Below are positions 1 through 30,978 of a stretch of 30,978 nucleotides of DNA, piece after piece. Under the pieces are notes generated by a model, which saw only the letters and a program-made list of their open reading frames with translations, did no database searches and was not told where the DNA came from. Every line of letters begins with the position of its first letter. Position 1 is the stretch's first letter. Origin of the DNA: a virus; IMG/VR virus record IMGVR_UViG_3300031539_000194, positions 1 to 30,978 of that record; one strand, given 5' to 3'. The position numbers were made by a program, and so were the translations under genes.

Positions 1-663
1 ATAGTTCCGCGAGTTCTGGCCTGTTTTCTCGTATCCAGGGGATGCTTGCTTGCGTTAACTCCATCGGCTTGTGGCCCGTAGTCTGACTCCCAACGTGGTG
101 GACATAAGCCCGCGAGATATAGTGCTTGCCGCCTGTCTGCTGGAGGTCGTAGCATTGGATGTCGTCTGAGTACCAATTGATCGGCGGGAAGTTTATCCAG
201 GCATCCATTGTTATGTACGCAAAGATTGGGGCTATAACGTCCACCTCTATAATGCTGTTCTCTGAGGCATGACGTAAAGCGTCTCTATCGCCTTCGTGCT
301 TGAACCTGATGTTCTGTATGCCTCTCGCATAATCAGACCGCGCAGCCACCCAACAGCGGTTCTTCTCGGGGATGATCTTGAGGTCTTCAGCCATAGTAGG
401 CCAGGTATAAGGCGTTAGAACTACGTCATCGTTACAGACTAGGATGTCCTTATGCCCGTCATCAAACGCTTTTAAGACCGCCGCATTGTAAGCATCCCCA
501 AAATTGTCCGCAGTATTATCACTTGTGATAGTCCTGTGTTTGGGCAGGATCATGCCTGAACCCGAGATGTAGACTGTAAAGAAGTCTGGCAGGTACATAC
601 TAATACTTGCCGCCAAGACTGGGAGGCACTTGCTGTTTTTGGTTGCGATTACGATTGCTGACA
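1..663 (-). CDS. Glycosyltransferase-like protein, C-terminus cut by window edge
   Basis: The frame is open from an ATG at 661-663 to the left edge, so about 221 residues are visible and the C-terminus is missing. The N-terminus (MSAIVIATKNSKCLP) resembles the first strand of a GT-A glycosyltransferase. A CNDDVVLTP stretch near residue 76 looks like the acidic nucleotide-sugar and metal site of family 2-like enzymes. The start overlaps the end of the upstream HTH gene by 15 bases, which indicates co-transcription and probably translational coupling. Phage glycosyltransferases may modify DNA bases, virion proteins or host surface sugars, and nothing here decides which. A second, different GT-A protein lies at 22292-22987. 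The fold is likely; the substrate is unknown. Confidence 0.65.
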
Positions 664-861
664 TAGGTAGAAGAACTCTTGTTTAGGGCCGCGAACCTGT
701 GACGGCCTGTCCCTCTTCTCTCGGGTGACCAGACCCCTCTTAAAACAGTACAGTAAAGTGATCTTTACAACAGTCTTGTCTAACTGGAGCAGACTTGCAA
801 TCTCGCCCGCGTTCCTGGCTTGGTCTCTGCAACAGTTCAGTATTTCGTCTTTCTTGCTCAT
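649..861 (-). CDS. Small helix-turn-helix protein (winged-helix-like)
   Basis: A 70-residue basic protein. Residues 1-50 read as a short winged helix: DEILNCCRDQ, then AGEIASLLQLDK, then TVVKITLLYCFKRGLV, followed by a basic wing (TREKRDRP). This is the pattern of a MarR/ArsR-type or phage regulatory HTH, so DNA binding is inferred. The ATG at 861 follows a GGGGA ribosome site lying directly behind the U-tract of a hairpin terminator (871-896). There is therefore no space for a promoter between terminator and gene, and expression needs read-through, antitermination or a promoter above the hairpin. The glycosyltransferase start overlaps its last codons. Confidence 0.65.
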   Translation of the reverse strand: MSKKDEILNCCRDQARNAGEIASLLQLDKTVVKITLLYCFKRGLVTREKRDRPSQVRGPKQEFFYLCQQS

Positions 862-870
862 CTCATCCCC

Positions 871-896
871 AAAAAAAAGCCCGCGAGTGGCGGGCT
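871..896 (-). terminator. Intrinsic terminator, minus strand
   Basis: Read on the minus strand this is a perfect 7-bp GC-rich stem (AGCCCGC / GCGGGCT) with a 5-base loop, followed by eight T residues. It lies after the early operon ending at 978 and only 9 bases before the HTH start codon at 861. It can serve as the operon terminator or as an attenuator in the HTH gene leader. Confidence 0.85.
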
Positions 897-898
897 AA

Positions 899-945
899 GT
901 CCCTGTGAGGGACGGAGGAGAAGCCTCGGAGGAAGAGGCACACTC
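899..945 (-). other. Two further hairpins upstream of the terminator
   Basis: Just above the terminator the minus-strand RNA can form GTCCCT-cac-AGGGAC (899-913, 6-bp perfect stem). Further 5' it can form GCCTC / GAGGC around a 7-base loop (about 924-940). With the terminator this makes three consecutive hairpins in roughly 70 bases of non-coding sequence. The pairs are read directly; any function (attenuation, antiterminator site, RNA processing) is inference. Confidence 0.5.
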
Positions 946-967
946 AGAATAGCACACCACGAATCTA

Positions 968-993
968 AACAGTATACCTAAGAACAGTCTACC
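968..993. promoter_or_regulatory. Two direct copies of the AACAGTNTACC motif, overlapping a possible -10
   Basis: AACAGTATACC (968-978) and AACAGTCTACC (983-993) match at 10 of 11 positions and are spaced 15 bases apart. On the minus strand the first copy contains TATACT, a good -10 hexamer facing the HTH gene, although no -35 at standard spacing is visible. The sites straddle the stop codon of the nuclease-like gene. The same motif occurs at 29210 exactly and at 5268 and 8010 with changes, so a phage regulator operator is the likely reading. Confidence 0.45.
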
Positions 994-1292
994 AATTTAT
1001 GTACCCAGCGGTTGTCTTTCTTCTTCCAGCCTATAACCCAGATGTTCCAGCCAGCTTTTCTTACTGGGCCTACTGTGTCTGATTCCGCAATCTTTTTGCA
1101 TCTACTAGAAATGTTGTCCCAAGAAGTACATTGCACCGCAACAGTTTCCTCATCTTTAAGGGCTACGATGTCGCACCATCCCCAGAGGTCTTTACGGATG
1201 TTCGCGCCTGGAATCCACTTCTCCACTACTTCCGCTAGGTAACCCTGCTCTCTCAACCACTTTAGAGATAATTGTGTCGGGGACATAGCCAT
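978..1292 (-). CDS. PD-(D/E)XK-like nuclease-fold protein
   Basis: 104 residues from the ATG at 1290-1292, which has AAGGA five bases upstream. Longer starts have no ribosome site. The N-terminus (SLKWLREQGYLAEVVEKW) is a helix typical of small phage restriction-endonuclease-fold proteins. D35 and D41 (DLWGWCDIVAL) and then VAVQCTS at 52-58 sit where the PD...(D/E)xK signature is expected. The usual ExK is replaced by QxT, so catalysis is uncertain. It could resolve or nick recombination intermediates, or be a non-catalytic DNA-binding relative. Its first 34 codons overlap the zinc-ribbon frame (1192-1368). It is the last gene before the terminator. Confidence 0.65.
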   Translation of the reverse strand: MAMSPTQLSLKWLREQGYLAEVVEKWIPGANIRKDLWGWCDIVALKDEETVAVQCTSWDNISSRCKKIAESDTVGPVRKAGWNIWVIGWKKKDNRWVHKLVDCS

Positions 1293-1368
1293 GTATTTCC
1301 TTAAAACAAGGGTTGCAGTATTTTCTTGCTCGTACCTTGCGGATTCTGCCCGCACATCTTTTGCACAT
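1192..1368 (-). CDS. Zinc-ribbon peptide overlapping the nuclease-like gene
   Basis: A 58-residue frame starting MCKRCAGRIRKVRARKYCNPC. The spacing C2-x2-C5-x12-C18-x2-C21 is a clean four-cysteine zinc-binding pattern with a basic linker, unlikely to arise by chance in a short shadow frame. It begins 8 bases after the stop of the HNH gene (1376) and its 3' two-thirds share DNA with the nuclease-like gene in another frame for 101 bases. The tail after residue 25 looks unstructured and may be read-through sequence. Small phage zinc ribbons often bind nucleic acid or partner proteins; that role is inferred here. No strong Shine-Dalgarno is seen, so coupling to the upstream stop is likely. Confidence 0.5.
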   Translation of the reverse strand: MCKRCAGRIRKVRARKYCNPCFKEIHGYVPDTIISKVVERAGLPSGSSGEVDSRREHP

Positions 1369-1375
1369 TGTCCAT

Positions 1376-1666
1376 TTATGTTTTAGAACGTACATCCACA
1401 AGTCCCCTCTCAAATAGCTCGTATATTGTTTTGCGCCACGCCCGCAGCCAGAGTTCTTCCCTCTCCCACTTCTGCATATCCTTGCCCTGGTCTAAGGCGT
1501 AATGGCACTCAGGACACAGGGCCGCAACGTACATATCGTGGGCTTTCATACCCATACCCTTGCCTGACCAACTCCAGTTGGCGTGGGCCGCTTGTGTGCC
1601 TTGCTTGCCGCACTCCTGACAGGGAAGGGAAGCCACGGCCTTCAGGAGTTTAGGATTGCGGTACAT
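1376..1666 (-). CDS. HNH/DUF968-like zinc nuclease-fold protein
   Basis: 96 residues from the ATG at 1664-1666 (MYRNPKLL). A longer frame needs a TTG start and lacks the conserved N-terminus. C16-x2-C19, AAHANW (H28), GMKAHD (H43) and C51-x2-C54-H55 form the CxxC...H...CxxCH pattern of phage DUF968/HNH proteins. Some relatives act as recombination nucleases near replication genes. The window places it in the early operon among replication genes. It overlaps the preceding small gene by 17 bases. Fold assignment is good; nuclease activity is inferred. Confidence 0.75.
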   Translation of the reverse strand: MYRNPKLLKAVASLPCQECGKQGTQAAHANWSWSGKGMGMKAHDMYVAALCPECHYALDQGKDMQKWEREELWLRAWRKTIYELFERGLVDVRSKT

Positions 1667-1832
1667 TCTTTTTTCTTGCTTCAAGCATTGCGTCTGCCAT
1701 TATGTAAGCAGAATTGGCGCAAGTATGCTCAGAGTCGTTATCTCCGTCTCCGAGATAAATTCCATCTTCGTACTGGTCTCTAAGAATGGCTTGCATAGCA
1801 AGTCCAGCAAAGTAATCGCGCAAATCAACCAT
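1650..1832 (-). CDS. Small conserved phage protein (LRDYFA...ADAMLEAR type)
   Basis: 60 residues starting MVDLRDYFAGLAMQAIL and ending near ADAMLEARKK. Short proteins with an LRDYFA-like start and a YxxADAMLxAR end are common beside phage replication genes and have no assigned function. The ATG at 1832 overlaps the stop of the DUF3310 gene by 8 bases and has GGAG at a suitable distance, which decides this start over the upstream in-frame one. The middle is acidic (DQYEDG, GDGDNDSE). Confidence 0.7.
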   Translation of the reverse strand: MVDLRDYFAGLAMQAILRDQYEDGIYLGDGDNDSEHTCANSAYIMADAMLEARKKNVPQS

Positions 1833-2076
1833 TTTTACTCTCCTCATGCTCTATGAGCTTGTCTATAAAATGCTTTGCTTTGTAGAGGTCTTGTATGCCT
1901 CCTTTGTCCCGCCACCTGCTTAGGTACTTTATTGCTGAACCCTCACAGTAACCGATATTGTTAGCAAGTATGTAGTCCCAAGGCTGGATCTGCAACTTCT
2001 TATAGTGATTGCCGCCTATTTGCCCTTCGTTGGCAGGTTCTTTCACATCCACAATTGTTGGTTTTCCAATCTCCAT
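1825..2076 (-). CDS. DUF3310 family protein
   Basis: 83 residues from the ATG at 2076. The core reads NHYKKLQIQPWDYIL, then CEGSAIKYLSRW, then DLYKAKHFIDKLIE, which is the DUF3310 pattern (NHY, IQP, two helices rich in alternating K and E). The family is widespread in phages, often among nucleotide-metabolism or replication genes, and has no settled function. The start is fixed by a TGATG overlap with the upstream gene; three codons further upstream are in frame but redundant. Confidence 0.85.
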   Translation of the reverse strand: MEIGKPTIVDVKEPANEGQIGGNHYKKLQIQPWDYILANNIGYCEGSAIKYLSRWRDKGGIQDLYKAKHFIDKLIEHEESKNG

Positions 2077-2426
2077 CAGGCCCACCGTACCTTTCTGCCA
2101 TCTGCTGCCGTAAGACCTTGCATGGTTCCTGTCGCAAAATTCTTAGTCTGCATAGCCCGCAGTCTAGATTGAAGATCCCGATTGTCCCGCAGTCCTGACA
2201 ATCCAAAGGGGTCTGCACAAAAGAACTGATCTTGTTTGTTAGAAATGAGCTTGTCGGAATAGCCAGTTGGGGCGTATCTGAGGTTTTTCTTCGTGATCTT
2301 GTTTTCACGGATTAGCCTGTGAAGGATTGGAAACAAAGTCCACTTGTTATGGCCTGTTAAGTCCATGATCTCAGCCGCAGACATAGACCGCGTAATTACT
2401 TGCTCTACCTCGTTTTCAGGTGTCAT
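2076..2426 (-). CDS. Winged-helix DNA-binding protein
   Basis: 116 residues. The ATG at 2426 has a near-perfect AGGAGG five bases upstream, which rules out the longer in-frame starts. Residues 1-60 look like a winged helix: EVEQVITRSMSAAEIMDLTG, then NKWTLFPILHRLIRENKI, then KKNLRYAPTGY. The C-terminal half is basic and unstructured-looking with no recognised motif. It may be a regulator of the early operon or a replication accessory factor. The start overlaps the end of the 2416-2592 gene by 11 bases. Confidence 0.7.
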   Translation of the reverse strand: MTPENEVEQVITRSMSAAEIMDLTGHNKWTLFPILHRLIRENKITKKNLRYAPTGYSDKLISNKQDQFFCADPFGLSGLRDNRDLQSRLRAMQTKNFATGTMQGLTAADGRKVRWA

Positions 2427-2592
2427 TTTCCCTCCTATATGCTTGTCGCATCTCACGTTGTTCCTCTTTATAAAATTTTTTGTGACAAGCCAGTTTTGCA
2501 TCCTCAAGCCTCACTTTATGTTTTTTCATGAGCCATTTTACAAACTCAACTTTTCTCTTACCAAGGGGCAGCTTTTCCCAATTAGTCTGCAT
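2416..2592 (-). CDS. Small basic helical protein, 58 residues
   Basis: The frame starts MQTNWEKLPLGKRKVEFVK and ends QAYRRENDT. It is strongly basic and predicted helical (KKHKVRLEDAKLACHKKFYKEEQREM). It fills exactly the gap between the helicase-loader-like gene (11-base overlap) and the winged-helix gene (11-base overlap), as expected in this packed operon. No family is recognised. The charge suggests nucleic-acid or replisome contact, which is inference. Confidence 0.65.
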   Translation of the reverse strand: MQTNWEKLPLGKRKVEFVKWLMKKHKVRLEDAKLACHKKFYKEEQREMRQAYRRENDT

Positions 2593-2890
2593 ACGCCCTC
2601 CTAAATTTAGCCAGCTTCTCCTCGCTTGGCGTTGGTCTGTAAGTTAGTTGTAGGGAGTCAAAATACTGTGGAGCCTTCTTGCAAAGGTCTTTGAACTGGA
2701 TAAGGTTGGGAGGTCTCTCACCAAGCATACTCAGGCCATACTTGATCTGCTCTACAGTAAAGCCTCTAAGGTCATCTGCCCACGCACCCTTTACTTCATC
2801 AAGTGGTTGATCGCCAAACTTCCGCGACCACTCCGACCCGTAGGTAACTAGCATCTTGTTCCAGATGGCATCTATCGCGGCTAAGTTCAT
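2582..2890 (-). CDS. Helicase-loader-like protein (lambda P-type)
   Basis: 102 residues. IDAIWNKMLVTYGSEWSRKFG, then WADDLRGFTVEQIKYGLSML, then PPNLIQFKDLCKKAP follow the order seen in the C-terminal part of lambda P-type loaders (W...YG..W...FG; W...L.G....QI..GL; P....F...C). Such proteins bring host DnaB helicase to the phage origin. It is much shorter than lambda P (about 230 residues) and lacks P's N-terminal half. The upstream DUF1376 gene overlaps by ATGA, giving an O/P-like pair. Role probable, homology by pattern only. Confidence 0.65.
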   Translation of the reverse strand: MNLAAIDAIWNKMLVTYGSEWSRKFGDQPLDEVKGAWADDLRGFTVEQIKYGLSMLGERPPNLIQFKDLCKKAPQYFDSLQLTYRPTPSEEKLAKFRRAYAD

Positions 2891-3609
2891 AGTGTTAGCA
2901 ACCTTTCTGCGGGTTGACCAGGCTCAGGCCATTTCCTGCCAGTCATCTCTTCCCACTTTTTCCTCTTTAACTGTTCATCCCTTTCCGCAAATGTTAACAG
3001 TTTATCTTCCTGTTTGTCTTTCACCCACTCAGCCTTGAACCCTCTCCAGCCGCGAGCCACGATCTCGGACAATGCCCTTTCTAAAGGCCAGCCCGCAAGA
3101 TCAGCTTCCTTCTGGATTGTCTTTATAACCGTCTCGGTTACTACTGCCCGCGTCTTTTGCCTTTGCTGAACAAACGAATCCCACACCTCTAAAGACACGC
3201 CTTCAGGCGCAAGTAGTTTCTTTATTGGTTTATGGTTCTTGGTTATTGGTTCTTGGTTATTGGTTGGTTGAACGGTCGTTGAACGGTCGTTGAGCCTTCG
3301 TTCAGCAGACGCTTTACCAGCCCTAGAAGCCGCCTCAGATTTAGATCGAAAATGCGCAATTTCTTTTTCTGCCCGTTTGTTTGTCCACCCGCAATCTTGC
3401 AAGACAAAAAAAGTCTGCAAAACAAACTCAACCGCGTCTTTATGCTCTGCCATTCCTATCTGGCGTGCAACGGTCGCTGAACAGGCGTTGAACGGACGTT
3501 CATGAAGATAGTATTCGTCTAGTAACCTGCGGTAGGCTAGATCTTCAAACAGTCCAAGATTTCGGGTGTGACTGGCGTAATCGCCAATGTTGAAGGTGTA
3601 GTAGTACAT
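2887..3609 (-). CDS. DUF1376 (YdaU-like) replication initiation protein
   Basis: 240 residues from the ATG at 3607-3609 (MYYYTFNIGDYA). Residues 1-90 show the DUF1376 pattern: a first strand ending in GDY, then FEDLAYRRLLDEYYLHERPF, then a winged-helix-like segment. A basic, low-complexity linker (about 110-135) leads to a C-terminal domain with GWPLERALSEIVARGWRGFKAEWV, seen in many phage replisome organisers. In lambdoid phages such proteins sit where O acts, upstream of P or a loader, as here. The gene carries two clusters of 11-bp DNA repeats. Its start lies behind a structured leader whose stem covers the ribosome site. Confidence 0.8.
   Translation of the reverse strand: MYYYTFNIGDYASHTRNLGLFEDLAYRRLLDEYYLHERPFNACSATVARQIGMAEHKDAVEFVLQTFFVLQDCGWTNKRAEKEIAHFRSKSEAASRAGKASAERRLNDRSTTVQPTNNQEPITKNHKPIKKLLAPEGVSLEVWDSFVQQRQKTRAVVTETVIKTIQKEADLAGWPLERALSEIVARGWRGFKAEWVKDKQEDKLLTFAERDEQLKRKKWEEMTGRKWPEPGQPAERLLTL
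3222..3269. repeat. T/G-only repeat tract beside the iterons
   Basis: The plus strand from about 3222 to 3269 is almost entirely T, G and A, built from repeats of TTGGTTATTGGTTC. It encodes a Gln/Asn/Lys-rich linker of the DUF1376 protein on the other strand. Its A+T-rich, strand-asymmetric composition next to the iterons resembles an origin unwinding element, by analogy with lambda ori. Confidence 0.5.
3270..3313. repeat. Iteron cluster 1, 11-bp units
   Basis: Consecutive units GAACGGTCGTT (3270-3280), GAACGGTCGTT (3281-3291), GAGCCTTCGTT (3292-3302) and a weak fourth, CAGCAGACGCT (3303-3313). Each unit holds the partial palindrome AACG-N2-CGTT. Since 11 is not a multiple of 3, the repeated DNA is read in shifting frames, so selection is on DNA rather than protein. 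Probable initiator binding sites. Confidence 0.65.
3468..3500. repeat. Iteron cluster 2, 11-bp units
   Basis: Three exactly adjoining units: CAACGGTCGCT (3468-3478), GAACAGGCGTT (3479-3489) and GAACGGACGTT (3490-3500). They share the consensus of cluster 1, 166 bases away, and lie in the same gene. The spacing of one helical turn would place bound protein on one DNA face. Confidence 0.65.
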
Positions 3610-3611
3610 AA

Positions 3612-3707
3612 CCAATTCCCTTTAGGTCGGCCCGCACAGGGTGAGAATCCAGCGGGAGGCCTACATTGCGTATAAAACTGGCAGCGGGCCGATCTGAAAG
3701 GAACTGG
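3612..3707 (-). promoter_or_regulatory. Structured 5' leader sequestering the DUF1376 ribosome site
   Basis: Minus-strand RNA can form a long stem between 3707-3684 and 3635-3612. Nine pairs are perfect (TCGGCCCGC with GCGGGCCGA); past a short internal loop, TTCCTTT pairs with the Shine-Dalgarno AAAGGGA, with one bulge, and CCA(G/A)TT continues the stem. The start codon follows two bases later. Inside the 48-base loop a second CCCGC (about 3652-3656) can compete for the same GCGGG, giving two alternative folds. This is the layout of a translational switch, RNA thermometer or protein-bound leader. No known riboswitch class is recognised. Confidence 0.55.
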
Positions 3708-3746
3708 CTACTGCCTCCACTTTGTGCTTCTCACGGCACAGATCAT

Positions 3747-3774
3747 AAGATACCACAAATTTAACAAAGTTCAA
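3747..3774 (-). promoter_or_regulatory. Probable early promoter for the replication operon
   Basis: On the minus strand TTGAAC (-35, 3774-3769) and TATCTT (-10, 3752-3747) are 16 bases apart, each matching four of six sigma-70 consensus bases. Transcription would start near 3740, giving a leader of about 130 bases that contains the stem over the ribosome site. Confidence 0.4.
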
Positions 3775-3840
3775 TCGAAGAATCGAAGAACCCAAACCCA
3801 GATATATTGGGATCTTCGCCAGTATTTTGGGATCTTCGCC
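3773..3840. repeat. Direct repeats just upstream of the early promoter
   Basis: AATCGAAG is tandemly repeated at 3773-3788. TTGGGATCTTCGCC occurs at 3807-3820 and 3827-3840, exactly 20 bases apart. The two sets are partly inverted copies of one another (CGAAGA against TCTTCG). Their place immediately upstream of the -35 and the two-turn spacing fit sites for an activator or repressor. Confidence 0.5.
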
Positions 3841-3842
3841 TG

Positions 3843-3880
3843 AAAAGGGGAGTTTAGTCCCGCGTATTCCCCCCTTTTTT
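3843..3880. terminator. Terminator-like hairpin, probably bidirectional
   Basis: AAAAGGGG (3843-3850) pairs with CCCCTTTT (3871-3878) around a 20-base loop. On the plus strand six T residues end the stem. On the minus strand it lies 50 bases after the stop of the metallophosphoesterase gene and could end that operon before the early promoter. The large loop weakens the call. Confidence 0.4.
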
Positions 3881-3930
3881 AAGGAGAAAATTGACAACCT
3901 ATTTTTTCACCGTTTAGCGAACCCGTGAAA

Positions 3931-4875
3931 TTAGGCTATTTTGCAAGACCTAAAAAATGCCTCGCCGTCTATGACTTCTACAAGCTCTGGGGGCAGCAGT
4001 ACCCCGTTCCTAAATGTAAGCACCGCAAAGCCAGAAGCCCACATTACGGGGTTGTGTTCCAAGTAGGCAAACTGCCGCCCGTCCACATCTGCGAGCGTTC
4101 CTGTGTCCACCCCGTAAAACCTTTGGTGTCCGTAGCCAGCTACCGCAGTAATCTGTAGGCGATGTAAGTGACCAGTTACAACGTGCGCTCCCATAGCCCG
4201 CAAAGCATTGTTATAGGTCGCGTGGATACCGTTATGCCATCTGTGTTTGATAAGGGTGTTGCCGTTTATGTCTACCGCATAAGTTTGTTTCCAGCGTCCA
4301 AAGTAGTCAAACAGGTCTGTGTTTGCCATACCAGAGACTTCTGGGGCGTTTACTCGGATGTACCGCCATAACCTCTGGTCGTGGTTGCCTACGTTCCAAA
4401 TAAGTGTTGAGTTCTTACTAGCGTCTTCTATCTCTGTCATGCGAGTCACGCAAGCCTCTACCTCTTCTTTAGCTGAAGGCGTTTCGTGCTTGTAGATAGG
4501 GTCGTGTCTTGAGACTCTAGCCCCGTCAAAAACGTCCCCGTTTGCGATTACAATAGCGGGTTTTAGGTTACTTACGACCGCAAGCAACGCCTGGTGCGCG
4601 ATTGTGGGAGGCCCAGGCCAGTAGTGAGCGTCTGAGAAGACCACAACAATCCCGTCTTTAAGCTCGCTGTAAATCTTCTGCTCATGCGTGACGTTTGTGA
4701 TCCGCGAATGTTTAGAGAACGAAAGAAGTTCTATCCCGTGTTTCTGGGTTAGACGATTTCGTCTCGCAAAGACGTTGCGGACAGAAACACCTAATGTTTC
4801 AGCAATTGCCTGGGGAGAACCCAGTTCTCTAAATAGTTTTATAAACTCTTCGTCACTACAAGCTGGTATTGCCAT
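3931..4875 (-). CDS. Calcineurin-like metallophosphoesterase with N-terminal HTH
   Basis: 314 residues. Residues 18-42 (GSPQAIAETLGVSVRNVFAR) form a helix-turn-helix. From residue 77 the metallophosphoesterase motifs appear in order: SDAH (D82, H84), NGDVFD (D114), GNHD (163-166), KHRWHNG (around 211) and GHLH (235-238), which supply the two-metal site. Related phage proteins are often labelled DNA repair exonuclease-like phosphatases; the substrate is unknown. The ATG is directly behind the stop of the SprT-like gene and has AAGGAG, so the two are co-expressed. The HTH suggests that it acts on, or is tethered to, DNA. Confidence 0.85.
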   Translation of the reverse strand: MAIPACSDEEFIKLFRELGSPQAIAETLGVSVRNVFARRNRLTQKHGIELLSFSKHSRITNVTHEQKIYSELKDGIVVVFSDAHYWPGPPTIAHQALLAVVSNLKPAIVIANGDVFDGARVSRHDPIYKHETPSAKEEVEACVTRMTEIEDASKNSTLIWNVGNHDQRLWRYIRVNAPEVSGMANTDLFDYFGRWKQTYAVDINGNTLIKHRWHNGIHATYNNALRAMGAHVVTGHLHRLQITAVAGYGHQRFYGVDTGTLADVDGRQFAYLEHNPVMWASGFAVLTFRNGVLLPPELVEVIDGEAFFRSCKIA

Positions 4876-5217
4876 TCAAAGCTCCTTGGGGTCGAAACCC
4901 AATGTGTGTGAGACCTTTGCCGCGCAATCCAAGAAGGTCTTGGTGTGCTTATCCCAGTCGGGGTCTTTGCGGATGTAAAGGTGGAGGTGGATCATTTCGT
5001 GCGCCATCGTCCTGATACAAGTATCTAAGTGAGCGTGTTTAGCAGAGGAGAGGGTTATCTTGTGCGGCTCTGGCTCGTACAGGCCATACACATCTGGGAG
5101 ATGCCTGACAGAGAAGATCAGGTCTTGAGAGGGAGGTAGTCTCCACGCTTTTATGGGGGGCAACTGGATAAGCAGCTCGTAAACTGCCACACAGGTTGAC
5201 CGCGTGACTAATCTCAT
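4876..5217 (-). CDS. SprT-like zinc metalloprotease
   Basis: 113 residues. HEMIH (73-77) within TMAHEMIHLHLY is the HExxH zinc and catalytic motif, preceded by a strand (HKITLSS) and followed by a helix with HTKTFLDCAAKV, as in SprT/Spartan minimal protease domains. Cellular relatives cut proteins cross-linked to DNA. In phages the target is unknown. It is the first gene of a two-gene operon that diverges from the recombination operon at 5370. Its start has AAGGTG six bases upstream. Confidence 0.75.
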   Translation of the reverse strand: MRLVTRSTCVAVYELLIQLPPIKAWRLPPSQDLIFSVRHLPDVYGLYEPEPHKITLSSAKHAHLDTCIRTMAHEMIHLHLYIRKDPDWDKHTKTFLDCAAKVSHTLGFDPKEL

Positions 5218-5369
5218 GTCGTCACCTTATCACGATATGTTTACAAAACAAAGACTTAAGCATGATTGTTAAACTGTTGCATATAAGCAACTAAGGGTTT
5301 CCCCTAATAACAATATCTTGCACAAGGGGGGAAAATAGAGTTGTGGTTAAACACAGAGGAGAAATACAA
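5218..5369. promoter_or_regulatory. Divergent intergenic region with operator-like repeats
   Basis: This 152-base AT-rich gap separates the SprT-like operon (minus) from the recombination operon (plus). It holds TGTTT-aca-AAACA (5238-5250), a minus-strand AACAGTTTAAC (5268-5278) belonging to the phage-wide motif, and GTTGC-atataa-GCAAC (5276-5291). No clearly spaced -35/-10 pair is seen on either strand, so promoters here may need an activator or be atypical. Confidence 0.5.
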
Positions 5370-5588
5370 ATGGCATACAAACTAAACGCCAAACGAGATG
5401 TAGATACAGACGAACCAGGCGTCTTTATCCTGAACCTGCCAGGTGGCTGGAGATTCAATCACGATCCAATGTCCGTGTGCCACACATACGCATACGATTC
5501 AATGAAAGAGTTGCGCCAGGACATTAAGCACTCAGTTGAACCATGCGATTGCGATGAGTGCAAGCGGATGATTGCCAACCACCAATGA
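5370..5588 (+). CDS. Small phage protein with CxC..C motif
   Basis: 72 residues from the ATG at 5370, which has AGAGGAG upstream; an in-frame ATG at 5343 lacks one. The N-terminal half reads as beta strands (GVFILNLPGGWRF). The C-terminus ends with a cysteine cluster, PCDCDECKRM, which may bind metal. First gene of the recombination operon. Family not recognised, function unknown. Confidence 0.65.
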   Translation: MAYKLNAKRDVDTDEPGVFILNLPGGWRFNHDPMSVCHTYAYDSMKELRQDIKHSVEPCDCDECKRMIANHQ

Positions 5589-5595
5589 CAACCAC

Positions 5596-5609
5596 GGGGC
5601 TTCGGCCCC
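5596..5609 (+). other. UUCG tetraloop hairpin ahead of a ribosome site
   Basis: GGGGC-TTCG-GCCCC is a perfect 5-bp stem closed by the very stable UUCG loop. It sits between the stop at 5588 and the AGGAGG at 5610-5615 of the next gene. It may protect mRNA, aid reinitiation or act as a weak pause site. Confidence 0.6.
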
Positions 5610-5620
5610 AGGAGGATTTT

Positions 5621-5779
5621 ATGGAGGACTATGATGCCGCTGGGCAAGCTCACCAAGAAGACCTGCTTAGGCAGTACAAGGCTGAAGAGGATGCTGGTTT
5701 GTTTTCGCCTGTTTATGTTTTACAGGGCGAGCGACTTACCGCTGAGATACAGTATTTCAAAAGCATGGAGGCTATCTAA
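5621..5779 (+). CDS. Small acidic protein, 52 residues
   Basis: The ATG at 5621 (MEDYDAAGQAHQEDLLRQYK) has AGGAGG five bases upstream. An in-frame ATG at 5558 would overlap the previous gene and lacks a site. The protein is acidic and mostly helical with a short C-terminal strand. No family is recognised. It lies one base ahead of the next start codon, in a coupled operon. Confidence 0.6.
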   Translation: MEDYDAAGQAHQEDLLRQYKAEEDAGLFSPVYVLQGERLTAEIQYFKSMEAI

Positions 5780-5950
5780 ATGGACTTAACCGTATATCAC
5801 GCAGAAGGGTTATCCCTAATTCAACACAAGAAAGACAGCACTCAAACTCACTACACCACGCTTGTCATAAAACATAAAGACGGTGAGTTAAGGGTAGAGA
5901 TGTTTTCTAAAGAACCACTTACATTCCAACTAGGAGAATCAGATGACTAA
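5780..5950 (+). CDS. Small protein, 56 residues
   Basis: The frame starts MDLTVYHAEGLSLIQHKK and ends FQLGESDD. Two amphipathic strand pairs are suggested (THYTTLVIKHK, GELRVEMFS). The start directly abuts the preceding stop (TAA-ATG) and its own stop overlaps the annealing-protein start by 8 bases (ATGACTAA). No family recognised. It sits in the position where phages carry small accessory proteins of recombination modules. Confidence 0.65.
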   Translation: MDLTVYHAEGLSLIQHKKDSTQTHYTTLVIKHKDGELRVEMFSKEPLTFQLGESDD

Positions 5951-6455
5951 CACAGGCAAGGTAAATATTAGAGGCAAGGAGTACCTCACAGTCGCGTATC
6001 GCATTAAGCAGTTTCGTGTAGACCACCCAGACTGGCAGATCCATACGGACATTGTTCACATGGATGACGACCGCGTAGTAGTCCGCGCAGAGATTTGTGA
6101 TTCTGCAAGCGTCACCATAGCTACAGGCCACGCAGAAGAGAAGCGTTCCTCTAGCCAGATCAACCAGACCTCAGCACTAGAGAACTGCGAGTCTTCAGCA
6201 GTAGGACGAGCTTTGGCCTTTGCTGGTTACGGAGGCTCTGAAATTGCTAGTGCGGACGAAGTACAGAACGCCATCTACCAGCAGGAGAACAAGAACCCGC
6301 GAGTAGAAAAGATGACCGCAGCTGTAAACGCCTGTGGTTCATTGGAAGATCTTAAGGTGGTCTGGGGGGCCATGAATGAATCAGACAGGAAAGTAATGCA
6401 ATCTATTTTTTCTAAGCGAAAGGAACAGGTATGTCGAACCACGGAGCAAATGTAG
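5943..6455 (+). CDS. Probable single-strand annealing protein (recombinase)
   Basis: 170 residues. N-terminal strands (GKEYLTVAYRIKQFR, WQIHTDI, DDRVVVRAEI) are followed by the segment ENCESSAVGRALAFAGYG (80-97) and IASADEVQNAI. A serine-alanine-VGRAL-G segment followed by IASADE marks a family of phage annealing or Sak-type recombinases found beside YqaJ exonucleases. It would coat and pair single-stranded DNA produced by the exonuclease at 7107. The start has AGGAG seven bases upstream. A Rad52- or ERF-type label is inference. Confidence 0.65.
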   Translation: MTNTGKVNIRGKEYLTVAYRIKQFRVDHPDWQIHTDIVHMDDDRVVVRAEICDSASVTIATGHAEEKRSSSQINQTSALENCESSAVGRALAFAGYGGSEIASADEVQNAIYQQENKNPRVEKMTAAVNACGSLEDLKVVWGAMNESDRKVMQSIFSKRKEQVCRTTEQM

Positions 6456-6673
6456 TCAGAATCACCGCCTTGTGTGCGGATCTCAGAGACTTAACCGCAG
6501 CATCCCTTTTAGAAACGAAAGAACTTGAGGAGGTAATCACAAGATGTATAGAAATCCAAAAAGAGGCGTTTCATTTACAGGAGTGGGCGATGTCTGCTTT
6601 AGATATGGAGTATGCGAAAGCCTTAGACGCAAGGAAGCACAGGCTTCAACGCTTGACGGACTTGGAACAGTAG
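6431..6673 (+). CDS. Small helical protein, 80 residues
   Basis: Starts MSNHGANVVRIT behind AAAGGA and overlaps the annealing-protein 3' end by 25 bases. Residues 20-80 form long charged helices (ELEEVITRCIEIQKEAFHLQ, YAKALDARKHRLQRLTDLE) suggesting a coiled coil. No family recognised. A second frame (6544-6714) is nested in its 3' half. Confidence 0.6.
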   Translation: MSNHGANVVRITALCADLRDLTAASLLETKELEEVITRCIEIQKEAFHLQEWAMSALDMEYAKALDARKHRLQRLTDLEQ

Positions 6674-6714
6674 CCGTCCTGATGCTTTTGTTCTTTGGGT
6701 TGATGTTCCTATGA
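6544..6714 (+). CDS. Nested small membrane protein, 56 residues
   Basis: This frame runs through the 3' half of the 6431-6673 gene and past it. It starts MYRNPKRGVSFTGVGD, with AGGAGG ten bases upstream, and ends in one hydrophobic helix (GTVAVLMLLFFGLMFL). Its stop forms ATGA with the start of the next membrane-protein gene at 6711, the junction type used throughout this operon. A basic or soluble N-terminus and a C-terminal anchor would place it in the inner membrane. The TM segment plus the exact ATGA coupling argue that it is real; expression is unproven. Confidence 0.5.
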   Translation: MYRNPKRGVSFTGVGDVCFRYGVCESLRRKEAQASTLDGLGTVAVLMLLFFGLMFL

Positions 6715-6917
6715 ACTGGCTTCTGGGGTTCACAATGGGCCTTCTATCTTGTCTTATTTATCACAGGGTAGAAGAGCCTGTCCACCAGTCCGCAGAGGTT
6801 GCAGATGTCATCCAAGCCTACAAGCAGGGTGCTAAAGATTTACTGCGACTGAATCCGATAGACGCTCGGCTTGAATCAACCTGTATCCAAATCTGGGGAA
6901 TGAAACAAAATGATTGA
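6711..6917 (+). CDS. Small membrane-anchored protein, 68 residues
   Basis: The N-terminus MNWLLGFTMGLLSCLIYH is a single transmembrane or uncleaved signal segment. It is followed by a short helical domain (EVADVIQAYKQGAKDLLRLN) that probably faces the cytoplasm or periplasm. The start overlaps the stop of the nested frame (ATGA) and its stop overlaps the next gene by 8 bases. Family not recognised. Confidence 0.6.
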   Translation: MNWLLGFTMGLLSCLIYHRVEEPVHQSAEVADVIQAYKQGAKDLLRLNPIDARLESTCIQIWGMKQND

Positions 6918-7110
6918 GATACTGTTAAAATGTGAGACAGCAGACGAGGCCCAGATGTACCTAGAAGCTCCAAAGGTGCGAGGTGCTGCGGACGACTTTG
7001 CGTACTGGCTCCGCAATAAGATTAAACACGGAAGCCACACAGAAGAAGAACACGCCTTGCTGGAGGAGGTAAGTGAGGAATTTTATGACCGAGTAGGAGG
7101 AATGCTGTGA
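6910..7110 (+). CDS. Small conserved phage protein, 66 residues
   Basis: MIEILLKCETADEAQMYLEAP, then DDFAYWLRNKIKHG, then an acidic helix (EEEHALLEEVSEEFYDRV). Short proteins with a beta strand followed by a (F/W)xxWLRxxIK helix are frequent next to phage exonuclease genes and have no known role. Starts within the preceding gene (ATGATTGA) and ends in a GTGA overlap with the exonuclease start. Confidence 0.65.
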   Translation: MIEILLKCETADEAQMYLEAPKVRGAADDFAYWLRNKIKHGSHTEEEHALLEEVSEEFYDRVGGML

Positions 7111-7736
7111 GAGAAGAAAACAAGTTACAAGGTAGTGGTGCGTGGTTTAACGCCCGCACAGGAAAACTAACCGCCAGTCGCATGAAGAACGCCATGAAGT
7201 ACCTAAAAGGTGGGGGCGATTCTGCGGAGCGCAAGGGTCTGAAGATAGAGATTCTCTGCGAACGTCTGACTGGTGACATCGTAGACAAGTTCGTAAACCA
7301 GGCTATGCAATGGGGCATAGAGAAAGAACCCGAGGCTAAGGAGGCTTACGAGCAGCGCACAGGCCGTCTTATTAAGGATGTGGGTTTTGTAGACCACCCC
7401 AAGATTGAGTTCTGCGGAGCTAGTCCTGATGGCTTGGTGGACGATGGTCTGATAGAAATTAAATGCCCAACGAGCAGCACTTTTCTAAGCTGGATTCTTG
7501 CTGGAGTCGTTCCTGATGATCACAAGCCGCAGATGGCCCTACAAGCCGCCTGTACGGGTCGTCCCTGGGTTGATTTTGTAGCGTATGACCCAAGGATGCC
7601 AGAGCCACAGAGGTTGTTTGTACGCAGGTACACGCCTACTCAGGAAGAGATTGCGGAAGTGGAAGCAGAGGCAGTTAAGTTTTTGCAGGAAATAGAAGCT
7701 ATGTTTGACGAACTTTCCAAAGTGGAGATGCTATGA
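7107..7736 (+). CDS. YqaJ/lambda-type alkaline exonuclease
   Basis: 209 residues with a GTG start in a GTGA overlap. W13 and LTASRMKNAM begin the YqaJ fold; WGIEKEPEA (69-77) supplies the conserved glutamates; GASPDGLV (104-111) and LIEIKCP (115-121) give the catalytic D108, E117 and K119 of the PD-(D/E)XK site; HKPQMALQAACTG follows as the conserved Q-M-Q helix. It would degrade one strand of duplex DNA to feed the annealing protein. All expected catalytic residues are present and the length is typical. Confidence 0.9.
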   Translation: MREENKLQGSGAWFNARTGKLTASRMKNAMKYLKGGGDSAERKGLKIEILCERLTGDIVDKFVNQAMQWGIEKEPEAKEAYEQRTGRLIKDVGFVDHPKIEFCGASPDGLVDDGLIEIKCPTSSTFLSWILAGVVPDDHKPQMALQAACTGRPWVDFVAYDPRMPEPQRLFVRRYTPTQEEIAEVEAEAVKFLQEIEAMFDELSKVEML

Positions 7737-7993
7737 GCTACGACAATACAAATAGTGGGATGCTGGCCCGCAACGACAAAAAAGAGACAGAGAAACACCC
7801 CGATTTTAAGGGGAGCATAAATGTAGATGGGGTGGAGTATTGGCTGAGTGCCTGGGTGAAAGAAGGCAAGGAGGGGGGCAAGATGGAGGGCAGGAAGTTC
7901 TTCTCCCTATCCGTTAGCCCGAAAGAGCAAGCTGCGCCTAAGCCCAAGGCAACATCTTTTGACCAGCTAGATGACGATATTCCAGGGTGGTAG
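7733..7993 (+). CDS. Single-stranded DNA-binding-like protein
   Basis: 86 residues. NSGMLARNDKK, then HPDFKGSINVDGVEYWLSAW, then KFFSLSVSPKE form an OB-like set of strands, followed by a flexible linker and a C-terminal tip LDDDIPGW. That tip mimics the acidic SSB C-terminus (DDDIPF) that docks host replication and repair proteins. Start overlaps the exonuclease stop (ATGA). It is the last gene of the recombination operon, completing an exonuclease-annealer-SSB set. OB fold is inferred from strand pattern. Confidence 0.7.
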   Translation: MSYDNTNSGMLARNDKKETEKHPDFKGSINVDGVEYWLSAWVKEGKEGGKMEGRKFFSLSVSPKEQAAPKPKATSFDQLDDDIPGW

Positions 7994-8009
7994 TTGTATT
8001 TTTACCACA

Positions 8010-8024
8010 AACAGTCTAAACTGT
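8010..8024. promoter_or_regulatory. Operator-like inverted repeat in the convergent gap
   Basis: ACAGT-ctaa-ACTGT (8011-8024) is a perfect short dyad and, with the preceding A, resembles the AACAGTNTACC motif (AACAGTCTAAA). The surrounding 135 bases (7994-8128) separate convergent recombination and lysis genes. They also hold a hairpin, CTACCT-gacg-AGGTAG (8097-8112), but no clear T-tract terminator. Confidence 0.45.
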
Positions 8025-8096
8025 AAGTACACCGCAGGTCACCGCAGCGCAGCACAGCGGCAAGCGAGCGACTGACATCCAGGGAACTGGTGAACA

Positions 8097-8112
8097 CTAC
8101 CTGACGAGGTAG
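8097..8112. other. Hairpin between convergent operons
   Basis: CTACCT-GACG-AGGTAG is a perfect 6-bp stem with a 4-base loop, 17 bases past the endolysin stop on the minus strand. It lacks a U-tract on either strand, so it may be an mRNA 3'-end stabiliser or a weak factor-dependent termination site. Confidence 0.4.
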
Positions 8113-8128
8113 GACTACTGCGGGCTTC

Positions 8129-8497
8129 CTAATACGACCAAACGGTAGGACGTAAGTCGTTATCCAGGTCGTCTAGGTGTATAAACCGCCCCTCACCCTT
8201 CTGCTGGACTCCAATGCCTGTAAATCCTACTTCTAGGGCTATTTTAAGCAGCCTGTGAGCTTCCTCGCCTCGTACCGCTACATCGGCAGCATGACCGCTT
8301 GCGTGTGCGCCAGGGCGGGCTTTCTTGGCCTCCAAGGGATGTTTGGCACATCTGTAACCTGAGCTGATACGCATAGGCCCAAAAATATCACGGGCCTTCT
8401 GGAGCCTCTCCATAAACTCAGGGTTCATTTCGTTAGCCCCGCAATGCTGGCAGTCAAATTCTTGTGCGGAGAAATTAGGATAGTCTGACCAGTTCAC
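8129..8497 (-). CDS. Endolysin, peptidase M15 family (D-Ala carboxypeptidase fold)
   Basis: 122 residues, GTG start in a GTGA overlap with the holin gene. PMRISSGYRCAKHP (41-54) and GAHASGHAAD (63-72) carry the first zinc ligands (H65/H69 and D72 region), and RFIHLDD (104-110) the last (H107). This is the order in M15A endopeptidases that cut peptidoglycan stem peptides. No signal peptide, so release depends on the neighbouring holin. N-terminal C16-x2-C19 is unusual. It is the last gene of the late operon. Confidence 0.88.
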   Translation of the reverse strand: MNWSDYPNFSAQEFDCQHCGANEMNPEFMERLQKARDIFGPMRISSGYRCAKHPLEAKKARPGAHASGHAADVAVRGEEAHRLLKIALEVGFTGIGVQQKGEGRFIHLDDLDNDLRPTVWSY

Positions 8498-8883
8498 TTT
8501 ATTCCCCTGGCTTTCTCAAACGTCCGTAATCCACCAAGTCCTAACATACCCATCAGAACAGTCATCAGAGAGGCCATATCAAACTCTGGCAGATCGGGAA
8601 TAGGGTGGCCTAGATAGGTCATCACAAAAATTAGGAGGGGCTGTAGCACAAAGTGGTAGGCAAACGCAGTACCGCAAGTCCAGCCGATAAAAGGTCTCCA
8701 GCCGCCTCTAAATACGTCCTGCTTGGCTTCTTCTTTGTTGACATCTATCTGGGCAAGTGCAATTTCGTGACCATGCCTTTCTGCCATCGTAGCTATCTCT
8801 GCTGCTAATCTCTGCTTCTCGGTAGCGTCAGGGATAAACTTATCCAGTAAAGAAGCAACTGGGCCTATAAGAGCTTGGATCAT
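8494..8883 (-). CDS. Holin, GTA-type three-transmembrane family
   Basis: 129 residues from the ATG at 8883 (MIQALIGPVASLLDKFIPD), with GGAG five bases upstream; 24 further upstream codons are not needed. Residues 1-60 are an amphipathic, helical cytoplasmic part with EKQRLAAEIATM; then GWRPFIGWTCGTAFAYHF (61-78), LLIFVMTYL (83-91) and MASLMTVLMGMLGLGGLRTFEK (103-124) provide membrane segments. This matches holins of gene-transfer agents and many proteobacterial phages. It overlaps both neighbours by 4 bases. Confidence 0.85.
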   Translation of the reverse strand: MIQALIGPVASLLDKFIPDATEKQRLAAEIATMAERHGHEIALAQIDVNKEEAKQDVFRGGWRPFIGWTCGTAFAYHFVLQPLLIFVMTYLGHPIPDLPEFDMASLMTVLMGMLGLGGLRTFEKARGIK

Positions 8884-9341
8884 CTGGTCTCCAAAAATAG
8901 ATAAAGGGCAAGCCCCGCAATGCCAAGAATCGTGACCACTAGGACGATCATCCACAGGGTCAGCATAATGTTTTCTAGGAGTTTCTTTCTGCGGGCTTTC
9001 TCTGCAAGTTGTTTCCGCAGCACCTCGCGTTCCTCTGCTTCTCTGTTCTGTCTGGCTTTTACCCTGAAGGCTTGGAAGTCGTCCCAGAGGCCAGGACGAC
9101 CCTGATAGATCAGAAGCTCTTTTAGTTCTTGTTCTTGTTTTCTGAGTTGCTCAAGGGCGAGAAATTCTTCCAGGTCGGAACGCTTTCTCTTTGGCGTTTT
9201 CTTGACTTCCTCTTCAATCTTACTTGTCGCGGAGAAGTAATCGACAATCGCCTTACCAGCAGACGCAATCTCTCCTGAGTTCTTTATAGCAGTCTTGATG
9301 ACCGCGAAAGCCGCGTTTGCAGCGGCTATCTCCGCAATCAC
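8880..9341 (-). CDS. Coiled-coil protein with C-terminal membrane anchor
   Basis: 153 residues with a GTG start sharing one base with the previous stop. A weakly hydrophobic N-terminus (IAEIAAANAAFAVIK) precedes a long charged coiled coil (about 55-120, EEFLALEQLRKQEQELKELL and later AEEREVLRKQLAEKARRKK), then one strong transmembrane helix (LWMIVLVVTILGIAGLALYLF). Located directly upstream of the holin, it is a lysis-cassette or virion-associated accessory protein. The C-terminal anchor is opposite to a normal i-spanin. Family and role are not known. Confidence 0.7.
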   Translation of the reverse strand: MIAEIAAANAAFAVIKTAIKNSGEIASAGKAIVDYFSATSKIEEEVKKTPKRKRSDLEEFLALEQLRKQEQELKELLIYQGRPGLWDDFQAFRVKARQNREAEEREVLRKQLAEKARRKKLLENIMLTLWMIVLVVTILGIAGLALYLFLETR

Positions 9342-9586
9342 TACTCACCCTTGATAGACGAGACAATGCCAATCCAAATGGCTCCGACAATAGCAATAGC
9401 AACAGCAGCAAAGAAGGCCATCGTACCGTGGTCAGAAATCTTACGCAGCCGTTTCCCAAATCGTAGGTCTTGTCGAAACTCCTCTACAGACTCGGGGTTG
9501 TCTATGTTCACGCCGAGAATAGCAAAAGTTTTGCGGACAGCTCTATCTGCAATCTCAGCGCACTCTGGTTTGGTTCCACATTCCAT
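9341..9586 (-). CDS. Small membrane protein of the lysis region
   Basis: 81 residues. The N-terminal 55 residues are soluble and charged, with VRKTFAILGVNIDNPESVEEFRQDLRF, a pattern common in small phage proteins near holins. A single transmembrane helix (MAFFAAVAIAIVGAIWIGIV) closes the protein. Start has GGAG. It may be an additional holin or antiholin-like factor; the function is unproven. Confidence 0.65.
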   Translation of the reverse strand: MECGTKPECAEIADRAVRKTFAILGVNIDNPESVEEFRQDLRFGKRLRKISDHGTMAFFAAVAIAIVGAIWIGIVSSIKGE

Positions 9587-9589
9587 CCG

Positions 9590-10081
9590 TTACTCCGGTT
9601 GCTCAGGCCAAGTCACATCCCACGGGAAACCCTCTTGCGCTGGTATATCTCTAAGAGCCTGTCGGTAGGTAGCCCATACTGCTTTATCTACTTGGGCATC
9701 TGCTACTTGTGTCCAGTCGCTGTCAGCTAGTCGCTTGTCTCTGTCTGTACGAATAGCCTTTGCTTGCTGGTCATCTATTCGCTGAACATACGCCGCTTCT
9801 TGCTCTGCCGCAGTATGGGTTACGCCTTCGTCATCTGTGTATTCTGTAAAGACAGGGCCAATCGTCCACGCCCACATCCACTTATCGTTCTTAAACTCGA
9901 CACCATTTTTATTCGCCGTCTGATAGCGAGTGGTTGTGGGTGTAGGTGATTCAAAGATTGGGTCAATGCCCAAGTGGTTAAGAACAGACTCATCCCAAAT
10001 GCGGGGAAAAGAGGTGTTGGGAAACATTTTACGGACGTCGCCTTGGGATTTGATTTCTCCCGTTGACTTGATTCGATACAT
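9590..10081 (-). CDS. Tail fibre-associated assembly chaperone-like protein
   Basis: 163 residues. The N-terminal part (RKMFPNTSFPRIWDESVLNHLGID) resembles DUF4376-type fibre-associated proteins. The C-terminal 60 residues (KRLADSDWTQVADAQVD, then WATYRQALRDIPAQEGFP, then VTWPEQP) match the phage tail assembly chaperone pattern SDWTQ...WxxYRQALRDIP. It lies directly behind the tail fibre gene with AAGGAG before its start, so it probably assists fibre folding or attachment. Confidence 0.8.
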   Translation of the reverse strand: MYRIKSTGEIKSQGDVRKMFPNTSFPRIWDESVLNHLGIDPIFESPTPTTTRYQTANKNGVEFKNDKWMWAWTIGPVFTEYTDDEGVTHTAAEQEAAYVQRIDDQQAKAIRTDRDKRLADSDWTQVADAQVDKAVWATYRQALRDIPAQEGFPWDVTWPEQPE

Positions 10082-10090
10082 GATTGCTCC

Positions 10091-12043
10091 TTATGCGATT
10101 GCCAAGAATATGTACGTGCCGCCAGTTGCATTCAATGCGGCAGGTGCTGCTGCGGTTACTTTAAAGCCAGTGGTGTCGGTGTCAACGTAGTTAGTGCCAG
10201 TGACTTCTACGCCTGCTGTATTCATTAATACATATGGATCATTACCAGATGTAATACCACGAACAGAATCCCATACATACCAATCACCAGTAGAGTCAGT
10301 GCGTTTAATCATTACAAATCTTGCGCCGCTTGTAAACCCACAAGCTACCGTCACAATGTTACTAGTGTTTCCACTATATGAGCCTACCTTAGAGACTTCG
10401 GGGCAAGTGGCAAATAGATAGGCGACAAAAGTATCCGCACTAGCATTTGTTGTGGTACTTGTTCCTACGCTAAAAACTGAAGATGTTGGTGTTGTACTAT
10501 TCCATCTTGTTGCGCCTGTAGCTGCTGCGGCTGTGTCGTTTAAAACAAGATATTGCGTATTAGCAAGTGCAGAGCAATAAGTGTCCCAATTGTTTGATGC
10601 TGTTCTGCTTTTAACAATCATCAATTGAGGCACTGCGCCAAGATTGTGTGTAAATGTTGTATTGCTCCCTGTCCCCGTATAGCAAACCACATCAAGGAAG
10701 CTAGGTGCGCGGCGCATTATTTCATTAACACCAGCCCTGCTGGCAAAGTTTATTTGTGAATACGCTCTATCTCCAACAGAAAATCCATTTTGGTCAAATG
10801 ATACTAAATCTTGTGTTGCACTTGATGCGGGAGACTGTCCTGTTGGATAACTTGGATATAAAAATTTAGCTCTACCTCGCAACTTGTCAAACAAATTCCA
10901 ATCTTCTGCAGCTGCGGTTGTCTTGTTAAAAATTACGTCTGGTGGAAATCCAATTCCTGTAATACTAGCAGCAGAACCAGTACCAGTTCTTACATTTGTG
11001 CTAAACACACTTGTACCCAACGTAGGCACTTTCATAGGCCCACGGCGGATGGCGATGTAGATGATATTGTTGCCGTTTGTAAAAAGGCCAGCACCAAGTT
11101 TGAATCCGCTTGCATTTACACCAACAAACCCTGATGTATCTTCTGCACTAGACAAATTTGGAAACAACCTATTCCCGGTATTGTCAGCGGTCATTCCTCG
11201 CATAGTGTCTTGCATGTACCATTGCGTAACATCGGTAACGTTTTTAACTAAAATCCATTGAGGCTCATAGCCAAGATTAATTGTATTCCCGCTAGATGAA
11301 TTGTAAGTAAAAGACCCACACGAAATCACATTCTCGCTACCGTCATCCCCAAACCCACCCGCATCGTGCGCCCATAAGTAGGCGACATAGGTTCCACCAG
11401 AAGCGTTTACTGTTGCTTCTGTGCCAAGGCTAAATACAGCGTCCGTTGGTGCTGTGTCGTTCCAGCGAGTATTAGAGTCTGCGGTTGCCGCAGTTGAGTT
11501 TAGTACAAGGTAATCTGTCTCGGGGTTTGCTGTGTTGGCTCGGTGATAGACCTGCCAATCGCCTGTTGTGTCCGTCCTCTTTACGATAATGCAACCCGGT
11601 ACTGACCCGAGGTTATGTGCTACTGTTCTGTTTGCTCCTGTGCCTGTATACGTCACCACATCAAAAAACTTAGGTGCTTTGCGGAATGTCCATGAGACGT
11701 AGTCTTCAGTGTTTGTGTTGACTTTTACATCAGCACCGATTGCAAACCCATCTGAATTAAATGCCGTAAGCGTATCAGCATCAGTAGCCTCAGCCGCAGT
11801 AGTGTTTGACACTAAAATTTCTGTCGCACCACGCTCCGTGTCAGTAAGGATATGACTGTCTGTTTGATCTCTGTTCTTAATCCAAACCAACCCGCCTTCA
11901 CCATCTAGGTCTATCCCGTTGGTGATCGTCTGCGTGGAGCCGTTACCCGTATACAAGTAAGTAGAGAACACATCCTCTATGTAGAGGTTCTCACCGCCAG
12001 CAGCACCAGCGGCGGCTTGCATCATTGCTGTTAAGTCTGCCAT
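10091..12043 (-). CDS. Tail fibre / receptor-binding protein with repeated modules
   Basis: 650 residues, very rich in T, G, N and S with alternating beta strands, as in trimeric fibres. Two related modules, about 121-225 and 444-548, each begin R(K/R)AP.F.DVV.YTGTG, continue with HNLG.VP...IVK, then YLVLN, then TRW, and end F.AYL(W/F)A. A central unrelated stretch separates them. The pattern is that of DUF7483-type fibre proteins common in aquatic phages. Followed by its probable chaperone. Receptor binding is inferred. Confidence 0.75.
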   Translation of the reverse strand: MADLTAMMQAAAGAAGGENLYIEDVFSTYLYTGNGSTQTITNGIDLDGEGGLVWIKNRDQTDSHILTDTERGATEILVSNTTAAEATDADTLTAFNSDGFAIGADVKVNTNTEDYVSWTFRKAPKFFDVVTYTGTGANRTVAHNLGSVPGCIIVKRTDTTGDWQVYHRANTANPETDYLVLNSTAATADSNTRWNDTAPTDAVFSLGTEATVNASGGTYVAYLWAHDAGGFGDDGSENVISCGSFTYNSSSGNTINLGYEPQWILVKNVTDVTQWYMQDTMRGMTADNTGNRLFPNLSSAEDTSGFVGVNASGFKLGAGLFTNGNNIIYIAIRRGPMKVPTLGTSVFSTNVRTGTGSAASITGIGFPPDVIFNKTTAAAEDWNLFDKLRGRAKFLYPSYPTGQSPASSATQDLVSFDQNGFSVGDRAYSQINFASRAGVNEIMRRAPSFLDVVCYTGTGSNTTFTHNLGAVPQLMIVKSRTASNNWDTYCSALANTQYLVLNDTAAAATGATRWNSTTPTSSVFSVGTSTTTNASADTFVAYLFATCPEVSKVGSYSGNTSNIVTVACGFTSGARFVMIKRTDSTGDWYVWDSVRGITSGNDPYVLMNTAGVEVTGTNYVDTDTTGFKVTAAAPAALNATGGTYIFLAIA

Positions 12044-12051
12044 GTCAGTCC

Positions 12052-13587
12052 TTAAGGTGATTTAATATCTAAACCAGCAACAAACGCAAAATAAGTTGTG
12101 CCACCGTCTCTTGTTGTAAAGACTAGCTGGTCTACACCTGCCGCAGTAAGTGTAGGAGCAACCCCGCCAACAAAATCTACAGAGGCAGGGTATGTAATTA
12201 CAAAAGCACCGCCGTTGGTTATCTCTAGCACAAACGCACCAAAGTCACCTGAAGCAGGGGGGTTAGAAAAGGTGAAGGTACATGCTTCGTCAATCGTAGC
12301 GGAGAAGAAGTTAGCTACCTCCATATCAATTGTTGCGGTTGCGCCTGTAGCACCGATAGCAGAGCCTTCAACGGCATAATCTTTCAGTATCGAGCGTGTA
12401 ACAAGGTTATCCGCACACGCAGCCTCACCAGCTAAAGTCACACCAGTCAAGGTGGGGTTAGTTCCAAATACCGCTACGCCAGTGCCTGTTTCGTCTGTTA
12501 GTGCGGAGGCCAGGTTTGCAGAAGAGGGTGTGCCAAGGAATGTTGCTATCCCTGTACCGAAAGAGGTAATGCCCGTACCGCCGTTGGCAACCGCTAGAGT
12601 TCCTGCGATTGTGATTGTTCCTGAACCTGTAACTGGACCACCTGATGTCGTTAATCCTGTAGTTCCACCGGATACGTCCACCGAAGTTACCGTTCCCGTT
12701 CCCGCAAGTGTCGCAAACCCGACATTTCCAGATCCGTCTGTCTTCAGAACCTGATTTGCGGTTCCGTCTGTAGTCGGAAGGGTAAACGCAGTCACAAAAC
12801 CTTGCAGGTTGGAATCATACGCAAGTACCGTAGACCCGATGTCTGTATCTACAACAACATTAGAACCTGCGTTCTGTAGCGTTCCTGTGAAGTTTGCTGT
12901 GGTGTCATCGTACTTGGCTGTGTCTACATCGTAAGCCTGAACAGTCGTGCCAATATCCGTGGAGACTAATAGAGTCTTGCTCGCAGGGATGGTTGTCCCG
13001 TTTAGGCTTGTAGTGGAGTTAGACGTAAGGGTTGTAAACGTACCCGCTGCAGGAGTGGCCCCGCCTACAACTGCGTTATCGAGTGTGCCGCCGTTTATAT
13101 CTGCAGTAGTTAAGACCGCAGAGGCCACCGTCATCACGCCTGTAGAGTCCGCAATGGTTGCAGAGGCCGTACCGTCTTTCGCCTTTATATTCGTAACTTC
13201 TAACGTAGCAGCATCTATAACGCCCATGCTTGCCGTACCCGTCACGCCTAAACTAGACGATAGGATGGTTGCACCGCCTACAGTAAGCGCACCAGATAAA
13301 CTAAGCGCAGAGCCTGTAACAGAAGAGGAAAGAATAACCGCAGAGTTAAACGTAGCAGTCCCAGTTACGTTTACGCCAGAAAGTATAGTTGCTGTGGTTA
13401 CAACAATATTTGCGGACGTAAGGGTGTCACCAGAAGACCCATCTATAAACTCTCGTGTCTGGGAAAGAAAAGCCCTCAGAGAATTATTTACGTCAGAAGG
13501 AGCCATGCCTTCCCCGATGTTAATACCGTCTATGTCGATATTGTCACCAGGAGTAGCTGAATACTCCGAGTATTTTGTGCGTGGCAT
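12052..13587 (-). CDS. Tail fibre protein, N-terminal attachment type
   Basis: 511 residues. The N-terminus (YSATPGDNIDIDGINIGEG, then APSDVNNSLRAFLSQTREF) is the conserved virion-attachment segment of many podovirus fibres. The body is a long T/G/A/S/V repeat-like beta region (TATFNSAVILSSS, LSGALTVGG and similar), and the C-terminus (ATIDEACTFTFSNPP, then VLEITNGG, then FTTRDGGTTYFAF) is a small beta domain typical of fibre tips. Start has GGAG. Likely the fibre linked to the tail, working with the 650-residue protein. Confidence 0.78.
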   Translation of the reverse strand: MPRTKYSEYSATPGDNIDIDGINIGEGMAPSDVNNSLRAFLSQTREFIDGSSGDTLTSANIVVTTATILSGVNVTGTATFNSAVILSSSVTGSALSLSGALTVGGATILSSSLGVTGTASMGVIDAATLEVTNIKAKDGTASATIADSTGVMTVASAVLTTADINGGTLDNAVVGGATPAAGTFTTLTSNSTTSLNGTTIPASKTLLVSTDIGTTVQAYDVDTAKYDDTTANFTGTLQNAGSNVVVDTDIGSTVLAYDSNLQGFVTAFTLPTTDGTANQVLKTDGSGNVGFATLAGTGTVTSVDVSGGTTGLTTSGGPVTGSGTITIAGTLAVANGGTGITSFGTGIATFLGTPSSANLASALTDETGTGVAVFGTNPTLTGVTLAGEAACADNLVTRSILKDYAVEGSAIGATGATATIDMEVANFFSATIDEACTFTFSNPPASGDFGAFVLEITNGGAFVITYPASVDFVGGVAPTLTAAGVDQLVFTTRDGGTTYFAFVAGLDIKSP

Positions 13588-13590
13588 TTG

Positions 13591-15447
13591 TTACTCCAGT
13601 CCGAAAATTGATCCATAACCCATGTTGAGGGCCTTTTTCTGTAGTGCTTTGCTTAAAGGTTCAACACGCATAATTGAGGCTTTCTTCATAAGGTCCGCTG
13701 CAAGTTTTGGGTCTAACATTGCATCTACAAGCAGCTCTCTTATCTTGTCGTCTGTTCCGTTGTAAAGCCAGTTCAGCGGAGCCGCAAGTTTTTGCAAAGC
13801 AGGGTTGCCCTCACCAACAATCTGCCTACCAATAATTCCACCAACGATATTGGCTGTAGACAGGTTCTTAAATGTGTCTGAGCCAGGAACCTTTGCGCCT
13901 CTTTGCAATACGCCTTCATCTAGGTCACGGCCCACACGCTCTAGTACCGCAACCTGTGTTTTAGATAAAGGCGTGCGCGGGTCATCTTTAATTGCTCGAA
14001 TGGCTCGGGTAAATGCTGGTTGAGATATTAAGAAATCACCCACTCGACTTGGATCTGGCGTGGTGGACAATACTTTAGACCTAACTGCTTGTGCCGCCTC
14101 TAACGATTCTATGCCGCGAGAAGATGCGGCATACTTGCTTAGATATTCTTTATATCCTGGCGCGGTAGCCTCAAGCACATCATCAACAGAGCGAATCACT
14201 TGCTCTAATTGTTTCTTGGCAAGACTAAATGCCGCACCCTCTCTATCTAACAATCCTTGAGCAGCATCACGCAAGTCTTTTCTAACCTCATAAAGTCTTT
14301 GCGGGTCTGTTCCGCGAGCAAGCTGATCTTTGGCAAACTGCATAGCTTTGGCTACAGTTCCCCTTGCTCCAGCAGGAGAGGCGAGAATGTCATCAATGGT
14401 TTTGTTTGCGGTAAGCGTAACAGCAGATTGAAATGTATCTGGATCAACGGTAGACCTAGCAAATGCCTGCTCACGCAATGGAGTAGTTACCTCATTGCGC
14501 TTTGCAATAGCTTGTGATAAAGCGGTTTCATCTTTGGCAAGCCTGTCTAATATAGCCATACGAGCTTGATTAGCCTCGCTTGTTTGCGCCAAGAACCGTC
14601 CACCAGTCTCCATACCACGAATAGGCGTTTCCGCAGAGATTAAACCTACATCTCGGGTTGCCTGTGCTGTTGTTGGGCGATACCCAGGGATAGATGGTTG
14701 ATACCTTTGTGCGGCCCTCATAGCGGCCTCTGGGTCGGCAGATAATTCACGCAACACCTGACCAGTAATGACCTGTCTGCCAGCCTCAGTAAACGGCCTT
14801 ACAGATCCTGTTGTTGCTCGTGTTAATGCTTGTGCCGTAGTTCCCGCTGCGCCAGGTGCAACCATGCCACCAAGAACGCCAAGACCTAATTGACCTAACG
14901 CGCCAGCACCCTCTTCCCTGCCAAGGCTAGCTGCACCAGCACCACCTAAAGCACCTGCGGCTTGTAAGCCAAGGTTTTCAGATAATGGGGCAGCCGCACG
15001 AGGGGCAAGCGTTTGGGCTAGTTTTGCTGTCGTTCCAACACCAGATAGGGCAGACGACACATCTTGCATAACACGCTCTTGTGCTGTTTCGGGTTGTGGC
15101 AATCCTGCGCGAGTCATTAGCTGTTGAGCTGACCGCGACACGGACGGAAACACTTCACGCCCTGCAATCATGTTTAACAATTGGTTAAGGGGGTCGCCAA
15201 TAATAGAGGGTATGCCAGCCGCGCCAGTTAAACCTGCTCTTGCTGCCAACCCAAGCTGCCTACCAGTTGCTTCTAATGGTGGTCGATCACCAAACACCGT
15301 AGCCATTGCACCATTAGCTTGTTGTTGTGGTTGCTCTTGGGCCATACGGTTTGCAATCTCAGCAAGGCTACGAGCTGCTTCTACATCGCCAGCCGCATCC
15401 GCGTTGCGTAATGCTTGTATGACTTGTTCGTATGTAAAGTCATCCAT
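13591..15447 (-). CDS. Large presumed internal virion / DNA ejection protein
   Basis: 618 residues, alanine-rich and mostly helical. The N-terminus (YEQVIQALRNADAAGDVEAA) carries a motif shared by many phage internal-core proteins. Residues about 60-220 are Gly/Ala-rich and could insert in membrane (GLAARAGLTGAAGIP, GLGVLGGMVAPGAAG). The C-terminal part is charged helix. In podoviruses the genes between the tail hub and the fibres encode ejection proteins; that position and composition support this, without a recognised family. One base separates it from the upstream gene. Confidence 0.6.
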   Translation of the reverse strand: MDDFTYEQVIQALRNADAAGDVEAARSLAEIANRMAQEQPQQQANGAMATVFGDRPPLEATGRQLGLAARAGLTGAAGIPSIIGDPLNQLLNMIAGREVFPSVSRSAQQLMTRAGLPQPETAQERVMQDVSSALSGVGTTAKLAQTLAPRAAAPLSENLGLQAAGALGGAGAASLGREEGAGALGQLGLGVLGGMVAPGAAGTTAQALTRATTGSVRPFTEAGRQVITGQVLRELSADPEAAMRAAQRYQPSIPGYRPTTAQATRDVGLISAETPIRGMETGGRFLAQTSEANQARMAILDRLAKDETALSQAIAKRNEVTTPLREQAFARSTVDPDTFQSAVTLTANKTIDDILASPAGARGTVAKAMQFAKDQLARGTDPQRLYEVRKDLRDAAQGLLDREGAAFSLAKKQLEQVIRSVDDVLEATAPGYKEYLSKYAASSRGIESLEAAQAVRSKVLSTTPDPSRVGDFLISQPAFTRAIRAIKDDPRTPLSKTQVAVLERVGRDLDEGVLQRGAKVPGSDTFKNLSTANIVGGIIGRQIVGEGNPALQKLAAPLNWLYNGTDDKIRELLVDAMLDPKLAADLMKKASIMRVEPLSKALQKKALNMGYGSIFGLE

Positions 15448-15448
15448 G

Positions 15449-16552
15449 TTATTGCCTTGGAGTTAAAAATTTATTTATAAGCGACTTTTCGTCTTGCGTT
15501 TGTCGTATTGGGCCAGAACGTCCAGCGGGCTTGGGTTGCGTTGCAGATAAATTCAATCCCTCAAATGGATTTGTAAGAACTTTTTTCTCATCAAACCCTC
15601 TTTGTTGTGCAATATATTGGAACTGTGGGTACAACTGAGTATTAAACATTTGCTGTTGACTGCGGGCTAAATTTTTAGCTTGATTTAAGAAGTCCTGTCT
15701 TTGTGCTGGCGCGAGTTTTTGCCCATTTACTGCGGCATTGTATTGCGCCCTAACTTGATCTGGGATACCAGCAGCTTGAGCAGCGGTAGCAAACTCGCCC
15801 TCTCTAACAACCGACCCAGGATCAAGGATCTTCATAAAGGCAAAGATCAACGACACATCGCCAGCAGCAGAAGGAACTTTTGCCGCTTCTTCAATTTTGC
15901 GGTACGCCTGAGAAATGCTTATATATGGAGATGCTTCTTTATAAAAATCTTTTCTAAGAGAATCTTCTCCTGATGTCGTGTCTTTAGGATCAACAGTTTT
16001 TTGTATGACTTTTGCGGTGTTTAAGGTGGTTGGGTCTATAAATGCAATAGAATTTCCAAGATCTACTCGGTCATATTTAATTGGTTCCTCTGGCTTAGGC
16101 AGCTCAAACAAAACCTCGTTGCCGCGAACTACTACCTCACCAGGTTTTACAATCTTGGCCTCTTCAGGTTTTGGAAACAATACATCACGGGCCATTTCTG
16201 GGAAAGCAGTAATTCCTAAACGCTGCTCCTCAGTTAAGCCTGGCCTTTGCTGTAACTGTCTAAATGCCGCTTGTCTTTGTACTTCTGCCTGTTGCTTCCT
16301 TTGCATATCCTGTACCTGCTGTTTGCGTAACAGGTCTTGCAAGAGGGTGTCCATAGTCTGACGAGGTGCTTGTGTGTACGCCCCCGCAGCTTGTCCTAAC
16401 CGCCCTAGCGTAGAAGTCCCTCTGGGAGCAGGTGCGCCAGCTTGCATAAGGGCTTGGCCTAATAGTCCTAACTCCTCAAACCCAGAACGCTGTCGAGCCT
16501 GTGCTATCTGCTCGGGTGTGGCTCCTAAGAGGCTTAATAGTTCTTCATTCAT
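15449..16552 (-). CDS. Presumed internal virion protein with ILDPGSVVREGEFA motif
   Basis: 367 residues. The segment LIFAFMKILDPGSVVREGEF followed by AAQAAGIP recurs in large ejection proteins of many phages, where it ends with a QAKNLARSQQQMF-like helix as here. The N-terminal 130 residues are Gln/Arg-rich helix. It starts in an ATGA overlap with the preceding gene, within a block of four presumed ejection genes. Function by context and motif. Confidence 0.65.
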   Translation of the reverse strand: MNEELLSLLGATPEQIAQARQRSGFEELGLLGQALMQAGAPAPRGTSTLGRLGQAAGAYTQAPRQTMDTLLQDLLRKQQVQDMQRKQQAEVQRQAAFRQLQQRPGLTEEQRLGITAFPEMARDVLFPKPEEAKIVKPGEVVVRGNEVLFELPKPEEPIKYDRVDLGNSIAFIDPTTLNTAKVIQKTVDPKDTTSGEDSLRKDFYKEASPYISISQAYRKIEEAAKVPSAAGDVSLIFAFMKILDPGSVVREGEFATAAQAAGIPDQVRAQYNAAVNGQKLAPAQRQDFLNQAKNLARSQQQMFNTQLYPQFQYIAQQRGFDEKKVLTNPFEGLNLSATQPKPAGRSGPIRQTQDEKSLINKFLTPRQ

Positions 16553-17913
16553 AACAATGATCTCCGATAACGCTCCGCAAGGGGGAGTAGTCCTACTAAT
16601 GTGTTCTGATAAAGAGGCGAGAAATCTACACCGCGAGCTTGTCCACCGCCGCCACCACCACCTCCGCTAGCTAAAGGAAGTGCTGGTTGGCCGAGTAATG
16701 AGCCTAGCGCGCCAGCCGCTTGTAACGCGCTTATACCAGCCCCGCCAGCCGCGACGGTTGGGACTGCAAGGCTGTCTGTAGAAAACACAGCGTTGCCAAG
16801 TACGTCAGGATCGTTTACAAGTGATGTGCTAAAAAACCCGTCTTGCCCTAATGCTGGAACAGCACCAGTGGGAACCAGTCCTAACTGGCTTATCGTGCCA
16901 CCAGCAACAGGAACAGTAATCCCCTGTGCGCCACCCATAGCAGACAATCCTGGCGTTGTGGGTATAGCCAAGCCCTCTGTTGCCGCTGTTGTGCCAAATG
17001 AGGCCGCTGTGCTTGGCACGTTAGATGCCGTTGCCTGTAAACCCTCAACAGGAAATTGTGCGCCCTCTAACAAACTAAGGCCAGCACCGCCAGCCGCAAG
17101 GCTAGTCCCCAGTCCTGGGGCTAACGTAAATCCTGCTGGAGCCGTTAAGCCTGTACCGATAGCACCAGCACCTATGCCTGTACTAGCCGTTCCAGCGGTA
17201 AGCCCTGTAACTCCACCAGCACCAGCAGTAAGCCCTGTTCCCGCCGCAGCACCCGTACCTGCCGCAGCACCTGTGCCAGCCGCAGCACCTGTACCTGCCG
17301 CCGCCCCTGTGCCAGCAGTTGCACCCGTACCAGCGGTTGCACTTGCCGCCGCTGCTTCGCCGCCCAGTAAGTAAGAGCCACCGTAGTAAAGAGCAGCAAT
17401 AGTTATGGCAGTTTTTACCGCGTCTTCTAGGTTAATGCCAAATATTTTTGATGATGTATCTTTGTAGTAGGGCGTAAATACTGGAACACCGTTCTCTACC
17501 GCTATTCCATAGTGAGCCATGCCCTCGACAGATGTGTCAAATCCCCACCTGTCAAAAGATCCTCTGTCTTGTAACTGGATGTCCTTGCCAACATTGATGG
17601 CCTCTGGGTTTGTCTCCCAGTCAGACTTCAACCCAATCTTTTTTATGGGTTCGCCAGTTTGCTTGTTGATGAGAAACTTGGGAGTTACTTGCCTTTCCGC
17701 ACCGTCCGATTCTGTTTCGGTATAAGGATCGCCCTCTCGTACTCCAACGTCATAAATGCTTGCAATACCATTTGCCGCTAACTTAGCTGCTTGTGCGCGA
17801 AAGATAACAGGTAAATCTTCTTCGTTTGGGTAAGCAAGGCCCAACTGCTTTTGTGCGGCATATTGGTCAGCTAACTGACCTGCCATAAAATCTGTGGCTT
17901 GGTAGTTAATCAC
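16549..17913 (-). CDS. Gly/Ala-rich virion protein with hexapeptide repeats
   Basis: 454 residues, GTG start in a GTGA overlap. Residues 1-180 are soluble and charged (VEGMAHYGIAVENGVPVF). A hydrophobic segment (AVKTAITIAALYYGGSYLLGG) follows, then about six repeats of (A/T)AGTGA and a long Gly/Ala/Thr/Val-rich region ending in a run of eight glycines near the C-terminus. The hydrophobic, glycine-rich middle would suit a membrane-crossing ejection protein. No family recognised. Confidence 0.6.
   Translation of the reverse strand: MINYQATDFMAGQLADQYAAQKQLGLAYPNEEDLPVIFRAQAAKLAANGIASIYDVGVREGDPYTETESDGAERQVTPKFLINKQTGEPIKKIGLKSDWETNPEAINVGKDIQLQDRGSFDRWGFDTSVEGMAHYGIAVENGVPVFTPYYKDTSSKIFGINLEDAVKTAITIAALYYGGSYLLGGEAAAASATAGTGATAGTGAAAGTGAAAGTGAAAGTGAAAGTGLTAGAGGVTGLTAGTASTGIGAGAIGTGLTAPAGFTLAPGLGTSLAAGGAGLSLLEGAQFPVEGLQATASNVPSTAASFGTTAATEGLAIPTTPGLSAMGGAQGITVPVAGGTISQLGLVPTGAVPALGQDGFFSTSLVNDPDVLGNAVFSTDSLAVPTVAAGGAGISALQAAGALGSLLGQPALPLASGGGGGGGGQARGVDFSPLYQNTLVGLLPLAERYRRSLL
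17243..17332 (-). repeat. 18-bp tandem repeats in coding sequence
   Basis: Five adjoining 18-base units, with degenerate half-units on both sides. On the plus strand they read GCCGCAGCACCTGTGCCA with changes at a few positions. Being a multiple of 3, they encode hexapeptide repeats (A-A-A-G-T-G), and copy number could change by slippage without a frameshift. Confidence 0.75.
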
Positions 17914-19529
17914 TTAAGCAAACCACTTAAAAAGTTATAGCCAGTTTTAACGCCTTCTACCGCACCAGGAACCGCTTTAGCCACATTCAAAAACGCTCCT
18001 ATGTTCTGTAAATCAGTATTGCTCTGTAGTTGTGGCGAGGCAGTACGATTAGCTAAAGGGGAACCGTAGATAGAAGAGATGTAGCCCGCAAGCTGGTTAT
18101 AAGGAAGCTGTTCCCCGTACTCAAACCTACGGATAGCCTCTTGTAAGGGTTGGCCCGCAATTGCCTCTCGCTGTGCGCCCACACCCGCAAGGATTCCAGA
18201 CGGGGCTAAAGCACCCGCAGTTACGCCAGATAAGTTACTAAGAAACCCTGGCAATGCGGTAGCTGCGCCAAACTGATTCTGACGCTCTTGTTGAGCAATC
18301 CGAGAGGTTACGTCACCGATTGCGGTAGCCGCCCTTCCCGTAGCCTTTGCAGTAATATCACCCATCGCACCAGAGCCATACCGCCCAGCCCTAGAAAACC
18401 CAGATTGGATGCCAGGAATAATGTCTTCTGTTACCGCCTCTGTAATGGGCCGCGTGATGCTAGAAACATAATCTTGGTACTCCTGGCTTTTCATGTAGTC
18501 AGGAGACGCAAGGTTAGCAAGTGTGCTTAGTCCACCAGCATAAGCACCAAAGACATCCTCACCCAAACCCGATACCGTTGTAGACCGCCCGAGGTTTTCT
18601 GCCGCCATGATTGCATCTAAAGTAGCGGTAGACGGAGAAACATACATCTGCCCTGGGTAAAGTTCTGGGCCTTCTCCAGTCAAAAACAAGTTCCTTGCGA
18701 CACCCAATGACTCAGAAAGATAAGGAGCAATTAGTGGGTCTATGTTTGACTGACCTGTGGTCGGTAGTGCGTCTTGTGTTAAAGATTGCCTAGACGCAGC
18801 ACGAAACGCATTTGTAAGTTGCGTCATGGGATTTGCCGCACCAATCACATCTGGGTTAGTACGCGAGAAGTTCAGCCAGAAAGAGATGTCAGACTCAGAA
18901 GGATCTGGCAACCCGATAGAACGATACAAGCCTAGAATGTCATCCCGAGACGCGCCTTGAAATCCCGCAGGAGGGGGCATATTAACGGTAGCACCTTGCG
19001 TTCCACCACCTGTAGGCTGAACTACGGGAGTACCAAAACTTGCGTCATACACAGACTTGACTGCCTGATAACCGCCATATTGGTCAAACTCTGAAGTGGG
19101 TACGCCCACAGTCTGCGAACGAGTTATTAAGTCTGCGGCAATATCTGGGTTTGCTGGTGACGTAAACTGTGAAACACTTAAAGGTTGCCCAATACCCGCA
19201 GTTGATTCACCCGCATCCCTTGCCCGAATAAATTCCGCAACGTCTGCTTCTACCTGTCGCCTTATGTCTGCTTCGCTCTGCGGAATATTGATACCAGTAG
19301 TACCCGCAAGATTAGCCCCGCTTGTAAGGAAGTTAAACTGCCCTTGGTCGTATTGGTCTGGAGCAGCCGCAAGAATAGCGTTTACAACCTGTTGCTGTGG
19401 GTTAGGAGAAAAAACCACATCAGGAGATTGTGCGTATGTCTGCGTCCAATACTGAATGTCTTGTGCGCTTGGAGGAGGTAATCCCGCTGCCGCGTAAGAG
19501 GCTTGAACGTCTTGTGCTGAAATTGCCAT
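17910..19529 (-). CDS. Presumed internal virion protein with duplicated N-terminal domain
   Basis: 539 residues. Two related units of about 47 residues occur at 8-54 and 197-243: each has (A/S)(I/A)GLP.PS..DI.(Y/F)W followed by (S/N)PDV and a closing AxxA helix. The remainder has TGEGPELYPGQMYV, a helical DYVSSITRPITEAV region and GFSRAGRYGSGAMGDITAKA, a segment frequent in phage ejection-type proteins. Sits downstream of tail hub genes, three bases behind the previous stop. Exact role unknown. Confidence 0.6.
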   Translation of the reverse strand: MAISAQDVQASYAAAGLPPPSAQDIQYWTQTYAQSPDVVFSPNPQQQVVNAILAAAPDQYDQGQFNFLTSGANLAGTTGINIPQSEADIRRQVEADVAEFIRARDAGESTAGIGQPLSVSQFTSPANPDIAADLITRSQTVGVPTSEFDQYGGYQAVKSVYDASFGTPVVQPTGGGTQGATVNMPPPAGFQGASRDDILGLYRSIGLPDPSESDISFWLNFSRTNPDVIGAANPMTQLTNAFRAASRQSLTQDALPTTGQSNIDPLIAPYLSESLGVARNLFLTGEGPELYPGQMYVSPSTATLDAIMAAENLGRSTTVSGLGEDVFGAYAGGLSTLANLASPDYMKSQEYQDYVSSITRPITEAVTEDIIPGIQSGFSRAGRYGSGAMGDITAKATGRAATAIGDVTSRIAQQERQNQFGAATALPGFLSNLSGVTAGALAPSGILAGVGAQREAIAGQPLQEAIRRFEYGEQLPYNQLAGYISSIYGSPLANRTASPQLQSNTDLQNIGAFLNVAKAVPGAVEGVKTGYNFLSGLLK

Positions 19530-19532
19530 AAG

Positions 19533-20318
19533 TTACCCCACTAAGATATAGGCATAGGTCTTGTCTGCTGTGTCGTTGGCATAGTGACTAACCGTTGCCT
19601 GACCTTGAGACTGAGACGAAACAAAAATGTTGGAATACGCTAAAGGTGCTATGTATTCAACACTCATAACTTTGCAGGGCGTTTCTGGTCTGGTAGGACT
19701 GGTTTGCGCCCCCGTTGAATGAAAATTTACCGATGTGCTGCTTGTACTCCAATAGCTTTCAAAATAATCACCCGCATCCATTTCTTGATCTATATTTACA
19801 GACCCAACGGAATAACCATAAATAGATGCGCTTTTTCTGGCTGGAACCGTTACTAACCGATTGGAGTACGCAATATCAGTACCGTTCTTTTTATTCCAAA
19901 TGCTTACTTCGTGTTGGGCATTGTCTGTGTTCTCTAACTGGAACGAGAACAAAAAGTTATAAGTTCCTGGGCTTGTAACGGTAATCTTTGTGCTATCCAC
20001 AACCGTAATGCCACTTGAAAATGTTGTGGTGTTGTATCCCAAAGCATAGGCTGTATTTGCAGATGCGGCAGTCTGTCCAGCAGTACACACAAACTGACCG
20101 TAAGGTGCTGTGTCATCAAACGCCGCAGAACTAAACGGAAGAAGGACTATTTTTGTATCTACAGAAATACGAGCATCGTTGATCGTGGTGGACGTTGCGT
20201 TGCCAGTCTCTAACGTAACCGTACCCGTATTATTGGTCTTACCGTCCATCGCATTGTTTAGGATCTCCGCAATCTGCCTGGGAGTGCCGCCGAGTGTAGG
20301 TAGCCTACGAAACTGCAT
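19533..20318 (-). CDS. Virion structural protein with C1q/TNF-like C-terminal domain
   Basis: 261 residues. The N-terminus (LGGTPRQIAEILNNAMDGK, then NTGTVTLETGNATSTTINDA) is conserved in many short-tailed phage tail proteins. From about 85 the alternating strands GQTAASANTAYALGYN, TVTSPGTYNFLFSFQLENT, VSIWNKKNGTDIAYSNRLVT and SVNIDQEMDAGDYFESYW follow the jelly-roll pattern of C1q/TNF-like tip domains. Start is in a TAATG overlap with the tail hub gene. A tail tip or needle role is inferred. Confidence 0.65.
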   Translation of the reverse strand: MQFRRLPTLGGTPRQIAEILNNAMDGKTNNTGTVTLETGNATSTTINDARISVDTKIVLLPFSSAAFDDTAPYGQFVCTAGQTAASANTAYALGYNTTTFSSGITVVDSTKITVTSPGTYNFLFSFQLENTDNAQHEVSIWNKKNGTDIAYSNRLVTVPARKSASIYGYSVGSVNIDQEMDAGDYFESYWSTSSTSVNFHSTGAQTSPTRPETPCKVMSVEYIAPLAYSNIFVSSQSQGQATVSHYANDTADKTYAYILVG

Positions 20319-21745
20319 TACCGCATCCCTGCTTGCTGAATATCAACCTCAAATCCGATGGCGGTTGTCCAATTCCCAGAGGGAATGACCCGAACCCTAT
20401 GATACCTGCCTAAAGACCTAAATCCAACCCTATTTTCCGCATCCGCAGCAGCTTCTACTGGAAAATTCACCGCCTCACTAAGATTAAACCTAGAGTCAAC
20501 AGCTACGCTTGCAGAGCCGTTCTCAACGATAGGCTTAACAAGCGTCACCATAGACATATTGGAGCCACTCTCTAAATCCGCAGATGTAATTCTTGCAGTC
20601 TTGCTTTGTCCTGTAAACGAGATGATCTTAGCTCCTCGCACCCCCGCAACCAGATAGTACCCGCCAAGCCATTGGCGCGAGTCTAGGGAGGTTTCTAAAG
20701 CGTCTAGTGAGGCTGAGTAACTATCCAAGTCTTCTAGATCCACTTCAGGGGTTGTAATGTCTGCAATACGGTTTACGTTTGTCTCCGCAAATGACCACTT
20801 CTTTGTTGGTATGTGATATACAAGAACTCGATAATCGCCATCGTTAGATGGGTAGCCCCACATTACTAACGCCCTGAACGGGTCTATGGCTGTAGACATT
20901 TCAGCAATCTCAGAATCGCGTACCGTACTCCAAAAATAACGGTTAACTTTTTCCGCACCTATAGCTTCGATACTCTCACCGTTACAGGCATAGAAGCCAT
21001 CGTCCGCAAGCCAGTAGGTTATGCCCTGCCATTGCACCACCGAGTTAGGCTCAAAGCACCCAAGGTTTCTAGCAATGTTGTCAAACTGAAAGATGATTGG
21101 GCTGCCAACGTAAGACATCCTAACAATAGAACGCTCTAACAATATCAACCCAAACTCACCACCAGTAACGCCTTTAATCTCACCGCCATCAGGAATAATC
21201 TGATTGTCTGACTGCGTAACGGCTGTGTTTGACCAGGTGTTAGGATTGTTGATCCCAGACCACACCAGCTGAGCAGACGATGTATTTGTATTGCCAGTTA
21301 CTACAAAATCTCTAACAACCGTTACGAACTTAGATGTAGGGGCAGACGCATCTAGATTGGCAAACGATATTGTTGTGGTTGCCATATCTGCGTACTGCAC
21401 TATGTTTTTACCATTTGCGGCAATCATATAATCGCCAAATTGCACGAACCGCCACCTATCTGTACTTGTATAAGTAGAACCCGAAACATCATTCAAAGAC
21501 AAATCTGCGGAGTCTAGCAAGAACAACTTAGTAGCCCCGCTTGCAAATATCTTTACATCGCCGCTAGAGTTGACCCCTGCGGCTGTGTTATTTAAGTCTT
21601 CAGAGGCTGCGTCTGAGTAGTCCTCTTCTTCTGGAAACGCACCATAGCCAACAGCTTTAGGAAAGACGTTGCGAGCATTTGTTAACGCCCCAACAACACC
21701 AGGCTGGTCAGGCAACCACTCGGTAAACGTAACCTTGCTAATCAT
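20318..21745 (-). CDS. P22 gp10-like tail hub / packaged DNA stabilisation protein
   Basis: 475 residues, close to the size of P22 gp10. Opening PDQPGVVGALTNARNVFPKAVGYG is typical, then blades of a beta-propeller (RFVQFGDYMIAANGKN, QLVWSGINNPNTW, YWLADDGFYACNGESIEAIG, EKVNRYFW, WSFAETNVNRI). Such proteins plug the portal after packaging and form the tail hub. The start overlaps the adaptor stop (ATGA). Assignment by pattern and synteny. Confidence 0.7.
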   Translation of the reverse strand: MISKVTFTEWLPDQPGVVGALTNARNVFPKAVGYGAFPEEEDYSDAASEDLNNTAAGVNSSGDVKIFASGATKLFLLDSADLSLNDVSGSTYTSTDRWRFVQFGDYMIAANGKNIVQYADMATTTISFANLDASAPTSKFVTVVRDFVVTGNTNTSSAQLVWSGINNPNTWSNTAVTQSDNQIIPDGGEIKGVTGGEFGLILLERSIVRMSYVGSPIIFQFDNIARNLGCFEPNSVVQWQGITYWLADDGFYACNGESIEAIGAEKVNRYFWSTVRDSEIAEMSTAIDPFRALVMWGYPSNDGDYRVLVYHIPTKKWSFAETNVNRIADITTPEVDLEDLDSYSASLDALETSLDSRQWLGGYYLVAGVRGAKIISFTGQSKTARITSADLESGSNMSMVTLVKPIVENGSASVAVDSRFNLSEAVNFPVEAAADAENRVGFRSLGRYHRVRVIPSGNWTTAIGFEVDIQQAGMR

Positions 21746-22362
21746 CGTGAGGTCACAGACATAGTAAGGGGAACACCAGCGTACTCTGAGGTGTTATCCG
21801 ACTCCGCAAGGCTCTGTACTGCATTGCTGTATAACTGCGTCCACACAGTCAGTCTTGCATCGTTCATAAGATAAGGCTCTGCCTCTATTAAAGCACCGTA
21901 TACAAGCGCATCTGGGCAGACCGTCATAAACACATTTGTGGTGTTAGAGTCAGACAAAACTGCGGGCTTTGCGTAATACAACATCTTGACCGAGTAGTTT
22001 GTGTCAGGAATGGGGGCAAACTCTATCTCGTCAGACTTCTGGGTGTAAAACACAGGAAGGCCCGACTCCGCAGCTCTCGCATCACGGGTAAAAGAAGAGG
22101 GTGATAAATAAGACAGGCTTCTTCGTGGGTTTTGGTCTATGTAGATGTCACGAATGGACAAGAAGTCAGCAGGAAGGGTAATCGTAGAAGTCCCGCCCGT
22201 GGTGGGCAAGGTGGCAGTTTCAAGCATCTGCCGCAGTCGTAACTGCCTAGCAAGACGAATCTCTGCGAGCGTAATAAAGTCGGGAATAACGCTAGTTAGG
22301 TCGCTTCTTCCTAGATAGTTTGCGACTGATGTTTTTAGGTCGCTGTAATTGGTCAGAGCCAT
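21742..22362 (-). CDS. Head-to-tail adaptor protein (SU10-like)
   Basis: 206 residues. MALTNYSDLKTSVANYLGRS and VIPDFITLAEIRLARQLRLR are the conserved N-terminus of short-tail adaptors below the portal. DFLSIRDIYID, EFAPIPDTNYSVKMLYYAKP and YGALIEAEPYLMNDARLTVW complete the family order. The first 24 codons overlap the upstream glycosyltransferase gene by 71 bases, and the conserved N-terminus confirms this start. Confidence 0.82.
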   Translation of the reverse strand: MALTNYSDLKTSVANYLGRSDLTSVIPDFITLAEIRLARQLRLRQMLETATLPTTGGTSTITLPADFLSIRDIYIDQNPRRSLSYLSPSSFTRDARAAESGLPVFYTQKSDEIEFAPIPDTNYSVKMLYYAKPAVLSDSNTTNVFMTVCPDALVYGALIEAEPYLMNDARLTVWTQLYSNAVQSLAESDNTSEYAGVPLTMSVTSR

Positions 22363-22987
22363 CTTTTATATCCTGCCATGAGTAAGTGTACTGGCCTATG
22401 TGTCCTATTTCATTGCTCAGGCCGTGATCGACCCAAGTCTCAAATCCAGCGTCATGTGCCGCAATACAGAAATGCACATCCTCGCCCAGAGTCTTGCCGT
22501 TCTTTAGACTGTAAAACCAGAACCAAGGCTTAGGTGTGTCCTGAAAGACCTTTGCCTTGCAGAGCATCACACCACAACCTATCGCAGCCACCCTCTCCAG
22601 CCCCGTCTTTCCCTTGCTGTTTACAGGAAGCCAGGTACTTTCGTTTGCCTCAAAGTCGCACTCTAAGTGCTTGGCGGTAGGGCTTACAGGGTAGTTCCGA
22701 GTGGTAGCGTTTACGCCCACAATATCTTTATCGTGAGCCAGCAACCTCTCTATCGTTTGCTTTGGAAACCGCATATCAGCGTCTACCCAGAGGATGTAAT
22801 CTGCACCCTCGTTTAACGCGGCTTCTGCTAGTTTGTTGCGTTGGTCAAATATCAGCGTACCCGCAACCGTATAAATAGCCTGTGCGCCATCCCTGAATCG
22901 GGAGTCATAGCCACACATGGTTGCTAGGTCAAACGCCGTCCCCATCTGCATATCCCCGCGTGAAGGGATACATATTGCTACTCGCAT
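22292..22987 (-). CDS. GT-A glycosyltransferase-like protein within the structural operon
   Basis: 231 residues. VAICIPSRGDMQMGTAFDLA is the nucleotide-binding start of family 2-like enzymes; DYILWVDADMRFP (about 64-76) contains the DxD metal motif; GEDVHFCIAAHDAG (about 188-201) is the usual acidic catalytic region. Start in a TAATG overlap with the 22987-23307 gene, end overlapping the adaptor by 71 bases with a basic tail (RKLSRKKRP). It may glycosylate virion or host surface molecules. Its placement between capsid and adaptor genes is unusual. Confidence 0.75.
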   Translation of the reverse strand: MRVAICIPSRGDMQMGTAFDLATMCGYDSRFRDGAQAIYTVAGTLIFDQRNKLAEAALNEGADYILWVDADMRFPKQTIERLLAHDKDIVGVNATTRNYPVSPTAKHLECDFEANESTWLPVNSKGKTGLERVAAIGCGVMLCKAKVFQDTPKPWFWFYSLKNGKTLGEDVHFCIAAHDAGFETWVDHGLSNEIGHIGQYTYSWQDIKDGSDQLQRPKNISRKLSRKKRPN

Positions 22988-23307
22988 TAAATCCTCCCAG
23001 GTCGAGTTCTAAAAAAGCGATTGTCAGAGTCGTTTAACCAAGCCTTTAGTTTCTTAGGCTCGACTATGTGAAACCCCTTCAGTATCCCCTCCTTGTTTAA
23101 CTGTTGTATAACAGTAAAGGGAATACTCGCAATATGTGTGAACTCTCCCCATCTGGCTCGTTCGTCTATACGAGCGTAGGAGTTTTTGTTCTGCTCTAGA
23201 AAAGGCGTAATGTTTTGTTTCGTCTCTAGGAAGAGACCGCCTTCACCGTCATCGTGTGCAATCTGTACCGTTTCGGTGTCCAGGTCTTGCGACATTAGTC
23301 GTTTCAT
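22987..23307 (-). CDS. Conserved phage protein next to capsid gene, 106 residues
   Basis: QIAHDDGEGGLFLETKQNITPFLEQNKNSY, then RWGEFTHIASIPFTVIQQLNKEG, then LKAWLNDSDNRFFRTRPGRI form a pattern seen in many podoviruses directly downstream of the major capsid gene. No function has been assigned that I know of. A head completion or accessory role is inferred from position. AAGGAAG precedes the start. Confidence 0.65.
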   Translation of the reverse strand: MKRLMSQDLDTETVQIAHDDGEGGLFLETKQNITPFLEQNKNSYARIDERARWGEFTHIASIPFTVIQQLNKEGILKGFHIVEPKKLKAWLNDSDNRFFRTRPGRI

Positions 23308-23321
23308 ATACTTCCTTGAAG

Positions 23322-23345
23322 TGGGGGGCAGTTACCCACCCCCCA
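23322..23345. terminator. GC hairpin after the capsid gene
   Basis: TGGGGGG pairs with CCCCCCA around a 10-base loop in the 50-base gap behind the major capsid gene. On the plus strand TTTT follows; on the minus (coding) strand no U-tract follows. It could be a partial terminator that lowers downstream expression, or a 3' stabiliser of capsid mRNA. Confidence 0.45.
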
Positions 23346-23357
23346 TTTTACAGCAGT

Positions 23358-24320
23358 TTAGTTCGTGTTGAGATCGGCAACGATACCGTGTGCAGCCTCG
23401 TTACGAACTTCCAGCGTAAGCTCTGCAAGCAACTGCGAACGCTCAGAGTCACCGCTTACAGCCAAGTCTTTCGTCTGGAAAGGACGCAGGTAAGCAAGGG
23501 CAGCGTACTCAGGATCGAGAATTAGAACGTCACGATCAGCAGAACGCATGAAGCGATCAGGAATAAGCTGGAGGACTCCAAAGTCTGACTGATACAGGTC
23601 AGCACCAGCAACCACGGTTACATTACCAACCGAGTTGTCGGTGTTAACGCGGTAGGCAGAGTTTCCTTGAAAGCCAGAAACCTTCTGCTTAAGCGCAGGA
23701 CGCATAACAGCAAGAGTAGGCGTACCACCAGAAACGAACACCTTCTGAATAACATCCTTCAGGAGAGTCTCGGTAAAGGTACGAGTCGTACCGTCCGTAC
23801 GGGTAGAAACGCCAATCGTTGTAGGATCAACACCAGTAACGGACGTACCGTTAACAGAGCTGTTGGTCTTGATGTACGACAGGAGTGAACCCATTACACG
23901 CGCCGTTGTAGCATCACCAGCAGACTGGCCTTGGTTGGCGGTAATAATAGTCTCTATGTCCCTCTTTATTTCTGCGGCGGCTTTAGCCATTTGATAGGCT
24001 TTTTCAGATTTTTTCCCTGCTTTATCAACAGCTTCGATTGTTCCGCTGACACGAATCGTCTTACCCACAATTTGCGTATAATTACCTATACGAGTTGTAG
24101 CCGTTACGGTTGCATCTGTAGCGTCAGCACCTTCTATCTGTGCGTTGGCGGTAGTAGCCGCAGCAAGGGAGTCAGTCTGCCACTCATGGAACACGGCAGT
24201 AGCTTTCGACTTGCCGATAGAAGACATAATGGGTGTGTCTTGGGGGGAGATGTCATAAATAACATCACTAAGGTCTTCACGTTGACCAATTACGGTAAAC
24301 GAGGAATAGGTTGCGCTCAT
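23358..24320 (-). CDS. Major capsid protein, SU10/DUF5309 family (HK97 fold)
   Basis: 320 residues. EDLSDVIYDISPQDTPIMSS (15-34) is the signature start; EWQTDSLAAAT, RIGNYTQIVGKTIRVSGT (about 93-110), KAAAEIKRDIETIITAN, and DRDVLILDPEYAALAYLRPF near the C-terminus follow family order. Length is typical. It builds the icosahedral shell around the scaffold encoded just upstream. AAAGGA precedes the start at good spacing. Confidence 0.9.
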   Translation of the reverse strand: MSATYSSFTVIGQREDLSDVIYDISPQDTPIMSSIGKSKATAVFHEWQTDSLAAATTANAQIEGADATDATVTATTRIGNYTQIVGKTIRVSGTIEAVDKAGKKSEKAYQMAKAAAEIKRDIETIITANQGQSAGDATTARVMGSLLSYIKTNSSVNGTSVTGVDPTTIGVSTRTDGTTRTFTETLLKDVIQKVFVSGGTPTLAVMRPALKQKVSGFQGNSAYRVNTDNSVGNVTVVAGADLYQSDFGVLQLIPDRFMRSADRDVLILDPEYAALAYLRPFQTKDLAVSGDSERSQLLAELTLEVRNEAAHGIVADLNTN

Positions 24321-24332
24321 TTTTGTTTCCTT

Positions 24333-25277
24333 TTACAAAAGTCGTTCAAATAAAGCCGCCGCATCTCTAGCCCTTCCAGACTTTTTGAGACGGCCTCTCA
24401 TGTTTTTTACTTCTTGACTTGTCCGCGTTTCAGGCGTAGACGTTCCAGGCTTTAGCATCCTTGGGGCTAAGTTCACCTTCTTAGAGGCTCCGCCCTTACC
24501 AGATACCAGTTTGTCGTATTGCATCGCTTTGTAGAGTGCTGTTACCGCACGAGAGTCGTAGACCTGAGCCAGTTCCTGCTCTGAGAATCCTAACTTCTGT
24601 GCATAGTTCCTAATGTCTGTGCGGATTGCTTGGCCCTTCGCAGGGTCAGAAAGCTCTGGAATCGCCTCAGCTAACTTTTGGGCTTCCGTAGCAAGGTGGG
24701 CCTTTAGCCTCTCGCCTTGTTCTGCCTGTTGTTGTTGGGCAAGCCGTTGTTGCTCTGCTCTCACCGCGCCTAATTGCTTATCGCGCTCTGATTGCTCTGC
24801 AACTCGTACCGCATAACCGATAGGGTCAGTCTCTTTCAGCGTTGCTAGATCCTCGCCAGCGTCTTGATTAAGCATCTGCTCAATCACCTGTAACCTCTGT
24901 GCGTAGGTATCTCGGAGCCTTGCCGCTTCCTCAATCTTAGACCTGTCCGCTTCTACCATCTTGCGGGTCTCTGCTATTTCTTGAGTCTTGCGCGTGTAGT
25001 CAGCAGTTCGTGAGTAACCTTTTAGAAGCTCATCCAAAGGAACATCAAGCTCATCCTTGCCTACTTTTACTTTGTAGGTGGGAGTTGGTTCCTCTTGCTC
25101 TTCTTCATAGTCGTCAGATTGCTCCGACTCCTCGTACTCTTCGTTTTCCGCAACTTCGCTCTCTAGTTCTTCCTGAACCTCGGGTTGGGCTTGCGCCTCC
25201 TGTGGTTCCATCATCCCTAAAAATGCGTTTGCTGCTTCGCTAACCGTTTTGGCACTCCCTTGTGGGTTGGTGTCCAT
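24333..25277 (-). CDS. Scaffolding protein
   Basis: 314 residues, highly charged. An acidic N-terminus (about 30-70, many Glu and Asp, EESEQSDDYEEEQEE) leads to DELDVPLDELLKGYSRTADY, long coiled coil (ETRKMVEADRSKIEEAARL, EQQRLAQQQQAEQGERLK) and a basic C-terminus (KNMRGRLKKSGRARDAAAL). This composition and its place between portal and capsid genes identify the capsid assembly scaffold. The DUF-like GYSRTADYTRKTQE segment is common in SU10-like scaffolds. Confidence 0.85.
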   Translation of the reverse strand: MDTNPQGSAKTVSEAANAFLGMMEPQEAQAQPEVQEELESEVAENEEYEESEQSDDYEEEQEEPTPTYKVKVGKDELDVPLDELLKGYSRTADYTRKTQEIAETRKMVEADRSKIEEAARLRDTYAQRLQVIEQMLNQDAGEDLATLKETDPIGYAVRVAEQSERDKQLGAVRAEQQRLAQQQQAEQGERLKAHLATEAQKLAEAIPELSDPAKGQAIRTDIRNYAQKLGFSEQELAQVYDSRAVTALYKAMQYDKLVSGKGGASKKVNLAPRMLKPGTSTPETRTSQEVKNMRGRLKKSGRARDAAALFERLL

Positions 25278-25294
25278 TCACTACTCCTTAGTAA

Positions 25295-25525
25295 CTAAAA
25301 AATCTTAAATCGCCTTTTCTCTACCAGCTTGTCATCCGCAATAGTCTGAAAAGACGCTATAAACTCATCCAGCACCCGCAGCTTTAGGTAGTTCATTTCC
25401 CTACCCTCTACATCCTCTGCGCTACTGTTAACAATGTTGTTAATATACAACAAGCGTTGTTTTTCCACAACACCCTGAAAGAACTCATCGTTTAGGTAGG
25501 CTTGCGCCCTCTCTGCGTTGTTCAA
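25295..25525 (-). CDS. Small conserved protein between portal and scaffold
   Basis: 76 residues from a TTG start in a TTGA overlap with the portal stop. ERAQAYLNDEFFQGVVEKQR, then YLKLRVLDEFIASFQTIADD is a helical hairpin-like protein found at this locus in other podoviruses; function unknown. The TTG start is the only one consistent with the frame and coupling. Confidence 0.65.
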   Translation of the reverse strand: MNNAERAQAYLNDEFFQGVVEKQRLLYINNIVNSSAEDVEGREMNYLKLRVLDEFIASFQTIADDKLVEKRRFKIF

Positions 25526-27633
25526 ATTTGGAAGTCCCCAGGTACTTGTACGTTGCCGCTTATCTGCGCTCCAACCTTAGCCGCCTTCATTTGGGCCTCA
25601 GCCTGGAACTCCGCAATCTTCAACTGTAGGTTAGCCTCTGCCTTCTCACGCTCTAGCTGGATGGAGGCCGCAGCCTTCTCCCTCTGGAGTTGAATATCTG
25701 CCTGAGCCTTCTGCTGTTGTATTGCTATCTCGGACTGCGCTCTGGCCTGGTCTGACTGGATCTGGGCCTGAACCTGAGCTATTAGTGCCTGGGCCTGTGG
25801 GTCTGTCTGCGGAGCGTTCTGTTGCTGCATCTGCTGGAGTTGCTCAGGAGATACTTCACGGAAGAACTCTGCGCTATCTGCAAAACCAGCACTCTCGATA
25901 AATCTGCCAAGGACGGATCTATATTGTTCAATGCCAACCAACGCTTGACCAATGGGTGTGCCAAGTAGTGCCTCCTGCTTTTGAAGGATCATAGAAAGCA
26001 TGGTTAACTGCTGCTCTCTTGTGCCAGTTCCTAGACCCACATTGATATAAACATCGTACTGAGACTTCCACTCACGCGGATCTACGGATACATATTTGCC
26101 CTGTAAACGCACAATACGGGCCTTATCTTGATACTTACCAAGTAAGTGAAGGATGTTTAGGAAAAGGTCTCGGACTCCTGTTTCTGCAAATGTCCGCGCA
26201 ACCAACTCGACTCTGCCAGCCGCAGCGTTCTGCATAGCCGCAACAGCCGCCGCAGTCGTGTTCTGCAGGATGTTAGGGTCTAAGCCTTGTGAGTTTGCCG
26301 TAATCCCTGTGCGCTTTTCTTGAATCCTGTCTAAGTATTCCAACATAGGGAAAGACTGGCCCGCAACAGGGGAGACCGACAACTGCTGTACCGCTTGTGG
26401 GCTTTTCACCCTAACTACGCCCCCAGGTGTAACTGTTAACAGGTCATCTAGGTTTACTTGCCCGTCTACCGCCATGACTCGGGCGTTGTTCGTCAGGTAA
26501 AGGTTATCTAAGATCTGTCGGGTAATCGTGGATTTGATTAGCTGTAAGTCCATTGTTCTGTCAGCTAACGAGTGACCGTAAAACTTGTGCGGCATAGGAA
26601 TGGGGCAGATAGAACAGAAGGGGACGTAATCTATCTCTTCGTTCTCTAGTATCTCGTTGCCCGCATAAACGACCTTACGCAGCTCTGCAATCCCGTCATC
26701 GTCATAGTCCGCATGAATGTAGCACTCAAAAACCTCGACCTCTTCCATGCTCTTATCTATGGCAGAAGTCTGATTTAGAGGCTGCTCACCCTGCGAGTAC
26801 CTTGCCACTCTTTCGGGCGTGTACTCCAAGTCTTCATAAGTTGGCAGGTCTTCTACTACGTCTGCATCAAACCCCATCGCAATCAGTTCAGAACGGGTTG
26901 TGAGCTTCCTGTGGGCGCAGAAGGGCGAGTCTTTAATTGTCCGCGCCTTCTTGGAGATAATGAACTCCTCGGGAGGTACGTTCTCAATCCTGACCTGACC
27001 GAACTTCTTAACCTTGCGGATCTTCACATCATAGACAAAGACTGGCTCCATCCTTGGTTCAGGCATAACGCCCATCTGTTGAGCCGCCATCATCTCTTCT
27101 GGAGTAGGAGGAACAGGAACCTCACCCACCTTACGCTTGTCTTGCTCGACCACTTCTACGGTCTCATCCGCAAGCATCAGGGTTAGTTCGTCCTCTGTCA
27201 GGTCTTCGTACTCTTCCGAGTTAACCTGCTTCTGGTCGTCCCAGTAAACTTTAACGACCCCGTTCTTTTGTAATAGTGCGTCTTTGAACCAAATGTTCAG
27301 GATGGAAAAGCCAGGGTTGTCCCTGTAGAAAATGTAATTTAGGTAGGCCGTGATCTGCTTGGCAATCTCTTCATCGCCTGGGCCTTCTGGCTCCGCACGA
27401 ACAATATCGTCACCTTGGGTAAAGACTCTCAGCAGGGCAGGAAGCGCAGCGTCTACAGCCTCGGCAACCTCACCCGTGACAATCGTAGACCGACCCTCGA
27501 CCTCGTTGCCATAGAAAGCACGATTGTAGTAATTGATCGCCTTCCTGCGCTCTTCAGTCGTCTCCGACTCTATGTAGCCAAGCGCATTGTCTATCTCGCC
27601 CTGGACTACTGTTTTTAGCTTTAGATCATCCAT
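25522..27633 (-). CDS. Portal protein, P22-like
   Basis: 703 residues, matching large P22-type portals. The wing-stem-clip order appears as NYYNRAFYGNEVEGRSTIVT, then YLNYIFYRDNPGF, then FEIISKKARTIKDS-type strands (VPPEEFIISKKARTIKDSPF), FYGHSLADRTMDLQLIKSTI and GLDPNILQNTTAAAVAAM. The last 120 residues are a Gln/Ala/Glu coiled coil, the extended barrel region. It is the packaging channel and docking site for terminase and adaptor. The start follows the TerL stop directly (TAA-ATG). Confidence 0.9.
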   Translation of the reverse strand: MDDLKLKTVVQGEIDNALGYIESETTEERRKAINYYNRAFYGNEVEGRSTIVTGEVAEAVDAALPALLRVFTQGDDIVRAEPEGPGDEEIAKQITAYLNYIFYRDNPGFSILNIWFKDALLQKNGVVKVYWDDQKQVNSEEYEDLTEDELTLMLADETVEVVEQDKRKVGEVPVPPTPEEMMAAQQMGVMPEPRMEPVFVYDVKIRKVKKFGQVRIENVPPEEFIISKKARTIKDSPFCAHRKLTTRSELIAMGFDADVVEDLPTYEDLEYTPERVARYSQGEQPLNQTSAIDKSMEEVEVFECYIHADYDDDGIAELRKVVYAGNEILENEEIDYVPFCSICPIPMPHKFYGHSLADRTMDLQLIKSTITRQILDNLYLTNNARVMAVDGQVNLDDLLTVTPGGVVRVKSPQAVQQLSVSPVAGQSFPMLEYLDRIQEKRTGITANSQGLDPNILQNTTAAAVAAMQNAAAGRVELVARTFAETGVRDLFLNILHLLGKYQDKARIVRLQGKYVSVDPREWKSQYDVYINVGLGTGTREQQLTMLSMILQKQEALLGTPIGQALVGIEQYRSVLGRFIESAGFADSAEFFREVSPEQLQQMQQQNAPQTDPQAQALIAQVQAQIQSDQARAQSEIAIQQQKAQADIQLQREKAAASIQLEREKAEANLQLKIAEFQAEAQMKAAKVGAQISGNVQVPGDFQI

Positions 27634-28890
27634 TTACACAATCCATTTTGTCTTGATGTTTAGGGGTTTATCCCAGGTAGAGTTTGTCTCAATGCCCAAA
27701 GCAAGATAGCGGAAAGCGTCAGACCCATGACTGCTCCAATCATGCAAGGGCCGCGCATAGAAAACCTGTCTCTTCTCATCGTATTCACGCCTGTAGTTCC
27801 GCAAGCAATCCAAGCCCTGTTTAACCGCAGGAAGGTTGAACCAACACTTAGGCAGGAGCCTTCTCACCGCCTGGATGCCATCGTCTACGTTTAACCTGGG
27901 TATTACAGTACAGTCTAAGCCAGCCTCTCTTAAGACTTCTAATCGGCTCTTGCCTGTGGTCAACTCTCTAACCTGTACATCGTGGGGCAGTAACTGTGTG
28001 GCCTTGTGCCAATCTCTGTGGGTGAGTTCTCTAACGTACCAGTCTAAGCCCTGCCCATGATTCTCAATGTAGTCCATAACTCTGACCTCTTGGCCCGCGA
28101 CTTGGACAACCCATATTGCCGTACTGTCGCCCATCCCCAGATCCCAGGCCGCAAAGGTCTTGCAGAGGTCGTCTCTTGGGATTTCCTTAAAGCGTTCTTC
28201 TGCGAGTTCGTTAAGTATCGTCCCGTAGTAAGAACCCTCGACCGCAGCGGAGAATGAACATTCAAACTCCTGAAAATACTTGTCATCCCCCATCTCTTTT
28301 CTTGCAGCCGCAAGCTCGGTTTCAGGCAGGATGTTAGTCTGCGAAGCCTTAAACTCCAGTAAAGCCCAGTCTTCCTCTGTCTCGGCACGATCTCGCAGTT
28401 CCTTAAAGTGGTTCTGGCCTTTCGGAGTCCCAATGAACAATGCCCACCCCATACGATCCGCAAGAGATGGCCTTAGAATTTCGTTCCAGATCTTAGGGTT
28501 CATATCCCCTACTTCATCCAGAACAACACCGTCTAAGTAGATACCTCGGAGACTGTCTGGGTTGTCTGCACCGTATAAGGAGATTCGCCTACCCATGAAG
28601 TCCACCCGCAGTTCACTTATGTTTACCTTGGGGTCTAGTGGCTGTGTGTACTGGGTTACATAGTCCCAGGCTACTCTTTTGGCCTGTGTGTACGTTGGAC
28701 ACACAACGGCATAGCGTGGATTGTCCCGTCCGCATAAAACCGCAGCTTTAATAATCTGGTTGATTGCCGCAACTGTCTTACCAAACCTGCGATGGCAGAC
28801 TGCAACTGCGAATCTGTGAGAATCAACTGCATCATGGATTGCAAGCTGGTGTTCCCTCGGTCTGTAAGGAATGGTTATTACTTGATCCAT
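27634..28890 (-). CDS. Terminase large subunit
   Basis: 418 residues. ATPase: CHRRFGKT (32-39) is the Walker A, GVVLDEV (121-127) with D125-E126 the Walker B, and FIGTPKG (152-158) the coupling motif. Nuclease: AAWDLGMGDSTAIWVV (248-262) with D250, and HDWSSHGSDAFRY (383-395) with D391, are the RNase H-like metal residues. It cuts concatemers and drives DNA into the capsid. Overlaps TerS by 13 bases. All key residues present. Confidence 0.94.
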   Translation of the reverse strand: MDQVITIPYRPREHQLAIHDAVDSHRFAVAVCHRRFGKTVAAINQIIKAAVLCGRDNPRYAVVCPTYTQAKRVAWDYVTQYTQPLDPKVNISELRVDFMGRRISLYGADNPDSLRGIYLDGVVLDEVGDMNPKIWNEILRPSLADRMGWALFIGTPKGQNHFKELRDRAETEEDWALLEFKASQTNILPETELAAARKEMGDDKYFQEFECSFSAAVEGSYYGTILNELAEERFKEIPRDDLCKTFAAWDLGMGDSTAIWVVQVAGQEVRVMDYIENHGQGLDWYVRELTHRDWHKATQLLPHDVQVRELTTGKSRLEVLREAGLDCTVIPRLNVDDGIQAVRRLLPKCWFNLPAVKQGLDCLRNYRREYDEKRQVFYARPLHDWSSHGSDAFRYLALGIETNSTWDKPLNIKTKWIV

Positions 28891-29165
28891 CCAATCCCTA
28901 TATTAAGGGGTTGGTCTGGGTCGCCTGTCACTTTCTGCTCTATCGGAGCCAGCCTACTGTAGAACCTGTAGAACTCTGTTTGGTGTTTAGGATCAGCTTT
29001 TGCCCAGTTCACCATCTCTTCTAAGCCACCTAGCTCATCAAAGACCGCAACGATGTTCTCTTTTACCTGTTTGGGGATCTTATTGGTAGCACCTTGTGGT
29101 CTACCTGCTCCTGCTCTGGAGCCGCCCCAACTTGATTTTGATTTCTCTAAATTTTCATGTTCCAT
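28878..29165 (-). CDS. Terminase small subunit-like protein
   Basis: 95 residues. GGSRAGAGRPQGATNKIPKQ is the characteristic DNA-binding N-terminus of DUF5681/phage TerS-type proteins, followed by helices (VKENIVAVFDELGGLEEMVN, HQTEFYRFYSRLAP) and a short tail. Directly upstream of TerL, with a 13-base overlap. It is expected to recognise the packaging start site. The late operon begins here behind the divergent operator region. Confidence 0.78.
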   Translation of the reverse strand: MEHENLEKSKSSWGGSRAGAGRPQGATNKIPKQVKENIVAVFDELGGLEEMVNWAKADPKHQTEFYRFYSRLAPIEQKVTGDPDQPLNIGIGWIK

Positions 29166-29204
29166 TTGGTCGAATCCTCTACGGGGTGTTCGTAGTGTTG
29201 CTAG

Positions 29205-29238
29205 TTTACAACAGTTTACCTATTGATACTGTTATACA
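29205..29238. promoter_or_regulatory. Operator dyad in the divergent region before TerS
   Basis: TTTACAACAGT (29205-29215) and ACTGTTATACA (29228-29238) are inverted copies matching at 9 of 11 positions around a 12-base centre. The left half includes AACAGTTTACC, the phage-wide motif. It lies between the minus-strand TerS start and the plus-strand gene at 29260, so one bound regulator could control both. A sigma-70 pair at standard spacing is not seen. Confidence 0.55.
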
Positions 29239-29259
29239 ATTGGGTTAAGGAGAACTACT

Positions 29260-29415
29260 ATGAACATACAAATTACCTTGCGATATGACCAGTCTGACCT
29301 AGTTGTTGAATTTAGCGATGACCTTATTGACTGCAATGATGAGCAGAGGGCTGGAATACTAGAAGAGTGCATCGCCGCCCTAAACTCGGAAATTAACCTA
29401 ATCAAGCAGTCCTAA
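29260..29415 (+). CDS. Lone plus-strand small acidic protein, 51 residues
   Basis: MNIQITLRYDQSDLVVEFSD is the start, behind AAGGAG at seven bases. Eleven Asp/Glu against three Arg/Lys make it strongly acidic (net about -8). The fold looks like a beta pair followed by a helix (EQRAGILEECIAALNSEINL). It is the only plus-strand gene right of 7993, lies against a minus-strand operon and overlaps the tail of the 485-residue gene by 18 bases. Its small size, acidity and own operator resemble regulators or host-defence inhibitors, but no family is recognised. Confidence 0.6.
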   Translation: MNIQITLRYDQSDLVVEFSDDLIDCNDEQRAGILEECIAALNSEINLIKQS

Positions 29416-30855
29416 GTTTTGTTGTTGCTGTAGGTAATCGTAGTAACTATCTATTACCTGCTGGTCAACAAGTTCTGAAATTCCTTTTTTGCGCTTTTCT
29501 AGTGCGCCAATAGCCATCGCTCTTTGCGACCCCGTTTTGCCAGCCATCTCTTGCAAAATATTATCAAATGTTTTTGGCATCAAAGCCTCTACGGGTACGC
29601 TCTGCCCAAGGCTTCCCAAGTATTGGGCTGTGAAGTCAGTATTGTAAGTTGGATTGATAGACGGCCTTAGGTGCATCCCTTCATCACCAACCGCAAGAAC
29701 CGTATTGCCAACATAGCCAGTAGGAAGTCCAGCTAACGCCTCGTCTGTGATGGCTCCTGATAGGTCTTCTATATTAAACCCAAACTTCTCTTGATTTGCT
29801 TTTAGGGCGAGTTTATTCATAACCGCAGTTCTGGCTTTTCCTGGGGTTGTATCAAGCCCCTCTCCAGTCAATAACTGCATACGACCCTCTTCAGTCATTA
29901 TGCCTTTAAAGTTTTTTAGCCTTGGTTTTTTCTCTTTGTCGCCAGGAATAATGTAGTTTCTTACGCTCTTATCAAATTCTTGAATTGCTTTTTTAGTTGG
30001 CTTTGTAGCGTCTAAAAAGCTAAACATTGTCATTGTTGGCTGGACAGAAAAGAACTCTGAGTAATCCCCCATTGTGCTTGGCAGCAGAACAACCCTGCCA
30101 GAGCCGCCAGCCTCTAAGTTCTCTAATCTCGCTTGATTTGCTCTGTTTACAATTTTTTGAGCAATGCCAAGATTTGATGCCCCGCCAACTCCTTGCGCTA
30201 TGTGGGCAATATCTCTTGCGTAATCTTGTCCACCATGAGTTACATAAGGCACAGCAAGAGGCTCATCAGAGATGCTTGTAATGCGGTAATTCCTGTTACT
30301 CAAGTCCCAAGGCAAAATCATTAAACTAGAGTCTTTTAAGTCTTCCATTCTGACTGGCGTTTTGTCCGCAAGCCCACCAACATATTCTCGCTCAAATCTC
30401 GTTCCCACAGATGGGTCTGGGTTTAGCGGGGTTGTTGGCCTATATGCTCTAGACAAAGGCAACATCTGGCCCGCAGCCTCTAACACAGCAGGTGCGGTAG
30501 CCTCTGGGTTTCTAGTAATAGCCCGCACTAACTGATCCGCAGCCTCGTTACTAAGCCTTGTAGTAGCCCTAGAAGCCGCAGGAACCGCAGGAGCCATGCC
30601 CAAGACCTCTGCTAGGTACTCCCTGTCCGCAGTAATCGGGATGTTGCTTTGTGTTGGCATCCTAAACAGCGGATCACCGTAGGAGAGTTTCTCTACTGTT
30701 TCGGCAGAGGGAAGCATAAGCTGACGCACCAAGCCCATCACATCCAAACTTTTAGGCAGGAACTCAGGAGCCGCAATATCGCCCTCTGTAGTCCGCAGCA
30801 TTCTTGCTAGCTGACCTAGAAGACGATTCTGCTCTGGTGCGCGTAGTTCAGCCAT
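29398..30855 (-). CDS. Large phage protein of unknown function
   Basis: 485 residues. Helical and Ala/Arg-rich at the start, then LSNRNYRITSISDEPLAVPY and THGGQDYARDIAHIAQGVGG (about 213-232), a segment seen in large uncharacterised phage proteins, then a charged region (KKPRLKNFKGIMTEEGRMQLL) and a Gln-rich end. No catalytic motif is certain. Lying upstream of TerS in the direction of transcription, it might be an injected or internal virion protein. The start overlaps the previous gene by 8 bases. Confidence 0.55.
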   Translation of the reverse strand: MAELRAPEQNRLLGQLARMLRTTEGDIAAPEFLPKSLDVMGLVRQLMLPSAETVEKLSYGDPLFRMPTQSNIPITADREYLAEVLGMAPAVPAASRATTRLSNEAADQLVRAITRNPEATAPAVLEAAGQMLPLSRAYRPTTPLNPDPSVGTRFEREYVGGLADKTPVRMEDLKDSSLMILPWDLSNRNYRITSISDEPLAVPYVTHGGQDYARDIAHIAQGVGGASNLGIAQKIVNRANQARLENLEAGGSGRVVLLPSTMGDYSEFFSVQPTMTMFSFLDATKPTKKAIQEFDKSVRNYIIPGDKEKKPRLKNFKGIMTEEGRMQLLTGEGLDTTPGKARTAVMNKLALKANQEKFGFNIEDLSGAITDEALAGLPTGYVGNTVLAVGDEGMHLRPSINPTYNTDFTAQYLGSLGQSVPVEALMPKTFDNILQEMAGKTGSQRAMAIGALEKRKKGISELVDQQVIDSYYDYLQQQQNLGLLD

Positions 30856-30978
30856 TTTTTATGCCCGCAAACCTCAAGTCGTGAATGTATGTAGAAAAAT
30901 GATGCTCTGCAAAATCCGCAAGCAAATCTTGAAAGTCTTCTGCCACTAGATTTCTATAATAGTCTCCGCAGAACGGAG
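30848..30978 (-). CDS. C-terminus of an unknown gene cut by window edge
   Basis: An open frame of 42 residues ending FAGIKNG runs off the right edge. The segment DLLADFAEHHFSTYIHDLRF looks helical. Its stop overlaps the start of the 485-residue gene by 8 bases, the same coupled junction used elsewhere, which supports it being a real gene. Confidence 0.5.
   Translation of the reverse strand, partial: PFCGDYYRNLVAEDFQDLLADFAEHHFSTYIHDLRFAGIKNG

Follow-up and report, generated by a model that had tools for sequence, protein, structure and literature searches.

The spanin genes Rz and Rz1 in the lysis cassette of phage lambda are nested, with Rz1 specifying a lipoprotein of the outer membrane and Rz a protein of the inner membrane (PMC5295617, PMC6139136). 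Upstream shift of a start codon and loss of a stop codon are known routes to gene overlap (classes a and b of PMC2268670), the start shift having also been raised in a reviewer's comment (PMC2174442), and htgA within yaaW is an example of an overprinted gene, that is, one that arose de novo (PMC2268670). We analyzed a 30,978-nt stretch of DNA from an uncultured virus (the whole of IMG/VR record IMGVR_UViG_3300031539_000194; hereafter the window) in which a short frame, ORF B, starts within ORF A and runs beyond its end. Like Rz and Rz1, the pair comprises a small phage membrane-associated gene that sits within a second gene in a different frame. Unlike Rz1, B and its 9 homologues show no signal sequence with a lipobox when inspected by eye and carry a C-terminal helix; in addition, the product of A is predicted to be soluble and two-helical rather than an inner-membrane protein like Rz, and the locus lies between the genes for a putative annealing protein and an exonuclease, with the holin and peptidase encoded at 8129–8955 on the other strand. 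As in htgA/yaaW, two proteins would be read from one DNA stretch, but the functional part of B has a free-standing homologue, which argues against its invention from the alternative frame of A. The locus fits classes a and b in that the start of B would have moved upstream and the stop of A downstream, extending a 4-nt overlap to 130 nt; it differs in that both states are visible in sister clades and that most of the conserved domain falls beyond the overlap.

The A-B-C locus and its predicted products

The features of the locus are collected in Table 1. B occupies the -1 frame relative to A (6431–6673) and overlaps it by 130 nt, confirming the original prediction of a 56-codon frame through the 3' part of that gene. 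From the annealing-protein gene onward, each neighboring pair of operon genes overlaps by 4–25 nt, with the exception of A and B; without B the operon contains one 37-nt gap (from A to C), and with B no junction is gapped. A is overlapped at both ends, by 25 nt (6431–6455) with the 3' end of the annealing-protein gene and by 130 nt with B. The function of PHROG 11717, which the product of 5943–6455 matches, is listed as unknown in PHROGs; the corresponding position in related phages is annotated 'erf superfamily' or 'SAK-like'. Among terminases, the nearest to that of the window virus come from an environmental podovirus (MW202481) and Methylophilales phage Venkman, at 61–63% identity.

Table 1. 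Genes and elements of the locus and its surroundings, in window coordinates.
Feature	Position	Strand	Description
Putative single-strand annealing protein (ERF-like)	5943–6455	+	PHROG 11717, E 3.5e-37; overlaps A by 25 nt
ORF A	6431–6673	+	80 aa (77 aa in four relatives); two helices (AF2 pLDDT 80)
Ribosome-binding site of B, GAGGAGGTA	6527–6535	+	-13.1 kcal/mol; A codons 32–34 without silent change
ORF B	6544–6714	+	predicted 56-aa single-helix membrane protein; ATG, open frame and exact length in 10/10 complete copies
Conserved core of B, LDG plus hydrophobic helix (LDGLGTVAVLMLLFFGLMFL)	6652–6711	+	pN/pS 0.17; probably homologous to B'
ORF C	6711–6917	+	68 aa, membrane anchor at the N-terminus; homologues in L028 and the sister clade
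D	6910–7110	+	early recombination operon
YqaJ/RecE-like exonuclease	7107–7736	+	PHROG 149, E 1.5e-35
SSB	7733–7993	+	recombination operon
Lysis cassette: M15/MepK-like (M15-type) peptidase and GTA_holin_3TM holin	8129–8955	-	holin Pfam E 8e-21

The AGGAGG previously assigned to B lies within GAGGAGGTA, 8 nt upstream of the B ATG, and its computed duplex energy with the 16S tail is -13.1 kcal/mol; none of the other window ATGs (813 in all) is preceded by a site this strong. The stop of B and the ATG of C share the sequence ATGA at 6711, the predicted junction with a membrane-anchored next gene. Because the ribosome-binding site of C does not rise above background (for 26% of the ATGs in the window it is equally good), re-initiation from B is likely: translation of B would initiate at 6544, and C would be re-initiated at the ATGA after B terminates. 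Just upstream of the B stop, GGGTTGATGTT (6700–6710) is identical in all copies, silent positions included, and is unchanged also where C is displaced from B; it could act as a weak ribosome-binding site of C or as some other RNA element. C itself belongs to a broader family of small phage proteins that are anchored at the N-terminus and share the conserved C-terminus AY..G..DAL..NP....LE..C..LW (the window, L028, L029, L030 and L103–L117, the membership of L029 and L030 being judged by eye only), for which we found no Pfam or NCBIfam match and no usable PHROG match.

The final 17 residues of B are strongly hydrophobic in every relative (mean Kyte-Doolittle 2.6–2.8), and AF2 models them as part of a C-terminal helix (pLDDT about 90), the single helix being the only fold predicted; both results support the terminal transmembrane helix read from the sequence originally. 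B and its 9 homologues all start with M[YHS] and end in this helix, and the N-terminus is net basic across relatives (+1 to +6), which together with the helix suggests an inner-membrane protein with its N-terminus inside. The hydrophobic helix (last 12–18 codons) lies mostly beyond the end of A, and the membrane part is thus hardly nested.

B gave nothing usable in PADLOC (no match), Pfam (none above cut-off), NCBIfam (no match) or PHROGs, any matches being weak; no homologues of A were found in bacterial genomes, and a tblastn search of 50,697 annotated phage records with A, B and C and their sister-clade counterparts A', B' and C' identified no homologues. A basic N-terminus and one terminal helix is the shape of some lysis and exclusion peptides, and by this analogy B might be a lysis, superinfection-exclusion or defence peptide, as had been proposed. 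We consider such a role unlikely, and it found no support here: the M15-type peptidase and GTA_holin_3TM holin are located elsewhere, no lipobox is evident in B by eye, no known defence profile in PADLOC matches it, and it is part of a recombination operon.

Conservation of B and selection on the two frames

To collect relatives, IMG/VR was queried with A, B and C and with their neighbors encoding the annealing protein and the exonuclease. In the 10 complete copies of B, including that of the window, A is 74–98% identical to the window sequence. B is open from the same ATG over exactly 56 codons in all 10, and its length is unaffected in the four relatives in which A stops 3 codons earlier; none of the 10 contains the in-frame stops that had been named as evidence against the gene. 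B thus keeps its frame, start and stop in diverged relatives, as a protein-coding overlap should, supporting the suggestion that a gene had been missed. When the overlap was recoded synonymously with the amino acids of A fixed, the B frame was open in 5–21% of cases per sequence, or in 8–33% with early-gene codon usage. None of the 58 A-silent changes inferred on the tree within the overlap created a stop in B, against an expectation of 3.7 (P = 0.02), and the remaining forward frame over the B stretch contains 2–5 stops.

All 11 sequences that extend over the ATG and ribosome-binding site of B retain both. Codons 32–34 of A, which encode the ribosome-binding site, show zero silent changes among these sequences (n = 11), and the third base of A codon 38, needed for the B ATG, is always A, even where Arg has been replaced by Lys (L012, in which the ATG is retained); only about a third of the Arg codons of the window phage end in A.

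By pN/pS ratios, which are descriptive only since the sequence pairs are non-independent, A is under purifying selection over its whole length (0.15–0.20), residues 1–37 of B show no amino-acid-level constraint (1.39), and residues 38–56 show amino-acid-level selection (0.17). Over the first 20 overlap codons, silent sites of A vary freely (pS of 0.78 for residues 39–48 and 0.74 for residues 49–58, versus 0.49 in the non-overlapping part) and less so in the last 20 (0.46 and 0.40). The synonymous-site freedom that had been named as evidence against the gene is seen early in the overlap but not throughout it, and at the ribosome-binding site silent sites are invariant. Codon position 2 is a determinant of hydrophobicity, and in the 12 codons of B that lie outside A it varies at 0 of 12 sites versus 16 of 24 at the other positions (p = 1.7e-4). 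Judged from these sequence comparisons, the conserved unit of B is the LDG motif and helix, and the N-terminal part need only stay open.

Between B codon 14 and the helix, 8 of the 10 window-clade copies have no in-frame ATG, GTG or TTG, and the sole extra in-frame start in the other two is a GTG at codon 26; with almost no alternative start before it, the helix now relies on the ATG further upstream. A GTG at codon 14 was considered as an alternative start and rejected, as it is forced by Glu-Trp in A (GAR TGG giving RTG) and lacks a spaced ribosome-binding site.

One contig (IMGVR 3300036770_000541; 39,395 bases) carries two different A-B-C copies, one close to a contig end and the other some 33.7 kb away from it (L092 106–589 and L094 5466–5961; also L002 and L003), with A 91% and 94–95% identical to that of the window. 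The two copies could reflect a two-strain assembly or a real duplication.

Free-standing B' genes in a sister clade

A scan with the exonuclease identified a sister clade (exonuclease 67–74% identical, same gene order) in which the counterpart of B, termed B', is free-standing. B' comprises 25–32 codons and is present in L103, L105, L106, L108, L114, L115 and L117; examples are MNEYLDGALVAIVLAALFVLLNFLPEVLYGL (L105, 1894–1989), MKDGILTAIFCISLFLLLNFLPEVL (L103), MNEYWDGAGVAIFLAALFLLLNFLPEML (L108) and MNENLDGFLVALCLAALFLMVNFLPGLFL (L115). Its first 4 nt overlap the end of A' (in L108, that of an inserted ORF), and its own end overlaps C' by 4–11 nt. In five of the seven copies of the junction table, an in-frame stop lies 3–7 codons upstream of B', which makes the nested form impossible there. 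The description of B as a nested gene accordingly stands as regards a real overlap with A, but not as regards a gene born nested, since the helix gene of the sister clade stands alone. Divergence in B' is mostly silent (7 silent and 0 replacement changes between L115 and L117), and its only PHROG match is insignificant (E 0.17).

Several relatives carry genes inserted beside B or B'. In L088 (9306–9994), two ORFs lie between B and C (164 aa, rich in Lys, Arg and Glu, with no family match; 65 aa), the chain of overlapping starts is retained despite the insert, and C starts with GTG. An apparent loss of C in L008 was rejected, because two ORFs are inserted and C lies downstream with a GTG start. 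L108 (1659–1844) and L182 (before 3004) each have a 61-aa insert, the ORF MNYSNREEVKAYVDKM..., between A' and B', and L182 has a second insert, an ORF of about 142 codons, between B' and C'. B in L088 and B' in L108 and L182 persist beside these genes, with the B' sequence kept in L182 and that of B in L088, so their role goes beyond connecting A with C.

This persistence bears on whether B serves mainly as a translation relay, in which the internal ribosome-binding site loads ribosomes that restart on C at the ATGA and the peptide is a by-product. The background-level ribosome-binding site of C and the overlap of its ATG with the B stop are what such a relay would need, but the helix is under amino-acid selection and survives both in L088, with two ORFs before C, and in L182, with genes flanking B', which leaves a by-product peptide quite improbable.

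Comparison of the B and B' profiles by hhalign aligned 22 columns with 45% identity (E 2.4e-5, Prob 76), the moderate probability reflecting that both profiles are short and shallow. A and A' matched more weakly (E 8e-5, Prob 60), and C and C' matched by tblastn at E of about 1e-5 to 1e-12. B and B' share an LDG/DG motif followed by a single helix, occupy the slot between A/A' and C/C', and overlap the start of C or C'. Alternatively, B might have been overprinted de novo within A, with B' an unrelated hydrophobic peptide at the same place; both are short and hydrophobic, and similarity between such sequences is easily obtained. Against this, no column-permuted profile reached the observed score, whether the permutation was confined to the helix (0 of 200) or took in nearly all columns (0 of 200), and the two have the same relative frame, slot and LDG motif, so that an independent origin appears very improbable. 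B and B' are most likely one gene.

Origin of the overlap and significance

The -1 frame of B and the confinement of protein-level selection to its tail would also suit a -1 ribosomal frameshift that appends the helix to A as a membrane tail and leaves the ATG at 6544 unused, but this has only a slight chance of being correct given that no slippery heptamer is common to all relatives (in an alignment read by eye rather than scanned), that the ATG and ribosome-binding site are kept wherever covered, and that the helix is a separate gene in the sister clade.

We conclude that B is very probably a real single-helix inner-membrane microprotein whose working part is the C-terminal LDG motif and helix (about 20 residues), that it is homologous to free-standing B', and that its overlap with A most likely arose from a moved start. 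The starting state would have been a free-standing gene of 25–32 codons in an overlapping A'-B'-C' chain. In the window clade, the A stop would have shifted downstream beyond the LDG motif with loss of the old B start, and a new start would have been taken up at an ATG about 35 codons upstream, within A, served by the very strong ribosome-binding site. Residues 1–36 would then be a tolerated extension with a sequence dictated by A, and the protein would be inserted in the inner membrane with its basic N-terminus inside. We infer the direction of change, from free-standing to nested, because the sequence of the extension is set by A and only the LDG motif and helix are common to B and B'. On these comparative grounds, the nesting of B most likely represents a start-codon shift and not the birth of a new gene.

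As to function, we tentatively propose that B, co-produced with the recombination proteins, might either partner or regulate C at the membrane or be an early microprotein that modifies the membrane. More speculatively, and with less likelihood, A-B-C could be an undescribed three-part module of recombination operons in which a peptide of 25–32 residues tethers or regulates recombination at the membrane, one clade having gained an N-terminal domain read from A.

B and B' add an unannotated family of phage membrane proteins of 25–56 residues. With the ordinary and nested forms of what is most likely one gene side by side, the upstream-start route to gene overlap becomes directly testable, and the locus illustrates that a nested frame need not imply overprinting.
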